NCBI GenBank assembly: GCA_017448905.1
Contig: JAFSKP010000148.1
Span: forward strand, 1-55,204
Reading direction: 5' to 3'
Source: Bacteroidales bacterium
GTDB lineage: Bacteria > Bacteroidota > Bacteroidia > Bacteroidales > P3
DNA: 55,204 bases
The notes below the pieces were generated by a model. The model had not been told where the DNA came from. It made no database searches and saw nothing but the letters and a program-made list of their open reading frames with translations. Positions 1 through 55,204 of the stretch are shown one piece after another. The stretch's first letter is position 1; each line of letters opens with the position of its first letter. Position numbers and translations under genes: made by a program.

Positions 1-237
1 AAATTCGGCTTCGACATCTTCGAACGCTGCTTCGATGCGGCGTACTTCTCGCACACGATGCACCTTCGCAAGCCCGACCCCGAGGGGTTCCGCCTGATAG
101 TGCGCGAGCAGGGGCTGATGCCGTCGGAGACACTCTTCATCGACGACATAGAGAAGAACCTGGAGGGTGCGCGAGCGGCCGGAATCAACGGACTGCACCT
201 GGCCGAGGGCAGCATCCTCGACATCTTCAACGATTGA
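1..237 (+). CDS. HAD-family hydrolase, C-terminal 78 residues (partial)
   Basis: Frame 1 is open from the window edge to a TGA at 235-237, so the 5' part of the gene lies outside. The visible part carries the second half of a haloacid dehalogenase-like fold: a KPDP lysine motif (HAD motif III) and FIDD followed by NLEGARAAG (motif IV, Mg-binding Asp pair). This arrangement is usual for subfamily IA phosphatases such as beta-phosphoglucomutase-like or sugar-phosphate phosphatases. The nucleophile Asp motif I and the cap domain are not in view, so the substrate cannot be predicted. The next gene begins 27 nt downstream on the same strand and may be co-transcribed. Confidence 0.85.
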   Translation, partial: KFGFDIFERCFDAAYFSHTMHLRKPDPEGFRLIVREQGLMPSETLFIDDIEKNLEGARAAGINGLHLAEGSILDIFND

Positions 238-264
238 AATCCATATTAATTAACACCAAATATC

Positions 265-3201
265 ATGAAACAAAAAGTATTATCATCATTGGCTCTGTTG
301 CTGCTCTTGACAGCCGCAATGCCTTGGAATTCGCTCCGCGCACAGAACAACTACGTGGAGATAGCCCCGAACTTTCTGGCCAACACCTCCATGGACGGAC
401 GGCCCCAGTTCGAGCAGATGATCTACACCAAGGCGGAGATGGGCAACCAGTCCCGCACCCTCTACGGCATCGAACTGAGCCGTCTCCCCTCCAGCGTCTC
501 GAAAGACACCGTGATGCTGATTGACATCTATCTCGGAGAGACCGTCAAGGACACCTTCGACGCCACCAACTCCTGGGTGTCACCGAAAGACCTGGCGCGT
601 GTCTTCACCGGCACATTCCATTTCCGAGCCGGACACAGCAAGGACACCATCGTCTTCGACCAGCCATACGACTACAGCGGCACGAAGAACCTCGTCTTCA
701 CCATCTTCGAGCATACCGGCACCTACATCAGTAACTTCATCCAGTTCAAGGCCCACAACGTCGCCAACAACAAAGGTGTCTATTTGAGCTATTTGAAATA
801 TGGTTCCAACACCGTCGACATGAACTACGCCGACCGCTGGACCACAGCATACGGGAACAAGTGGCACTGCCGCTACAACATCAAATTCTTCACCAGCACA
901 TGGTATCTCAGCAATCCAGCCATGCCCACCGCACAAGCCCCCTACACGGCCTCGCTGACCGGCGGACCCAACCAGATTGAACTCACATGGAAGACCTACG
1001 GCGACAAGGGTGCATGGTGGGAATTCGGCGGCGGCGACACCGGCGCTGTGTGCCACAACTTCAGCAACATCAATGGCCGAGGATGTGCCAAACTCGTCTC
1101 ACCCCTTATCGAAGTCAACTCCAGTGGCACCGCCCGCCTCACCTTCTCGCTCAAATACGACTGTAATTCGACCGACTCCTTGATTGTCTACTATTCCAAG
1201 TCGGATTATGTCGACGAGTGGGTGCGTCTGAAGACTTTCAGCACCACCAACGGCTTCGAACAGCAGACCATCGACATTCCCTCGTGCAGCCACTTCCGCA
1301 TCGCCTTCGAGGGTAAGGTTTTCCCCAACGAACCCATTTACATCAAGAACGTCAGCGTCACCAACGTCGCAGCCACGTCGTCGACATCCAACCAACCCTA
1401 CTATGCCTTCATGCAGAACAACGGCGGCTCCGGTGCTGACAACAACTACAAGTTCGTCAACTTCGGCCTCGCCAATGTCGCTGCCACGCCCACGTCCGTC
1501 TCATCGCGCTTCTACGATGACCTCTACTGCGCCGAAAAGGTAGGCGACTACATCTACTATGTGGGCGGCAGCCGCGACGACTATGGCCTCTACCGCACCG
1601 CCTTCACCGAGGGCACTACCATCCAGGAAGGCGATTATCTGGCCGAGCTCGACTATTCCAACACCTTCGCCGAACTGCGCCATGACGAGAGCGACGACGT
1701 CCTGCTGGGTCTCGAAATAGCGGGCTACACCACCCGTCTATACGAGATAGACCCGTCGGACGGCGAGGCCGACCTCCTCACCACCCTCGACGGCTGCTTC
1801 TCTGCCATGGCCGTCACCCCCACCGGCGCCATCTACCTGCTGAAGTATGGCAACCGTGCAGAGCTCTACAAATTATCCTCACGCTACTCCAGCTATCCTT
1901 ATCTCGTTGCGACCGCACCCCTGCCCGCCTGCAACACGAGCGCCCAAAGCATGGTCTTCGACCGCCGGACGGGCAAACTCATCTGGCTGCAGGAAGGCAG
2001 CAGCAGCGGCGACGGAGGCGTCTATGGCATTGACCCTGCCACTGGCATCTGGGAGTTCTACGGCAAGCTGGGGGGCACCAGCAGCACGGCAGTGGGTCTC
2101 TTCACCATTTCTTCAGTGCCCGATGCCGACGTGCAGTCTACCGTCTACTGGTACGGTATTGACCACACCGAAAACTATGAGAACGAAAGTGTCGACATCT
2201 CGCTTGTCAAGTTCTCCTTGCAGAACCCTTCGGCATACAACACCTTATGCTCTATTCCCACCTCGAACGACGAGTCGGCTGTAATGGCCGCCGAACTCAT
2301 CAACGACACCCTCTTCTATATCCTCTACGAAAACAATGAAGACGGATATGAGTCGAATACTACCCAGACACTCTACCGCCAGCCCTTCAACGGACAGGCA
2401 CTGCAGGGCTCTCCTGTAGCTCTAGGCACCATTACAAACAACAACGAAGGGTTTGTCGTCTATCGCTTCGGCTTGGCATACAACCCCGTCGACAAGGGAC
2501 TGTACACGTGCAGTTGGTTCACCGATTGGTCAGAATTCGGCCCATCTATAGCCATCTGCCGGATTAATCGTAACAACGATAGCCCCTTGCAACCTATAAA
2601 CCAATTCTACAGCTCCGACGAAATGCCCACTGCCATTGCCATCAGCTCCAACGGTACATTCTATGTTATGCTACAGAACAGAGAAACACACATGATGCAA
2701 CTCTGCACCGTCGATGCCACCGGCTTCACCGTAATTGGTTCCACCGGCATCTACGACGAGAACCGCATGGGACAAGACATGTACTTCGACCCCGCCACCG
2801 GCGAACTCTTCTGGACCTGCCTGAATGGCGACGGTCTTTCCATCATCTACAAGATAGACCTCAGCAGTGGCCAGGCTGCCAAGGTGGGCAGCCTCGACAC
2901 CGAGGAGAACATCCTCACCTGCTTCTTCCTCCGTCGCTCCACAACAAGCGTCGAGAATCCTGCCGAGGTGGCTGTCTGCACCTACCCCAACCCAGTGAGC
3001 GACCGGCTTACGGTAGAGGCCGCAGACAACATCACCATGCTCCAGCTCTACAACCTGCAGGGTTCGCTGCAGCGCATCGTGGGCGGCAACTTAGGCACCA
3101 CCGCCACCCTCGACGTCAAAGACCTGCCCGCAGGCGTCTATATACTCTCGACAACGACAGCCAAAGGCACATCAACCCAAAAAGTTGTCATCGGGCGATA
3201 G
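265..3201 (+). CDS. Large secreted T9SS cargo protein with jelly-roll and propeller-like regions
   Basis: 978 residues. The N-terminus is a Sec signal peptide (MKQK, a long Leu/Ala stretch, then LRAQ near residue 27). Residues about 30-200 and 220-370 look like beta-sandwich modules of the choice-of-anchor or cleaved-adhesin type (inference from pattern). Residues about 420-880 are a run of short strands with repeating YxxD/GxxY patterns, consistent with a beta-propeller-like domain. The last 72 residues, from YPNPVSDRL (about 907) through LYNLQG and LPAGVYIL to KVVIGR, match a type A T9SS sorting domain. The protein is therefore expected to cross the outer membrane and be anchored or released. 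No catalytic motif was recognised. ATG at 265 gives a clean signal peptide. It is followed by a strong bidirectional terminator. Confidence 0.85.
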   Translation: MKQKVLSSLALLLLLTAAMPWNSLRAQNNYVEIAPNFLANTSMDGRPQFEQMIYTKAEMGNQSRTLYGIELSRLPSSVSKDTVMLIDIYLGETVKDTFDATNSWVSPKDLARVFTGTFHFRAGHSKDTIVFDQPYDYSGTKNLVFTIFEHTGTYISNFIQFKAHNVANNKGVYLSYLKYGSNTVDMNYADRWTTAYGNKWHCRYNIKFFTSTWYLSNPAMPTAQAPYTASLTGGPNQIELTWKTYGDKGAWWEFGGGDTGAVCHNFSNINGRGCAKLVSPLIEVNSSGTARLTFSLKYDCNSTDSLIVYYSKSDYVDEWVRLKTFSTTNGFEQQTIDIPSCSHFRIAFEGKVFPNEPIYIKNVSVTNVAATSSTSNQPYYAFMQNNGGSGADNNYKFVNFGLANVAATPTSVSSRFYDDLYCAEKVGDYIYYVGGSRDDYGLYRTAFTEGTTIQEGDYLAELDYSNTFAELRHDESDDVLLGLEIAGYTTRLYEIDPSDGEADLLTTLDGCFSAMAVTPTGAIYLLKYGNRAELYKLSSRYSSYPYLVATAPLPACNTSAQSMVFDRRTGKLIWLQEGSSSGDGGVYGIDPATGIWEFYGKLGGTSSTAVGLFTISSVPDADVQSTVYWYGIDHTENYENESVDISLVKFSLQNPSAYNTLCSIPTSNDESAVMAAELINDTLFYILYENNEDGYESNTTQTLYRQPFNGQALQGSPVALGTITNNNEGFVVYRFGLAYNPVDKGLYTCSWFTDWSEFGPSIAICRINRNNDSPLQPINQFYSSDEMPTAIAISSNGTFYVMLQNRETHMMQLCTVDATGFTVIGSTGIYDENRMGQDMYFDPATGELFWTCLNGDGLSIIYKIDLSSGQAAKVGSLDTEENILTCFFLRRSTTSVENPAEVAVCTYPNPVSDRLTVEAADNITMLQLYNLQGSLQRIVGGNLGTTATLDVKDLPAGVYILSTTTAKGTSTQKVVIGR

Positions 3202-3211
3202 CGCACACACC

Positions 3212-3258
3212 AAATGAAACAGGGGCGGCACATCAAATGTGCCGCCCCTGTTTCATTT
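3212..3258. terminator. Bidirectional hairpin terminator between the T9SS gene and rpsT
   Basis: A perfect 21-bp inverted repeat (3212-3232 and 3238-3258) encloses a 5-nt loop. The stem is AAATGAAACAGGGGCGGCACA. Its A-rich/T-rich outer ends give a T-tract on both strands, so it can end both the plus-strand 978-residue gene and the converging minus-strand rpsT transcript. Confidence 0.85.
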
Positions 3259-3337
3259 CCCACATATAGAGAACGGACAAAAAAAAGAGTACTTGCAACA
3301 AGTACCCTTTTCTATCTGCTTTACGCCCTGCTTACGA

Positions 3338-3589
3338 TTACATGGCGTTGACCTGCTTCATCAGTTTCGATTTGAGGTTGGCGGCTTTGTTCTTGTGAAT
3401 CACCGAACGTTTGGCAAGCTTGTCGAGGATGGAACACATCTTCGGGAGCTTCTCTGCGGCGACAGCCTTGTCCTCAAGAGCGCGGAAATCACGCAGTGCA
3501 TTGCGCATGGTCTTTGCGTAGTAGCGGTTCTCAACTCTCTTCTTCTCGGTGGAGCGGATTCTTTTTTTTGCTGACTTGTGGTGTGCCAT
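3338..3589 (-). CDS. rpsT: 30S ribosomal protein S20
   Basis: 83 residues, the usual length for bacterial S20, a primary 16S rRNA-binding protein of the small subunit. The N-terminus MAHHKSAKKRIR is typical of the family, and the protein is lysine/arginine-rich and helical throughout, ending LKSKLMKQVNAM. It lies 33 nt downstream of tRNA-Glu on the same strand with no promoter motif in between. The two are therefore probably transcribed together from the promoter upstream of the tRNA. Confidence 0.97.
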   Translation of the reverse strand: MAHHKSAKKRIRSTEKKRVENRYYAKTMRNALRDFRALEDKAVAAEKLPKMCSILDKLAKRSVIHKNKAANLKSKLMKQVNAM

Positions 3590-3622
3590 AATTAAAAACT
3601 ATATTCTATTTTTTTGTTTCCG

Positions 3623-3697
3623 TACTCCGTGCGGGATTCGAACCCGCGATTTTGAGAATGAAAATCTCACGTCCTGGGCCAGCTAGACGAACGGAGC
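3623..3697 (-). tRNA. tRNA-Glu (anticodon TTC)
   Basis: On the minus strand a cloverleaf can be drawn. The acceptor stem is GCTCCGT/ACGGAGT (six Watson-Crick pairs and a terminal G-U) with discriminator A at 3623. The anticodon stem is TGAGA/TCTCA with loop TTTTCAT, giving anticodon TTC. The T arm is GCGGG-TTCGAAT-CCCGC. The 3' CCA is not encoded. A matching -7/-33 promoter sits 21 nt upstream. Confidence 0.96.
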
Positions 3698-3717
3698 ATT
3701 TGCCTAAAAAGCGGTTG

Positions 3718-3748
3718 CAAAAGTACTAACATTTTTTGATATGACAAA
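3718..3748 (-). promoter_or_regulatory. Promoter of tRNA-Glu/rpsT
   Basis: Reading the minus strand, TTTG (3745-3748) and TACTTTTG (3718-3725) are separated by 19 nt. This is an exact match to the Bacteroidota sigma-ABfr consensus TTTG-N19-TAnnTTTG. Transcription would begin a few bases upstream of the tRNA 5' end. Confidence 0.85.
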
Positions 3749-3773
3749 ACTTTTTTTCACAACGGGTGGTGAA

Positions 3774-4460
3774 TTACTTTTGCTCAACATCGGTATCTGC
3801 CTGAAAACGAAATCCTAACCGCTTTGCAGTGACAATAGATTTTTTATCAAAATTGTTGCGCATCTCCCCGACAGAAACCACCTTGATTTCATCATACGGC
3901 GGGGTCAAAAGATCAAAATTGGTCGTATATTCGATAGCCGACTCGATAATATTTCTAACTGACTCATCTCCAACAACTGACGTATTGAAATTGTTGTAGA
4001 GCATGCCCAACTCGCGCTTGCCCTCGATGAAATAGTGTTTCTCGGCGTTGACGAAGATACGCCCGATGAGGTAGCCGAGGTCGTTGTCGCGCTGGTAGAG
4101 GAACGAGTCGGTAAGGAAGTTGTAGACATGTATGACGCCGCAGTAGGAACGCTCGGGGTTCTCGCGGATGTACTGCGACTTCATGACCTCGTGGTTGCGC
4201 GAGAACTCGAAGACGTTGGTGTGCATCATAAAAATCAGCAGGTCGCCGGCGAAACGGATCTCGAACTCGAAGTCGCCGCGGTCGGTGAACTCGAAACGAA
4301 GGTCCTTGCCTTTCTCCCTGTTCTGTTCCTGCAACTTTTCGACAATGCCCTTAGCAGTAGAGCGGAAAAGTTCGAAAGACTGCTTTGTTGCTTGATATAC
4401 ATTCTGTTTCAGTTCTCCTTTCGAGAAAATAAGGTTGCTGAGCTGTTCTTTTATTTCCAT
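3774..4460 (-). CDS. Conserved hypothetical cytosolic protein
   Basis: 228 residues with no signal peptide or membrane segment, rich in Phe, Asn, Glu and Lys. The N-terminal 50 residues are predicted helical (MEIKEQLSN...VEKLQEQ). The middle alternates beta-like segments (LRFEFTDRGDFEFEIRF, LLIFMMHTNVFEF) with a GYLIGRIFVN segment. I do not recognise a named domain. It resembles conserved unknowns of Bacteroidales (recollection, not verified). It is flanked by the tRNA-Glu promoter downstream and an AT-rich gene upstream, with no promoter motif visible. The start is the only ATG with a coding-like N-terminus. Confidence 0.7.
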   Translation of the reverse strand: MEIKEQLSNLIFSKGELKQNVYQATKQSFELFRSTAKGIVEKLQEQNREKGKDLRFEFTDRGDFEFEIRFAGDLLIFMMHTNVFEFSRNHEVMKSQYIRENPERSYCGVIHVYNFLTDSFLYQRDNDLGYLIGRIFVNAEKHYFIEGKRELGMLYNNFNTSVVGDESVRNIIESAIEYTTNFDLLTPPYDEIKVVSVGEMRNNFDKKSIVTAKRLGFRFQADTDVEQK

Positions 4461-4586
4461 TTCAATCTAAATTACAATTTATTATTGCGAATTACCGAGT
4501 ATAGTTACACAATCTTTTTCAATGCGAAATCACGCGAAAGGGCGAAAAAACACTAAAAGCACTCTCTCTCCTTTTCTCATCTTCTA

Positions 4587-4970
4587 TCACACACCACTGT
4601 TTATTATCCTTTGCGGATTCATAAAAAGCTCATTGAAATTTGCCAAAATACCCAGCTTGCACTTTGCCAAAGATAAATAGTTACGCAATTGTGCTCTATG
4701 AACATCCAATATTTCGCTCACGGCTTTTATTTCAACGATAATTTTGTCATAGCATACAAAATCCGAAATATAATAAGCATCCATCTTTACCCCTCTATAG
4801 TAAAGTTCATACTTCTTCTCTCGCTCATACGGTATTTTCTGAAAAATGAATTCTTTCTCCAATGCCTCCTGATAAACTTTCTCCATTAGACCTATTCCAA
4901 GGCGATTATGGACTTCGAGAATCGCACCTATTATCCTATACGACTCGTTTGGATATACAATAGTATTCAT
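4587..4970 (-). CDS. GxxExxY-family protein
   Basis: 127 residues from the ATG at 4968-4970. The frame continues upstream without a start that makes protein sense. The motif GIGLMEKVYQEAL (G-x2-E-x2-Y) identifies the GxxExxY family, which is distantly related to PD-(D/E)XK nucleases. ISDFVCYDKIIVEIKA supplies a D...E-x-K set compatible with that fold, and DVHRAQLRNYLSL is the usual following helix. The biochemical role of the family is not established. Base composition is clearly more AT-rich than neighbouring cysS, suggesting acquisition by transfer. It lies 68 nt downstream of cysS on the same strand. Confidence 0.85.
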   Translation of the reverse strand: MNTIVYPNESYRIIGAILEVHNRLGIGLMEKVYQEALEKEFIFQKIPYEREKKYELYYRGVKMDAYYISDFVCYDKIIVEIKAVSEILDVHRAQLRNYLSLAKCKLGILANFNELFMNPQRIINSGV

Positions 4971-5038
4971 TTTTCGCACATTTTCGCCTTTGCGCACTTT
5001 TTTGCATTGAAAGACAGCATTTTTAGCATTACAGTGTG

Positions 5039-6526
5039 TTACTTCATTTCCCAGGTGGCGCCGTCTTTGCCGTCCTTGACGGCGATGCCGAGGGCGGAGA
5101 GGTTGTCGCGGATATGGTCGCTGGTAGTCCAGTCCTTGTTGGCCTTGGCGGTGGCACGCATGTCGAGGATCATCTGCATCAGTCCGTCGATGAGGGCGGT
5201 GTTGTCGGACGAAGCCTCGTCGCGAAGCCCCATGATGTCGCAGACAAAGGTCTGGAAGACCCACCGCAGCTCGTCGATGTCGGCCTGGGTGAGCGTTGCC
5301 TTGTGGTCAGCGACAGAGTTGATGACACGGGAAGCATCGAAGAGGTGCGAGATGACGATGGGAGTATTCATATCGTCGTTCATGGCATCGTAGCACTGCT
5401 GGCGATAGCCCTTGACATCCACCGAGCTCGCCTTGGAAGGCTGCAACGAACGGAGCGTCTTCATGGCCTGCATCAGGCGCTGGTAGCCCTTCTCGGAAGC
5501 CATGAGAGCCTCGTTGCTGAAGTCGACGGTGCTACGGTAGTGGGCCTGAAGGATGAAGAAGCGTATCGTCATGGGGCTGTAGGCCTTGGCGAGCATCTCT
5601 TTGCCATCCTTGGGGTTGATGTGGCTGCCGTTGAAGAACTCGTCGAGAGTGATGAAGTTGCCGAGCGACTTACCCATCTTCTGACCCTCGATGGTAATCA
5701 TGTTGTTGTGCATCCAGTACTTGCAGGGGCCATGACCAGTGGAGGCCACACACTGGGCTATCTCGCTCTCGTGGTGCGGGAAGACGAGATCCATGCCGCC
5801 GCCATGGATGTCGAACGGCGAGCCCAGATACTTGGCTCCCATGGCGGTACACTCAGCATGCCAGCCGGGGAAGCCGTCGCTCCAGGGCGATGGCCAGCGC
5901 ATGATATGTTCGGGCGAAGCCTTCTTCCAGAGGGCGAAATCGCCGGGGAAGCGTTTCTCCTCTTGGCCGTCGAGTTCGCGCGTGGTGGCGAGCATCTCCT
6001 CGATGACGCGACCGCTGAGACGACCGTACTGCTTGGTCTCCTCCTGATACTTGCGGACGTCGAAGTAGACGCTGCCATTGCTGACGTAGGCGTAGCCGGC
6101 GTCGAGAATCTGCTGGACGAGAGCTATCTGCTCGATGATGTGGCCGCTGGCATGAGGCTCGATGCTGGGACGCAGCACGCCGAGGCGGTCCATGGCAGCA
6201 TGGTAGCGGTTGGTGTAGTACTGCGCCACCTCCATAGGCTCAAGCTGCTCGAGGCGTGCCTTCTTGGCAATCTTGTCCTCGCCCTCGTCGGCATCATGCT
6301 CCAGATGCCCCACGTCGGTGATGTTGCGCACATAGCGCACCTTGTAGCCCAGGTGCTGCAGATAACGGAAAAGAAGGTCGAAAGTGATGGCCGGACGGGC
6401 ATGACCCAGATGGGCGTCGCCATAGACCGTGGGGCCGCAGACATACATGCCCACATGGTCGGGGGTGAGGGGCTTGAATAGCTCTTTCTGGCGAGAGAGA
6501 GTATTGTATATTAAGAATTGCTGCAT
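5039..6526 (-). CDS. cysS: Cysteinyl-tRNA synthetase
   Basis: 495 residues, a normal length. This class I synthetase charges tRNA-Cys. The HIGH-like signature HLGH lies at residues 39-42, preceded by the zinc-ligand Cys of MYVCGPTVY (C30). Other zinc-site residues are visible around WHAEC (C226) and FPHHESE (H251). The KMSKS-type loop reads KMGKS at 283-287. The C-terminus has the DALR-like helical domain. The ATG at 6526 gives a natural N-terminus (MQQFLIYNT). Heptamer repeats of ATTGAAA type start 2 nt upstream of the start codon. Confidence 0.97.
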
Positions 6527-6528
6527 AT

Positions 6529-6600
6529 AAAATTGAAAATTGAAAATTGAAACTTCGCGGCGGCAGGCTTTTTTTATTTGAAAGTTGAAAATTGAAACTT
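6529..6600. repeat. 7-bp tandem repeats (ATTGAAA type) upstream of cysS
   Basis: Three perfect ATTGAAA units at 6532, 6539 and 6546 are followed by a GC-rich spacer containing CGCGGCGGCAG. A second degenerate run (TTGAAAGTTGAAAATTGAAAC) covers 6578-6598. The CGCGGCGGCAG word recurs at about 6647. The array occupies the 5' leader of cysS. Confidence 0.75.
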
Positions 6601-6670
6601 GCTCACTTCATTTTGTTTGATTCATTTGTGTTCGCAGGCATACCACGCGGCGGCAGTTGGAGCATTCGTG

Positions 6671-6698
6671 TCACTGGTCACTATTCACCGGTCACTTC
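6671..6698. repeat. Heptamer repeat TCACYRK, four units
   Basis: Four contiguous 7-bp units: TCACTGG, TCACTAT, TCACCGG, TCACTTC. The last unit overlaps and supplies the stop codon region of the coiled-coil envelope gene on the minus strand. It is related to the heptamers at 22393 and 43623. Confidence 0.65.
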
Positions 6699-7948
6699 TT
6701 AATATATGACAGAAAGTCGAGGTCGATGGAGAGGGCAATGAAAGGCTTGACGAGCCACGACTTGGCGGTGACATCGTCGAGTTTGGCACCCTTTGGAAGT
6801 TCGCTGCCCTCTTTGAGGTCATTCTTCAATATCTCATATTCACACACATTGACACCAATGATAAGGTAGAAGAAGTCTACAAAGCGGAAGCTGGGGCCGA
6901 CATAGAAGTTCTTGAAAAGGTTGGAACCGCCGAAACCGACATAAACTCCCAGGTCGTAATTGAACTTCTGGTCGAAGCGGCGTAATTCCGGCAGCCGGCC
7001 TGGCATGGCTATCGCCGTGTCCTTTTTGTTGTTGATATAGTCGGAGAGATCCCACAGCATCACGGAGGCACCAGTGACAAAGTCGAACTCAATGTCGCCG
7101 GCATTCCTGTTGCCTATCAAGACCTTAGGGTCGTCGCCCTCGTATGAGAGATAAGTGTTGAAATTGGGAGTACGGAAGAAACGCATGGCGATGCCCTGGA
7201 TGGGACGCACCTTCTTCTTCTTGTTGAGCGTTATTGCAGTCTTTTCCTCAGCCTCTCTGGCTTTCTGTTGCAGGTATTTGTTTTCCTCGTCTTTGCGGAT
7301 ATTCTCTATCTCGATGGCAGTCAGACGTTTCTGGAGCGAGTCGACGAGGTGGCGGTAGCGCTCCTTCTCGGTCAGGACATGCTCGTAGTTCTCGCGTTGC
7401 GACTTGAGGGTGATTTCCTTGGCATCGATGTCTTTCTGGAGGTAGTCAATCTCGCGGCTCTTGGCATCGATGCTGGCCTCTTTGGCCTTGAGTTCGCCCT
7501 CCCACTTTGCACGGTCTATCGACGAGCTTGTCAGGGCCTGGCGGTACAACTCTTCTTTCTCGGCCAGTAGGCGTTCCTTCTCCTGCATGGCGGTGACCTG
7601 TTCGGACATGAGACGGTTCTTTTCCTGCAGTTCCTTCTGGTAGAGGTCGTTGAGGTAAACCAGCGAGTCCTTCAGCAACACCAACTCACGCATACGGTGA
7701 CGCAAGGTGGCCTGTGTCACATGCGTAGAGTCGAGCCTGCGGTTGAGGAACTCGACCTGCTGGCGGAGCATCTGCAGCGAGTCGGGCTGCGGCACTGTGT
7801 CAGCCACTTCCGACGCGACAGTGATGCTGTCATCTTCGGCGAGCTGCCATGCGGACTGCCCGGCGGTGTCGACAACCTGACACTGGCACGGCGAAACGGC
7901 TGCCAATAGCGTAAACAGCATTATCCCAAAAAGCGGAATTCTCATCAT
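6692..7948 (-). CDS. Secreted coiled-coil protein with C-terminal envelope domain
   Basis: About 418 residues from the ATG at 7946-7948. An upstream in-frame ATG at 7972 would add eight residues before the signal peptide and is less likely. A hydrophobic signal segment (MRIPLFGIMLFTLLAA) precedes SPCQC. Residues about 50-240 are a long Glu/Lys/Gln-rich coiled coil. Residues about 250-418 alternate hydrophobic strands and turns (VLIGNRNAGDIEFDF, YDLGVYVGFGGSNLF, FYVGPSFRFVDFFYL), resembling a small outer-membrane beta-barrel or periplasmic beta domain. No family was recognised. It may bridge outer membrane and periplasm, by analogy with other coiled-coil envelope proteins (inference). Confidence 0.75.
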   Translation of the reverse strand: MMRIPLFGIMLFTLLAAVSPCQCQVVDTAGQSAWQLAEDDSITVASEVADTVPQPDSLQMLRQQVEFLNRRLDSTHVTQATLRHRMRELVLLKDSLVYLNDLYQKELQEKNRLMSEQVTAMQEKERLLAEKEELYRQALTSSSIDRAKWEGELKAKEASIDAKSREIDYLQKDIDAKEITLKSQRENYEHVLTEKERYRHLVDSLQKRLTAIEIENIRKDEENKYLQQKAREAEEKTAITLNKKKKVRPIQGIAMRFFRTPNFNTYLSYEGDDPKVLIGNRNAGDIEFDFVTGASVMLWDLSDYINNKKDTAIAMPGRLPELRRFDQKFNYDLGVYVGFGGSNLFKNFYVGPSFRFVDFFYLIIGVNVCEYEILKNDLKEGSELPKGAKLDDVTAKSWLVKPFIALSIDLDFLSYIKK

Positions 7949-8120
7949 ACTATTATTCCAAACAGCTTGCAAAACAGAACCAAGAAACTTATTCTCAAAT
8001 ATTTACAAAACAGCCACATCTAATGTTGCAAACTGCAAATTTACAAAAAAAATAACATCAAAAAGCCCAAAAAAGTATCAATGATGATTATTTTTTCTAA
8101 CATAACCCATCAATGGCAAG

Positions 8121-8149
8121 TTGCGAGAAACTTTTTTTTGCTACTTTTG
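8121..8149 (+). promoter_or_regulatory. Promoter of the C25 peptidase gene
   Basis: TTG at 8121-8123 and TACTTTTG at 8142-8149 are 18 nt apart, matching the Bacteroidota consensus. The predicted transcript begins near 8156, downstream of the earliest in-frame ATG (8081). This argues against that long start. Confidence 0.75.
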
Positions 8150-8200
8150 CAAAGCTTTTCCGAACGCATGAATATAGATAAGAGACAGACATTCAAAGCC

Positions 8201-10474
8201 ATGACAATCATTACAAGACGATTGTTTGTCAGCTTGCCACTGCTGTTGTGTATCTGTTCCACCACGTGGGGCCAGGAAGGCCTGACCATAATGACGCATA
8301 CGGGAAGTGCCCTACAGGTAGACTTCAGGCTTGGAGCCATCGAGGCCGTCCCGACGGGGAACGGCTATTCCACGCTGCTCACACCAGCGGCAAACAGCCA
8401 CAGCCGCGAAGCGGGGCTTCCGATGCTGCCACAGTGCCGCCGGCTGATAGCAATCGACGGAAACGGCGACCTCAGAGTCAATATCGAGGAACAGGAGTGG
8501 GACACACTATTCCTCAGCGACATAGGATGTGTGCTTCCCGTCGAGCCATACGGTGGGGCAAGAGCCAAGGATACAGAGCTCACCACAACGGCAGCCGACA
8601 GCCTCTGCTATGCCACCGACACCCTGCAGGGACCGCAGCTGCTCGCCATCACACCCCTCGGACTGATGAGAGGAACCCCGATAGCAAGCCTCACCATCAC
8701 ACCCGTGCGGTACAATCCCGCGAAAGGATTCATCGCCGCCTGCCGCAGGATGAAAGCGACCATTACAACGGCAGGCGACACAAAGAGGACAGCCGGCAAC
8801 CCCATGCTGAAGGCAATGCCCGTCGTAATGCCCGATGGTGGCAAGGAATATGTCAACACAATAGTGCAGGACACGATGCCGCTGGGCTACCTCGTCGTCT
8901 CGGCATCACGCTACCGCGAGACACTACAGCCCCTATTGTCGTGGAAACGGCAGGAGGGATACATCGTCGACGAACTCTATTTCGACCAGGCCAGCAACGT
9001 AGAGGTCAAAGACAGCCTCCAACGCCGCTATGACAACGCCACAGCCGACCGCCCGTCGCCACTCTTCATCCTGATTGTGGGCGACATGAGCGACATAGCC
9101 CTCTGGACGCCACGCCACATCATCCCAGGGCTGGAGACGCACCGCACCGACTTCTACTACTCCGAGTTCACGGGCGACATGCTGCCCGACGCCATGGTGG
9201 GACGCATATCGGTACACGACACTGCCGAGCTACGCCATGTCGTCGAGAAGACTCTGGCATACGAACGCGGTGCCATAGCCGACACGACAGCGTTGAGGCA
9301 CAGCCTGCTGGTGGCCGGCGTGGAGGAGACCGCCCCCGCCCCGGCACTCACCAACGGCCAGGTGGACTTCATCAAGCAGCTCCTCATGGACCACGACACC
9401 ACCCACGACACGGCATGCTTCTACAACCCCGCTTCCGGCGACAGCCGCGAGGAAATACTCGACGTGCTGCGCGACGGCGTGGCCCTGGTGAACTATACGG
9501 CACACTGCAATAGCAGGGGTTGGCGCAACCCCATGTTCTACTCCAACGAAATCAACAGCAGCAACGTGGTCGACAGCCACCTCTTCATAGCCGTGAACAA
9601 CTGTTGCCGCAGCAACGACGTGGCAGCGGAGTGCTTCGGCGAGATGCTGCTTCGCAAGCCCGGAGGGGGTGCCGTAGCAGCCATCGGAGCCACAAACGAG
9701 ACCCTATGGGAGGAGGACTACTACTGGAGTACCGGCTTTGCCGCCACCACACCTGAGGCAAAGTCCGAGGGCGGACACGCCGGAGCCTTCGAACGCATAC
9801 TGCACCCCTACCAGCAACAGCCGTCGGAACAGGCCTGGACCGCAGGACAGATGCTGCTTGCCGGCAACAGTGCTGTGGAGGCCAGCGGCTCGCCGTATGC
9901 CGCCTTCTATTGGGAGATATACCTGCTGCTGGGCGACCCGTCGCTGATGCCACTCATCGGACCACTGCACTCCATGAGCCTCGACTGCGACAGCATACGC
10001 CGTGGCGACATCTCAGTGCCGCTGCACGGGACGCCATGGGCCCGCGTCGCCGCCACCTGCGGAGACACCCTCATGGGGCTCTGCACCCTCGATGCCGCCG
10101 GAGAGGCGACGATGCGGTTACGCAAACCCGTGACAAGCACCATCCGGATCACCGCCACACGCCAGTTCCACACCGCAGGACAGCTGACATTCGACATCCC
10201 CACCGACAGTTCCGGCACCGAGGGAATCACCGCCACCGACAGCACCGGCATATCAGTATTCCCCAACCCTGCACGCAACCGGATAACAGTCAGCGGCATT
10301 AAAGGACCGGCGACACTGACCATCTTCGACAGCATGGGACGTCACATGATGGAGAAAGAGCTGAATGGCAGCGAGACCATAAGCCTGAAACCACACCTCC
10401 GCAAAGGCATCTACACCCTGATGATAAAAACAGCAGAGAGACCATTTGCCAAGGTCCTACTTATCAAAGAATAG
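8201..10474 (+). CDS. Gingipain-like C25 cysteine peptidase with T9SS sorting domain
   Basis: 757 residues from ATG 8201, which places the signal peptide MTIITRRLFVSLPLLLCICS at the N-terminus. ATG 8168 is the alternative; 8081 lies upstream of the promoter. The middle resembles peptidase family C25. His435 lies in YTAHCNSRGW and Cys468 in VNNCCRSN, 33 residues apart. That is the spacing of the His211/Cys244 dyad of Porphyromonas RgpB. The last 75 residues (FPNPARNRITVSG ... GIYTLMIK ... KVLLIKE) form a T9SS C-terminal signal. It is an exported protease or protease-like protein, shorter than the T9SS sortase PorU (over 1100 residues) and not next to porV. Cleavage specificity cannot be read from sequence. 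Confidence 0.85.
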   Translation: MTIITRRLFVSLPLLLCICSTTWGQEGLTIMTHTGSALQVDFRLGAIEAVPTGNGYSTLLTPAANSHSREAGLPMLPQCRRLIAIDGNGDLRVNIEEQEWDTLFLSDIGCVLPVEPYGGARAKDTELTTTAADSLCYATDTLQGPQLLAITPLGLMRGTPIASLTITPVRYNPAKGFIAACRRMKATITTAGDTKRTAGNPMLKAMPVVMPDGGKEYVNTIVQDTMPLGYLVVSASRYRETLQPLLSWKRQEGYIVDELYFDQASNVEVKDSLQRRYDNATADRPSPLFILIVGDMSDIALWTPRHIIPGLETHRTDFYYSEFTGDMLPDAMVGRISVHDTAELRHVVEKTLAYERGAIADTTALRHSLLVAGVEETAPAPALTNGQVDFIKQLLMDHDTTHDTACFYNPASGDSREEILDVLRDGVALVNYTAHCNSRGWRNPMFYSNEINSSNVVDSHLFIAVNNCCRSNDVAAECFGEMLLRKPGGGAVAAIGATNETLWEEDYYWSTGFAATTPEAKSEGGHAGAFERILHPYQQQPSEQAWTAGQMLLAGNSAVEASGSPYAAFYWEIYLLLGDPSLMPLIGPLHSMSLDCDSIRRGDISVPLHGTPWARVAATCGDTLMGLCTLDAAGEATMRLRKPVTSTIRITATRQFHTAGQLTFDIPTDSSGTEGITATDSTGISVFPNPARNRITVSGIKGPATLTIFDSMGRHMMEKELNGSETISLKPHLRKGIYTLMIKTAERPFAKVLLIKE

Positions 10475-10480
10475 CCGCCC

Positions 10481-11359
10481 GTGACCCAAGACACCAACAT
10501 AGCACACCCGGTCATCTATGACACCGCAGTGCCCACACTGCTGCTGCGACCAACCGACAGCATTGCGACACAACATGTGGATGCCGACGACTACCTGCTG
10601 CTCTGCAACGACTCCGTCTTTGCCCCATACGCCGCCGACAGCGCCACGGTCTACCGTGAGAGCATGTTCGCAGCAAACGGTCTGGCCTCGCAACCGAAAG
10701 AGCCCTCGCTGCGCGACGTAAGCCACGGGCCAGACTGGATGTTCCTCGTCATCGTCGCACTGCTGACCCTCATGAGCTTGTTCCTCAACCGCATCCGGTT
10801 CAACATCAAAGACATCCTCGTATCGCTGTTCAACCTGCGCATACAGAGCCGCGTTGAACGCGAGAATAACGTCAAAATCACCAGCATGCTACCCATGACA
10901 GGCATCTACCTTGCCAGTGTTGCCGCCGTGGCCACGCGGGTAGCCACAAGCCGGCTGTCGCTCCATCTCACCGTGCCGCAGCCCCTGTTCTACGCCATCG
11001 TGGTGGCCAGCCTCGTACTCTTCATACTGATGAAAGGAGGGCTCATAAGGCTCATCGGCAACATCTTCGACGACAGGGGCAGCGTGCAGCTGTACCTCAC
11101 CAGCGGCCACCTCTTCTACTTCGCCGGAGGCATGCTGCTCCCCCCCCTGCTGCTCTTCGTCTACTTCGCTGGGGCAGGAGGAGAGGCAGCACTCATCATC
11201 TCGGCAGCACTGATTGCCATAATACTGATAACCCGACTGATAAGAGGACTTCAACTAATTTTAACAAATTCCAGAAGTTCAAAATTGTATTTATTTTACT
11301 ACCTTTGCATTCTGGAAATCGTACCCATTTTGGCAATGGTTAAGATTCTAACAACATAG
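10481..11359 (+). CDS. DUF4271 multi-pass membrane protein
   Basis: 292 residues from a GTG at 10481, 6 nt after the peptidase stop; no ATG is available before the first membrane helix. A soluble N-terminal 85 residues is followed by about six hydrophobic segments (for example WMFLVIVALLTLMSLFL, LFYAIVVASLVLFILM, LIISAALIAIILITRLI, YLCILEIVPILAMV). Length, topology and position directly before hemD-rnpA-yidD fit DUF4271, a Bacteroidota-specific inner-membrane family of unknown function. A promoter-like TACCTTTG for the next gene lies inside its 3' end. Confidence 0.8.
   Translation: MTQDTNIAHPVIYDTAVPTLLLRPTDSIATQHVDADDYLLLCNDSVFAPYAADSATVYRESMFAANGLASQPKEPSLRDVSHGPDWMFLVIVALLTLMSLFLNRIRFNIKDILVSLFNLRIQSRVERENNVKITSMLPMTGIYLASVAAVATRVATSRLSLHLTVPQPLFYAIVVASLVLFILMKGGLIRLIGNIFDDRGSVQLYLTSGHLFYFAGGMLLPPLLLFVYFAGAGGEAALIISAALIAIILITRLIRGLQLILTNSRSSKLYLFYYLCILEIVPILAMVKILTT
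11300..11307 (+). promoter_or_regulatory. Possible internal promoter for hemD-rnpA-yidD
   Basis: TACCTTTG matches the TAnnTTTG -7 box and ends 85 nt before the hemD start. There is no good TTTG at the expected -33 position, so this is weaker than other promoters in the window. Confidence 0.45.
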
Positions 11360-11392
11360 AACACTGACATTTGCACCATTATTAGGAACAAC

Positions 11393-12361
11393 ATGAAACT
11401 GAAAAAAATCCTGATTTCGCAACCCGAGCCCGCAGACCTGGAGAAGTCCCCCTACAGAAAACTGGCAACAGACTTCAAGCTTGACCTCACATTCTACAAG
11501 TTTTTCGAAGTCGTAGGCATCACGGCAACGGAATTCCGGAAAAGCAGGATTCATATTGCAGAGTATACCGCAGTCATTTTCAACAGCAAGAACTCCGTCG
11601 ACCACTTCTTCCGCATGGCCAAAGACCTGAGGGAGACCATTCCGGAAAGCATGAAATACTTCTGCGCCACCGAAGCCATAGCCCTCTACCTGCAAAACTA
11701 CATACAATACCGCAAACGCAAGATATTCTTCGGCGCACAATATTTTGCCGACCTCATCGACGTGATGACCAAGCACCGCGAAGAGAAATTCCTCTTCCCC
11801 TGCTCGGACGAGAAACAGACCGAATACACCAAGCTGCTCGACAAGGCCAAATTCAAGTACACCAAGGCTCCCATGTACCGCAGCGTACCGCGCGACCTGA
11901 AGCACTTCAAGCTCGACGACTTCGACATGATAGCCCTCTTCTCGCCCATCGGAGTACGCTCGCTGCTGATGAACTTCCCCGACGCCAAGGACTCGTCGAT
12001 ACTGGTGGCCGCCTTCGGTCCGTCGACACATGCCGCCCTCAACGCCGCCGGCATCAAGATTACCATAGCGGCCCCCACAAAGAACTCGCCGTCCATGGCC
12101 ATGGCCATAGAGAACTACCTGCTCGGCAAGCAACAGGAGGCCGTGCTGGTGGTGAAACCCTCGTCGCTGAAAAGCTCCAAGACCACACATGCCGCCGTAA
12201 AGACTATCGGGCCGAAAAAGAGCAAGTCGGTCTTCGCAAGCAAGGCGAAGTACAAGAAACTGATGGAAGAAAAAAAGGCCAAGGCCGCGAAACGACGCGC
12301 CGAACGCGCCGCCGAGAAAGCACGCAAGGAGGCCGAAGCCGCCAAGGGCAACAACGATTGA
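11393..12361 (+). CDS. hemD: Uroporphyrinogen-III synthase-like protein with basic tail
   Basis: 322 residues. The HemD fold is suggested by [19 protein letters not shown] near the N-terminus, [15 protein letters not shown] in the second domain, and [17 protein letters not shown]. These correspond to the conserved hinge and Tyr/Ser-containing loops of HEM4 proteins. HemD cyclises hydroxymethylbilane to uroporphyrinogen III. The family is highly divergent, so the assignment rests on pattern and gene order. Residues about 262-322 are an unusual Lys/Ala/Glu-rich helical tail ([15 protein letters not shown]...) not needed for catalysis. The stop overlaps the rnpA start by 4 nt. Confidence 0.8.
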
Positions 12362-12765
12362 ACAACGCAGACAACAAAAATTACGGCTTCTCCAAAGACG
12401 AGAGACTCTGCAGCAGGGCACTCATCGACAAGCTCTACAGCTCGCCACAACGCGAGCTGCTCTTCCCGTTGAGCCTCCACTGGATGGAGGTGGACGCCGA
12501 CAGCGACGTGCCTCCAGTCCGCATCCTCATCGTGGTTCCGAAACGCAAACTGCGCCACGCCGTAGACCGCAACCGAGCCAAACGCCTGATTCGCGAATGC
12601 TACCGGCTCCACAAGCATCCCCTTTGCGACGCACTTCAAAAGCAAGGACGGCACATAGTCATGTCGCTCAACTTCATCCACACACATACACCCAACTTCC
12701 ACAAGCTCGAGACAACGATGGAGAAGCTTATCAGACAGATGGTCGAAGCAACAGACAAGAAATGA
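12358..12765 (+). CDS. rnpA: Ribonuclease P protein component
   Basis: 135 residues, usual length. The RNase P protein signature is present as [13 protein letters not shown], with [16 protein letters not shown] before it. The protein assists the RNA subunit in removing tRNA 5' leaders. Translation must start at TTG 12358, inside the hemD stop (overlap TTGA), because no ATG or GTG occurs before conserved sequence. The N-terminal [16 protein letters not shown] is the typical substrate-binding start. It overlaps yidD by 4 nt, which implies translational coupling along hemD-rnpA-yidD. Confidence 0.95.
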
Positions 12766-12986
12766 TCAGGAATGTCCTCTCCAAGATGCTGCTCCTGACG
12801 ATAAAGTTCTACCAGCAGTGCATCTCACCCTTCACGCCGGCGGCCTGCCGCTACACGCCGACCTGCTCGCAGTATGCCAAAGAGGCAATCGTCAAATACG
12901 GACCTTTTAAGGGAACATGGCTCGCCGTGAAACGAATTTTGCGCTGCAACCCCTTCGGAGGCCACGGCTACGACCCCGTGCCGTAA
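12762..12986 (+). CDS. yidD: Membrane protein insertion efficiency factor YidD
   Basis: 74 residues from the ATG overlapping the rnpA stop (ATGA). Family hallmarks: a short hydrophobic N-terminus ([16 protein letters not shown]), the cysteine motif [15 protein letters not shown], then [15 protein letters not shown] and a terminal GGHGYDPVP. YidD assists YidC in membrane insertion. The rnpA-yidD order is widely conserved in bacteria. Confidence 0.96.
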
Positions 12987-13047
12987 CTGTAAATGAAACA
13001 GTTACAAATTGCCGTTATTTTTTTTCTTCTGTTTCAAAAAAAGAAAG

Positions 13048-13055
13048 TATCTTTG
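13048..13055 (+). promoter_or_regulatory. -7 box of the 13083 lipoprotein gene
   Basis: TATCTTTG matches TAnnTTTG, 28 nt before the start codon. A -33 TTTG at the right distance is not evident; the upstream stretch is T-rich. Confidence 0.65.
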
Positions 13056-13082
13056 CACATCGAATTATAAACAACAAAAGAC

Positions 13083-13637
13083 ATGAAAAAAATCAAATTC
13101 TTAGCATTGGCACTCGTGGCCACCCTCTCGTTCGGTCTTACCAGCTGCGACAAGGACAAAGACCTCGACTACCAGAGCCAGACTTTCAAAGACGGCGACA
13201 AGATTCAGGTTCATGACCTCAACACCGACAGCAAGCCTTTCTACAAGCTGAACTTCTATTTCGGCATCAAGGGGGGCAATGTCTATGTCGAAGGACTGAC
13301 CAGCAGGGTAGAGGTTCCACGACTAAACGTGATGCAAGACCCGCAAACTGCCGCCGCCGTCATGGACTTCGGCAAGGTTGATGGCCTGTCGCTGGTCGAC
13401 GCTCTTCCTGGCGATGCATCATTCATGGCCTCCGACAAGCCCGTCACCAGCGTCGGCGCATCTGAAGAGCATGGTTATGTGATTAAGGCCTGGGGCGCCA
13501 CCAAATTCGCTGAAACCTACGAAGGTCTCCACAACGATGGTTGGAATGACCCCACGCCCATCTACGTGCGTCTCTGGATCAAGGACATCGACGACGGCGA
13601 GTACGAAATACGTTACGAGTACCCCTGGAAGCCCTGA
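13083..13637 (+). CDS. Putative surface lipoprotein
   Basis: 184 residues. The signal peptide ends in a lipobox (FGLTSC, Cys22). The following DKDKDLD run resembles the acidic/lysine lipoprotein export signal that sends Bacteroidota lipoproteins to the cell surface. The rest is predicted mostly beta (LNFYFGIKGGNVYVEG, YVRLWIKDIDDGEYEIRYEY). No known domain was recognised. It is monocistronic, with its own -7 box and a strong terminator at 13661-13702. Confidence 0.8.
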   Translation: MKKIKFLALALVATLSFGLTSCDKDKDLDYQSQTFKDGDKIQVHDLNTDSKPFYKLNFYFGIKGGNVYVEGLTSRVEVPRLNVMQDPQTAAAVMDFGKVDGLSLVDALPGDASFMASDKPVTSVGASEEHGYVIKAWGATKFAETYEGLHNDGWNDPTPIYVRLWIKDIDDGEYEIRYEYPWKP

Positions 13638-13660
13638 CTTCCATAGGACAAACAACAGCT

Positions 13661-13702
13661 AAAAAAGAAGGATACTCCCTTACGTGAGTATCCTTCTTTT
13701 TT
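13661..13702. terminator. Bidirectional terminator, lipoprotein / ribE
   Basis: A 17-bp perfect stem (13661-13677 with 13686-13702; core GAAGGATACTC) has an 8-nt loop and A/T runs on both outer sides. It terminates the plus-strand lipoprotein transcript and the converging ribE transcript. Confidence 0.9.
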
Positions 13703-13715
13703 GGCTTGTCGGCAA

Positions 13716-14327
13716 CTACTTCTGTGCTGCCATATACTGCTCCAGCAGCCGCTGCACGTATTTGCCAAAGACATCGAACTCGATGTTGACCACAGTGCCC
13801 GGCTTGAAGTTGTGGAAGTTGGTCACCTGGAAGGTGTAAGGGATGATGGCAACGCTGAACATGCCGGGTTCGGAGTCCACCACCGTGAGGCTCACGCCAT
13901 TGATGCTGATGCTCCCCTTGGGAACGGTGATGCTGGGAGCGTTCTTGGCATCGTATTCGAAGTAGAAGCGCCACGAGCCGTTGTCGTCGACCACCTTGGT
14001 GCATGTGGCTGTCTGGTCGACATGACCCTGGACAATATGGCCGTCGAAGCGTCCGTCCATACGCATGGAACGCTCCACGTTGACCTCTGTACCGACCTGC
14101 CATGTGCCGAGATTGGTCTTGAGCATTGTCTCGTCCATGGCGGTGACGACATACTGTTTCTTCTCTTTGTCCACCTTCACCACGGTGAGGCAGCAGCCGT
14201 CGTGCGCCATGCTTTGGTCGATGGCCAGCTCGTCGCCGAACGGCACCTCCAGCGTGAAATGGTAGTTGGTATTCTCTTTTTCTATCTTAACCACACGAGC
14301 GGTGGTCTCTATGATTCCTGTAAACAT
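13716..14327 (-). CDS. ribE: Riboflavin synthase, alpha subunit
   Basis: 203 residues, usual length for the two-lumazine-domain enzyme that dismutates 6,7-dimethyl-8-ribityllumazine to riboflavin. The N-terminus is the invariant MFTGIIE. The first barrel ends with DGCCLTVV. The second barrel begins at GHIVQGHVD and includes SISINGVSLTVVD. It is the last gene downstream of the sugar transferase and S9 peptidase genes on the minus strand. Its 5' leader contains a GTTTAGA heptamer repeat. Confidence 0.97.
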   Translation of the reverse strand: MFTGIIETTARVVKIEKENTNYHFTLEVPFGDELAIDQSMAHDGCCLTVVKVDKEKKQYVVTAMDETMLKTNLGTWQVGTEVNVERSMRMDGRFDGHIVQGHVDQTATCTKVVDDNGSWRFYFEYDAKNAPSITVPKGSISINGVSLTVVDSEPGMFSVAIIPYTFQVTNFHNFKPGTVVNIEFDVFGKYVQRLLEQYMAAQK

Positions 14328-14330
14328 TGT

Positions 14331-14354
14331 GAAGTTTAGAGTTTAGAGTTTAAA
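14331..14354. repeat. Heptamer repeat GTTTAGA upstream of ribE
   Basis: GTTTAGA at 14334 and 14341 is followed by GTTTAAA at 14348, starting a few bases upstream of the ribE start codon. A shorter relative (AGTTTAAAGTTTACA) follows purM at about 21289. Confidence 0.55.
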
Positions 14355-14368
14355 GCTTAACGTGGGGG

Positions 14369-16360
14369 CTACTTCAGGAAGGTCTCGTAATAGTCGAACA
14401 TTTTCTTGAAGAGGTGGCGGCGTTCGAGGCCGAGGACGTTGTGCTCGTGGTGGGGATACATGAAGTAGTCCACCTGCTTGTAGTTGTTGATGCAACGTTC
14501 GATGAACTCGGTGCTGTGCTGCGGCACCACAGTGTTGTCCTCCGCACCCTGGATGACCAGCAGGTGGCCTTCAAGGTTCTGGGCTTTATTGAGAAGACTG
14601 ACTGCCTCGTAGCCGTCGGGGTTCTCCTGCGGGGTGTCCATATAGCGCTCGCCGTACATGATTTCGTACCATTTCCAGTCGATGACGGGGCCGCCGGCGC
14701 AGCCCACCTTGAAGACCTCGGGGTGTGCCAGCTTCATGGTGATGGTCATGAAGCCGCCAAAGCTCCAGCCCTCGACACCCATGCGATCCTGGTCCACATA
14801 GGGCAAAGACTTGAGGAACTTGACGCCCTCCATCTGGTCGGCCATCTCGATCTCGCCGAGGTGACGGTGGGTGCAGCTCTCAAATTCGAAGCCACGGTTG
14901 TCGGTACCACGGTTGTCGAGGGTGAAGACCACATAGCCCTGCTGCGCAAGGAACATGAAGTAGAGGTTGGCGCCGGCCAGCCAGCTGTCGGTGACGAGCT
15001 GCGAGTGGGGACCGCCATAGACGTATACCAAAGTGGGGTATTTTTGGCCACGAACCATATTGGGGGGCGTGATGAGCCTGTAGTATAGGTCGGTGACGCC
15101 ATCGGCGGCCTTGATAGTGCCAAGCTCGATGTCGGGCATGGCATAGCCGTTCAGAGGATTGGTAGCCTTGTAGAAGTTGTGCGAATTGTGGTTGTACGAC
15201 TTGTTGATGTTGTATACATAGTTGGCCTCGCCGGGGTTGTCGACAGAGTTGAACACGTCGACCATGCAGGTGCCAGCCTCGTTGATGATGACAGTGTGTG
15301 TCCCTTCCACGGCATTGTAGTTTGTGAGACATTCCATCGTGCCCTTTTTCAGGTTTACACGATAGACATCACGTCCGGCGAGGTTGTTCTTGTTGGCATA
15401 GACGAAGATGTTCTCGCCCTTTTTGTCGAACTGGATGAAGCCTTCCACCTCGTATTCGCCGGAGGTCAGCTGTTTGGCAAGGGTCCCGTCGAGGTTGTAA
15501 AGATAGAGATGCTTGTAGCCGTCGCGCATCGAGAACCAGAGAAACTTGTCACCCCGTGGAGTGAAAATCATTGGTTCGCAAGGCTCCACATAGCGAGGAT
15601 TCTCTTCCTCGAAGAGAACCTTCATGAAAGTACCGTTGACAGCATCGTACTGTTCGAGCCACATGTGGTTCTGCTCGCGGTTGATTTTGGCGATAAAGAT
15701 ATAGTTCTCGTCAGGGCTCCAAGCGATGTTGGTGAGGTACATCTCGCGCTCATGGACGGTGGTGTCGCGACGCGTGTCGAGGTAGACAAGACGCTCACGG
15801 TGAGTGTCCCAGATGCCGACGGTCACCTCATGGCTCTTCATGCCTGCCATGGGATACTTGATAGGCTTAAGCTCCGCCTCGCGAGCCTTGGTGTTGACGA
15901 GGGGGTAGTCGACCACCATGCTCTGGTCCATGCGGTAGAAAGCCAGCCTGGACTTGTTCGGGGACCAGAAGAGTCCGCCTTCTATGCCGAACTCGTTGCG
16001 GTGCACGCTCTCGCCGAGGACGATGTTGTAGCCGTCGCCGCGCTCCACCAGCTTGCCGTCGACATAGAGGTTGCCGTCTTTCTTTTCCACACGCTCTTTC
16101 TTATCAGGTCTGACGATGCCCTTGAACTGGTCGCGTTCCGCAGCGGTCATGGCACGTTCCTCTTTGCCGTCAAAGAGCATGTAGGCGGTGTCCTTTAGGT
16201 ACATCACCTTGTCGGTACCAGGCACGAAAGTGAATCCGCGCATCGCACGCTGCGGATAGAGACTGCGGTCCATCAGCTGTTCCCAACTCAGCAGCTTGCC
16301 TTGCGCCATCGCGGTACCCATGCTTAGCAGCACCGCCACAATCGTTAGAATCTTCTTCAT
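14369..16360 (-). CDS. S9 family prolyl di/tripeptidyl peptidase
   Basis: 663 residues with a signal peptide (MKKILTIVAVLLSMGTAMAQ). Residues about 40-400 form the propeller domain. Residues about 410-663 are the alpha/beta hydrolase domain. Ser533 lies in GWSFGGF, Asp608 in QGAEDNTVV and His640 in HHEHNVLG. The spacings of 75 and 107 residues are the same as in P. gingivalis PtpA (Ser603, Asp678, His710). The MYGERY motif after the nucleophile is also PtpA-like. It likely releases Xaa-Pro di- or tripeptides from peptides in the periplasm, feeding amino-acid fermentation. Which of the DPP-IV or PtpA specificities applies is undecided. Confidence 0.9.
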   Translation of the reverse strand: MKKILTIVAVLLSMGTAMAQGKLLSWEQLMDRSLYPQRAMRGFTFVPGTDKVMYLKDTAYMLFDGKEERAMTAAERDQFKGIVRPDKKERVEKKDGNLYVDGKLVERGDGYNIVLGESVHRNEFGIEGGLFWSPNKSRLAFYRMDQSMVVDYPLVNTKAREAELKPIKYPMAGMKSHEVTVGIWDTHRERLVYLDTRRDTTVHEREMYLTNIAWSPDENYIFIAKINREQNHMWLEQYDAVNGTFMKVLFEEENPRYVEPCEPMIFTPRGDKFLWFSMRDGYKHLYLYNLDGTLAKQLTSGEYEVEGFIQFDKKGENIFVYANKNNLAGRDVYRVNLKKGTMECLTNYNAVEGTHTVIINEAGTCMVDVFNSVDNPGEANYVYNINKSYNHNSHNFYKATNPLNGYAMPDIELGTIKAADGVTDLYYRLITPPNMVRGQKYPTLVYVYGGPHSQLVTDSWLAGANLYFMFLAQQGYVVFTLDNRGTDNRGFEFESCTHRHLGEIEMADQMEGVKFLKSLPYVDQDRMGVEGWSFGGFMTITMKLAHPEVFKVGCAGGPVIDWKWYEIMYGERYMDTPQENPDGYEAVSLLNKAQNLEGHLLVIQGAEDNTVVPQHSTEFIERCINNYKQVDYFMYPHHEHNVLGLERRHLFKKMFDYYETFLK

Positions 16361-16464
16361 ATTTCTGTTAATCTCTGTTTATCTTTTTATCTTTATTTCT
16401 ACTGCTCTTTTCTTCTGCTCGCTTCGCTCGCGAAATCTGATTTCTGCCCGTAGTGCAAGGAGGT

Positions 16465-17190
16465 TTAGTACTTGCGCCAGCGGCGGAACTTGAGGTTGAA
16501 GACACCGAAGAAGGCCTCCTTGAAGATCTTCATGCTCATCTTGGAGGTGCCGAGAACACGGTCGGTGAAGATGATGGGTACTTCATAGATTTTGAAACCC
16601 AGCCGCGTAGCGGTGTACTTCATCTCAATCTGGAAGGCGTAGCCGACAAACTTCACCTTGTCGAACTTCATCTTCTCAAGCACGCGACGGCTCCAGCAGA
16701 CGAAACCGGCCGTAGCGTCGCAGACCTTCATGCCGGTGACAATACGCACGTACTTCGACGCGTAATAACTCATCATCAAACGACCCATGGGCCAGTTGAC
16801 TACACTTATCTTGCCATCGACATAACGGCTGCCCACCACCACGTCGCCCTTGCCGGAAGAGCAGGCCTCGTAGAGGCGGATGAGGTCGTCGGGGTTGTGC
16901 GAGAAGTCGGCATCCATCTCAATCATATAGTCGTAGCCGTGCTCATTGCCCCACCGCATGCCGTCGAGGTAGGCAGTGCCGAGACCCAGCTTGCCCTTTC
17001 GCTCAAGGATGAAGAGGCGGTCGGGGAACTCCTGCATCAGCCGTTTGACGATGTCGGCAGTGCCGTCAGGCGAGTTGTCCTCGACGATAAGCATATGGAA
17101 CTCCTTCTCGAGCGAAAAGACCTTGCGGATGATTTTCTCGATATTCTCTTTCTCGTTGTATGTGGGGGTGATGACAAGCGTGTCAGCCAT
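16465..17190 (-). CDS. Polyprenol-phosphate glycosyltransferase, GT2 family
   Basis: 241 residues, entirely a GT-A domain without the C-terminal membrane helices some relatives have. Motifs: LVITPTYNEKENI at the nucleotide site, VEDNSPDGT, and the metal-binding EMDADFSHNPDD. The closest pattern is polyprenol (dolichol) monophosphate mannose synthase, which makes a lipid-linked sugar donor from GDP-mannose at the inner membrane. Sugar and acceptor specificity are inferred. It begins the transcription unit leading to the S9 peptidase and ribE. Confidence 0.9.
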   Translation of the reverse strand: MADTLVITPTYNEKENIEKIIRKVFSLEKEFHMLIVEDNSPDGTADIVKRLMQEFPDRLFILERKGKLGLGTAYLDGMRWGNEHGYDYMIEMDADFSHNPDDLIRLYEACSSGKGDVVVGSRYVDGKISVVNWPMGRLMMSYYASKYVRIVTGMKVCDATAGFVCWSRRVLEKMKFDKVKFVGYAFQIEMKYTATRLGFKIYEVPIIFTDRVLGTSKMSMKIFKEAFFGVFNLKFRRWRKY

Positions 17191-17225
17191 AAGCCAGAGT
17201 TTTTTGAATCAAATGAAATAATTTG

Positions 17226-17233
17226 CAAAGATA
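17226..17233 (-). promoter_or_regulatory. -7 box upstream of the GT2 gene
   Basis: The minus strand reads TATCTTTG, a match to TAnnTTTG, 36 nt before the start codon. No convincing -33 element at 19 nt. Confidence 0.6.
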
Positions 17234-17300
17234 CATAAAAAAAACATAACAGACGACACCAATGACGACTTCTATATACAAAATACTGATTATGCAGCTA

Positions 17301-18104
17301 TTATTTTTTAAACAACCTTAACAATAGCCATCCGAGGGTCACACCCATGAAGTTAGCGACGAGGTCGTTGATGTCGAAACCGCGATAGGGAAGCAGGTAC
17401 TGCACCGTCTCAGTGACAGTGCCTATAAGGGCTGCTGCCAGCAGAAGCGCAACGCCAGTCCGGGAAGCTCTCTGGCGGAACACCCTAAAATCGCAAAGGG
17501 AAAAAGTGCAAGGGATATAGACCGAAGCGTGCAGGAGGTGGTCGAATCGGATACCAAGGACGAAATTGTCGAGCGGCACACCGACGAACCCCATGGGAGC
17601 CCACATCAGAACGAGAAGGGCCACGAAGTAGACCCAGCGCATCCAGCGGCGGCGACGTAGGGGGAAGAGAGAACGGAGAGCGTTGACGAACGAGCGGCGG
17701 CAGACAACATGGCGCGAACGGCATCGCCACAGGAGCGAACTGCAATCGACGAAACTTCCATCAGCATGTTCGACAGCCTTGAGGCGTGCCATAACATCGG
17801 AGCGTCCGATCCTTTCAGTTGTTTCACAGTTGTCGCCGCGAAAGATGAGCGTATCGCCGTCAACCTTCAGCAGCCGATGGATGACACATTGCCCACGAAA
17901 GAAGAAGAGATAGACATCGCCCACATTCAAAGAAGGCGGCAGAGGTTCGAGGTGGATGATGTCGGTGTCGCCATCGATGAGTGGCTTCATGCTGCTGCCA
18001 CCGAAAGCGATGCGGACAGTATGCCCCTCGTCAAGGCGTCGGCGCATCTCGGCGACGACGAAACCATCGGCCGTATTGGGTAAAACAGTACGTTGTTCAG
18101 ACAT
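17301..18104 (-). CDS. S26-type signal peptidase fused to a VanZ-like domain
   Basis: 267 residues from ATG 18104, whose start lies inside the end of the HPr-kinase-like gene (8-nt overlap). Residues 1-120 match S24/S26 peptidases. GSSMKP carries the candidate nucleophile Ser38. VIHR offers His76 where bacterial LepB has Lys, as in ER/SipW-type enzymes. RGDN (89-92) is the late conserved box. Residues 154-264 are membrane-embedded and VanZ-like: RFDHLLH, then TETVQ (Glu232, Gln235), then YRGFDINDLVANFMG. A single polypeptide combining these two domains is unusual. The partner genes suggest a peptide maturation or envelope role, but substrate and product are unknown. Confidence 0.85.
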   Translation of the reverse strand: MSEQRTVLPNTADGFVVAEMRRRLDEGHTVRIAFGGSSMKPLIDGDTDIIHLEPLPPSLNVGDVYLFFFRGQCVIHRLLKVDGDTLIFRGDNCETTERIGRSDVMARLKAVEHADGSFVDCSSLLWRCRSRHVVCRRSFVNALRSLFPLRRRRWMRWVYFVALLVLMWAPMGFVGVPLDNFVLGIRFDHLLHASVYIPCTFSLCDFRVFRQRASRTGVALLLAAALIGTVTETVQYLLPYRGFDINDLVANFMGVTLGWLLLRLFKK

Positions 18105-19020
18105 CGTGAGATAGGAAAACAGTGTTGTGACATAGACGGGCCGCTTCGGCATCAGGGCGACACTGGAGGTGGTAGACCGGCACTGCCGAGATGACTGCCG
18201 AAGCTGTACGGATGAGATAGTCGGAGAAGTAGGCATCCTGCGCCAAAGCAGGCGGAAGAGAGGGCTGGATGGCGGCGAAGGCCTCAGGCACCGTGAGGCG
18301 GCGTATGGTGTTGTGGGAAGCCTGCGACAGCCTGACGACGGCTGCGAGAGGGAAAGAACGTGGCACGTGGCATGGCGTCTTGCCGCTCCACGGTGTGCCA
18401 TGGACAAGCACGCCGTCAAGGCCGATTGAAGGCGCAGCCTGGACACCATGGTGCATGGCGCAGACCTCGACAAGCGGGCTGTCGTCGTTGAGCAGACGAC
18501 AGTCATCAATATTCTGGAGCCAAAGGCGCGAGTGGGTGCTCTTGCCTGTACCCGACTCGCCAAGGAAAAGCACTGCACGACCGTCGCACACCACAGCGGA
18601 AGCATGGACGAAGCAGCACAAAGAGGGCACAAAGAGCATACTTACGGCAAACCAGAGCGAGAAACGCAGGATACAGGGGTCGATGGCTGACGTGGCCTCC
18701 ACCTTGCCGCCACCACGTCTGTGACGCATCTGAAGCAACGGGCTGGCATCGCTTGAATACATGGAATAGATGTATTCATCTCCACAGAGATGGAGTGTGC
18801 ACTGGCCATTTGTCTCGCCGAGTACCAAACTGCTGAGAAGCTCGGAATGGGCAGGGACAGGTGGAAGCTGGCAGCCGTAGCGGACACTCCACTGCGGCTT
18901 GCCAGATGTCGCAAAACGGGCAAAAGCAGGGTGACCGGCAAAAAAAAGGCTTTCCGGACCTTCGACTGCCACGGCATGACCGCCCACAGAGAATAAGAAG
19001 GGTCCCCGGACTGCATTCAT
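18097..19020 (-). CDS. HPr kinase-like protein (HprK-related)
   Basis: 307 residues. The C-terminal half holds the HPr-kinase-type P-loop: FVHASAVV precedes GESGTGKS (154-161), followed by LLNDDSP (178-182) and the HGTPWSGK loop. The N-terminal 130 residues are poorly conserved and hold no HPr-binding domain typical of true HprK. Such HprK-related proteins occur beside PqqD-like proteins in exopolysaccharide/exosortase and lasso-peptide-like loci (family knowledge). Their substrate is mostly unknown. The start overlaps the PqqD-like stop by ATGA and the stop overlaps the peptidase start, so the three are translationally coupled. Confidence 0.87.
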   Translation of the reverse strand: MNAVRGPFLFSVGGHAVAVEGPESLFFAGHPAFARFATSGKPQWSVRYGCQLPPVPAHSELLSSLVLGETNGQCTLHLCGDEYIYSMYSSDASPLLQMRHRRGGGKVEATSAIDPCILRFSLWFAVSMLFVPSLCCFVHASAVVCDGRAVLFLGESGTGKSTHSRLWLQNIDDCRLLNDDSPLVEVCAMHHGVQAAPSIGLDGVLVHGTPWSGKTPCHVPRSFPLAAVVRLSQASHNTIRRLTVPEAFAAIQPSLPPALAQDAYFSDYLIRTASAVISAVPVYHLQCRPDAEAARLCHNTVFLSHDV

Positions 19021-19286
19021 GGCTCGAGGATATTATTCTGCTGCAGCATACCGACCCACTTGAGGGCATCAGCAGAAGCGGTGGCATTATCCACCTCGTA
19101 GTTATCGACAAGCAGACGGGTCACGTCGTCAGGAACAAAATCACGTCCCTCAAGCCTGTTCCACAGAAAGAGAGATGTGTCGTTCAGCGCAATGACCGTG
19201 GTCATGTCACCCGGATTCCGCCCTTGGATGAGAACAATGTTCTCGTCGGCGACATTATGTACTTTATATTTTGACGATATTCGCAT
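19017..19286 (-). CDS. PqqD-family peptide-binding protein
   Basis: 89 residues. The pattern IALNDTSLFLWNRLEG, then a charged helix (VTRLLVDNYEV) and the closing ALKWVGMLQQNNIL, is that of PqqD-like winged-helix domains. In RiPP pathways these bind leader peptides for modifying enzymes. No radical SAM enzyme, cyclase or obvious precursor peptide is adjacent, so a classical RiPP cluster is not shown. It is coupled by a 4-nt overlap to the HPr-kinase-like gene. Confidence 0.87.
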   Translation of the reverse strand: MRISSKYKVHNVADENIVLIQGRNPGDMTTVIALNDTSLFLWNRLEGRDFVPDDVTRLLVDNYEVDNATASADALKWVGMLQQNNILEP

Positions 19287-19343
19287 GTTTAGAACTGACT
19301 TTTCACCGCCTCACACATAGTCACAAACAGGGAACCGTAGCAT

Positions 19344-19934
19344 TCAAAAAGCAACACCAAGCCGGAAGCCGGCGGTAACTGCGAGGATACTCCTCGGAGG
19401 AAGGAGCATGAAACTATGGAAATAGTTGTTGGCATTGCCACTGCCGACAGAAGGTCCAAGGCCGGCATAAATGTCAAATACAAACCAGTCGAGCACAAGC
19501 TGGTATCCGAGTTCGCCAAGCAGGGCATACTGATAGGTGTCTTTACAGAAGACCTCGCCTGAGGGGTGATATTCGAAATGCGTCGCAACGAGTTCAAGTT
19601 TCAAATAGCGGCCTGCGAGCCAACTGTCGGAAGTACGTTGAGGACGGCGTCTCCATTTGTAGGCGATCTTGACAAGCAAACCCTCCGGGTCGCTTTCGTT
19701 CATCCAGTCCCAACCCAGGCCAATGGCACCGAGCGTGAATTCGGCACTGTTCTTTGGATTGAATGCCCGCTCGTATGTGAGACGTGTAGAGCCGCTCCCC
19801 AATGAGAGGAGAGTGAACTTGAAATCATTGCAAGTCGGCATATTCTGACGCTCGTTTTGCCCCGACGATATTGACGGTACTGACAATGCAACAGCCATGA
19901 AAAGCACTGGCAACAGTCTATGTATCAACGACAT
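19344..19934 (-). CDS. Small outer-membrane beta-barrel-like protein
   Basis: 196 residues with signal peptide (LLPVLFMAVALSVPSISSGQ). The remainder is amphipathic beta-strand-like with aromatic strand ends (RLTYERAFNPKNSAEFTLGAIG, YQLVLDWFVFDIYAGLGPSVG), ending FRLGVAF with a terminal Phe as in outer-membrane barrels. It resembles DUF3575-type porin-like proteins, but that assignment is tentative. It is the first gene of the four-gene minus-strand unit, 57 nt before the PqqD-like gene, with a consensus promoter 30 nt upstream. Confidence 0.75.
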   Translation of the reverse strand: MSLIHRLLPVLFMAVALSVPSISSGQNERQNMPTCNDFKFTLLSLGSGSTRLTYERAFNPKNSAEFTLGAIGLGWDWMNESDPEGLLVKIAYKWRRRPQRTSDSWLAGRYLKLELVATHFEYHPSGEVFCKDTYQYALLGELGYQLVLDWFVFDIYAGLGPSVGSGNANNYFHSFMLLPPRSILAVTAGFRLGVAF

Positions 19935-19963
19935 GAATAATAATGCTTTTTACGTTAAAGATG

Positions 19964-19994
19964 CAAAAATACATTTTTTTAGCCAGTCCACAAA
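19964..19994 (-). promoter_or_regulatory. Promoter of the OMP-PqqD-HprK-S26 unit
   Basis: On the minus strand TTTG (19991-19994), 19 nt, then TATTTTTG (19964-19971): a full consensus match. Transcripts would start near 19957 and include all four genes down to 17301. It overlaps the divergent purM promoter region. Confidence 0.85.
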
Positions 19995-20001
19995 AAAATT
20001 G

Positions 20002-20009
20002 TATTTTTG
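20002..20009 (+). promoter_or_regulatory. Promoter -7 box of purM (divergent)
   Basis: TATTTTTG matches the consensus, about 100 nt before the GTG start of purM. The upstream element is TTTAG rather than TTTG. The two divergent promoters share the 19964-20009 interval, so a regulator bound here could affect both. Confidence 0.65.
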
Positions 20010-20111
20010 CAGCGTCATTGGAGTGCAGGCGGCTCGCCTGCAACTTCAACAATAACAAGCAATAACAAAGTTGTTATATAGAAGTCAATAACAACATACA
20101 CCATTCGAACC

Positions 20112-21284
20112 GTGGACACACTGAAATACAACCTGCGCGGCGTGTCGGCCGCCAAAGAGGATGTGCACAACGCCATCAAAAACATCGACAAAGGGCTATA
20201 CCCAAAAGCTTTCTGCAAGATAATACCCGACATTCTTGGCGGCGATGCAGACTACTGCAACATCATGCACGCCGACGGTGCCGGCACCAAGTCGTCACTG
20301 GCATACCTCTACTGGAAGGAGACCGGTGACCTGTCGGTATGGAAAGGCATCGCCATAGACGCCGTAGTGATGAACCTCGACGACCTGCTCTGCGTAGGAG
20401 CCGTCGACAACATACTGCTCAGCAGTACCATAGGACGAAACAAGAAACTCATCCCCGGCGAGGTAATAAGTACCGTCATCGGCGGCACGGAGGAATTCCT
20501 GCAGCAGCTGCGCGACCTGGGCATAGGCATCACACTCACCGGCGGCGAGACAGCCGACGTGGGCGACCTGGTACGCACCATCATCGTCGACAGCACCGTC
20601 ACGGCACGCATGCGCCGGGCCGACGTGGTTGACAACGCCAACATCAAGCCAGGCAACGTCATCGTGGGACTGGCATCTTTCGGCCAAGCCACTTACGAGA
20701 CCGCATACAACGGCGGCATGGGAAGCAACGGCCTGACCTCGGCACGCCACGACGTCTTCTCGCAGTACTATGCCGAGCACTTCCCCGAGAGCTACGACCA
20801 CAACCTGCCAAAAGAGGTGGTCTATTGCGGACAGAAACGCCTTACCGACCCCACCGAGGTGGAAGGCGTCGATGCCGGCAAGATGGTGCTCTCCCCCACA
20901 CGCACGTACGCACCCGTCATACGCCGTGTCCTCGACGAATACCGCCCTAAAATCGACGGTATGATACACTGCAGCGGCGGTGCACAGACGAAAGTGCTGC
21001 ACTTCATCGACAACCTTCATGTGGTCAAAGACAACCTCTTCCCTGTGCCACCACTCTTCCGCCTCATTCATGAGCAGAGCGGCACCGACTGGAAGGAGAT
21101 GTACACCGTCTTCAACATGGGTCACCGCATGGAGATATACACCGACGAGGAAACCGCAAAAGGCATCATCGACATCTCACGCAGCTTCAATATCGACGCC
21201 CGCATCATCGGCCACTGCGAAGCCTTCGACAAAGGCCAGGTGACCGTTAGTAGCGAAAACGGCATCTTCGTCTACAACAGCTAA
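20112..21284 (+). CDS. purM: Phosphoribosylformylglycinamidine cyclo-ligase (AIR synthetase)
   Basis: 390 residues starting at GTG 20112. The N-terminus YNLRGVSAAKEDVH matches Bacteroidota PurM. The ATP/substrate motif HADGAGTKSSL is followed by the GxTxxGGETAD loop (ITLTGGETADV) and the second domain MIHCSGGAQTKV. PurM converts FGAM to AIR in purine synthesis. It is monocistronic, with a roughly 100-nt leader after its promoter in which no known riboswitch fold was recognised. Confidence 0.95.
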   Translation: MDTLKYNLRGVSAAKEDVHNAIKNIDKGLYPKAFCKIIPDILGGDADYCNIMHADGAGTKSSLAYLYWKETGDLSVWKGIAIDAVVMNLDDLLCVGAVDNILLSSTIGRNKKLIPGEVISTVIGGTEEFLQQLRDLGIGITLTGGETADVGDLVRTIIVDSTVTARMRRADVVDNANIKPGNVIVGLASFGQATYETAYNGGMGSNGLTSARHDVFSQYYAEHFPESYDHNLPKEVVYCGQKRLTDPTEVEGVDAGKMVLSPTRTYAPVIRRVLDEYRPKIDGMIHCSGGAQTKVLHFIDNLHVVKDNLFPVPPLFRLIHEQSGTDWKEMYTVFNMGHRMEIYTDEETAKGIIDISRSFNIDARIIGHCEAFDKGQVTVSSENGIFVYNS

Positions 21285-21402
21285 GTGAAGTTTAAAGTTT
21301 ACAGATCAAAGAGCTTCTCTCGCTTATTATCAGCGAAATAACTATAATTTTTTCACAACTGTTTTTTTAACCGTCACCTAGCATCCTTCAACACAAAACA
21401 AA

Positions 21403-21435
21403 AAGTGCCGGAACGCGCAAACGTCTCCGGCACTT
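21403..21435 (-). terminator. Terminator after the HIT gene
   Basis: A 10-bp stem (AAGTGCCGGA, 21403-21412, with 21426-21435) has a 13-nt loop that can pair further (ACG/CGT). On the minus strand it is followed by TTTTTTGTTTTG, a good U-tract. It lies between convergent purM and HIT. Confidence 0.8.
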
Positions 21436-21458
21436 ATTGTTTCAGTTTTGCGGCAGCG

Positions 21459-21851
21459 TCAGTCAATGGCGGCTGCAATCCTGTTGGCAAGGGCAGTCAT
21501 CTCGTCAGGTTCCATCTTGACATGATGGCCAAAATTGAGGTCGCCGGGTTTGTTGAGGGGCATCAGATGGATGTGCGTATGCGGCACATCGATGCCTACA
21601 ACGGCAACGCCGACCTTGATGCACGGACAGACCTTTTTAAGACCCCGTGCGACATGACGGCTGAAAAGGTGCAGGTTGACAAAAAGCTCGTCATCGAGGT
21701 CGAAAATGTAGTCGACTTCCTTTTTGGGAATGCAAAGGACATGACCCTTCACGACGGGATTGACATCTAGGAATGCAAGAAAATCGTCTGTTTCGGCAAC
21801 CTTGTAGCAAGGTATTTCACCGGCGACGATACGTGAAAAAATACTTGGCAT
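21459..21851 (-). CDS. HIT-family nucleotide hydrolase
   Basis: 130 residues, normal length. The histidine triad HTHIHLMP is present near residue 91, with SIFSRIVAGEIPCYKV at the start and GHVLCIPKKE in the middle. Members hydrolyse AMP-linked nucleotides such as adenosine 5'-phosphoramidate (Hint branch). It begins 12 nt after the greA stop on the same strand, so the two are probably one transcript. Confidence 0.95.
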   Translation of the reverse strand: MPSIFSRIVAGEIPCYKVAETDDFLAFLDVNPVVKGHVLCIPKKEVDYIFDLDDELFVNLHLFSRHVARGLKKVCPCIKVGVAVVGIDVPHTHIHLMPLNKPGDLNFGHHVKMEPDEMTALANRIAAAID

Positions 21852-21863
21852 AATAATTGTTTG

Positions 21864-22337
21864 TTAACGTTCGACAGAAAGTATCTCGAAGTTCATCTTG
21901 CCGGCAGGAACGACGACATCGACAACATCTCCAGCCTTCTTGCCCAGGAATGCCTGTGCAAAAGGAGATGAGACTGAAATTAACCCCTGCTTGAGGTTGG
22001 CCTCGCTCTCAGGTACGATGGTATAGACCTGTTTCATGTTATTCTTGGTGTTCTTGATGGTAATCTTCGAGAGGAGGAGGACCTTAGATGTGTCAATCTT
22101 TGATTCGTCAAGCAAACGGGCGTTAGCTATGAGGTCCTGAAGTTTAGAGATACGGGCCTCAAGATGACCCTGAGCCTCTTTGGCAGCATCATACTCAGCA
22201 TTTTCGGAGAGGTCGCCCTTGTCTCGGGCTTCAGCTATGGCAGCAGCCGCAGCGGGACGGTCGAAAGCAATGAGATGGTGGAGCTCGTCACGAAGCTTCT
22301 GAAGCCCTTCTTCACTGTAATATTTTATTTCTGACAT
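21864..22337 (-). CDS. greA: Transcription elongation factor GreA
   Basis: 157 residues. The N-terminal coiled coil (YYSEEGLQKLRDELHHL, DKGDLSENAEYDAAKEAQ) carries the acidic tip DLSENAEYDAA that reaches the RNA polymerase active site. The C-terminal FKBP-like domain ends with FAQAFLGKKAGDVVDV. It rescues backtracked polymerase by stimulating transcript cleavage. It is followed by the HIT gene, and a heptamer repeat lies in its upstream region. Confidence 0.96.
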   Translation of the reverse strand: MSEIKYYSEEGLQKLRDELHHLIAFDRPAAAAAIAEARDKGDLSENAEYDAAKEAQGHLEARISKLQDLIANARLLDESKIDTSKVLLLSKITIKNTKNNMKQVYTIVPESEANLKQGLISVSSPFAQAFLGKKAGDVVDVVVPAGKMNFEILSVER

Positions 22338-22392
22338 GTTTTTTATTGATAGAGTTGATAATTACGAAAATGTTAATTCCAATAGCACACAA

Positions 22393-22420
22393 TTCACTAT
22401 TCACCACTCACTATTCACCA
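22393..22420. repeat. Heptamer repeat upstream of greA
   Basis: Four contiguous 7-bp units: TTCACTA, TTCACCA, CTCACTA, TTCACCA. They share the TCACTAT/TTCACC words found at 6671-6698. Confidence 0.7.
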
Positions 22421-22448
22421 TATACCTTTTACAAATCACTAAAAAGGA

Positions 22449-22475
22449 GGAAAGGTCCCAAAAGAAGACCTTTCC
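22449..22475 (-). terminator. Terminator after the PorV/PorQ-family gene
   Basis: A 9-bp stem GGAAAGGTC (22449-22457) with GACCTTTCC (22467-22475) and 9-nt loop. The minus strand continues TCCTTTTTAG. It lies 26 nt past the stop of the 22501 gene. Confidence 0.75.
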
Positions 22476-22500
22476 ATACCTCTTCTATGTTGAAAAAAGT

Positions 22501-23568
22501 TTAGAACTTGAAGGTTACGCCGAAAGCATGAGTGCCTTTAAGGTTAACAGCTGTGCGATAGGAGTAGTCGACAGAGAGACTGCGGCTGCCATCATCCTTG
22601 AAAGGGATGATGAAAGAGGCGCCGGCAGAAAGACCGGTATTGGCAGTCACACGGTTATCGCTGTCGAAGATGTCGGTCTGATAGAGGTAAGCCGCGCGAG
22701 CCTGGAAACGGTCGAGCAAGGAGTACTCAAAACCAAGGCCGAAATTGTCGCGGAGGAAAGCGTTGGAAGTGAAGTTCCCGGCAATGGTGAGACGCTGGTT
22801 CCATTTCTCGAACAAGAAGTCGTAGGAAGCTCCGATGTTGAGAAGGGTGGGAAGCTCCATCTCGGAGGCACGATACTCGACAGTCATCGAGTTGCCAGCC
22901 TTGTTGACGGTTGTGAAAGCCATACCCGTTCCGTTAAAACTAAGGGCAGGTCCGATATTCTTGAGCGAGATACCGAACTTGAGTTCATCGTTCTCACCGG
23001 TCTGGTACTGGATACCGGCATCGATAGCCACACCTGTAGCGCTGACGTTGTCGGTTGATTCAGTGATAACCTTAATCACGGCGCCGCCATGAATGGAGTT
23101 GGTGAAAGAATAGGAATAGGCCACGTTGAGGTTCATCAATGACGGCGAGATGTAGCCATTACTTCCGGGTTCAGGACTCTCGACGGTGGTGACTGGTATG
23201 TCGCCGAAGCCCATGGTCATGACGTATGCGCCAAGGACACCAGCCTCGCCCAGACGGAGTGCAAGGCCGAAAGCGTTGACCGAAGCGCCGCTGTTGAGGC
23301 CTGAACGTCCACCGTTGAGGATTGCATGTGAGTAAACGAACTCATATTTTTCCACAAAAGAAAGACCTGCAATGTTGCTGTAAAAAGCATCGATGCCACG
23401 GGCACAGGCAGTGTTGATGCCGCCCCAGCTGGAGCTGCGTGCCCATGGATTGATGAGAAGCTCTGTAGCGCCTGCCGTTCCCCGACGGTTGTCGTTGCCG
23501 GCAAATGCAGGAGCCGTCATCGACACTGTAAGGACCAATACAGTCAGTATGCTTAATATTCTTTTCAT
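22501..23568 (-). CDS. PorV/PorQ-family outer-membrane protein
   Basis: 355 residues with signal peptide (MKRILSILTVLVLTVSMTAPAFA). Early motif GATELLINPWARSSS, then FYSNIAGLSF and repeated beta-strand pairs to the last residues GTHAFGVTFKF, which end in Phe. This is the pattern of the PorV/PorQ family (FadL-like barrels; in T9SS, PorV shuttles cargo to the sortase). Which branch it belongs to is not decided. It is the third gene of a TonB receptor/giant protein/PorV-like unit, only 32 nt after the giant gene, and so may be a dedicated partner rather than the general T9SS PorV. Confidence 0.85.
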   Translation of the reverse strand: MKRILSILTVLVLTVSMTAPAFAGNDNRRGTAGATELLINPWARSSSWGGINTACARGIDAFYSNIAGLSFVEKYEFVYSHAILNGGRSGLNSGASVNAFGLALRLGEAGVLGAYVMTMGFGDIPVTTVESPEPGSNGYISPSLMNLNVAYSYSFTNSIHGGAVIKVITESTDNVSATGVAIDAGIQYQTGENDELKFGISLKNIGPALSFNGTGMAFTTVNKAGNSMTVEYRASEMELPTLLNIGASYDFLFEKWNQRLTIAGNFTSNAFLRDNFGLGFEYSLLDRFQARAAYLYQTDIFDSDNRVTANTGLSAGASFIIPFKDDGSRSLSVDYSYRTAVNLKGTHAFGVTFKF

Positions 23569-23600
23569 TTCTGTCTAAGTTTAAAAGTGTTAAATGACAA

Positions 23601-26600
23601 TTAGAACTGGAAGCCGCTCATATCGACAGGACGCATGGTGCCGAACCATTTGACGACACGTTCACCGATACCGGGGCAATTGAAGTGGATCAGGTACATA
23701 CCACCGGCAATAGGGATGCCGTTATGGTTGTGGAGATCCCAATCCTGGGTCGTCATGTCAGTACGGGTATTGCGGATTGTCCTGACGAGAGTACCATCGA
23801 CAGTGTAGATGTTGATGGTGGTGTTGCCCGGAACGTTGATGAAACGCACCTTGGTTTCGAGCTGGCTTTGAGTCTCGTAAGCGGAGTAACTGTAATATGG
23901 GTTGGGAACAACATAAATGGCCTCAAGGATGGAGTCCTTGTAGCTCTGGCGAGCGTCGTCACCGACAGCCTGGTTGGTAAGTGTGACAATATCCTCGGTC
24001 AGCTTGAACTGATACATGGGGATGTTCTTGTTCAAGGCTGTCAGGCCTGCGTTGACACGCGTGGTCTGGTTGTCGCTCAGATAACGGCCATAGCGTGTGT
24101 TGACATCGATGTCGATGGTGACGTCGCAAGGAATATCCTTGGGGTTGTTGATGGTCTCAGTGGTGAGGGGCATCGAAACCCAAGCAACAGTAGAATAGAG
24201 GAAAGCAGCCGAATCTCGGATGGGAACGACGGGTGATGCACCATCACGTTTCAGCAGACCATTGCAGAACTCATCAGCGTAAGCAGAGTACTGGGTGGTG
24301 CCGGGAGTATAGGGGTTGGCGAAGAAATGGTCGAGCGAGGAAAGCATCCTGACTGCCCATCGGCCTGCGTCGTAGGAGGGCGAGGAGTAATGGGAAGTGA
24401 TGTATCCAGACGAAGTGCTCAGAGCATGGTAGCGCGGGAAGTCCTGCGAAATGGCGTTCATGACGTATATGTAATGGCGTCCGCCGACAACATAGTTGGA
24501 AGTTCCAATCATCTCCGTAGAAACTGGATTCCACATCATGTCACGTCCATTGAACTGGACATAGCGCGAATCCTCGCCGTACATGATGTTGAGACGTTCA
24601 CCAGTGCTTAGGTTGATGGCATACCCCGGGAACCATCCCATGCCATACTCCGATATGTAGTTGGCATCGTTAGGGTTGGTAGAAGCACCTGTTGCGTCGG
24701 AGGTATTGCCATTCTTGTCGATAGACTTGTGCTTACGCATCTGGAAACGACGGGCATTACCCTCTGACTGCGTATAGTCATCGCACATTTCGATAACGGG
24801 GCAACGGGTCCACTTGCTCTGGTCGGAAGTAAGAACGACGCGGATGCTGGGAAGTTTCGAGAAGTCATTGAACATGAGCGACTTATTGTTGGCATAAACC
24901 ATCGTTTCGCGAAGAATCTTGTTATAGCTAGGCTTTGTAAGCTCCTTGGCGAAAACAGAATCGAGAATTGACTGCTCGGCAATATAGTAGCTGAACGAGA
25001 AGCCGGGATGATACTCTCTCGTGGAGACCAGGCCGTAGGGCGCCCACATTCCGTTGACAACGTCCTCAAAGACCTGATACTTGTCGACAGCGTAGAGGCT
25101 CTTGGGGCGGTTCGAAGAGGATTCAACCATCTTATAGTAGTCCTCATCCTCGTAGAGTTCGGTACCGGTAACGGGGTCATCGCTGTTCTCAAAGCTGGAA
25201 CGGTTTGCAGCAGCATACTGCGAACCACTACGAATCCAATTGTAGAAAGGAGAGTTATCGTTGTCGCTGACACCACTGAGCCACTGGTGCTTGTTGTCGG
25301 CGAAAGTCATCTTTGACGAAAGCAGGGCTCCATCGTTAATGATACCGCCATTGACATCCTTGCCGGTCACGACAAGTTCGGTTGCGATGGCTTTGGGGTT
25401 AGAGATGGCCACGGAAATGCCAAGGTCGAGGAAAATCTGCTCATTGTAGCGTCCGATAACAAAGTCGGCAGTGTCTTCATAGACATTATCAAAGAGCGGC
25501 TCACCATTTGCACGGGAGAGAATCCAACGCGAATCGTCAGCGACACCGTCGAAGCGGATGTTGAAAGTGCCTTCCTTGATGTTGAGCGGGTCAATGACAC
25601 GCACATTCAGAGGACCGTAGTTCTGCTCATATTCAGGTTCAGCAATGATGCAAGGATTGCGCATACTGGAGAAGTAAGTACCCTGATTGTTGATCTGGTC
25701 GCTGAATTCACCAGGTTCTTTGCCGGCCTGACCACTGGCACCCATAAGAGAATTGATGGAAGCCTGAGTGAGACGCAACGTGTTGCCACCATTGCCGTAG
25801 CCGTCAAGACGGATGATATTGGGGCTCATGCCAAAGGTAGCCTGGACGATAGTACCGCCATTTTCGGACGACGGGTCGTGCGGGATGCCGACCTTGGAGG
25901 TGATGGTTCCGCCCCACTCGTCCTTACGACCCGCAAGGTAGGGCTCCTTCTGGCCATCAAGCTTGGTAGGATCGGTCTGCGAATACTCTTTGAAACGATT
26001 GTGAGCGTAAGCAATGCAGATGAAATAGTACTCCTTGTTGTTCACAAGAGCGGTGTTGGTTCCAGTGGCAAAGAGGTCATTGGTAACACGGAAGACATGC
26101 TGGATGCCCTTGTTGGCACCATCGACCATAATCTTACCAGTCAGAAGACCGGTTGCTGAGTTGGTGGTATAGTTGACAAGGCGTCCGATACCGTTAGTGG
26201 GGTTGTCATTCAGAGTTGAATCGAGTTTGCCTGTGTTTGCATTCGTTTCGACGGTGTACTGGTCATAATAGTTCTCAATGTCGCACTGGAATGCGAGACG
26301 AGCTTTAGTCTCGTCACCGATATCGGCCACAGAAGCGTTAGCATCGACAAGCTGGTAAATCTGGTAACCCTCGAACTTGTAGCGACGGGCTTCGTCGGAA
26401 TAGGACTTGAGGATGGAAGCATCCTCTTCGTCATACCTCTCGCAATAGTTGTTCGAATTTTCGTTCTCGTAAGTGATGTAAAGGAGCAGTTCGTTCTTCA
26501 TCTCCTGGATGGTCAGCGTAGGAGCCTCGGGACCGTCAAGAACCTTGAAACAGTTCTCGAAAAGAGACTGGCAGACATCATCGATCTGGCGGAGCAGCTC

Positions 26601-28421
26601 GACGGAGCTCCAGCGGTTGCCCGAAGGAGCCTGAGCAAAGGGAATACCAACGGTAATATAGTTGACGGCACCCGGTTTCAGGGTGAATGGACCCGCCGAC
26701 TGCATAAAGCGGCGGTCACCAGGAGTCACATTAGAGCCCGATGTAACCTCGGTCCAGTCATCAGGATGGTACTGTGCGTCAGGTACGACGCCATTGGTAC
26801 CCCAGTGGAGGGGATCGCTGTCGCCAGGGAACATGAAGTCGCAAGGAATATCAGAAGCACCTGCTGTAGTGGAGATGGCGTTGCCGCCGAACTTCATGTG
26901 TGAACCGTTCTTCCAGAAGCCCTGCAGGTAGTTGTAATAGTCGGTAGCCTTTTCGGGTTCACCGTTGATGCTGTTGGAGCTGTTCTCATAGTACACGAAA
27001 CGACGCATACCGAAACGCTCGTCATCCTTGATGCCATTGCCGAAATTGACACCGTTGATGGCGCAGTTGCCGATGGAGTCATTCTGTTTGAAATACCATG
27101 CATTGACCGGAGTATAGTAAAGGTCGGCATCATCGGTGAGGCGGATGGTGTCGTAGCCACGTGCATCGTCGATCCAGTAGGTGGCAAGCTGGTTGGGATA
27201 GTAGAGACGCATCTTGTCGATGTCGATTTTGGGGTTGTCCAATCCATCGGGATCCATATAGGGACCCTGGAAGAAGTCGATACCTACCGCAGGGGGTACA
27301 CCGCTATATGAACCAGTTCCCGGGCCATCGACATCCTTACCGTTGTAGCAGTAGCCCAAACCACGCTTGACATCGCATCCCACATAGTCGTCGTAGCCAT
27401 AACCCAAATCCGGGTCGACCCACTGGCTGAAGTAGGTGTTGCGGAGTTCGTATGTGGAACGGTTGATGATTTCGTACGTGTAGAAGGTCATGTTGTTGAT
27501 TTCGTCGTTGGTCGAGAAAGCGAAAGCCTGAGCACGGATTTCAAGACCGATGGGCTGGCCATGCGACTCGGTATGGGCGTTACCCATATCGTTGAACACC
27601 CACCAGATGGTCTGGTCGCCCTTAAGCACCTGGTCGGAGAGAAGGCCAGTGCCTTTGTTGACAATACCGAGGCTGTCCTCCATGGTCGGTACCGGAGTGT
27701 AACGCTCGCCGGGTTTGAGGGCGGCTTTCAGTGTACGGGGGCAGAGGACATTGTCGAAGTCGTAATAAGGATAGTCGCCAGCACGCCAGTCATACTCACC
27801 ATTACCATCGGCATCATAGAAAGGAGCCAGATAATGCGACTGGTTGGCAAAATTGCCATGGGCGGGCCATTCCTTGATGACTTGCGAGATGGCGCCCTCA
27901 TCAAAGTTGGACTTCTGGGCAGGGGGATCCTGCGTATAGTCGAACATCGCCATGAAGTTCTGAACCTCAGCTTGGGTAATCTTGAAGTGGTGGTCATAGT
28001 AGTTGCAGACCTCCACAGTGACGTCGGCAGAGCCATCGACGGTAAGAGGACCCGGCCAGTAGTCGTCACCGTTCTGTCCGAAACGGAGAGCAGCAAGACG
28101 AAGCTGGTCGTTGACGTCGGTGCCGCCGATCCAGAGGGCAGCGCAGTAGAGGGGTGTCGAAGTACCATCTTTAGGGATATGGTACTGGGTGATGCTGCCG
28201 TCATACCACATATTGCCGTATCCGTTGATGAGCGCACGGACATTGTTGATGTTAAGCTCAGCAGTACTTTGCGCTCTTTTGCACGCGGCGGCCTTGGACT
28301 TCACCGATGTCTTGGTCGCGGACTTCTTTTTGCAGACAGTGCATTCGCGTGCCACTGCTGTTCCCAGTGTTGACGAGAACAGCAAAGCCATTAAGACTGT
28401 TTTTACAAATATATTTTTCAT
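23601..28421 (-). CDS. Giant secreted protein, 1606 residues, with C-terminal secretion-type domain
   Basis: A signal peptide (MKNIFVKTVLMALLFSSTLGTAVA) is followed by a Cys/Lys-rich segment ECTVCKKKSATKTSVKSKAA. The body is Asp/Asn/Tyr-rich with calcium-loop-like stretches (DADGNGEYDWRAGDYP near residue 200, DPDGLDNPKIDID near 390). The last 100 residues (VPNPYYSYSAYE, TKVRFINVP, INIYTVDGTLVRTIRN, GIPIAGGMYLIHF, VVKWFGTM) resemble FlgD-like/T9SS sorting domains. It is probably a surface or extracellular protein of unknown function. It sits 28 nt downstream of the TonB receptor and upstream of the PorV-like gene. No enzyme motif was found. Confidence 0.85.
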   Translation of the reverse strand: MKNIFVKTVLMALLFSSTLGTAVARECTVCKKKSATKTSVKSKAAACKRAQSTAELNINNVRALINGYGNMWYDGSITQYHIPKDGTSTPLYCAALWIGGTDVNDQLRLAALRFGQNGDDYWPGPLTVDGSADVTVEVCNYYDHHFKITQAEVQNFMAMFDYTQDPPAQKSNFDEGAISQVIKEWPAHGNFANQSHYLAPFYDADGNGEYDWRAGDYPYYDFDNVLCPRTLKAALKPGERYTPVPTMEDSLGIVNKGTGLLSDQVLKGDQTIWWVFNDMGNAHTESHGQPIGLEIRAQAFAFSTNDEINNMTFYTYEIINRSTYELRNTYFSQWVDPDLGYGYDDYVGCDVKRGLGYCYNGKDVDGPGTGSYSGVPPAVGIDFFQGPYMDPDGLDNPKIDIDKMRLYYPNQLATYWIDDARGYDTIRLTDDADLYYTPVNAWYFKQNDSIGNCAINGVNFGNGIKDDERFGMRRFVYYENSSNSINGEPEKATDYYNYLQGFWKNGSHMKFGGNAISTTAGASDIPCDFMFPGDSDPLHWGTNGVVPDAQYHPDDWTEVTSGSNVTPGDRRFMQSAGPFTLKPGAVNYITVGIPFAQAPSGNRWSSVELLRQIDDVCQSLFENCFKVLDGPEAPTLTIQEMKNELLLYITYENENSNNYCERYDEEDASILKSYSDEARRYKFEGYQIYQLVDANASVADIGDETKARLAFQCDIENYYDQYTVETNANTGKLDSTLNDNPTNGIGRLVNYTTNSATGLLTGKIMVDGANKGIQHVFRVTNDLFATGTNTALVNNKEYYFICIAYAHNRFKEYSQTDPTKLDGQKEPYLAGRKDEWGGTITSKVGIPHDPSSENGGTIVQATFGMSPNIIRLDGYGNGGNTLRLTQASINSLMGASGQAGKEPGEFSDQINNQGTYFSSMRNPCIIAEPEYEQNYGPLNVRVIDPLNIKEGTFNIRFDGVADDSRWILSRANGEPLFDNVYEDTADFVIGRYNEQIFLDLGISVAISNPKAIATELVVTGKDVNGGIINDGALLSSKMTFADNKHQWLSGVSDNDNSPFYNWIRSGSQYAAANRSSFENSDDPVTGTELYEDEDYYKMVESSSNRPKSLYAVDKYQVFEDVVNGMWAPYGLVSTREYHPGFSFSYYIAEQSILDSVFAKELTKPSYNKILRETMVYANNKSLMFNDFSKLPSIRVVLTSDQSKWTRCPVIEMCDDYTQSEGNARRFQMRKHKSIDKNGNTSDATGASTNPNDANYISEYGMGWFPGYAINLSTGERLNIMYGEDSRYVQFNGRDMMWNPVSTEMIGTSNYVVGGRHYIYVMNAISQDFPRYHALSTSSGYITSHYSSPSYDAGRWAVRMLSSLDHFFANPYTPGTTQYSAYADEFCNGLLKRDGASPVVPIRDSAAFLYSTVAWVSMPLTTETINNPKDIPCDVTIDIDVNTRYGRYLSDNQTTRVNAGLTALNKNIPMYQFKLTEDIVTLTNQAVGDDARQSYKDSILEAIYVVPNPYYSYSAYETQSQLETKVRFINVPGNTTINIYTVDGTLVRTIRNTRTDMTTQDWDLHNHNGIPIAGGMYLIHFNCPGIGERVVKWFGTMRPVDMSGFQF

Positions 28422-28449
28422 TTCAATGTGTTTTTTCGCGGTTAACAGG

Positions 28450-31400
28450 TTAGAAACTGTAGGAGAGCGTCAGACGGATGGTTCTGGGATTCGACCAGTT
28501 CCAGTAGCCATTGGAAAGCATGATGGCATACATGTCGCGATACGACTGCGGGTCGAGGTAGGCGTTGATGACAGACTGTGTCTCGGGGTCGGTGAGATAG
28601 CCGTCGTCAGAGGGGTTGCCGGTGACACCGAAAACACCGGTGACATTGCGGATGTCGAAGAGGTTGTTGACGGTGACTGCGGCGTTGAGCATGGTCTGGC
28701 GAGTACGTTTGCCCATCTTGACCTCGATAGGCCAAGTCTTGTCAACCACGACATTGAAGTAGAATCCCCAGGGGAGACGAGCGCCACGGTAGCTTCCGAC
28801 GATGGTCTTCTGGGTGTTACTGAACTGACGGGTGTAGGGACGTCCTGACTGGGCAACGGCGAGGAAGTTGATGCCGAAGTTCTGGAAGGGATAGATGTCC
28901 TTCTTGCGTGCATTGCCATCCTTGTCCTTGACAGTACGCGAGAAATGCCAACCTTCCTCCTTGCCGAGGCGGTAGTCAACATTAGCTTTGAACTCGTGAC
29001 GACGGTCGTCGGAGATGGGGTTGAGCATCTTGAGGGTAGTGTAACCCTCTTTGATGAGCTCGGTCATGGTGGTGTTGGTCAGACCGGTACCTTCTGCATA
29101 CTGGAGAGTGTAGTTGGCGTTGATACGCACATTGTTGCTCTGTCGCATATCGAACGAGAGGGAGAAACCCTTGATGGTCTTGAAGTCAATATTGTCGTAG
29201 GAGAAGTAGCCGTCGTTGGGGTCGGCACCGGCGTACTGGACAACCTGGATGAGGTCACGGGTCTCCTTGTAGTAGGCCGAGATGCTGAGTGCTGCAGTCT
29301 TATCCTTGTTGAGTGCCTGCTGGAAACCGAGTTCGTAGTTGGTGATACGTTCCGGCTTCAGGTTGGGGTTGTTGATGGTACCTGTGACACGGTTCATGTA
29401 AAGGTAGCTCAGGTAGTCGGCCTGCCAACCAGAGGAAGGACGACGGGCAATAATGTCGTAGTTGGCCTTGAACTGGGACATGTCGTTGACAGGGAACGAG
29501 AAAGCCACACGGGGCATGACGATGATCTGAGGGTCATAGTCCTTGAAGGCCTTGGACGAGATGTTGTTGTTGCTGCCATTACCGGTAGTGGCAATCTCCT
29601 GACCGCCACCGTTGCCTTTGGTGCGGAACGGGGTAGGACGGCCGGACTCACCCTTAATCTCGCTCGGAGCAGAGACCTGGACGCCATATCTGTCATACCA
29701 CACACTACCGTCACGATAACCCTTGATAGTGGGGTTGTCGGAACCGGCATCGTCGACATAGACCACCCAGTCGTCCTGGACGGCAGCCGGGAAAGCGTTG
29801 CCGTCGAGGCCTGTGGAGAACGAGGGGTGACCACTCTGACGGAGGTCGCCAACAGTGTAGGACTCATAAAGCAGGTAAGGGTCTTTCAAGACCATCTGGT
29901 TACCGTCGAAATAGTCGACACGGACACCGACGTTGAAGATAAGGTCTTGGAAGAAGAATTTATCCTGGATATAACCGGCAGCGTAAATAGGTGAGAAAGA
30001 GGGGAGGTACTGGTAGTCCTTGTGACCTTTGGTTGCGGGATCGAAGAAGTCGTCGAGACTCCAGGTGCTGCTGCTGTATTTCTTACCGGTATGGTCGTAG
30101 CCATAATAGCTCACATACTGGTTACCGCTGTTGAAAAGCTCATTGGCTGAGAACATTTCGATATTGAAGAAACTGGGATCGTAACGGTCGACATCAAGCC
30201 AGTCGGTACCGTTGACATCGAGGCCGAGAGCCTGACGCATCGACTCCGAGAAGTGGGTCTGAGAGCCGCTGATCAGACGGTCATACTGCACAAAGAGATT
30301 AGAACCCTGGAAATACTCGATAGGCTTGTTATAGTTAAGCTGTGAGATGTGGGCATTGGCATTGTTGCGCATGAGTGTCCACAGCGAATAGGCGGAAATA
30401 CCATAGTAAGCCTGCGTGTACTGGTCATACTGGAAACCGATTTCAAGGTCATGCCCTTTGATGGTGGCAGCGGCCTTGGCCTGAACATAGTAATAGTTGT
30501 TTTCCTGCTTGGCATAACTTGCATTCTGCACACCGACGTTGCTGAAAAGGCTGTAGACCGACGAGAGGGTCGTACCGTTGACAAGACCATTGAACATGAG
30601 AATATTGTCGAACGAGGTGAGGAGAGGCGCAAGCTGCTCGGTATTATAGAGCTGTGCAGTATAGTTCGAAAGTATGGGGTTATACTCCGAAGGCTGGAAA
30701 CCGGTAGCGGTCTCGATCCAACCGTTCTGGACATAGGCAGGAGTCTCAGTACCACGGTAGTTATAGTTGGTGACAAACTCCCACGAAGGCGACTGGCTAC
30801 GCTGGAAGGTGGCAATGTGACCATACTGGAAGAGGTTGTCGCCGAACTTCTCGTTGTAGGATTTCGACTTCTCCCTGTTGAACATGGCCGTGATATTGTA
30901 CATCACCTTTGACACAATGGGGTCAGACTTTGCATCAGGGTTAGACTCATCCTTCACGGGCTCAGGATCCTTGAAGCGCTGGGTGAAGTCGGCAGTGAGG
31001 ACAAAGTTCTGATACCTCTGGACACCGTTGGCAGCATTGTGAAGGTTGAGCGGGAAATAGCTCAAGCTAGTGCTGGGAGCGTAGGAATAGTCGAACTCGC
31101 CAGTGAGCACAAGGGATGTCAATTCTGTGAAACGGAAGTCGAGGGCACCCTGCAGAGCTATGGAGTAGCGGCCAAAGTCACCGATATCATCTTTGGAACG
31201 GTTCTTGGAATAATAATTGTTGGTGTTGGGTCGTTTAATCTCGACAAAGTCGCTCTGACGAAGATATTCGGCAGAATAGTTGACCGTGTATGTCACAGGG
31301 TCAAAATCGATAGGATGCTGCTCAAGTTCGAGGACCTTGTCGTCATTGACAACCTGATAGCGCCCATCCTTGGGACGATAGTATGCGAACTTTGTGTAAG

Positions 31401-32241
31401 AGCCAGTACCCGTAAAGCGGAAGCCGACGAGGGTACGCTTGCCGGTGGGATTGCCCTGCTCATCCTTGATGGAAGTCATGGCGACAGGACCAGTGAGGTA
31501 CACAACAAGGCTGTTGGAGAGACGATAGTCAAGATATGTCTCGTATTTGACAAGACCCTGGAACTTGGTCGAAGGCGGTTTGAGAGTGATGATCTGAGTG
31601 CCGCCGATAGCCTCACCGATTGAAGCGGGAGTACCACCGAGGACAACTTGAATCTCGGCGATGGCCTCTTTGGGGACGTTGACACCCGTACGGGTACGGA
31701 CACCACCCACCTGTGTGACCATGCCCTCCTCACCACGGGCAGAACCTGTACCACCGTCACTGTATCCGACACCGGCAACAGCGGCGACGATGCCATCAAC
31801 CGAGTTGGCAGGCATCTTCCCGATGTCGTCAGCCGAAAGACGAGTACCCGACTCGGGAGCTCCAATGTCGATGACCGGCACTTTCTGTGCCTTGATGGTC
31901 ACCTGTTTAAGCTGGGTAGCACCAGACTTCTCAAGTTGCTCGTTGTAGACAGTGAAACCCGATGCCTTGACATTGATTTCTGTTTTGACGGTCGTGTAAC
32001 CCATATACGAAACCTCGATTTCGTATTTGCCGACCTGAAGGCCCTTGATGGTGTAGTTACCTTCCCAGTCGGTACGTCCACCGCCCATGATTTGGCCGTC
32101 CTGCTTCGCAACAACATTGGCACCGATGAGGGGTTCTCCCGACTTTTGGTCGGTGATTTGTCCCTTCATGGTACCTTGCGCAAAGACCGCCATTTGAGCA
32201 ATCAATAGCAGCCCAATTGTTAATAGTACCTTTTTGAACAT
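28450..32241 (-). CDS. TonB-dependent receptor with carboxypeptidase-regulatory domain
   Basis: 1263 residues. Signal peptide MFKKVLLTIGLLLIAQMAVFAQ. Residues about 24-105 form a carboxypeptidase-D-regulatory-like domain (KGQITDQKSGEPLIGANVV, VSYMGYTTVKTEI). Residues about 135-240 form the plug (GKMPANSVDGIVAAVAGV, TPASIGEAIGGTQII). The rest is a beta barrel ending RLTLSYSF with terminal Phe. No SusD partner follows; instead a giant secreted protein and a PorV-like barrel do. It may import a ligand delivered by the secreted partner, or be an outer-membrane part of an export/assembly complex (inference). Confidence 0.9.
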   Translation of the reverse strand: MFKKVLLTIGLLLIAQMAVFAQGTMKGQITDQKSGEPLIGANVVAKQDGQIMGGGRTDWEGNYTIKGLQVGKYEIEVSYMGYTTVKTEINVKASGFTVYNEQLEKSGATQLKQVTIKAQKVPVIDIGAPESGTRLSADDIGKMPANSVDGIVAAVAGVGYSDGGTGSARGEEGMVTQVGGVRTRTGVNVPKEAIAEIQVVLGGTPASIGEAIGGTQIITLKPPSTKFQGLVKYETYLDYRLSNSLVVYLTGPVAMTSIKDEQGNPTGKRTLVGFRFTGTGSYTKFAYYRPKDGRYQVVNDDKVLELEQHPIDFDPVTYTVNYSAEYLRQSDFVEIKRPNTNNYYSKNRSKDDIGDFGRYSIALQGALDFRFTELTSLVLTGEFDYSYAPSTSLSYFPLNLHNAANGVQRYQNFVLTADFTQRFKDPEPVKDESNPDAKSDPIVSKVMYNITAMFNREKSKSYNEKFGDNLFQYGHIATFQRSQSPSWEFVTNYNYRGTETPAYVQNGWIETATGFQPSEYNPILSNYTAQLYNTEQLAPLLTSFDNILMFNGLVNGTTLSSVYSLFSNVGVQNASYAKQENNYYYVQAKAAATIKGHDLEIGFQYDQYTQAYYGISAYSLWTLMRNNANAHISQLNYNKPIEYFQGSNLFVQYDRLISGSQTHFSESMRQALGLDVNGTDWLDVDRYDPSFFNIEMFSANELFNSGNQYVSYYGYDHTGKKYSSSTWSLDDFFDPATKGHKDYQYLPSFSPIYAAGYIQDKFFFQDLIFNVGVRVDYFDGNQMVLKDPYLLYESYTVGDLRQSGHPSFSTGLDGNAFPAAVQDDWVVYVDDAGSDNPTIKGYRDGSVWYDRYGVQVSAPSEIKGESGRPTPFRTKGNGGGQEIATTGNGSNNNISSKAFKDYDPQIIVMPRVAFSFPVNDMSQFKANYDIIARRPSSGWQADYLSYLYMNRVTGTINNPNLKPERITNYELGFQQALNKDKTAALSISAYYKETRDLIQVVQYAGADPNDGYFSYDNIDFKTIKGFSLSFDMRQSNNVRINANYTLQYAEGTGLTNTTMTELIKEGYTTLKMLNPISDDRRHEFKANVDYRLGKEEGWHFSRTVKDKDGNARKKDIYPFQNFGINFLAVAQSGRPYTRQFSNTQKTIVGSYRGARLPWGFYFNVVVDKTWPIEVKMGKRTRQTMLNAAVTVNNLFDIRNVTGVFGVTGNPSDDGYLTDPETQSVINAYLDPQSYRDMYAIMLSNGYWNWSNPRTIRLTLSYSF

Positions 32242-32303
32242 ACTAAGTTGTTTTTGATTAATTTATTTGATTTATTTTTTTCGAACAGTATGACGAAGAC
32301 TTC

Positions 32304-32714
32304 TCAAGCACTGACAGGTTGCATGATAGCCTGAAAGACTATGGCCTTACGCAAATCAAAGCCCTCATCTAAGGGAGTAACGAGCATGGAATCAGTTGTA
32401 TCCGATGTCCGCAAGAGATCATTATCCACAACTGGAGCAGCAACCTCAACGACAATGCCGTTATCATCACTGCCCTGTGTCTCGTATGAGAAGACAGGTC
32501 TGCCCAGGACATCGGAATCGGCGACCTGGTCATCCTCCTCATACAAAACCTGGTCATCAGCACCCATGAACTGGGTGTCGTCTTCCCCCACAGGGAAGTC
32601 GTCATTGGGAACAGCATCCTCCGGCACAACCTTCTTCCCAGCACTTTTTTTGCCAGGAAGAAGGCTGGGCAGGATGAAGATTGCCGCAGCAATGATTATT
32701 GACCAAATATTCAC
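32304..32714 (-). CDS. Small acidic membrane-anchored protein
   Basis: 136 residues. One N-terminal hydrophobic helix (MNIWSIIIAAAIFILPSLL) is followed by a short basic patch (PGKKSAGKK) and a long acidic, low-complexity region (VPEDAVPNDDF, GEDDTQF, YEEDDQVADSD). The basic patch suggests the acidic part stays in the cytoplasm (N-out, C-in). It lies 27 nt downstream of secDF and may be co-transcribed. The family was not recognised. Confidence 0.7.
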   Translation of the reverse strand: MNIWSIIIAAAIFILPSLLPGKKSAGKKVVPEDAVPNDDFPVGEDDTQFMGADDQVLYEEDDQVADSDVLGRPVFSYETQGSDDNGIVVEVAAPVVDNDLLRTSDTTDSMLVTPLDEGFDLRKAIVFQAIMQPVSA

Positions 32715-32741
32715 AGCCTATTATTATATGGGATTCAATAT

Positions 32742-35700
32742 TTATTTCACCTTAACGGAAGCAAGCCTTTTCTCTTCACGTTTCTTGCTGACCTCATAGA
32801 CAATGTTGCAGGCGAGGCAAACCGAAGAGAACATACCACAGACCACGCCCACAAGAAGAGCGAAGATGAAACCGCGAATGACCTCACCACCGAAGATGAA
32901 CATCATGAGAAGAGTGAAGAATGTTGTACCAGAGGTGTTGATGGTACGTGCAAGGGTGGCGTTGATGGCATCGTTCATGTGCTCAACAAGTGTACGCTTC
33001 GGATAGAGAGTGCGGTTCTCGCGGACACGGTCGAAGATAACCACCGTGGCATTGATGGAATAACCGATAATCGTCAGCACTGCAGCAATGAACGACTGGT
33101 CGACGTCGAGGCTGAACGGAAGCAGTCCGCGAAGAAGAGCGAAAAGACCAATGATGAGAATGGTGTCGTGCGCCAGGGCAGCCACACTGCCGACTCCGAA
33201 ACGCCAGCTCTTGAAGCGGATGCCGATGTAGGCGAAGATGACAAGCAGACCACCGAGAACCGCAAGGATCGAAGAGCGCTTCATGTCGGTAGCCATTGTA
33301 GCCTCCACCTGCTCCGACTGGATGATGCCATAAGGATAGACATCGGCATCGGAGAACTGACGCATCGTTATCTCCTTTCCGTCGTCAGACTTGCCAAAGA
33401 ACTGCTTGGTGCCGGCAAAGAGTTTCTCATTGATGACCATCTCGTCGGTCACAGTGTCGGTGGCAGCGAGGTTGTGAGCAGAACGGAACGCGTCATAATA
33501 ATCCTCGGCAACAATATTAGTGGTGATCTTCACCTGGTTGCTCGGACCGAACGACTTGACCTCAGGAGCCTCGTCGAATTCGTTGGCAAGGCTTGCACGG
33601 ACATCAACAACATTGACATCCTGGTCGAAACGGACAACGTAAGTACGGCCACCCGTAAAATCGATGCCCATGCCAAGACCACGTCCGAAGATGCCGATGA
33701 AACAAATCACGATGGCACTGATGCCTATAATGTAGAAAACTTTACGCTTGCCGAGAAAATCGATATGCACATTCCTCATGAAGTTCTCGGTGAAGCTGAA
33801 CGAGAAGTTGAGACTCTTCTTGTGATTGAGCATCCAGTCGATGACAAGACGGGTGATGAAGATGCTGGTGAAGAGCGATGTGACGATACCGATGCAGAGC
33901 GTAACGGCAAACCCCTGGATGGTGCCCGATCCGAACATGATAAGGACAAGTCCAAGGAGGAAAGTTGTCACCTGGCCATCGATGATGGCCGACATAGCGT
34001 TCTTGAAACCTTCTTCAACAGCGTTGGCGACACTCTTACCTACTCTTAACTCTTCTTTGATACGCTCGTATATGATAACGTTTCCGTCAACAGCCATAGC
34101 CATAGTCAACACAATACCGGCGATGCCAGGCAGGGTGAGGACTGCGCCGATGGAAGCCAGAACACCCATCAGCAGGAAGACATTGGTGACAAGAGCCACA
34201 ACCGAGACCCAACCGGCACGATTGTAGAAAACCACCATATAAATAAGTACGATAACAAAGGCGAGGATGAAGGAGATGAGTCCTTTGTGGATAGACTCTT
34301 GTCCAAGCGAAGGTCCTACGACAGCCTCCTGTACAATCCTGGCAGGGGCGGGGAGTTTTCCAGACTTCAGAACGTTGGCAAGGTCTTTGGCCTCGTCAAG
34401 GGTGAAGTTACCGGTGATGGATGAACGACCGCCAGCAATCTCTCCATTGACGCGGGGAGCTGAATAGACCTGGTCGTCGAGAACGATAGCCACACATTTG
34501 CCGACATTGTCGTGAGTGATGTTCTTCCAGGCATGGGCACCTTCAGAGTTCATAGTCATCGAAATCTCGTTGCCCTCGGTATTGCTGAAATCCTGACGGG
34601 CATCGGTAATGACGCTTCCGTCGAGTTTCGCCTTGGGAAGGTTAGTATTGCGATCGAAGTCTTCAATCTTTATAGCATAAAGCTCGAAAACATTCGAATT
34701 CTCCTCGACAGGTTTCACCGACCAGAGATACTTGACCTCACGGGGATTGACCTTGCCGGCACGGACACCTTCTGCAATCATGCGGTTGACGGTCGCAGTG
34801 TCGGCCTCGACAGCACGGAAAACCACTGGTGGGAAGGGCTGATAAGCATTGCCATTAGCATCTTTCATGGGAACAAACAGCGACATCAGGGGATGCTCCT
34901 TCTTGTACTGTTCACTCTGCGCATCGGCATCGCCTGCATCGGCAAGGGGCTCGGCAATCATCTCGTTCAAACTGTCAGCCACAGCATCGGTCGCGGCAGA
35001 GTCGATTGCATCGGCATTGCCCGTATTTGCAGCACGGGATGCAAGGAACTCATCGGTTGCCTGAAGGTATCCAGCAACTCTGCTGTATTCAGCAGCGAGA
35101 CGGCCGTCAGACATGTCGCCGCTGAAAGTAGCCCAAAACTCCAACTGGGCAGTACCCTTCAAAAGCTTGCGGACGCGCTGAGGATCCTTGACACCGGGAA
35201 GCTCGACAAGGATACGCTCCGAAGCCTGGAGACGCTGAATGGTGGGCTGGGCAACACCGAACTTGTCGATACGCTTGCGAAGAATCTCATACGTCCTGTC
35301 GTATGCACTGGAGGTCTCCTCTTTCAATTTCGAGAGGATGGTGGCATTGTCATCATTGAGGGTGGTGCCAGTGAGCTGACTGCTGAAATAGCCAGCCAAC
35401 CTGACATCAGGCTTAATAGAGACGATGGCATCGTAGAAAAGGCTCACGAAGTCTTCGTTAACCGATTTTTTCTGCTGTTCGAGAGCCATATCGATGGCCT
35501 TGTTGAAAGTCTCATCGTTGGTATAATTGGCAAGAGCCTTGACCACATCGACCGTAGAGACCTCGAGCATCACGTTCATACCGCCCTTAAGGTCGAGGCC
35601 AAGGTTAATCTCACGAGCTTGGCATTTCTTGTAGGTGAAACCCATCCATATCTTTTCATTTGCCATGGAATCAAGGAAGTATGTTTCCTTGACATTGCGT

Positions 35701-35939
35701 AGGGAGTCGGTGACAATGGATGTGATGTTTTTGAACTCAGCGGCACTCATTTCGTTGTTGCCGTGTTTCTTAACGCAGGCTGCAATATCATTCTGACCCT
35801 GCTCACTCTCAACATAATTTGCAGCAATCGCCCTGGCCTTGTTCTCGACCTTCCTCGTCGCAAACGAGAAAGACAATTGGAACAAACAGACCAACAGGAA
35901 AGCAATTGCCAAAAATCTGATAATTCCTTTATTCTGCAT
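32742..35939 (-). CDS. secDF: Fused protein translocase subunit SecDF
   Basis: 1065 residues; one chain carries SecD and SecF halves, as is usual in Bacteroidota. The SecD half shows GLDLKGGMNVMLEV (D1), a long periplasmic region with Ala/Asp-rich insertion around residues 280-340, and a membrane block (AGIAGIVLTMAMAVDGNVIIYERIKEEL). The SecF half starts about residue 735 with GMGIDFTGGRTYVVRF and ends with FGGEVIRGFIFALLVGVV. It uses the proton gradient to help pull proteins through SecYEG. It has a consensus promoter. Confidence 0.96.
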   Translation of the reverse strand: MQNKGIIRFLAIAFLLVCLFQLSFSFATRKVENKARAIAANYVESEQGQNDIAACVKKHGNNEMSAAEFKNITSIVTDSLRNVKETYFLDSMANEKIWMGFTYKKCQAREINLGLDLKGGMNVMLEVSTVDVVKALANYTNDETFNKAIDMALEQQKKSVNEDFVSLFYDAIVSIKPDVRLAGYFSSQLTGTTLNDDNATILSKLKEETSSAYDRTYEILRKRIDKFGVAQPTIQRLQASERILVELPGVKDPQRVRKLLKGTAQLEFWATFSGDMSDGRLAAEYSRVAGYLQATDEFLASRAANTGNADAIDSAATDAVADSLNEMIAEPLADAGDADAQSEQYKKEHPLMSLFVPMKDANGNAYQPFPPVVFRAVEADTATVNRMIAEGVRAGKVNPREVKYLWSVKPVEENSNVFELYAIKIEDFDRNTNLPKAKLDGSVITDARQDFSNTEGNEISMTMNSEGAHAWKNITHDNVGKCVAIVLDDQVYSAPRVNGEIAGGRSSITGNFTLDEAKDLANVLKSGKLPAPARIVQEAVVGPSLGQESIHKGLISFILAFVIVLIYMVVFYNRAGWVSVVALVTNVFLLMGVLASIGAVLTLPGIAGIVLTMAMAVDGNVIIYERIKEELRVGKSVANAVEEGFKNAMSAIIDGQVTTFLLGLVLIMFGSGTIQGFAVTLCIGIVTSLFTSIFITRLVIDWMLNHKKSLNFSFSFTENFMRNVHIDFLGKRKVFYIIGISAIVICFIGIFGRGLGMGIDFTGGRTYVVRFDQDVNVVDVRASLANEFDEAPEVKSFGPSNQVKITTNIVAEDYYDAFRSAHNLAATDTVTDEMVINEKLFAGTKQFFGKSDDGKEITMRQFSDADVYPYGIIQSEQVEATMATDMKRSSILAVLGGLLVIFAYIGIRFKSWRFGVGSVAALAHDTILIIGLFALLRGLLPFSLDVDQSFIAAVLTIIGYSINATVVIFDRVRENRTLYPKRTLVEHMNDAINATLARTINTSGTTFFTLLMMFIFGGEVIRGFIFALLVGVVCGMFSSVCLACNIVYEVSKKREEKRLASVKVK

Positions 35940-35986
35940 GTGTTAGATGTTAAAGTTGTTTTTTGTTAGTATACATTTTGAACATG

Positions 35987-36016
35987 CAAAAATAAGAAAA
36001 ATAATTGACACAACAA
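35987..36016 (-). promoter_or_regulatory. Promoter of secDF
   Basis: The minus strand reads TTG (36014-36016; TTGTTG), 19 nt, then TATTTTTG (35987-35994). It lies 48 nt upstream of the start codon. Confidence 0.8.
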
Positions 36017-36094
36017 CATATTTCACAAAAAAATGAACATTTGTTCAACAATGAATATAAAGAACACAAATAAAATACTAAAAATCAACAATTG

Positions 36095-36124
36095 TTGTTA
36101 TGTCAGAAAAAAAGTGTATCTTTG
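36095..36124 (+). promoter_or_regulatory. Promoter of radC
   Basis: TTG (36095-36097; preceded by another TTG), 19 nt, TATCTTTG (36117-36124). The predicted start of transcription is near 36131, downstream of the earliest in-frame ATGs at 36033 and 36051. This supports ATG 36168 as the true radC start. Confidence 0.82.
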
Positions 36125-36167
36125 CAAAAAAAGAATTGGAACGACATCAAATAAAAAAACTGACAAA

Positions 36168-36908
36168 ATGGAAACGTCGATAGAGAGCAACACAACAACA
36201 GCCAAGAGACTTACAGTGAAAGACTGGTCGTCAGAGGATCAGCCGCGCGAAAAACTAATCGCAAAAGGGAAAAAGGAGTTAAGCACTGCCGAACTGATAG
36301 CCATACTGTTAGGCAGCGGCAACGTCGAACAAAACGCGGTGGAACTTGCCAAAGAGGTACTGAGAAGCTATAACGACGACCTTTCGCTGCTTTCAAGGCA
36401 GGGAGTGTCAGACCTCATAAAAGGCCACAAAGGAATAGGAGAAGCCAAAGCCGTCACAATTATTGCAGCTTTGGAACTTGGTTACAGGATGTTAACCGAA
36501 CAAAACAAACGAAAAGAATACTACTGCAACGACAGTTCAGAAACATTCAAATACATCAGTTCCGCACTGATAGACCTTCCTTACGAGGAATTCTGGGCCA
36601 TCTATCTGAACACCAGAAACAAGGTACTTTTCAAGAAAAGAATATCCGTTGGAGGCATCAACGAAACACCCGTAGACATAAGACGCATATTCTCAACAGC
36701 ATTAGAATGGAATGCAGTCAGTATTGCCGTCGCACACAACCACCCAACGGGAAGCGTCAGTCCAAGCACGAAAGACATCCAGCTGACAAATACGATAGCA
36801 GAAGCAGGGAGAATACTCAATATCAAACTAAAAGACCATCTGATTGTAGGCATCACCGAAGAGAACAGGTCCGACTACTACAGCTTCCACGACAATGGCA
36901 GATTATAG
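36168..36908 (+). CDS. radC: RadC-family JAB-domain protein
   Basis: 246 residues from ATG 36168, chosen because the promoter lies downstream of earlier ATGs. The N-terminal helix-hairpin-helix part contains ELSTAELIAILLGSG and IKGHKGIGEAKAVTI. The C-terminal JAB/MPN domain carries the metal motif AHNHPTGSVSPSTKD. The family is conserved, but its role in DNA repair is doubtful. It is moderately AT-rich compared with the rest of the window. Confidence 0.94.
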   Translation: METSIESNTTTAKRLTVKDWSSEDQPREKLIAKGKKELSTAELIAILLGSGNVEQNAVELAKEVLRSYNDDLSLLSRQGVSDLIKGHKGIGEAKAVTIIAALELGYRMLTEQNKRKEYYCNDSSETFKYISSALIDLPYEEFWAIYLNTRNKVLFKKRISVGGINETPVDIRRIFSTALEWNAVSIAVAHNHPTGSVSPSTKDIQLTNTIAEAGRILNIKLKDHLIVGITEENRSDYYSFHDNGRL

Positions 36909-36943
36909 AAGCCACAAAACATGGAATCAATGAGATGAAAATA

Positions 36944-36974
36944 GAAATCCCGTACAAGTCATGAACGGGATTTC
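36944..36974. terminator. Hairpin between radC and folB
   Basis: A 10-bp stem GAAATCCCGT (36944-36953) pairs with ACGGGATTTC (36965-36974), loop 11 nt, overlapping the 3' end of folB. There is no long U-tract, so it is a weak terminator candidate for the convergent genes. Confidence 0.5.
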
Positions 36975-37318
36975 TCAATCGTAAGGCTTACGCCTCCAAT
37001 CTTACCTCCAAGGGGTGGGTTTAGCTTTGTTATCTTGACTCTGACAGTGTCCAATGCCTCATACTCACGAAGCACCGAAGATGCTATTCGCTCTGCCACA
37101 TTCTCCAAAAGATGCGAAGGGTGCTGCATCTCCCGTTTCACAGTCTGATAAATATCGAGATAACTGACAGTATCGCTGATGTTATCAGACAATTGGGCAA
37201 GACTTGTATCCAAAGAGACACGCAAGTCGACTGAAAAATGCGTACCTATGGAAGCCTCCTCCGAAAAACAGCCATGGAAAGAGTAGAATTCCATGTTCTC
37301 GATGTCGATAAAAGACAT
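36959..37318 (-). CDS. folB: Dihydroneopterin aldolase
   Basis: 119 residues, standard length. Begins MSFIDIENMEFYSFHGCF (the FHG segment is typical) and ends with KITKLNPPLGGKIGGVSLTIE, in which the Lys/Pro motif belongs to the FolB active site. It cleaves dihydroneopterin to hydroxymethyl-dihydropterin in folate synthesis. It lies 68 nt after pheS on the same strand. Confidence 0.93.
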   Translation of the reverse strand: MSFIDIENMEFYSFHGCFSEEASIGTHFSVDLRVSLDTSLAQLSDNISDTVSYLDIYQTVKREMQHPSHLLENVAERIASSVLREYEALDTVRVKITKLNPPLGGKIGGVSLTIEKSRS

Positions 37319-37386
37319 GGTATGAACTTGATAAACGGATTTTTCGATGAGAGAATACCAGATTAAGCGGATTAGAAAACAATGTC

Positions 37387-38451
37387 CTATATAATGGCTT
37401 CAAATTGCCGCAAGAAACGGAGGTCGTTTTCAAAATAGAGGCGCAGGTCGCGAATCTGGTACTTGAGCATTGCCATACGTTCGACACCCATACCGAGAGC
37501 GAAGCCCGTGTATTCGTCCGGGTTGATATTGCACGCACGCAGGACATTAGGATCCACCATGCCACAGCCAAGTATCTCAAGCCACCCGGTGCCTTTGCAG
37601 ATGTTGCAACCCTTGCCGCCACAGATATTGCACGAAATATCCATCTCTGCCGATGGTTCAGTAAAGGGGAAATAGGAAGGACGGAGGCGTATCTTTGTAT
37701 CGCTGCCGAACATCTCTTTCGCGAAATAGAGGAGTGTCTGCTTCAGGTCGGCAAACGACACTTTCTTGTCGACATAGAGAGCCTCGACCTGGTGGAAGAT
37801 ACAGTGTGCGCGGGCGGAGATGGCCTCATTGCGGAATACACGGCCGGGAGCAATGATGCGGATTGGCGGCTTGTTATTCTCCATGACGCGCACCTGAACC
37901 GAGGAGGTGTGAGTACGCAAAGCCACTTCCTGCGAACCCGCCTTTTCATCTTTCTCGACAAAGAAAGTGTCCTGCATGTCTCGTGCCGGATGATCATGTG
38001 GGAAATTGAGAGCCGAAAAGAGATGCCAGTCATCCTCAATCTCGACCGATTCAGCAACAGTGAAGCCGATGCGAGAAAAGATATCCACTATTTCGTTCAT
38101 CACAACCGAGAGGACATGGCGACTACCCAAAGAAGAATAGTCCGTAGGCATAGTAAAATCCATGGAACCAGATTCTTGTTCGTCATTCTCGACAGTTTGC
38201 CTGAACTCTTCTATCTTGGCCTGTGCCGCGTTCTTCAGACGGTTGAGGGCCTGACCTATCTCCTTTTTATGTTCATTGGGTACGCTTTTGAATTGTTCGA
38301 AAAGGTCGCTAATAACGCCCTTCTTGCCCAAATACTTGATTCTAAACTGTTCAACCTGTGCGGCACGGTCGCTCGACTTCTCGATGGAGGCCAGTTGGAT
38401 GTCACGGATGAAATCTTCTATTTGTTGTTGTAACATTTTACTATAATTCAA
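37387..38451 (-). CDS. pheS: Phenylalanyl-tRNA synthetase alpha subunit
   Basis: 354 residues, or 349 if the next ATG (codon 6, 38436) is used. The N-terminal coiled-coil arm is followed by class II motifs: FPHDHPARDMQDTFF (motif 1 region), RVFRNEAISARAHCIFHQVEAL (motif 2), and GMGVERMAMLKYQI (motif 3). A cysteine cluster CNICGGKGCNIC sits before the Phe-binding region GWLEILGCGMV. The beta subunit gene is not in the window. It lies 63 nt downstream of the cyclophilin gene. Confidence 0.96.
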   Translation of the reverse strand: MNYSKMLQQQIEDFIRDIQLASIEKSSDRAAQVEQFRIKYLGKKGVISDLFEQFKSVPNEHKKEIGQALNRLKNAAQAKIEEFRQTVENDEQESGSMDFTMPTDYSSLGSRHVLSVVMNEIVDIFSRIGFTVAESVEIEDDWHLFSALNFPHDHPARDMQDTFFVEKDEKAGSQEVALRTHTSSVQVRVMENNKPPIRIIAPGRVFRNEAISARAHCIFHQVEALYVDKKVSFADLKQTLLYFAKEMFGSDTKIRLRPSYFPFTEPSAEMDISCNICGGKGCNICKGTGWLEILGCGMVDPNVLRACNINPDEYTGFALGMGVERMAMLKYQIRDLRLYFENDLRFLRQFEAII

Positions 38452-38514
38452 TCAGTTATCTGATTATATATTTGCTGATTATCGATTCAAAACGGTAGGA
38501 ATAGTCATCAAAAG

Positions 38515-39201
38515 CTATTCCAAAAGCGTCATTTTCATCACGACGTCCTCTATGGGGCGGTCACCACGGCCACAGCGGACAGCGGCAATCTTGTCGATGA
38601 CATCAAGGCCTTCTACGACCTGACCGAAGACTGTGTAGTCATAGTCGAGATGTGGGGTACCTCCGACTGTGGTGTAGGTTTTAATCTGTTGCTCATCGAA
38701 GGAGCGACCCATCTGGGAAGCCATACGCTGAAGGTTGTCAGCAGTCCACACATTCCCTTGGACGATATAGAACTGACAGGAAGAAGAGGCTTTTGTCGGG
38801 TTGACCTGGTCACCCTGGCGGGCAGCGGCAAGAGCGCCTTTCTTATGGATAAGGCCCTTAACGAACTCGGCGGGTACGGTGTAACCCAGATTTCCACTGC
38901 CGAGCATGACACCGGGAGCAGCGCCACGGGAGCCGGGATCGCCACCCTGAATCATGAAATTGGCAATGACTCTATGAAACAAGAGACTGTCGTAAAAACC
39001 CTCTTTTACCAACTTTACGAAATTATCTCTGTGTTTTGGAGTCTCATTATAGAGTTCCACGGTCATATTTCCGAGACTGGTCTGGATGAGTACGCGATAA
39101 TTCTTTTCCGGCATATTAGATTGTGTTTTAGGATTTTGAGCAGTACAGGAAGATGCCAATGCAAAAAAAAGCATCAGAAAAGTCAATTTTTTTATTATCA
39201 T
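38515..39201 (-). CDS. Cyclophilin-type peptidyl-prolyl isomerase lipoprotein
   Basis: 228 residues. The signal peptide ends in a lipobox (FALASSC, Cys19). The cyclophilin domain is complete: FVKLVKEGFYDSLLFHRVIANFMIQGGDP, SSSCQFYIVQG and FGQVVEGLDVIDKI. It catalyses cis-trans isomerisation at proline in envelope proteins, probably at the periplasmic face of a membrane. Its promoter overlaps that of the divergent lipoprotein gene. Confidence 0.93.
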   Translation of the reverse strand: MIIKKLTFLMLFFALASSCTAQNPKTQSNMPEKNYRVLIQTSLGNMTVELYNETPKHRDNFVKLVKEGFYDSLLFHRVIANFMIQGGDPGSRGAAPGVMLGSGNLGYTVPAEFVKGLIHKKGALAAARQGDQVNPTKASSSCQFYIVQGNVWTADNLQRMASQMGRSFDEQQIKTYTTVGGTPHLDYDYTVFGQVVEGLDVIDKIAAVRCGRGDRPIEDVVMKMTLLE

Positions 39202-39216
39202 AACATATAAAATTAC

Positions 39217-39238
39217 TAATTTTGCAATTGCAAAAATA
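39217..39238. promoter_or_regulatory. Overlapping face-to-face promoters, cyclophilin and 39279 lipoprotein
   Basis: Plus strand TAATTTTG (39217-39224) and minus strand TATTTTTG (39231-39238) both match TAnnTTTG and point at each other, separated by CAATTG. The core ATTTTGCAATTGCAAAA is nearly palindromic. Each predicted start site falls inside or next to the opposite -7 box, so both cannot be fully occupied at once. -33 elements are poor on both sides. Confidence 0.6.
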
Positions 39239-39278
39239 GTGAAAAAAACGCATTACAGACCACAAATACAAGATTTTT

Positions 39279-39689
39279 ATGAAGAAAAAAATTTCACTTC
39301 TCGCAACCCTGTTTTTAATGGGCGGATTATCAATTTGTTTTTTTGACAGCTGCGACAAGGACACCACGTGCAGCGTTAAGATTTCCGTCCTCGATGAAGA
39401 AACAAGAACGCCCTTGTCGGGAGTAGTTGTGAGATTTTTGGACATCGACACCAGCTTCGGAACAGCTGAAGGCATAACCGACAACGCCGGGGTTTTTGCC
39501 ACCGAGTTCAAGGCTCCCGCCATCCTCAACGTAGAGGCCATATACGAAACAGGGTATGACGACAGCGTCTTCACACGCGAACTTTACTACTGCCACCGCG
39601 ACGGCAGCAACACCGTCAGGTTGAAAGAGGGAGAAACCGTAGAGGCCACCATCGTCGTTGAAAGCACCATAAAGCAAGACCTTCGATAA
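39279..39689 (+). CDS. Putative lipoprotein with Ig-like/regulatory beta domain
   Basis: 136 residues. Signal peptide MKKKISLLATLFLMGG..., with Cys25 in FFDSC as the likely lipidation site (the -3 residue is atypical), followed by DKDTTC. The rest resembles a carboxypeptidase-regulatory-like beta sandwich: VKISVLDEETRTPLSGVVVRF then GITDNAGVFATEF and TVRLKEGETVEATIVVE. It precedes the DUF4301 gene by 9 nt, suggesting an operon. The function is unknown. Confidence 0.75.
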   Translation: MKKKISLLATLFLMGGLSICFFDSCDKDTTCSVKISVLDEETRTPLSGVVVRFLDIDTSFGTAEGITDNAGVFATEFKAPAILNVEAIYETGYDDSVFTRELYYCHRDGSNTVRLKEGETVEATIVVESTIKQDLR

Positions 39690-39698
39690 GCGTGCGAG

Positions 39699-41240
39699 AT
39701 GAAAAGGCAATTCAGCAAAAAAGACTTGCAACAGTTTGCAAGCATGGGTCTTACTGAAGAAGATGTCGACAAGCAAATCGAGAATTTCAAGAAAGGATTT
39801 CCCAAAACCGTTCTCCACGACGCAGCAACAGTGGAGAACGGCGGCATAATACGTTTGGACGACAAAGAGATAGCCCATTACACCGACATCTATAAAAAAC
39901 TATCAAAAGGTCGTACCATAATGAAGTTCGTGCCGGCTTCAGGTGCCGCAACACGCATGTTCAAAGACCTTTATGCATTCACGTCGACCTATTTCGGTGT
40001 AGCCCACAATTTCGAGAAAGAGTTCCCAACGGTAAAGGAATTCCTGCAGCACATACGCAGCTTTGCATTTTTTGAGGAACTCAAAGAATGCATGGAAAAG
40101 TCTCACCTCGACTTCGGCGACTACATGGACCGCGGCGACTTCACCACAGTGATAAACTACTTGCTCAAAGAGCAATACATGGGCTACGGTTCGCTGCCAA
40201 AAGCCCTGCTGAAATTCCACCGCTATGGCAACACTCCACGCACACCACTGGAGGAGCATATCGTGGAAGGAGCGGAATACGCACGCAACAGTAATGGCAC
40301 GGTCAACATCCATTTTACTGTCTCGCCGGAACACCGCCAGCTGTTCCGCGCGAAAATTGCCGAGGTGAAAGAGTACTACGAAAACAAGTTCGACATAAAA
40401 CTCAACATAACACTCTCGGAACAAAAGCATTATACTGATACCATAGCCGTCGACGAATACAACAACCCTGTACGTGACGAGAAAGGGAATCTGTCATTCC
40501 GTCCCGGTGGTCACGGCGCATTGATAGAGAACCTTCACGAGTGCAAGGCCGATGTGATTTTCATCAAGAACATCGACAACGTGGTACCCGACTGGATGAA
40601 ACACACCACAATAGTGTACAAGCAAGCACTTGCCGGCATGATGCTCGAGCTGCAGAACAAGATGTTTGAATACATCGATGTGCTCAAGCAGGAACCCAAC
40701 GAAAGGAAAATGATAGAGATAACCAAATTCGTTGAGGAAAGGCTGAAGTACCCCCTCTCCCATGGATGGGACTCGGTTCGCCAATGGGAAGAAAGCCTCC
40801 GCAAAGCGCTTTACCGTCCCATCCGCATCTGCGGCATGGTGAGGAACCAGGGAGAGCCCGGTGGCGGTCCGTTCTATGCAAAGAGCACAAAACGCGCCGA
40901 TAGTCTCCAGATTGTCGAGACAGCTCAAATCAACCGTAAAGACCCCTCGCAGGAGGCCATCCTTAATTCCGCCACGCACTTCAATCCTGTCGACCTGGTA
41001 TGCGGCATTAAAGACTACCGTGGCAACCGTTATAACCTGAGCCGCTATATCGACCCAGCAACAGGATTCATCAGCAAAAAGACGAAAGGAGCGCTGACTG
41101 TCAAGTCGCAAGAACTTCCTGGCCTTTGGAATGGCGCAATGTCGGAATGGATTACTCTTTTCGTCGAGGTGCCATTGGCTACATTCAATCCCGTGAAGAC
41201 CGTCAACGACCTGCTACGCAAAGAGCATCTTGAAGGCTGA
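39699..41240 (+). CDS. DUF4301 family protein
   Basis: 513 residues, no signal peptide. N-terminal FSKKDLQQFASMGLTEEDVDKQIENFKKGFP, then KFVPASGAATRMFKDLY, GGHGALIENLHECKADVIFIKNIDNVVPDW and RICGMVRNQGEPGGGPF, all typical of DUF4301, a Bacteroidota family. The ASGAATRM and GGHGAL loops resemble nucleotide-sugar pyrophosphorylase motifs, so a nucleotidyltransferase-like fold is plausible (inference). The product is unknown. Confidence 0.87.
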   Translation: MKRQFSKKDLQQFASMGLTEEDVDKQIENFKKGFPKTVLHDAATVENGGIIRLDDKEIAHYTDIYKKLSKGRTIMKFVPASGAATRMFKDLYAFTSTYFGVAHNFEKEFPTVKEFLQHIRSFAFFEELKECMEKSHLDFGDYMDRGDFTTVINYLLKEQYMGYGSLPKALLKFHRYGNTPRTPLEEHIVEGAEYARNSNGTVNIHFTVSPEHRQLFRAKIAEVKEYYENKFDIKLNITLSEQKHYTDTIAVDEYNNPVRDEKGNLSFRPGGHGALIENLHECKADVIFIKNIDNVVPDWMKHTTIVYKQALAGMMLELQNKMFEYIDVLKQEPNERKMIEITKFVEERLKYPLSHGWDSVRQWEESLRKALYRPIRICGMVRNQGEPGGGPFYAKSTKRADSLQIVETAQINRKDPSQEAILNSATHFNPVDLVCGIKDYRGNRYNLSRYIDPATGFISKKTKGALTVKSQELPGLWNGAMSEWITLFVEVPLATFNPVKTVNDLLRKEHLEG

Positions 41241-41274
41241 AGAAGAACGCATATCTAAAAAAAACAAAAAAATA

Positions 41275-41306
41275 TTTGCCAGATTTAATTATTTGGTATA
41301 TTTTTG
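41275..41306 (+). promoter_or_regulatory. Promoter of the 44-residue basic protein gene
   Basis: TTTG (41275-41278), 20 nt, TATTTTTG (41299-41306): near-perfect consensus. The start of transcription is expected near 41313, giving a leader of about 70 nt. Confidence 0.85.
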
Positions 41307-41384
41307 CAAAACGTTTTCAACAAGGAAAACAAGTGCATCAATCTAGAAACCAAAGAAATAATAAACAAATTAACATAGCGAATC

Positions 41385-41519
41385 ATGGGTATCAATGCTA
41401 ACAAAAAGGTAAAAAGAAGAAAAGTGAGAGTTCAGGGCAACAAGAACTCCACCAACAACTGGGGTCTGAATGCTGCTGGCTGGAATGCCGTCCACAAAGC
41501 CATCATCAACGCTGAATAA
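41385..41519 (+). CDS. 44-residue strongly basic small protein
   Basis: ATG GGT ATC ... GAA TAA encodes MGINANKKVKRRKVRVQGNK, then NSTNNWGLNAAGWNAVHKAI and INAE. Residues 7-15 carry the KKVKRRKVR cluster; overall charge is about +10. The middle is Asn/Trp/Gly-rich. It has its own consensus promoter and a long perfect terminator starting 7 nt after the stop, and the ORF fills the transcript, so it is very likely a real monocistronic gene. The charge suggests nucleic-acid or ribosome binding (inference). I do not recognise the family; it does not match ribosomal THX. Confidence 0.8.
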   Translation: MGINANKKVKRRKVRVQGNKNSTNNWGLNAAGWNAVHKAIINAE

Positions 41520-41525
41520 GCCATA

Positions 41526-41582
41526 CCCCCTGAAACAAAAAAAGCATCGGAGCATTCCGATGCTTTTTTTTTGTTTCAGGGG
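41526..41582. terminator. Long bidirectional terminator after the 44-residue gene
   Basis: An inverted repeat of about 26 bp (41526-41551 with 41556-41582) of the form CCCCTGAAACAAAAAAAGCATCGGA / TCCGATGC-T9-GTTTCAGGGG with a 4-nt loop and one unpaired T. The embedded A and T runs provide U-tracts in both directions. It serves the plus-strand small gene and the minus-strand Nudix gene. Confidence 0.92.
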
Positions 41583-41621
41583 AGGATAGAACCTCGCACA
41601 AAAGAACAGAATCACAAACAA

Positions 41622-42140
41622 CTATAGACCAGCAATATTCATTTCCTTGCCGTCGAGTTTGGCGGCGATGAGGTCGTCGCCTTTGTAGACAAGCTTCAGC
41701 GAGAAGAATGGCAGGCCGGGGTCCATTATCAGACGCAGGAAGATGCGGTCGCCGGGCCAAAGGGTCAAACTGAATAGTTTATCCTTGTCGACCCATTCAA
41801 GGTCGCCCTCGTCGCAATCGGGCAAAACCGATACGTAATCGTCCTGATTCGAAGGCGACTCACCAGCATACCAATGGTCGGCCGTAAAAAGGTGCATATA
41901 CTCGCAGGGCCAGATGTCGGAGATGAATGTCACTATACCACGGTAGCGCCAAGAGGAGACCGTCAGGCCTGTCTCCTCCTTCACCTCCCGGAGCATGCAC
42001 TCGTCAGGGCTCTCATCGGCCTCGCACTTCCCTCCCACCCCAATCCACTTGTCGTGGCTGGCATCATTCAGTTTCTTGACACGATGCAGCATCAGGTACT
42101 GGTCTCCGCGCTCAAGATAGCATAACGTGGTCTGCTTCAT
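41622..42140 (-). CDS. Nudix hydrolase (MutT/8-oxo-dGTPase-like)
   Basis: 172 residues from ATG 42140. A longer open frame upstream only translates the CTAGA repeat array (LSRLSRLSR) and is rejected as coding. The Nudix box is perfect: G-KCEAD-E-SPDECML-REV-K-EE-T-GL. The N-terminus MKQTTLCYLERGDQYLMLHRVKK and WIGVGGKCE resemble MutT/NUDT1-type 8-oxo-dGTP diphosphatases, but substrates of this superfamily are hard to predict. A 9-bp repeat array occupies the leader. Confidence 0.92.
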   Translation of the reverse strand: MKQTTLCYLERGDQYLMLHRVKKLNDASHDKWIGVGGKCEADESPDECMLREVKEETGLTVSSWRYRGIVTFISDIWPCEYMHLFTADHWYAGESPSNQDDYVSVLPDCDEGDLEWVDKDKLFSLTLWPGDRIFLRLIMDPGLPFFSLKLVYKGDDLIAAKLDGKEMNIAGL

Positions 42141-42149
42141 GGTTTCTAT

Positions 42150-42197
42150 TTTTCTAGATAATCTAGACAGTCTAGACAGTCCAGAAAATCTAGACAG
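42150..42197. repeat. 9-bp tandem array NNNTCTAGA, five units, in the Nudix leader
   Basis: TCTAGA/TCCAGA words start at 42153, 42162, 42171, 42180 and 42189, an exact 9-bp period. It lies 10-57 nt upstream of the Nudix start codon. The same unit and period recur at 47496-47585. Confidence 0.85.
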
Positions 42198-42202
42198 TTT
42201 AA

Positions 42203-42233
42203 AATAGGCTGCACACAAAGCGTGCAGCCTATT
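42203..42233 (-). terminator. Terminator of the 2-oxoacid oxidoreductase operon
   Basis: A 12-bp stem AATAGGCTGCAC (42203-42214) pairs with GTGCAGCCTATT (42222-42233), loop ACAAAGC. On the minus strand the stem is followed by TTTAAAC. It lies 23 nt beyond the gamma-subunit stop. Confidence 0.8.
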
Positions 42234-42256
42234 CCTAATAGATTATGTCTGCCCGA

Positions 42257-42808
42257 TTAGAGGGTGAAGACCGGCTCAATAAGGGTCTTGCCGAGCTCGA
42301 TAGCCTCCTCATTCTGGGGAATGAGGGCATGGTGACGGGCAGGGAGGGATTTTTCAAGACCTTTGTGGATGAACTCGCTGCCGACGATGGGTTTGAGTTT
42401 CAGGAAACCACCGAGGACAATCATGTTGAACACCTTGGCGATACCCTTCTCGGTAGCTTTCTCCGTTGCAGGGATCTTGTAGATGTTGATGTCGCGACGG
42501 GTAGGCTCGTGAGTGATGCCATTGGGATCGTAAATCAGCATTCCGCCAGGCTTCACGCTCTTTTCGAACTTGTCGAGCGACTGCTGGTTGAGGACAATAG
42601 CGGTGTCGAATTTGCTGATGATGGGCGAGGAGATACGCTCGTCGCTGACGATGACGGTGACGTTGGCGGTACCGCCACGCTGCTCGGGGCCGTAGGAAGG
42701 CATCCAGAGCACTTCTTTATCTTCCATAACGCCAGAGTAGGCAAGAATCTTACCCATGGAGAGGACACCCTGACCACCAAAACCGGCGATAATTATTTCT
42801 TCAGTCAT
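42257..42808 (-). CDS. 2-oxoacid:ferredoxin oxidoreductase, gamma subunit
   Basis: 183 residues. The N-terminus EEIIIAGFGGQGVLSMGKILA and PSYGPEQRGGTANVTVIVSD are hallmarks of the gamma chain of pyruvate/2-ketoisovalerate/2-oxoglutarate ferredoxin oxidoreductases. It is the last gene of a delta-alpha-beta-gamma operon and lies 19 nt after beta. The enzyme oxidatively decarboxylates a 2-oxoacid to acyl-CoA and reduces ferredoxin. Confidence 0.94.
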   Translation of the reverse strand: MTEEIIIAGFGGQGVLSMGKILAYSGVMEDKEVLWMPSYGPEQRGGTANVTVIVSDERISSPIISKFDTAIVLNQQSLDKFEKSVKPGGMLIYDPNGITHEPTRRDINIYKIPATEKATEKGIAKVFNMIVLGGFLKLKPIVGSEFIHKGLEKSLPARHHALIPQNEEAIELGKTLIEPVFTL

Positions 42809-42827
42809 TTTTTCTAGATTTAAAGGG

Positions 42828-43607
42828 TTATTTTTTTACTAATTCGCCGTCGACCTTGATATCGCCGAGGGGATACTGTGGGAACATGTTTTCTTCCATC
42901 CACTTGTTGGCCTGGACGGGAGTCATTTTCCAACCGGAGTTGCAGCTGGAGACAATCTCCACGAAGCTGACGCCCTTCTCGAGCTTCTGGTTCTCGAAAG
43001 CCTTCTTGAGGGCAGCCTTGGCCTTGCGGACGTTGGCGGGGGTGTGGACGCTTTGGCGAGTCACATAGTAGGTGCCGGGGAGCTGGGCGAGGAGCTCGGT
43101 GACCTGGAAAGGCCATCCGTTGAGCTTCTGGTCACGACCGTAAGGAGTGGTGGCGGTCTTCATTCCGAGCAGCGTGGTTGGAGCCATCTGGCCACCGGTC
43201 ATGCCATAGATGGCGTTGTTGATGAACACCATGGTGATGTTCTCGCCGCGGTTGCAGGCATGGATGGTCTCGGCGGTGCCGATAGCAGCGAGGTCGCCGT
43301 CACCCTGATAGGTGAAAACGTAGCAGTCGGGGTTGAGGCGCTTGATAGCGGTGGCTACAGCCGGGGCACGACCGTGGGCGGCTTCCTGGAAGTCGACGTC
43401 AAAATAATTGTATGCCATGACAGAGCATCCGACGGGGGAGACACCGACGGTCTTGTCTTGGATGCCGAGTTCCTCGATGACTTCGGCGATGATGCGATGA
43501 GCCGTACCGTGGCCGCAGCCGGGGCAGTAGTGCATAACGGCATCAGTCAGAACTTTCGATTTCTGATAAACCAAGTTCTCAGGTTTTACTATATCTAAAT
43601 TTGCCAT
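42828..43607 (-). CDS. 2-oxoacid:ferredoxin oxidoreductase, beta (TPP-binding) subunit
   Basis: 259 residues. YCPGCGHGTAHRIIAEVIEELG begins the subunit. The TPP/Mg motif is YQGDGDLAAIGTAETIHACNRG...VFINNAIYGMTGGQMAPTT (GDG...N). It contributes the thiamine diphosphate active site. Heptamer repeats fill the 82 nt between the alpha stop and this start. Confidence 0.95.
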   Translation of the reverse strand: MANLDIVKPENLVYQKSKVLTDAVMHYCPGCGHGTAHRIIAEVIEELGIQDKTVGVSPVGCSVMAYNYFDVDFQEAAHGRAPAVATAIKRLNPDCYVFTYQGDGDLAAIGTAETIHACNRGENITMVFINNAIYGMTGGQMAPTTLLGMKTATTPYGRDQKLNGWPFQVTELLAQLPGTYYVTRQSVHTPANVRKAKAALKKAFENQKLEKGVSFVEIVSSCNSGWKMTPVQANKWMEENMFPQYPLGDIKVDGELVKK

Positions 43608-43622
43608 TGTATTCTTCTTTTG

Positions 43623-43687
43623 GTGAATTGTGAATGGTGAATGGTGAATGGTCTTGTCTATTCATTAATCACTAATCACTAATCACA
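43623..43687. repeat. Two facing heptamer arrays between alpha and beta subunit genes
   Basis: GTGAATT at 43623 and GTGAATG at 43630, 43637 and 43644, then AATCACT at 43667 and 43674 and AATCACA at 43681. The two runs are rough inverted repeats of each other (AATTGTGAAT... versus ...AATCACAATT), so the transcript could fold between alpha and beta genes. Confidence 0.8.
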
Positions 43688-43689
43688 AT

Positions 43690-44772
43690 TTATTTTACGA
43701 TTTTATTTTCAAGAGCCTCGAGAACCTCTTCAGGTGTGGGGATGATACCGCCAAAGCGACCGTAGTGCTCGATAGGAATCTTGCACTCGGCAGCCAGTTT
43801 GACATCCTCGATCATCTGACCGGCGCTCATCTCGACGCAAAGCATACCCTTCACACGGCTGGCCAGTTCGGCGACCTGCTTGGTGGGGAAGGGATAGAGG
43901 GTGATGGGACGGAGCAGACCGACCTTGAGGCCTTTTTCGCGTGCCAGCTGCATGGATTTCATGCAGATACGGGCAGAGGTACCGTAAGCGACAAAGATAT
44001 AGTCGGCATCCTCGCAGCCGAGCATTTCGAAGCGGACATCCTCTTCCTTCATCTGGGCATACTTATTCTGGAGCTTCTGGTTGAAGACCTCCTGACGGGC
44101 GGAGTCGAGTTCGAGGGAAGTGATGATGTTGTGGGGACGGTTGGCAGGTTTTCCCCAAGTGCCCCAGGGAGCCTTGGCGCGACGCTCTTCCTCAGTCCAG
44201 CGCGGGACATAGTCGCGGGTGTAGCATTTCTCCATGCACTGTCCGATGGCGCCGTCGGTGAGAATCAGGACAGGGTTGCGATACTTGAATGCGATGTCCC
44301 AGGCATCGAAGACGAAGTCATACATTTCCTGGACCGACGAGGGAGCCATGACGTAGAGCTGATAGTCGCCGTGGCCGCCGCCTTTTGTGCTCTGGAAATA
44401 GTCGCTCTGTGCGGGCTGGATGGTGCCGAGGCCGGGGCCGCCACGCATGGCATTCATGACAACGCAGGGGATTTCTGCACCGGCGAGGTAGGTGAGACCC
44501 TCAGCCATCAGCGAAATTCCGGGAGAGGAAGAAGAAGTTGCAACCTTCTTGCCAGTGGCGGCGCCGCCGTAAACCATATTGATAGAAGCCAACTCGGATT
44601 CAGCCTGCAGGACGACCATGCCGGTGGTCTCCCAAGGTTTTTCGGCCATAAGAGTTTCCATAACTTCCGACTGCGGGGTAATGGGATAGCCGAAATAGCC
44701 ATCCGTACCGCTGGCAATCATAGCGCGGGCAATAGCTTCGTTGCCCTTCATTAATTTCAGTTCTTTTGCCAT
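43690..44772 (-). CDS. vorB: 2-oxoacid:ferredoxin oxidoreductase, alpha subunit (VorB-like)
   Basis: 360 residues. MKGNEAIARAMIASGTDGYFGYPITPQSEVMETL is the pyrimidine-binding start; GGPGLGTIQPAQSDYFQ and DGAIGQCMEKCY follow. The one-piece alpha with separate gamma and a ferredoxin subunit is the layout annotated as 2-ketoisovalerate (VorB) or 2-oxoglutarate (KorA) oxidoreductase in Bacteroidales. The choice between branched-chain and 2-oxoglutarate substrates is not settled by sequence inspection. Confidence 0.9.
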   Translation of the reverse strand: MAKELKLMKGNEAIARAMIASGTDGYFGYPITPQSEVMETLMAEKPWETTGMVVLQAESELASINMVYGGAATGKKVATSSSSPGISLMAEGLTYLAGAEIPCVVMNAMRGGPGLGTIQPAQSDYFQSTKGGGHGDYQLYVMAPSSVQEMYDFVFDAWDIAFKYRNPVLILTDGAIGQCMEKCYTRDYVPRWTEEERRAKAPWGTWGKPANRPHNIITSLELDSARQEVFNQKLQNKYAQMKEEDVRFEMLGCEDADYIFVAYGTSARICMKSMQLAREKGLKVGLLRPITLYPFPTKQVAELASRVKGMLCVEMSAGQMIEDVKLAAECKIPIEHYGRFGGIIPTPEEVLEALENKIVK

Positions 44773-44792
44773 TTTATTGTTCTTTTACTTGT

Positions 44793-45011
44793 TTAACATT
44801 TAACTTTGTAGACGGAAATCACGCCGTCCGGGCAGACGATTGCGCAAGAGGCGCAGCCAATGCAGTTGTCGTTGACGGTTTGGGTATAGTTGTAACCCTT
44901 GCCATTTACATTTTTCGATAGCTCGATACAGTGCATAGGGCATGCTTCGAGGCATACGCCACAGCCTTTGCAACGCTCGACATCGATTACAATTTGTCCT
45001 TTAAATGCCAT
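44793..45011 (-). CDS. 2-oxoacid:ferredoxin oxidoreductase, delta subunit (2[4Fe-4S] ferredoxin)
   Basis: 72 residues with two complete cluster motifs, CKGCGVCLEACP and CIGCASCAIVCP. It passes electrons from the thiamine site to soluble ferredoxin. It is the first gene of the operon and lies 20 nt before alpha. A -7 box lies about 58 nt upstream. Confidence 0.95.
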   Translation of the reverse strand: MAFKGQIVIDVERCKGCGVCLEACPMHCIELSKNVNGKGYNYTQTVNDNCIGCASCAIVCPDGVISVYKVKC

Positions 45012-45068
45012 AATATTAGTTTTATATGATTAATGTTTACTATAAAAAATCGCGAAGCAATCGGACTG

Positions 45069-45076
45069 CAAAGTTA
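45069..45076 (-). promoter_or_regulatory. -7 box of the 2-oxoacid oxidoreductase operon
   Basis: The minus strand reads TAACTTTG, a TAnnTTTG match, 57 nt upstream of the delta subunit start. No clear TTTG at -33. Confidence 0.6.
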
Positions 45077-45216
45077 CATATTTATTTTTAATTGGTTCGC
45101 ATTTTATAAAAAATATTTTGTGCTTGAAGAAAAGGGGGGAGATACACGACGATTATTAAAAAATCAAAAAAAAGAAATATTGTGCACACAAGCAGGACTA
45201 ATAAACAAAAAAAATG

Positions 45217-45224
45217 TAATTTTG
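45217..45224 (+). promoter_or_regulatory. -7 box of the DUF1573 gene
   Basis: TAATTTTG matches the consensus, 45 nt before the ATG at 45269. The longer open frame (from 45182) starts upstream of this promoter and is therefore disfavoured. Confidence 0.65.
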
Positions 45225-45268
45225 CACGATTAAAAAGGAAGAAAGAAAAACTAAAAAAACCTTATATC

Positions 45269-45688
45269 ATGAAGAAATTCTTTTTGTTAAGCATGTTCGT
45301 CAGCATGGCGCTGACTGCCATCAACGCACAGGATGCCAAACCCGCCGAGCAACTCACCGACGGTCCGAAAATCACTTTCACCGAGCAGGAGCACAACTAC
45401 GGCACACTGCAGAAAGGTGGCGACGGCAACTGCGAGTTCACCTTCACCAACGAGGGTAACGAGCCCCTGATTCTGAGTAACGTAAAGGCCAGCTGTGGCT
45501 GCACGGTGCCCACATGGACCAAAGAGCCCATCATGCCCGGCAAGACCGGCACCATCAAGGTGCGCTACAACACCAACAACATCGGTGCTTTCACCAAGAC
45601 CATAACAGTGACCAGCAACGCCGTCGACTCGCCGAGACTCACTCTGAAAATCAGGGGCAAGGTGGAGCAGCCACAAATTGCACAATAA
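45269..45688 (+). CDS. DUF1573 periplasmic protein
   Basis: 139 residues from ATG 45269, which begins a proper signal peptide (MKKFFLLSMFVSMALTAINAQ). The DUF1573 beta-sandwich is present: ITFTEQEHNYGTLQKGG, CEFTFTNEGNEPLIL, then VKASCGCTVPTW and MPGKTGTIKVRYNTNN. The CGC pair is typical. The family has an ASPM/SPD-2/Hydin-like fold and unknown function in Bacteroidota. It precedes the aminotransferase by 27 nt. Confidence 0.9.
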   Translation: MKKFFLLSMFVSMALTAINAQDAKPAEQLTDGPKITFTEQEHNYGTLQKGGDGNCEFTFTNEGNEPLILSNVKASCGCTVPTWTKEPIMPGKTGTIKVRYNTNNIGAFTKTITVTSNAVDSPRLTLKIRGKVEQPQIAQ

Positions 45689-45715
45689 ACAGCATACAAC
45701 AATAATAACAGTACC

Positions 45716-46933
45716 ATGCCACAGATATCACAGAAAGGCCAGGAACTGCCGCAGTCGGCAATCCGAAAACTCGTTCCATTCGCCGATGCCGCCAAGGAAC
45801 GCGGCATCCATGTATATCACCTGAATATCGGCCAGCCCGACATTGAGACTCCCAAAGGTGCCCTGAAGGTGCTGTCGGAGAAAGCTCTTGAACTTCCCGA
45901 GACAAAGGGTGTGCTGGAGTACAGCCACTCCGCCGGCATCATGAGCTATCGCCGTGCACTGTGCAACTACTACCATCGCCACGGCATCGACGTGACGCCC
46001 AATCAGATAATCGTCACCACCGGCGGCAGCGAGGCTCTGCAGATGGCCTTCACCGTCTGTCTCAACCCCGGCGACGAAATCATCATCCCCGAGCCATACT
46101 ACACCAACTACAACACTTTCGCCAAGCTCTGCGACGCCAAGATTGTCACCATCCCCAGCGACATCAAGACCGGCTTTGCACTGCCTCCGATTGAGGACTT
46201 TGAAAAGGCCATCACCCCTCGCACCAAGGCCATCATGATTTGCAACCCCAACAACCCGACGGGATATCTCTACACCCACGAGGAGCTGCTCAAGGTTGCC
46301 GGCCTTGTGAAGAAGTACGACCTCTACCTGTTTGCCGACGAGGTGTACCGCGAGTTCTGCTATGACGGCCACAAGCATTTCAGCGTCATGCAGCTGGAGG
46401 GTCTGGAGCGTAACACCATCCTCTTTGACTCCGTCTCGAAACGCTACAGTGCCTGCGGTGCACGCGTCGGATGCATGGTGACCCGCAACAGCGAGGTCTA
46501 TGCCATCGCCATGCGCCTGGCTCAGGCCCGACTCTCCCCTCCCTCGTTCGGTCAGATCTTCGGCGAAGCCGCCGTCAACACACCCCAGGAGTATTTCGAC
46601 AAAGTCCAGGCCGAATATGTGGCACGACGCAACGTGGTAGTAGAAGGCATCAACAAGATTCCCGGATGCTTCTGTCCGATGCCCAAAGGTGCTTTCTACA
46701 CCGTCATCGACCTGCCCATTGACGATAGCGACAAGTTCTGCCAATGGCTGCTCACCGACTTCCAGTACGAGGGTGCCACCGTCATGCTGGCTCCTGCCAC
46801 AGGCTTCTATGTGGACCCCGAGCGCGGACGCCATCAGGCACGCATCACCTACTGCATCTGCATCGAAGACCTCAAGAAGGCCATGAAATGCCTCGAAGAG
46901 GCCCTGAAGGTTTATCCCGGAAGGACAAGATAA
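45716..46933 (+). CDS. PLP-dependent aminotransferase, class I/II
   Basis: 405 residues. Fold-type I signatures: VTTGGSEALQMAF (cofactor phosphate loop region), MICNPNNPTGYLY (Asn), LFADEVYREF (Asp/Tyr) and the internal aldimine lysine Lys242 in SVSKRYSACGARVG, with Arg near the end (RGRHQARITYC). Most like aspartate/aromatic aminotransferases of the AspC/AspB group. The amino donor is not determined. It ends at a clear terminator. Confidence 0.92.
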   Translation: MPQISQKGQELPQSAIRKLVPFADAAKERGIHVYHLNIGQPDIETPKGALKVLSEKALELPETKGVLEYSHSAGIMSYRRALCNYYHRHGIDVTPNQIIVTTGGSEALQMAFTVCLNPGDEIIIPEPYYTNYNTFAKLCDAKIVTIPSDIKTGFALPPIEDFEKAITPRTKAIMICNPNNPTGYLYTHEELLKVAGLVKKYDLYLFADEVYREFCYDGHKHFSVMQLEGLERNTILFDSVSKRYSACGARVGCMVTRNSEVYAIAMRLAQARLSPPSFGQIFGEAAVNTPQEYFDKVQAEYVARRNVVVEGINKIPGCFCPMPKGAFYTVIDLPIDDSDKFCQWLLTDFQYEGATVMLAPATGFYVDPERGRHQARITYCICIEDLKKAMKCLEEALKVYPGRTR

Positions 46934-46960
46934 AAACAGACATTCACAATAGATGAAAAA

Positions 46961-46991
46961 AAAGACAACCACGTTCTGCGGTTGTCCTTTT
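46961..46991 (+). terminator. Terminator after the aminotransferase gene
   Basis: A GACAACC/GGTTGTC stem (46964-46970 with 46980-46986) preceded by a run of As and followed by CTTTTTT. Confidence 0.85.
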
Positions 46992-47026
46992 TTGGTTTAA
47001 ACACTCACCTCCAATTCCATGAGAAC

Positions 47027-47500
47027 ATGACACGAGAAGAAAAACGCCTAAGGGTTATACAGGCGCTCATCGCCCAACAGCAGCACATCGCCAACGTCGC
47101 CAAACAGGAGATGGACTCCGCCCAGCAGCAGAGCAACGACTACGGAGCCAACGTGGACCGCTACGACAGCTACCGCACCAAGATGATGCGAGCCCGCGAC
47201 ATGTACGCCAAACAGCTCTCCGCAGCCAATGCCAGCCTCAGGTTTCTAGACGAAGCCCTACGCATGAAACCTTTCGACAGAGCCGAGCATGGCGCTATCG
47301 TTGTCACCGACAAGCAACGCTTCTTCATGAGCATCGGCGCCGGCAAATTCGTTGTCAACGACAGCGAGTCGCCAACCGGAATGCAATACTACTTCGCCAT
47401 CAGTGCCCAGACCCCCATCTATCTGGCCATAAAGGGGAAAAACATCGGCGACAGCTTTATTGTCAACGGGATAGCCCTAACTATAAAAGATATTTTCTAG
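47027..47500 (+). CDS. GreA/GreB-like protein without catalytic acidic tip
   Basis: 157 residues from ATG 47027; the earlier in-frame start (46982) lies inside the preceding terminator. The N-terminal half is a helical hairpin (MTREEKRLRVIQALIAQQQHIANVAKQEM ... MMRARDMYAKQLSAANASLRFLDEAL). The C-terminal half resembles the FKBP-like domain (GAIVVTDKQRFFMSIGAGKFVV, ISAQTPIYLAIKGKNIGDSFIV). This is the layout of the short GreA-like proteins of Bacteroidota. The DxxENAE-type acidic tip of GreA is absent, so cleavage stimulation is doubtful. The stop codon TAG is part of the first unit of the 9-bp array. Confidence 0.75.
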   Translation: MTREEKRLRVIQALIAQQQHIANVAKQEMDSAQQQSNDYGANVDRYDSYRTKMMRARDMYAKQLSAANASLRFLDEALRMKPFDRAEHGAIVVTDKQRFFMSIGAGKFVVNDSESPTGMQYYFAISAQTPIYLAIKGKNIGDSFIVNGIALTIKDIF

Positions 47501-47585
47501 AATGACTAGATTGTCTAGAGTTTCTAGACTGTCTAGAATATCTAGAAAATCCAGAAAATCTAGAAAATCTAGAAAATCCAGAAAA
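47496..47585. repeat. 9-bp tandem array TCTAGANNN, ten units
   Basis: TCTAGA, ACTAGA or TCCAGA words start at 47496, 47505, 47514, 47523, 47532, 47541, 47550, 47559, 47568 and 47577: ten units at exactly 9 bp. The first unit contains the stop codon of the GreA-like gene and the last ends 6 nt before the sialidase ATG. In one frame it reads as SR(L/K/V/I) repeats without a stop. Confidence 0.93.
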
Positions 47586-47591
47586 AAAACC

Positions 47592-48776
47592 ATGAAAAGA
47601 ATAATTTCTCTGGCGTTATTTCTCCTGCTCGTAGCCACCGGATGCAAGAAAAGTGAGACCAAGCCAGTCACAGCAAACACTACCTCAGGAGAAGATCCGT
47701 TTTTCGTCGACACCGCAACCTTTTTCGAGGTACGGCTCTATGCCCCAGGCGACTACGGCAGCGCCAATTGGCGAATCCCCGCCCTGCTATGCCTTGACGA
47801 CGGAAGCCTGCTGGCAGTCTGCGACAAACGCAAATACAACGAGAGCGACCTGCCCGAGGACATCGACATCGTCGCCCGACGCAGCACCGACGGCGGACGC
47901 ACATGGAGCGAACCCGTGACCATTGCAGAAGGCACAGGCCGCAAGCATGGTTTCGGCGACGCAGCCCTGGCGCAGTGCGAAAACGGAGACGTGGTGTGCG
48001 TATTCGTAGGAGGCAACGGACTCTTCGCATCATCGGAGGATGACCCCCAACGCAGTTATGTCTGCCGCAGCACCGACGGCGGACAGAGTTGGAGCATACC
48101 CACCGACATCACCTCGCAACTGTGGGGCAGCCAAGCCACCAATAGCGTATGCAGCAACTACCGCGCCTCTTTCTTCGGTTCCGGCAACGGCCTGCGCCTC
48201 ACGCGCGGCAGCCACAAAGGACGCATAATGTTCGCAGCCGCCATGTGCCGTGAGGGAAGCAACACCCTCGACAATTTCATCGTCTACAGCGACGACAACG
48301 GCCAGACATGGCAAGTATCATTCCGCGCTTATAACGGCGGCGACGAAGCCAAACTGATGGAGCTCACCGACGGGCGGCTGCTGATAAGCGTCCGCCAGAA
48401 CGGTGCACGAGGTTACAACATTTCCACCGACGGAGGAATACGATGGGGACAGCAGGGCAACTGGGAAGAGATGACCACCAATGCCTGCAATGGCGACATG
48501 CTGCGTGTGATGGCCACCGACCGCGGCGACAGCATCAACCTGCTGCTGCACAGCCTCCCCAACTCCATGCAGCGAGAGAACGTAAGCCTCTTCGCCAGCC
48601 GCGACGAGGGCGTGAGCTGGCAGCACCTGCAGACCCTCTTCGAAGGTCCCTCCATCTATTCATCCCTCACCCTGATGCCCAACCGCAGCGTCGGCGTTCT
48701 CATCGAGAAAAACCCCGACGGCCCCTGCGAGATATGGTTCCAGCAATGGCCCCTCCGTGAATTGATGAACAAATAA
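47592..48776 (+). CDS. Exo-sialidase-like lipoprotein (BNR/Asp-box)
   Basis: 394 residues from ATG 47592, which gives a lipoprotein signal (LLLVATGC, Cys18). The frame stays open through the upstream repeat array, but that part has no signal-peptide logic. Four Asp-boxes are visible: STDGGRTW, STDGGQSW, SDDNGQTW and SRDEGVSW. WRIPAL is the FRIP-type motif carrying the first Arg of the sialic-acid carboxylate triad, followed by the DKR acidic site. The expected fold is a six-bladed propeller (GH33-like). It probably removes terminal sialic acid from host glycans, although related Asp-box enzymes act on other sugars. Confidence 0.85.
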   Translation: MKRIISLALFLLLVATGCKKSETKPVTANTTSGEDPFFVDTATFFEVRLYAPGDYGSANWRIPALLCLDDGSLLAVCDKRKYNESDLPEDIDIVARRSTDGGRTWSEPVTIAEGTGRKHGFGDAALAQCENGDVVCVFVGGNGLFASSEDDPQRSYVCRSTDGGQSWSIPTDITSQLWGSQATNSVCSNYRASFFGSGNGLRLTRGSHKGRIMFAAAMCREGSNTLDNFIVYSDDNGQTWQVSFRAYNGGDEAKLMELTDGRLLISVRQNGARGYNISTDGGIRWGQQGNWEEMTTNACNGDMLRVMATDRGDSINLLLHSLPNSMQRENVSLFASRDEGVSWQHLQTLFEGPSIYSSLTLMPNRSVGVLIEKNPDGPCEIWFQQWPLRELMNK

Positions 48777-48841
48777 AACAGCCCTGTCAATAAACAGCAC
48801 AACCGCACTGCCGCTGCCAGCAGCAATGGTGTCCTTCTCCT

Positions 48842-48979
48842 CAAAACTGCCAAACTGCCGAATGAAAAACTGCCAAACTGCCGAATGAAAAATCGCCAAA
48901 CTGCCGAATGAAAAACCGCCAAATTGCCGAATGAAAAACTGCCAAATTGCCGAATGAAAAACTGCCAAATTGCCGAATG
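48842..48979. repeat. 23-bp tandem repeat, six units
   Basis: The word GCCGAATG recurs at 48857, 48880, 48903, 48926, 48949 and 48972, exactly 23 bp apart. The unit is AAAACTGCCAAAYTGCCGAATG-like, with only a few substitutions. Within each unit TGCCAAA and TGCCGAA form a degenerate half-repeat. There are no spacers. It lies 14 nt upstream of the AAA ATPase promoter. Confidence 0.93.
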
Positions 48980-48993
48980 AAAATATATTTTTA

Positions 48994-49023
48994 TTTGTAA
49001 ATTAAAAATTTATCATATATTTG
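48994..49023 (+). promoter_or_regulatory. Promoter of the AAA ATPase gene
   Basis: TTTG (48994-48997), 18 nt, TATATTTG (49016-49023) in an AT-rich block directly after the 23-bp array. The predicted start is near 49030, downstream of the TTG at 49021, supporting ATG 49051. Confidence 0.82.
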
Positions 49024-49050
49024 CAAATTGAAATATTAAGTTCGAAAAAA

Positions 49051-50334
49051 ATGGAAGAAATTGACGCTTATAGACATAGAGTATCCGATAGAATTTTAAA
49101 GGAGCAATTGGAGGCCACTGGAGTGGTTTTGGTACAGGGACCCAAGTGGTGCGGGAAAACAACCACCGCCATCCATTCGGCAGGGAGTGTACTCTATATG
49201 GACGATCCACGACAGGTTGCAAACAATTTGTCGCTCGCCGAGAATGACCCTCTACAACTCTTCGAAGGTCTGAAGCCCAAGGTCATTGACGAATGGCAGA
49301 TAGCCCCGAAATTGTGGGATGCTGCCCGTTTCTATGTTGACAAGCACAGTATGGTTGGGGCTCTTATTTTCACCGGTTCTGCCGTGCCGGCCGACATGAG
49401 CCTGGTGACACATACGGGTACTGGCCGTTTTGCATGGCTCACAATGCGTCCAATGTCACTATGGGAATCAGGCGAGTCGAATGGCCGAATGTCATTGCTT
49501 TCGCTGTTTGCCGGCAAAGCCGACAATGTTGTCAGCAACGATATGACACTCGAAAGGATGGCCTATCTGGTTTGCCGCGGTGGTTGGCCCGGCACCCTTC
49601 GCCTTGGTGAAAGCACCGCTCTGCGTCAGGCACGCAACTATGTTGATGCTGTTTGCAGCAGCGACATCAGCCGTGTGGACAACGTGGAGCGAAATCCCGA
49701 TTTGGCACGACGCATCATGCATTCATACGCACGCCATCAGGGAGGTCAGGTACCTCTTGGCACCATCGCAGCCGACATTCTCGGAGGCAAGGGTGAGTCC
49801 GTGAGCAATGACACCATAGCGTCGTACATAACAGCACTGCGCAAGATCTTTGTCGTAGAGGATATGCCGGCATGGAATCCCAACCTGCGATCAAAGACCG
49901 CCATACGCACAAGCGACACCCGCTATTTCGTCGATCCCTCCATTGCCGCGGCCGCAATGGGCATAGGGCCAAAAGACCTGATGAACGACCTGAGCACCTT
50001 CGGACTACTGTTCGAGGTGCTCGCCATCCGCGACCTTCGCGTCTATGCCGAGGCACTCGACGGGCATGTGCGCCACTACCGCGACCGCAACGGGCTGGAG
50101 TGCGATGCCGTCATTCATTTGAGAAATGGTTCATACGGACTTGTGGAAATCAAGATTGGCGGCGAGACCCTCATCGAAGAAGGAGCAAAGACACTGAAAA
50201 AACTGGCTTCGAAGATTGACACCGACAAAATGGGAGAGCCCTCTTTCCTGATGATCCTTACAGCTCACGGCAGCTATGCGTTCCGCCGCAGCGACGGCAT
50301 TTGGATTGTTCCTATAGGGAGTCTCAAAGACTGA
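49051..50334 (+). CDS. AAA-type ATPase with DUF4143 domain
   Basis: 427 residues from ATG 49051. Walker A GPKWCGKT is at residues 30-37 and the Walker B-like strand is VIDEWQ. Sensor-like GALIFTGSAV follows. The C-terminal DUF4143 domain contains FGLLFEVLAIRDLRVYA and ends with a PD-(D/E)XK-like LECDAVIHL...YGLVEIKIG. Proteins of this AAA_14/DUF4143 type are common accessory genes in Bacteroidota. Roles in DNA transactions or toxin/defence functions are suggested but unproven. Confidence 0.92.
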   Translation: MEEIDAYRHRVSDRILKEQLEATGVVLVQGPKWCGKTTTAIHSAGSVLYMDDPRQVANNLSLAENDPLQLFEGLKPKVIDEWQIAPKLWDAARFYVDKHSMVGALIFTGSAVPADMSLVTHTGTGRFAWLTMRPMSLWESGESNGRMSLLSLFAGKADNVVSNDMTLERMAYLVCRGGWPGTLRLGESTALRQARNYVDAVCSSDISRVDNVERNPDLARRIMHSYARHQGGQVPLGTIAADILGGKGESVSNDTIASYITALRKIFVVEDMPAWNPNLRSKTAIRTSDTRYFVDPSIAAAAMGIGPKDLMNDLSTFGLLFEVLAIRDLRVYAEALDGHVRHYRDRNGLECDAVIHLRNGSYGLVEIKIGGETLIEEGAKTLKKLASKIDTDKMGEPSFLMILTAHGSYAFRRSDGIWIVPIGSLKD

Positions 50335-50378
50335 CAGAGACCCTCTCTGGGCTTTAACACAGAATCCTTGGCAACGAA

Positions 50379-50416
50379 TTCGGGCTGGCAAAAGAGCACT
50401 CTCTTGCCAGCCCGAA
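50379..50416. terminator. GC-rich hairpin between convergent ATPase and ompA genes
   Basis: TTCGGGCTGGC (50379-50389) pairs with GCCAGCCCGAA (50406-50416), with GAG/CTC extending the stem across a two-base bulge and a 4-nt loop. There is no downstream T-run on either strand, so it may only stabilise 3' ends. Confidence 0.45.
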
Positions 50417-50503
50417 AAAACAATTCAGAGTTACGTTTCCCATTTCATCACACAAACTCGACCATTGTTCTGTGTGCAATGGGAAGGTCGACAGTCGACA
50501 TTC

Positions 50504-52081
50504 CTATTTGAGGATGACCGTGGCGCGACGGTTCTTGGCGCGGTTGGCGTCGCTGTCGTTGGGTACGATAGGTTGCTCCATGCCACGGCTCTTGGTCTCG
50601 ATGTTGGCTGCGGGAGCGCCAAGACTTACCATGTATTTCTTCAGGGCGTCAGCACGCTTCTGACCATACTTTATGTTGACGGCAGCGGTGCCTTTGTTGT
50701 CGGTATGGCCTGTGATTTCAGCCTTGAGGTTGTCGTCGGCCATCATCGAGGCGCAGAGGGTGCGGATGATAGCATCGGTCTTCTCGTCGAACTTGGGCGT
50801 GGTGCCGGCGGTTTCGAAGTAGACAGTAGCGTTGATGTCGTCGAGTTTCTTCTGCATCTCCTGGCGCGAGACCGGCTTGGCGGGCATGAAAGCCTGTGCG
50901 GCGGCAATACTGTCAAGGCGAGCCTGGACGCGGGCGGCACGCTCACGTTCTTCCTGCTCGGCCTTGGCGCGAACGTCAGCCTCGGCCTTGGCCTTGATGG
51001 CGCGGGCATCGGCTTCAGCCTTCTCCTTGATGGCGTGGGCTTCGGCCTCGGCTTTTTCCTTGGCGGCACGGGCATCGGCCTCGGCCTTCTCGCGTGCGAG
51101 GCGGGCAGCCTCGGCATCTGCTTTGGCACGAGCTTCGGCTTCAGCCTTTGCACGAGCCTCGGCTTCAGCCTTCTCACGCGCCAAGCGTGCAGCCTCAGCC
51201 TCGGCAAGAGCCTTGGCTTTCTTCTCGCCACCGTTCCATCCGAGGTCAATGCCGACCTTGATGCCTATGCGGAGCAGGTGGAGAGCATCTATGCGGTTAG
51301 ACCCCACAGTGCCGATATAGTCATGCTGGTTGGGGTCAGCGGAATTGATGAGCAACAAGGGGTCGGTACCCTTTTCATCGAGCATGCTGGACACACCGTA
51401 GCCGCAGTACAGTCCCATGTAAAGACCCCAACGGTTCTTCAAAGCCTTGCGGAATCCCAAGTCGGCGATGACACTGACACCCAGCTTGAGATTCTCGATG
51501 TCCTTTTCCTGGTTGGCCTCGTATGTGCCGAAGCCATGCGAGGGGATGTTGGTGACAGGGTAGCCCAGCGAATGGAAGTAACCCGAGGTGGTATAGGTAC
51601 CCTCGTCCGTCTTCAGCTTGCCACTCAAAGGCAGGTCGAACGAGGCGCCAAGTCCGGCAATGAAAGTCCATGTGTCGCAAGCAGGCTTACGCCAGAAAAA
51701 TTCCACGGGGATGCTCAATCTCGTGACATTCTGGCGTTCACGCCACCCGTTGAACTGGGTGTTGAGATCATATTTTGCATTGGTGTTGTCAGGATGGGTA
51801 AGCCCCGTTGTGGTCTCGGTAAAGTTGTAGACGACCTTGGAATTGGAGAGACCATAGTACGCACCGAACCCCATGCCGAAATGCTCGCCGAAGAAATGAG
51901 TGTAGTGCAGCCCGGCGTCACAGCCAAGCCCAATCTTATAGTCGCCATCCTTGGGGCTGTAGGTCAAGGTGTTGATACCGCCGCCCAGGTTGAGACCGAC
52001 GAAGTTCCTATAGTCTGTCCGCTGTGCCATGACCGTGACAGTCAATGCAACAGCCGCTAATAATGTCGATATACGTTTCAT
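50504..52081 (-). CDS. OmpA-family outer-membrane protein with long helical linker
   Basis: 525 residues. Signal peptide (MKRISTLLAAVALTVTVMAQ). Residues about 25-285 are an eight-strand-like barrel region (VGLNLGGGINTLTY, FGMGFGAYYGLS). Residues about 290-400 are an Ala/Glu/Lys/Arg-rich helix built of repeats like EKAEADARAIK. Residues about 415-525 form the peptidoglycan-binding OmpA domain (TVYFETAGTTPKFDE, ITGHTDNKGTAAVNIKYGQKR, NRRATVILK). The linker is far longer than usual and probably spans much of the periplasm. It ties outer membrane to cell wall. Confidence 0.92.
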   Translation of the reverse strand: MKRISTLLAAVALTVTVMAQRTDYRNFVGLNLGGGINTLTYSPKDGDYKIGLGCDAGLHYTHFFGEHFGMGFGAYYGLSNSKVVYNFTETTTGLTHPDNTNAKYDLNTQFNGWRERQNVTRLSIPVEFFWRKPACDTWTFIAGLGASFDLPLSGKLKTDEGTYTTSGYFHSLGYPVTNIPSHGFGTYEANQEKDIENLKLGVSVIADLGFRKALKNRWGLYMGLYCGYGVSSMLDEKGTDPLLLINSADPNQHDYIGTVGSNRIDALHLLRIGIKVGIDLGWNGGEKKAKALAEAEAARLAREKAEAEARAKAEAEARAKADAEAARLAREKAEADARAAKEKAEAEAHAIKEKAEADARAIKAKAEADVRAKAEQEERERAARVQARLDSIAAAQAFMPAKPVSRQEMQKKLDDINATVYFETAGTTPKFDEKTDAIIRTLCASMMADDNLKAEITGHTDNKGTAAVNIKYGQKRADALKKYMVSLGAPAANIETKSRGMEQPIVPNDSDANRAKNRRATVILK

Positions 52082-52103
52082 GATATGCTGTTTTTCTGGA
52101 CAT

Positions 52104-52178
52104 TTACTTTTTAATAACTCTTGTCACATTGCCGTCGACAGACACGATGTATGTGCCCTGCTGGAGCGCCGAAATTTT
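52104..52178 (-). pseudogene. Relic of a T9SS C-terminal sorting domain
   Basis: On the minus strand a 25-codon stretch bounded upstream by TGA and downstream by TAA reads IKSALQQGTYIVSVDGNVTR then VIKK. The LxxGxYIVxVxG...KVIKK pattern is the last strand pair of a type A T9SS sorting domain. No reading frame for the rest of such a protein exists upstream, where the DNA is poly-A/T-rich. It is best explained as the surviving 3' end of a deleted cargo gene. It sits only 22 nt upstream of the ompA-like start. Confidence 0.65.
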
Positions 52179-52274
52179 TCACAATTTTTTTTTAATTACA
52201 CATTCAACACTCGAAGAGAAACCTCTTTGATCGAAGAACTACTACACAGTCAGACGAAGACCTCTGACGGACAA

Positions 52275-52296
52275 AAATCACTAAAAATAGTGATTT
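52275..52296. promoter_or_regulatory. Putative operator of feoAB: perfect 9-bp inverted repeat
   Basis: AAATCACTA (52275-52283), four As, TAGTGATTT (52288-52296). The palindrome ends on the expected -33 region of the feoAB promoter, a position where a bound repressor would block transcription. An iron-responsive regulator is the natural candidate, but the sequence is not a recognisable Fur box. Confidence 0.6.
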
Positions 52297-52324
52297 CACA
52301 GTCTGTCGTATGTTAGTACCTTTG
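52294..52324 (+). promoter_or_regulatory. Promoter of feoAB
   Basis: TTTC (52294-52297; one mismatch to TTTG), 19 nt, TACCTTTG (52317-52324). It lies 27 nt before the start codon and overlaps the inverted repeat by three bases. Confidence 0.7.
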
Positions 52325-52350
52325 CAAGCGGTTAGAAATACCATTCATGT

Positions 52351-54786
52351 ATGTTACTCTCTGAATTACAGACCGGTGAGAAAGCCATAGTCACCCGCGT
52401 TTCCGGTCACGGAGCTTTTCGCAAGCGCATCATCGAGATGGGCTTCATCAAAGGCGTCACCGTCGAGGCCATCCTCAATGCCCCACTGAAAGACCCAATC
52501 AAGTACCGTATCATGAACTTCGAGGTGTCGCTACGCCGCAGCGACGCCAAGAAAGTCGAGATTGTCGGCGAAAAAGAGGCCGAACGCGAAATCGTGAACC
52601 ACGATGACTACCGCCCCATCGACGCACCCGATTGCGACGCCATGCACCATATCGCCGCCGAACGCGCCAAGACCATCAACGTTGCCCTGGTCGGCAACCC
52701 CAACTGCGGCAAGACCAGCATCTTCAACATCGCCGCCAACGCCCACGAACGCGTAGGCAACTACAGCGGCGTGACGGTGGATGAGAAAGTAGGCACATTC
52801 GAACATAACGGCTACACTTTCAACCTTGTGGACCTGCCAGGCACCTACTCGCTCAGTGCCTACTCGCCCGAGGAGCTGTACGTCCGCAAACACATCATTG
52901 AGAAGAACCCCGACATCATCCTCAACGTGGTGGACGGCAGCAACCTGCAGCGCAACCTCTACCTGACCACACAGCTCATCGACATGGACATCACCATGGT
53001 GATGGCTCTGAATATGTACGACGAGTTGAAACGCAGCGGCGACCAGCTCGACATCGAGCAGCTCTCCACCCTGCTGGGCATGCCTATAGTGCCCACCACC
53101 GGACGCTCGGGCGACGGCATAGACCGGCTGTTCGACAAGATAATAGAGGTCTTCGAAGGCCGCGACACCAAGACCAGGCACATCCATGTGAACCACGGCA
53201 AAGAACTCGGCGACTGCATATCACGCCTTCGCACCGAACTCTATGAGCATGGATTCAGCGACACGCTCTCGACACGCTTCTTGGCAATCAAACTTTTGGA
53301 GAACGACCATCAGCTAGAGGACTATGTCAGTCAGCGTGACCCCGACGGCAGCGTGCTGAAAATGCGCGACCAGATTGCCGAAGAATACAAGAAGAACAGC
53401 GGTCGCCGCTTTGTCGACAACACAGGTGACAACGGCCACAAGGTGGATGTGGAGACCGAACACCAGGACATCGAGAGCGCCATCACCGACGCCAAGTATG
53501 CCTTCGTTCGCGGCGCACTGGCCGAATGCTACCAGAAGAACGAGAAGAGCACGCTCCATGCCCTCACCGACAAAATCGACGCCGTGGTGACGCACCGCTG
53601 GCTGGGCTACCCCATGTTCCTCATCATCATGTTCATCACCTTCTTCTGCACCTTCGCCGTAGGACAGTACCCCATGGACTGGCTCGAAGCCCTCTTCGAC
53701 TGGCTCGGCGACCTGGTGGGCAGTGCCATGAGTGACGGCCCGCTGAAAAGTCTCCTCTGCGACGGCATCATCGCCGGCGTGGGAAGCGTGCTGGTGTTCC
53801 TACCCAACATCCTGATTCTCTACCTCTTCATCTCGTTCATGGAAGATAGCGGCTACATGGCTCGCACCGCCTTCATCATGGACAAGCTGATGCACCGCAT
53901 GGGTCTTCACGGCAAGAGCTTCATCCCTATGATAATGGGCTTCGGCTGTAATGTGCCGGCCATCATGGCCACACGCACCATCGAGGACCGCAAGAGCCGC
54001 CTTCTGACTATGCTGGTCATCCCCATGATGAGCTGCTCGGCACGCATCCCCGTATACGTCATCCTGGTGAGTGCCTTTTTCAGCAAATGGGCCGCTTTCG
54101 TACTCACGGGACTCTACCTGCTGGGCATGGTGATGGCGGTGCTGATGGCCAAGCTCTTCAGCCGCTTCTTCGTCAAGGGCGACAGCCTGCCTTTCGTCAT
54201 GGAGCTCCCCCCCTACCGCATGCCTACCGCCAAGGCCGTGCTACGCCACACCTGGGAGAAAGGCAAGGAATACCTCAAGAAGATGGGAACCATCATCCTC
54301 GCAGCCAGCATCATAGTATGGGCATTGAGCTATTTCCCCACCAACAGCGACCGTCGCCTACAGGCCGAGAACAGCTACATGGCCAAGATAGGCAAGACCA
54401 TCGAACCTGTCATGCACCCCTGCGGTTTCGACTGGCGGCAGAGCGTGTCGCTCCTCGCCGGCGTGGGAGCCAAAGAGGTGGTAGCGTCGACCATGGCAGT
54501 GGTCTACGCCACCAGCAGCGACGAGGCCGAGCTGCTTGAAGAAGACTTCGAGAGCGAAGAGGGCGAAAGCCGCATCAGCGAGCTGATACGCAACAATATG
54601 ACCCCTCTCTCCGCCGCCTCGATGCTGCTCTTCATCCTGCTCTACATGCCCTGCATCAGCACCATCGTGGCCATCAAGAACGAGAGCGGCAAGTGGAAGT
54701 GGGCCCTGTTCACCATGGTCTACACCATCGGCCTGGCATGGATTATTTCAACACTCTTTTTCCAGATAGGATCGCTACTGCTATGA
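52351..54786 (+). CDS. feoB: Ferrous iron transporter, FeoA-FeoB fusion
   Basis: 811 residues. Residues 1-75 are a FeoA SH3-like domain (LLSELQTGEKAIVTRVSGHGAFRKRI). The FeoB G domain follows: G1 GNPNCGKTS (115-123), G3 DLPGTY (161-166), G4 NMYD (221-224). Then a charged spacer and the membrane part with Gate motifs (GCNVPAIMATRTI, MSCSARIPVYV). Such fusion is usual in Bacteroidales. It imports Fe2+ across the inner membrane and is important under anaerobic conditions where ferrous iron dominates. It overlaps the next gene by 4 nt (ATGA). Confidence 0.96.
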   Translation: MLLSELQTGEKAIVTRVSGHGAFRKRIIEMGFIKGVTVEAILNAPLKDPIKYRIMNFEVSLRRSDAKKVEIVGEKEAEREIVNHDDYRPIDAPDCDAMHHIAAERAKTINVALVGNPNCGKTSIFNIAANAHERVGNYSGVTVDEKVGTFEHNGYTFNLVDLPGTYSLSAYSPEELYVRKHIIEKNPDIILNVVDGSNLQRNLYLTTQLIDMDITMVMALNMYDELKRSGDQLDIEQLSTLLGMPIVPTTGRSGDGIDRLFDKIIEVFEGRDTKTRHIHVNHGKELGDCISRLRTELYEHGFSDTLSTRFLAIKLLENDHQLEDYVSQRDPDGSVLKMRDQIAEEYKKNSGRRFVDNTGDNGHKVDVETEHQDIESAITDAKYAFVRGALAECYQKNEKSTLHALTDKIDAVVTHRWLGYPMFLIIMFITFFCTFAVGQYPMDWLEALFDWLGDLVGSAMSDGPLKSLLCDGIIAGVGSVLVFLPNILILYLFISFMEDSGYMARTAFIMDKLMHRMGLHGKSFIPMIMGFGCNVPAIMATRTIEDRKSRLLTMLVIPMMSCSARIPVYVILVSAFFSKWAAFVLTGLYLLGMVMAVLMAKLFSRFFVKGDSLPFVMELPPYRMPTAKAVLRHTWEKGKEYLKKMGTIILAASIIVWALSYFPTNSDRRLQAENSYMAKIGKTIEPVMHPCGFDWRQSVSLLAGVGAKEVVASTMAVVYATSSDEAELLEEDFESEEGESRISELIRNNMTPLSAASMLLFILLYMPCISTIVAIKNESGKWKWALFTMVYTIGLAWIISTLFFQIGSLLL

Positions 54787-54959
54787 TTCAGACCATCATT
54801 GTGATACTCATACTCCTCGCCACCCTCTTCTTCGTCATGCGATGGATTGTGCGGCAAGTGAAAGGTAACAAAGGGAACTGTAGCTGCGGATGCGGATGCA
54901 CCCACTGCCCTCATAATTGCATCGATACGAGAAAAACGGGTAGAACTCCCTTGCAATAA
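54783..54959 (+). CDS. FeoB-associated Cys-rich membrane protein
   Basis: 58 residues from the ATG overlapping the feoB stop. One membrane helix (IIVILILLATLFFVMRWIV) is followed by NCSCGCGCTHCPHNC, a cysteine cluster with six Cys. This fits the FeoB-associated Cys-rich family encoded after feoB in many anaerobes. It may bind or pass Fe2+, or sense iron at the transporter (inference). Confidence 0.88.
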   Translation: MIQTIIVILILLATLFFVMRWIVRQVKGNKGNCSCGCGCTHCPHNCIDTRKTGRTPLQ

Positions 54960-55006
54960 TCGGGAGAACCTTTATTGTGCTACGAAAACTGTCGAGGAAA
55001 AAGCGA

Positions 55007-55204
55007 TTACATTTTATCGATTTCACCTAATGTGAGGCCCGTGATTCTCCCAATCACTTCAGTCGGCATACCATCATTTTTCATCTTTCTGGCGATTTCT
55101 ATCTGTGCCGCTTTCTTTCCTTGCTCCAAGCCTTGCTCCAAGCCCTGTTCCAAGCCTTGCTTGATTCCTTTCTCCATGCCTTCCTCGATTCCGTCAAGCC
55201 TTGA
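55007..55204 (-). CDS. Rpn/PD-(D/E)XK nuclease transposase-family protein, C-terminal part
   Basis: The open frame runs in from the window edge and ends with TAA at 55007-55009, giving the last 65 residues. It shows the characteristic E-x-G repeats (GMEKGIKQGLEQGLEQG), followed by KKAAQIEIARKMKNDGMPTE and VIGRITGLTLGEIDKM. This tail is typical of Rpn-like recombination-promoting nuclease/putative transposase proteins, often found in many copies per genome. The catalytic domain is outside the window. Confidence 0.85.
   Translation of the reverse strand, partial: SRLDGIEEGMEKGIKQGLEQGLEQGLEQGKKAAQIEIARKMKNDGMPTEVIGRITGLTLGEIDKM

Follow-up and report, generated by a model that had tools for sequence, protein, structure and literature searches.

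Which substrates are served by the compact gene cassette located at 17301..19934 of the 55,204-nt stretch of Bacteroidales DNA analyzed here (the window, contig C135)? The ORF coordinates confirm the four minus-strand genes and the 4- and 8-nt overlaps reported by a first-pass annotation. Gene 1 (19344..19934, start end 19934; 196 aa) is followed after 57 nt by the gene of an 89-aa PqqD-type RiPP recognition element (RRE; 19017..19286), a predicted leader-peptide binder. The latter overlaps by 4 nt (19017-19020) the gene of a 307-aa HprK-like kinase (18097..19020), a predicted peptide-serine kinase, which in turn overlaps by 8 nt (18097-18104) the gene of a 267-aa S26-VanZ fusion protein (17301..18104). 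For this last gene, the ATG at 18104 was taken as the start, the 443-aa version given by the ORF lister beginning earlier at a TTG. The consensus promoter announced ahead of the four genes was found as a putative Bacteroidota-type box, TTTG-N19-TATTTTTG, on the minus strand (19964..19994), 29 nt ahead of the start codon of gene 1. Boxes of this type, which we take to be the Bacteroidota promoter consensus, occur four times in the window (0.77 expected from shuffles), and a sigma-70 promoter scan of the window found nothing on the relevant strand. The 'OMP' or barrel label of gene 1 finds no support: its product matches no family in Pfam or NCBIfam, and the gene was found in 4 of 36 surveyed loci (the window and its closest relatives, L031-L033), several other loci having little upstream DNA.

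The PqqD assignment is upheld by profile search (Pfam PqqD, E=1.6e-11). Furthermore, the family profile matches the lasso RRE TfuB1 (6jx3, E=1.2e-6), its nearest solved relative, and N35, Y63 and D73 are invariant in 20 sequences. In the pathway of linear polyphosphorylated peptides (LPP; LppA/B/K/S/D/N; Popov et al., Nat Commun 2026, PMC13381572), D70 and N33 of LppB hold the Tyr and Pro of the leader; compared by spacing alone, N33 and D70 are 37 residues apart and N35 and D73 of the PqqD protein 38. The HprK assignment is based on conserved motifs together with weak profile matches, those of the window kinase (NCBIfam ScmC TIGR04249, E=1.5e-6; HprK_rel_A, E=0.005) being far under the cut-offs. 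The HprK-type motifs H139, GESGTGKSTH (154-163), NDD (178-180) and GxPWSGK (208-214) are conserved in alignments of 21 and 42 rows, and E155 is nearly invariant in the latter. The best PDB match of the kinase family profile is a PEP carboxykinase (PEPCK-type P-loop, E=0.003). Single-sequence PDB searches with HprK and S26-VanZ gave chance matches only, and the PDB matches of the kinase and S26 families came from profile searches.

The fusion protein combines a predicted leader peptidase of the archaeal/SipW type (S26 domain, 17730..18104, limits approximate) with a VanZ (lipocone) membrane domain (17301..17642, start approximate), both on the minus strand. The VanZ assignment is borne out by Pfam (E=2e-9, residues 198-266), and R186, D188, H192, E232xxQ235, R241, D244, D247 and N251 are invariant in 23 sequences. 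The S26 assignment holds for the family and not for the window protein by itself, which has no S26 match in Pfam or NCBIfam. Indeed, 17 of 23 family members match the archaeal-type signal peptidase I model TIGR02228 of NCBIfam (best 7.4e-14), five of 23, the window protein not among them, match the SipW model, and the family profile matches SEC11C in the PDB (E=2.6e-6). Moreover, S38, M39, P41, H76, R77, G90, D91 and E97 are invariant in the alignments. The H-to-D spacing is 15 here and 25 in LppS, which counts against an LPP-like reading.

Relatives of these genes are adjacent in other genomes: PqqD, HprK and S26-VanZ form one contiguous block in 30 of the 36 loci surveyed, which is more than chance. 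Gene content was counted in 79 named loci drawn from the best 80 of 546 relatives. Among them, the kinase locus also contains S26 (73), PqqD (45), an ABC exporter (46) or NTP_transf_5 (14), and all five types (RRE, kinase, signal peptidase, NTP transferase and MsbA-type exporter) occur together in 12 of these 79 Bacteroidota loci. PqqD-HprK-S26 recurs across Bacteroidales, often with an MsbA-type exporter and sometimes with a nucleotidyltransferase. In the genus of the window, the cassette lacks both the exporter and the nucleotidyltransferase, and its S26 domain is joined to VanZ in one protein. VanZ and a linked exporter are mutually exclusive among the 79 loci, of which 22 contain VanZ, 46 the exporter, 11 neither and none both; the 22 VanZ-bearing loci look like one lineage, and neither the window cassette nor the DNA covered for these 22 loci contains an MsbA-like exporter. 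A search of the window's own genome for the cassette-type exporter gave two best matches, 27% and 35% identical. A genome-wide search for the NTP transferase (PF14907) located one copy on contig C108 and another on C105, and none on contig C135.

The first-pass annotation had proposed that the cassette acts on a leader-bearing peptide encoded elsewhere. Such a peptide family was found. A first small-peptide motif search returned 45 rows, ten of which are members of a fixed-leader family; the other rows were judged by eye to be chance. A profile built from ten peptides near order-level cassettes then retrieved further members, dispersed throughout the genus of the window. Among cultured relatives, Bacteroides oleiciplenus YIT 12058 (L109) and Dysgonomonas sp. 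511 (L119) carry the cassette and have precursors nearby. Of 102 matches, L201 (no motif) was dropped and duplicates were merged, leaving 96 peptides that share the leader Y-x2-P-x9-E-x-G-[FY]-x2-[ST] followed by variable, acidic cores. In the 94 in-register peptides (two out-of-register ones were left out), Y1, P4, E14, G16 and F/Y17 are each found in 94/94, the anchoring pattern having required P and G and restricted Y, E and F/Y, and residue 20, which the pattern left free, is S in 90 and T in 4. The core columns are far less conserved than those of the leader. Seven peptides tested have no Pfam or NCBIfam family, one of them matching the paeninodin-lasso model NF033524 at E=0.68. None of the 96 precursors has a hydrophobic signal, so cutting by S26 would need guidance by the RRE. 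Promoter boxes precede 13 of the 96 (control rate 2.5%), an enrichment that is suggestive.

Genomes of the genus that bear any precursor carry 1 to 23 of them; for instance, G021 combines 23 peptides with a single HprK and a single PqqD. The window's own genome has two clear precursors, on contigs C151 (L172:1495-1683) and C35, and a profile search of this genome found none on contig C135. Across genomes, precursor presence tracks the kinase. In near-complete genomes of the genus, HprK is found in 48 of 53 and peptides in the same 48 (53/53 concordant). Two of the five without kinase and peptides (G336 and G374) retain a PqqD-domain match, in longer ORFs. Over all 99 genomes of the genus, 87 have the kinase, and the five kinase/peptide mismatches are all in assemblies of 68-83% completeness. 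However, mapped on a purM tree of 57 selected genomes, the joint absence can be explained by only three changes, and the test does not reject that it arose once (p-AU 0.556); since few changes can explain it, the match within the genus is worth few independent events. Among 295 Bacteroidales genomes, nine have both, 16 HprK only, two peptides only and 268 neither. With the own genus and the contributors to the profile excluded, the association persists (5/16/2/268; Fisher p=2.3e-5, a test that ignores relatedness).

The precursors are also paired with lipoproteins. Sixty-seven of the 96 peptide genes run directly into a lipoprotein gene, and 67 of the 68 close downstream genes begin as lipoprotein genes do (64 judged by rule and three by eye); the background is 43/386, obtained with longest starts, the pair test being more lenient because it considered every start within 130 nt. 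For 28 of the 96, no ORF of at least 150 aa lies directly behind, in some cases merely because the locus ends. The downstream lipoproteins reach about 560 aa, many being cut by the locus end, and two of 14 match Mfa_like_1; they are tentatively viewed as fimbrillin-like.

Taken as sequence evidence, these data make it probable that PqqD, the HprK-like kinase and S26-VanZ form a trans-acting RiPP maturation hub working like the Bacillota LPP pathway. Precursors from scattered loci, with the leader YxxPxhxVhxhxhExG[FY]xxS, would dock through their Tyr and Pro in the PqqD/RRE groove. The kinase would then phosphorylate, perhaps several times, the near-invariant Ser located 19 residues past the Tyr. 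The SipW-type S26 domain, to which the RRE would present the substrate, would remove the leader. The most likely cut is behind the invariant Gly, which lies 15 residues past the Tyr, as does the Thr of LppA, and would make the phospho-Ser core residue 4. The VanZ domain may anchor the machine at the inner membrane and pass on or modify the product, the cassette having no exporter, and most products would act jointly with the surface lipoprotein encoded by the next gene. The genes, their conservation and motifs, the precursor family, its co-occurrence with the cassette and its pairing with lipoproteins are observed, and we infer from them every biochemical step, as well as where the peptide is cut, where it is phosphorylated and what it finally does. 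The earlier proposal that PqqD grips, the kinase acts on and S26 cuts such a peptide is supported by the peptide family with an RRE-type YxxP leader that co-occurs with the cassette, its individual steps staying predictions. Several observations count against the hub: 16 of the 25 HprK-bearing Bacteroidales genomes have no peptide by the present profile, and two of the 11 genomes with peptides (G074 and G186) have no detected HprK. Moreover, the LPP core set includes an exporter and an NTP transferase, and the window cassette has neither.

The same enzymes could serve another role, by making bacteriocin-like antagonistic peptides of which the core would be the toxin and the downstream lipoprotein the immunity protein or receptor, the scattered variable copies reflecting an arms race. 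The cores are indeed hypervariable and multi-copy, with tandem paralogues, almost all close downstream genes start as lipoproteins do, and lipoproteins act as immunity proteins in lantibiotic systems. Core and lipoprotein similarities are also correlated, weakly (Spearman 0.22, p=0.002), as shared ancestry of the modules would likewise produce. However, the kinase is near-universal in the genus whereas bacteriocin clusters are patchy, the lipoproteins are large and weakly fimbrillin-like, and a small set of precursors keeps a conserved core end between species; we consider this role possible but doubtful. A much smaller chance is given to the short genes being regulatory leader peptides or upstream ORFs that control translation of the lipoprotein, with an indirect link to the cassette. 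A lipoprotein gene following shortly after 67 of the 96, as behind a leader ORF, and the location of 22 of the 96 no more than 60 nt behind another gene on the same strand would fit such a role. Against it speak a leader that is conserved as protein, with invariant 20-residue spacing, and that resembles the RRE-binding motif of LPP and lasso precursors (PMC13381572), the tracking of the kinase by the peptides, and the 28 precursors with no ORF of at least 150 aa directly behind, even if the locus end accounts for some of them.

It is just as improbable that the three genes form an unrelated cassette for control of the envelope or of polysaccharides, in which the HprK-like kinase acts on a protein, PqqD is a structural partner and S26-VanZ a lone peptidase, the co-occurrence with peptides being shared ancestry only. 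Some order-level cassettes lie in polysaccharide-like loci (L127 and L135), and one event may account for the joint absence seen in the genus. Within that genus, some NTP_transf_5 genes also adjoin what look by eye like polysaccharide genes, a point in favor of this role. Nevertheless, by the above test the association is also present outside the genus, across families of the order. Several order-level genomes (L063, L113, L127 and L139) have precursors next to a cassette or no more than about 2 kb from it, and in Bacillota YxxP peptides are matured by a comparable set of enzymes (PMC13381572).

Within the hub reading, a bolder and rather unlikely extension is that the fused VanZ links a lipid of the membrane, or a lipid carrier, to the kinase-made phospho-Ser of the peptide once this is cut. 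This lead follows from the mutual exclusion of VanZ and exporter in the 79 loci, the invariant VanZ motifs and the precedent of Skillet-1, a lipocone relative predicted to lipidate a conserved serine (PMC12419801). If true, the products would be membrane-anchored phospho-lipopeptides made by a Ser-phosphate lipidation route, for which no exporter would be needed, and one hub would serve as many as 23 surface modules, each a precursor with its lipoprotein, that are dispersed and diversifying.

Known systems resemble the cassette to various degrees. SynChlorMet shares the pairing of an HprK-like kinase (ScmC) with a PqqD-like protein (ScmD), which are the best NCBIfam matches of both proteins, but the scores are far below the curated cut-offs for membership (27.8/125 and 18.1/100 bits, respectively); by eye, no radical SAM gene was recognized among the window neighbors. 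Phosphorylated lasso peptides of the paeninodin/pseudomycoidin type, as described in PMC8498205, share a discrete PqqD-type B1, an HprK-like kinase, sometimes a nucleotidyltransferase and the [Y/W]xxP leader motif. In contrast, the predicted leader peptidase here is S26, and the phospho-Ser, located at the C-terminus of the lasso core, is predicted at the core start. Neither a lasso B2 protease nor a C (asparagine-synthase-like) cyclase was recognized in the neighboring ORFs scanned or read by eye. Typical of the VanZ lipocone clade (eLife 2025, PMC12419801), the ExxQ motif and the acidic D..D...N motif are both conserved here, where VanZ is fused to a RiPP-type signal peptidase; HPr, PqqD and RiPP have 0 mentions each in the main text of that paper.

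Judging from the sequences, no known system is closer than the LPP pathway of Bacillota, and since its similar set of enzymes appeared in print in 2026 (PMC13381572), the cassette can no longer be called undescribed. That paper demonstrates the chemistry for LppB/LppK/LppS. Both systems share a discrete RRE, an HprK-like kinase, an archaeal/SipW-type signal peptidase (activity predicted here), precursors with a YxxP N-terminus, a variable C-terminus and a conserved Ser just past the predicted cut, and the lack of a recognized macrolactam cyclase. The two differ in that LPP are 'restricted to the Bacillota', with a patchy kinase and one to three precursors per cluster, whereas here, in Bacteroidales, the signal peptidase is fused to VanZ, the kinase is kept by 87 of 99 genomes of one genus, and the precursors are unlinked in the own genome and number up to 23 in precursor-bearing genomes of that genus. 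The leader ends in FETxxS there and in ExG[FY]xxS here, with the Ser one residue further. A RiPP pathway described as Bacillota-restricted would extend to Bacteroidales of rumen and gut, in a layout absent from the available LPP description: a single hub for dispersed precursors, kept by most of a genus. RiPP mining for precursors beside enzymes would miss this family; the seven tested peptides also escape Pfam and NCBIfam. Finally, that paper leaves the role of LPP-type products open, and the pairing of the precursors here, in contrast to LPP, with surface-type lipoproteins offers a first handle on it.

The cassette comprises four minus-strand genes encoding a 196-aa protein (19934-19344), an 89-aa PqqD-like protein (19286-19017), a 307-aa HprK-like kinase (19020-18097) and a 267-aa S26-VanZ fusion (18104-17301). 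ORF coordinates agree with the gene positions proposed in the first-pass annotation and with its overlaps of 4 nt (PqqD/HprK) and 8 nt (HprK/S26-VanZ). A sequence scan of the window places a box, TTTG-N19-TATTTTTG, upstream of the four genes. The PqqD and VanZ labels are borne out by Pfam (E=1.6e-11 and E=2e-9, respectively). The S26 label holds for the protein family, 17 of whose 23 members match TIGR02228 (archaeal-type signal peptidase I; best 7.4e-14) and whose profile retrieves SEC11C from the PDB (E=2.6e-6), but not for the window protein searched alone, for which Pfam and NCBIfam gave no S26 match. The HprK label draws on weak matches to the curated families ScmC and HprK_rel_A and on motifs that are invariant in alignments of 21 and 42 rows; the kinase family profile finds PEPCK in the PDB (E=0.003). 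The first gene had been called an OMP, a label that found no family behind it in Pfam or NCBIfam. Elsewhere in the window, a 355-aa protein (22501-23568, minus strand), which by eye we take to be PorV/PorQ-type secretion-system-like, adjoins a 1606-aa secreted-looking protein.

Small ORFs near order-level cassettes include a recurrent peptide, Y-x-x-P-x-h-x-V-...-E-x-G-F-x-x-S followed by an acidic tail. A profile of 10 such peptides (A4), searched against 61 genomes, revealed a family scattered across the window's genus, with up to 23 matches per genome and a best E-value of 8.3e-5 in the window's genome. Among the 24 order-level genomes searched, 19 had no match and three had one match near E=0.5; genome G044 had 12 at E≤1 (best 1.5e-8) and G055, which had contributed to the profile, had three (best 5.1e-16). 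This peptide-bearing pair is also the only one with a clear HprK match at the order level in the initial survey. In the window's genome, a profile of 27 peptides (A5) found C151:59356-59544, itself a member of A5, C35:27075-27260 (E=4.2e-8), which is not a member, and two further matches, both with E>0.3.

Loci covering part of the matches yielded 96 distinct peptides, 90 from the genus and six from G044 and G055; columns were counted on 94 in-register peptides, two (one-residue deletion, mis-anchored) being left out. Y1, P4, E14 and G16 are invariant and residue 17 is F or Y, positions that the anchoring pattern itself required (P and G) or restricted (Y, E and F/Y), and residue 20, left free by the pattern, is S in 90 peptides and T in four. 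The cores past this Ser are 15-61 aa long (median 29), with 17% acidic versus 3% basic residues, and 87 of the 94 have an aromatic residue among their last four positions. None of the 96 precursors has a hydrophobic signal segment. The sequences give good support both to the enzyme assignments and to the precursor family.

Many precursors are followed by a lipoprotein gene. Of the 96, 68 have a downstream partner (an ORF of ≥150 aa on the same strand whose start lies between 40 nt before and 90 nt past the precursor end), with a lipoprotein-like start in 64 by rule and three more by eye, while the remaining partner is HprK of Dysgonomonas sp. 511; 65 of the 68 proteins fall in a single blastp cluster. 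The best PDB matches for a profile of 14 of them were BACOVA_04980 (E=0.006) and the fimbrial protein BF1861 (E=0.018), and two of the 14 match Mfa_like_1, the set including two order-level members, one already a Mfa_like_1 match; a fimbrillin-like fold is weakly suggested. Very similar precursor-lipoprotein modules stand in tandem at L250:1674-5523 (three copies) and L224:1741-3721 (two), which suggests recent duplication. The C151 precursor of the window's genome has a lipoprotein gene about 50 nt downstream, and shares 4 nt with the end of the preceding gene, which encodes a 2594-aa T9SS-tailed protein (locus L182:79-8048; Pfam Por_Secre_tail E=1e-7). The C35 precursor lies behind mazG and is one of four precursors (L177:1501-1686, L165:1420-1578, L173:366-593, L175:1498-1686) that share the core C-terminus AS-x-[YF]...W-x-W and have no lipoprotein gene directly behind.

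The PqqD, HprK and S26-VanZ genes also adjoin each other in other genomes, as the reading in the first-pass annotation requires, being contiguous in 30 of 36 surveyed loci (the window, 33 from its genus and two from other families). Among the six exceptions, L053 and L063 are order-level loci with another layout, L045 hits a contig end, and L062, L064 and L065, which come from two genomes, carry either a kinase gene by itself or a rearranged form of the cassette. Solitary HprK-like genes without adjoining PqqD or S26 lie at L062:9154-10035 and L064:9411-10358 (G031 and G016 of the genus). Since the first gene was found only in the window and L031-L033 among the 36 loci, several others having little upstream DNA, the conserved system is considered to be the last three genes and the "OMP" a local neighbor. 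Of the 87 HprK-bearing genomes of the genus, 85 have a single copy of the kinase gene, and PqqD matches number one in 83, two in six and none in 10 of 99 genus genomes; therefore, one RRE must serve many precursors, for instance 23 in G021.

Furthermore, kinase and peptides co-occur. Peptides were found in 90 and HprK in 87 of the 99 genus genomes. In the 53 that are near-complete (≥90% complete, ≤5% contaminated), an identical set of 48 has both and the remaining five (G014, G336, G339, G374 and G385) have neither; of these five, G336 and G374 each contain a longer ORF that matches the PqqD domain. All five mismatches among the 99 (peptides without HprK in G006, G034, G370 and G372, the reverse in G362) fall in assemblies that are 68-83% complete. 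For 57 chosen genomes, seven with neither, a purM tree puts joint absence at three changes, at least two of them forced by well-supported branches, and a single clade of absence is not rejected (p-AU 0.556). The three sister-genus genomes (G112, G201, G275) have neither HprK nor peptides. Among 295 Bacteroidales genomes (HprK E≤1e-15, peptides E≤1e-3), 25 have HprK, 11 peptides and nine both (Fisher p=2.5e-9, kinship ignored), G074 and G186 having a peptide match without HprK. Without the window's genus and the profile contributors, five have both, 16 HprK only, two peptides only and 268 neither (p=2.3e-5, kinship ignored); in the 16, the leaders may have diverged or peptides of this kind may be lacking.

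The genome scan found kinase relatives in at least 546 stretches, the best 80 of which gave 79 loci; all but one carry the name of a Bacteroidota taxon (uncultured Bacteroidales, Alistipes, Bacteroides, Dysgonomonas and others), and that one is named "bacterium P3". In these best-matching loci, profiles matched S26 in 73, an exporter in 46, PqqD in 45, VanZ in 22 and NTP_transf_5 in 14; 12 combine PqqD, NTP_transf_5, exporter, HprK and S26. VanZ without exporter occurs in 22, exporter without VanZ in 46, neither in 11 and both in none; as the VanZ-bearing loci look like a single lineage, the exclusion does not amount to 22 independent events. In the genus, some NTP_transf_5 genes lie apart from the cassette (L181:7579-8655, L189:7733-8770, L190:7157-8185), with neighbors that are glycosyltransferase- or polysaccharide-export-like by eye. 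In Bacteroides oleiciplenus, a 20.8-kb locus (L109:1747-20834), part of which is N, combines two pairs of exporter and HprK genes with at least two precursor genes. The contig MT835698.1, named "Bacteriophage sp.", unannotated and derived from human faeces, encodes a kinase relative (14606-15115, hit H1; 42.6% over 60% of the query) that may be a mobile copy or mis-binned host DNA.

The fused VanZ domain retains the ExxQ and acidic motifs. In excerpts of PMC12419801, VanZ belongs to the lipocone superfamily and VanZ families are predicted to act on lipid-carrier head groups, a relative, Skillet-1, being predicted to join a conserved serine to a phospholipid. Given these predictions, the predicted phospho-serine substrate and the missing exporter, VanZ might join the phospho-Ser of the cut peptide to a membrane lipid or lipid carrier, making an exporter unnecessary; we consider this rather unlikely, and VanZ has at least an equal chance of serving simply as a membrane anchor.

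The cassette is a real and conserved system and probably a trans-acting peptide maturation hub of Bacteroidales, resembling the linear polyphosphorylated peptide (LPP) pathway of Bacillota; its activity, product and role are predicted. No description of the cassette or peptides was found in open-licence PMC literature. Excerpts of the LPP study (Popov et al. 2026, PMC13381572) describe an RRE (LppB), an HprK-like kinase (LppK), a SipW-like LppS that depends on LppB, an NTP transferase (LppN) and an MsbA-like LppD. The precursors, YxxPxVLxHQxIxFETxxS, are cut after Thr-1 and polyphosphorylated on core Ser3, leader Tyr-16 and Pro-13 contribute to binding, and LPPs are presented there as Bacillota-restricted and patchy, with an unknown role. 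The Bacteroidota family agrees with this pathway in enzymes and leader logic. The LppA Thr and the Gly here both stand 15 residues past Tyr, whereas the LppA phospho-Ser stands 18 past it and the Ser here 19; from this spacing, the leader would be cut after Gly and the phospho-Ser would be core position 4. Since the exporter, the NTP transferase and an in-cluster precursor are missing from the window's cassette, it is classed as an LPP-like variant rather than an LPP cluster.
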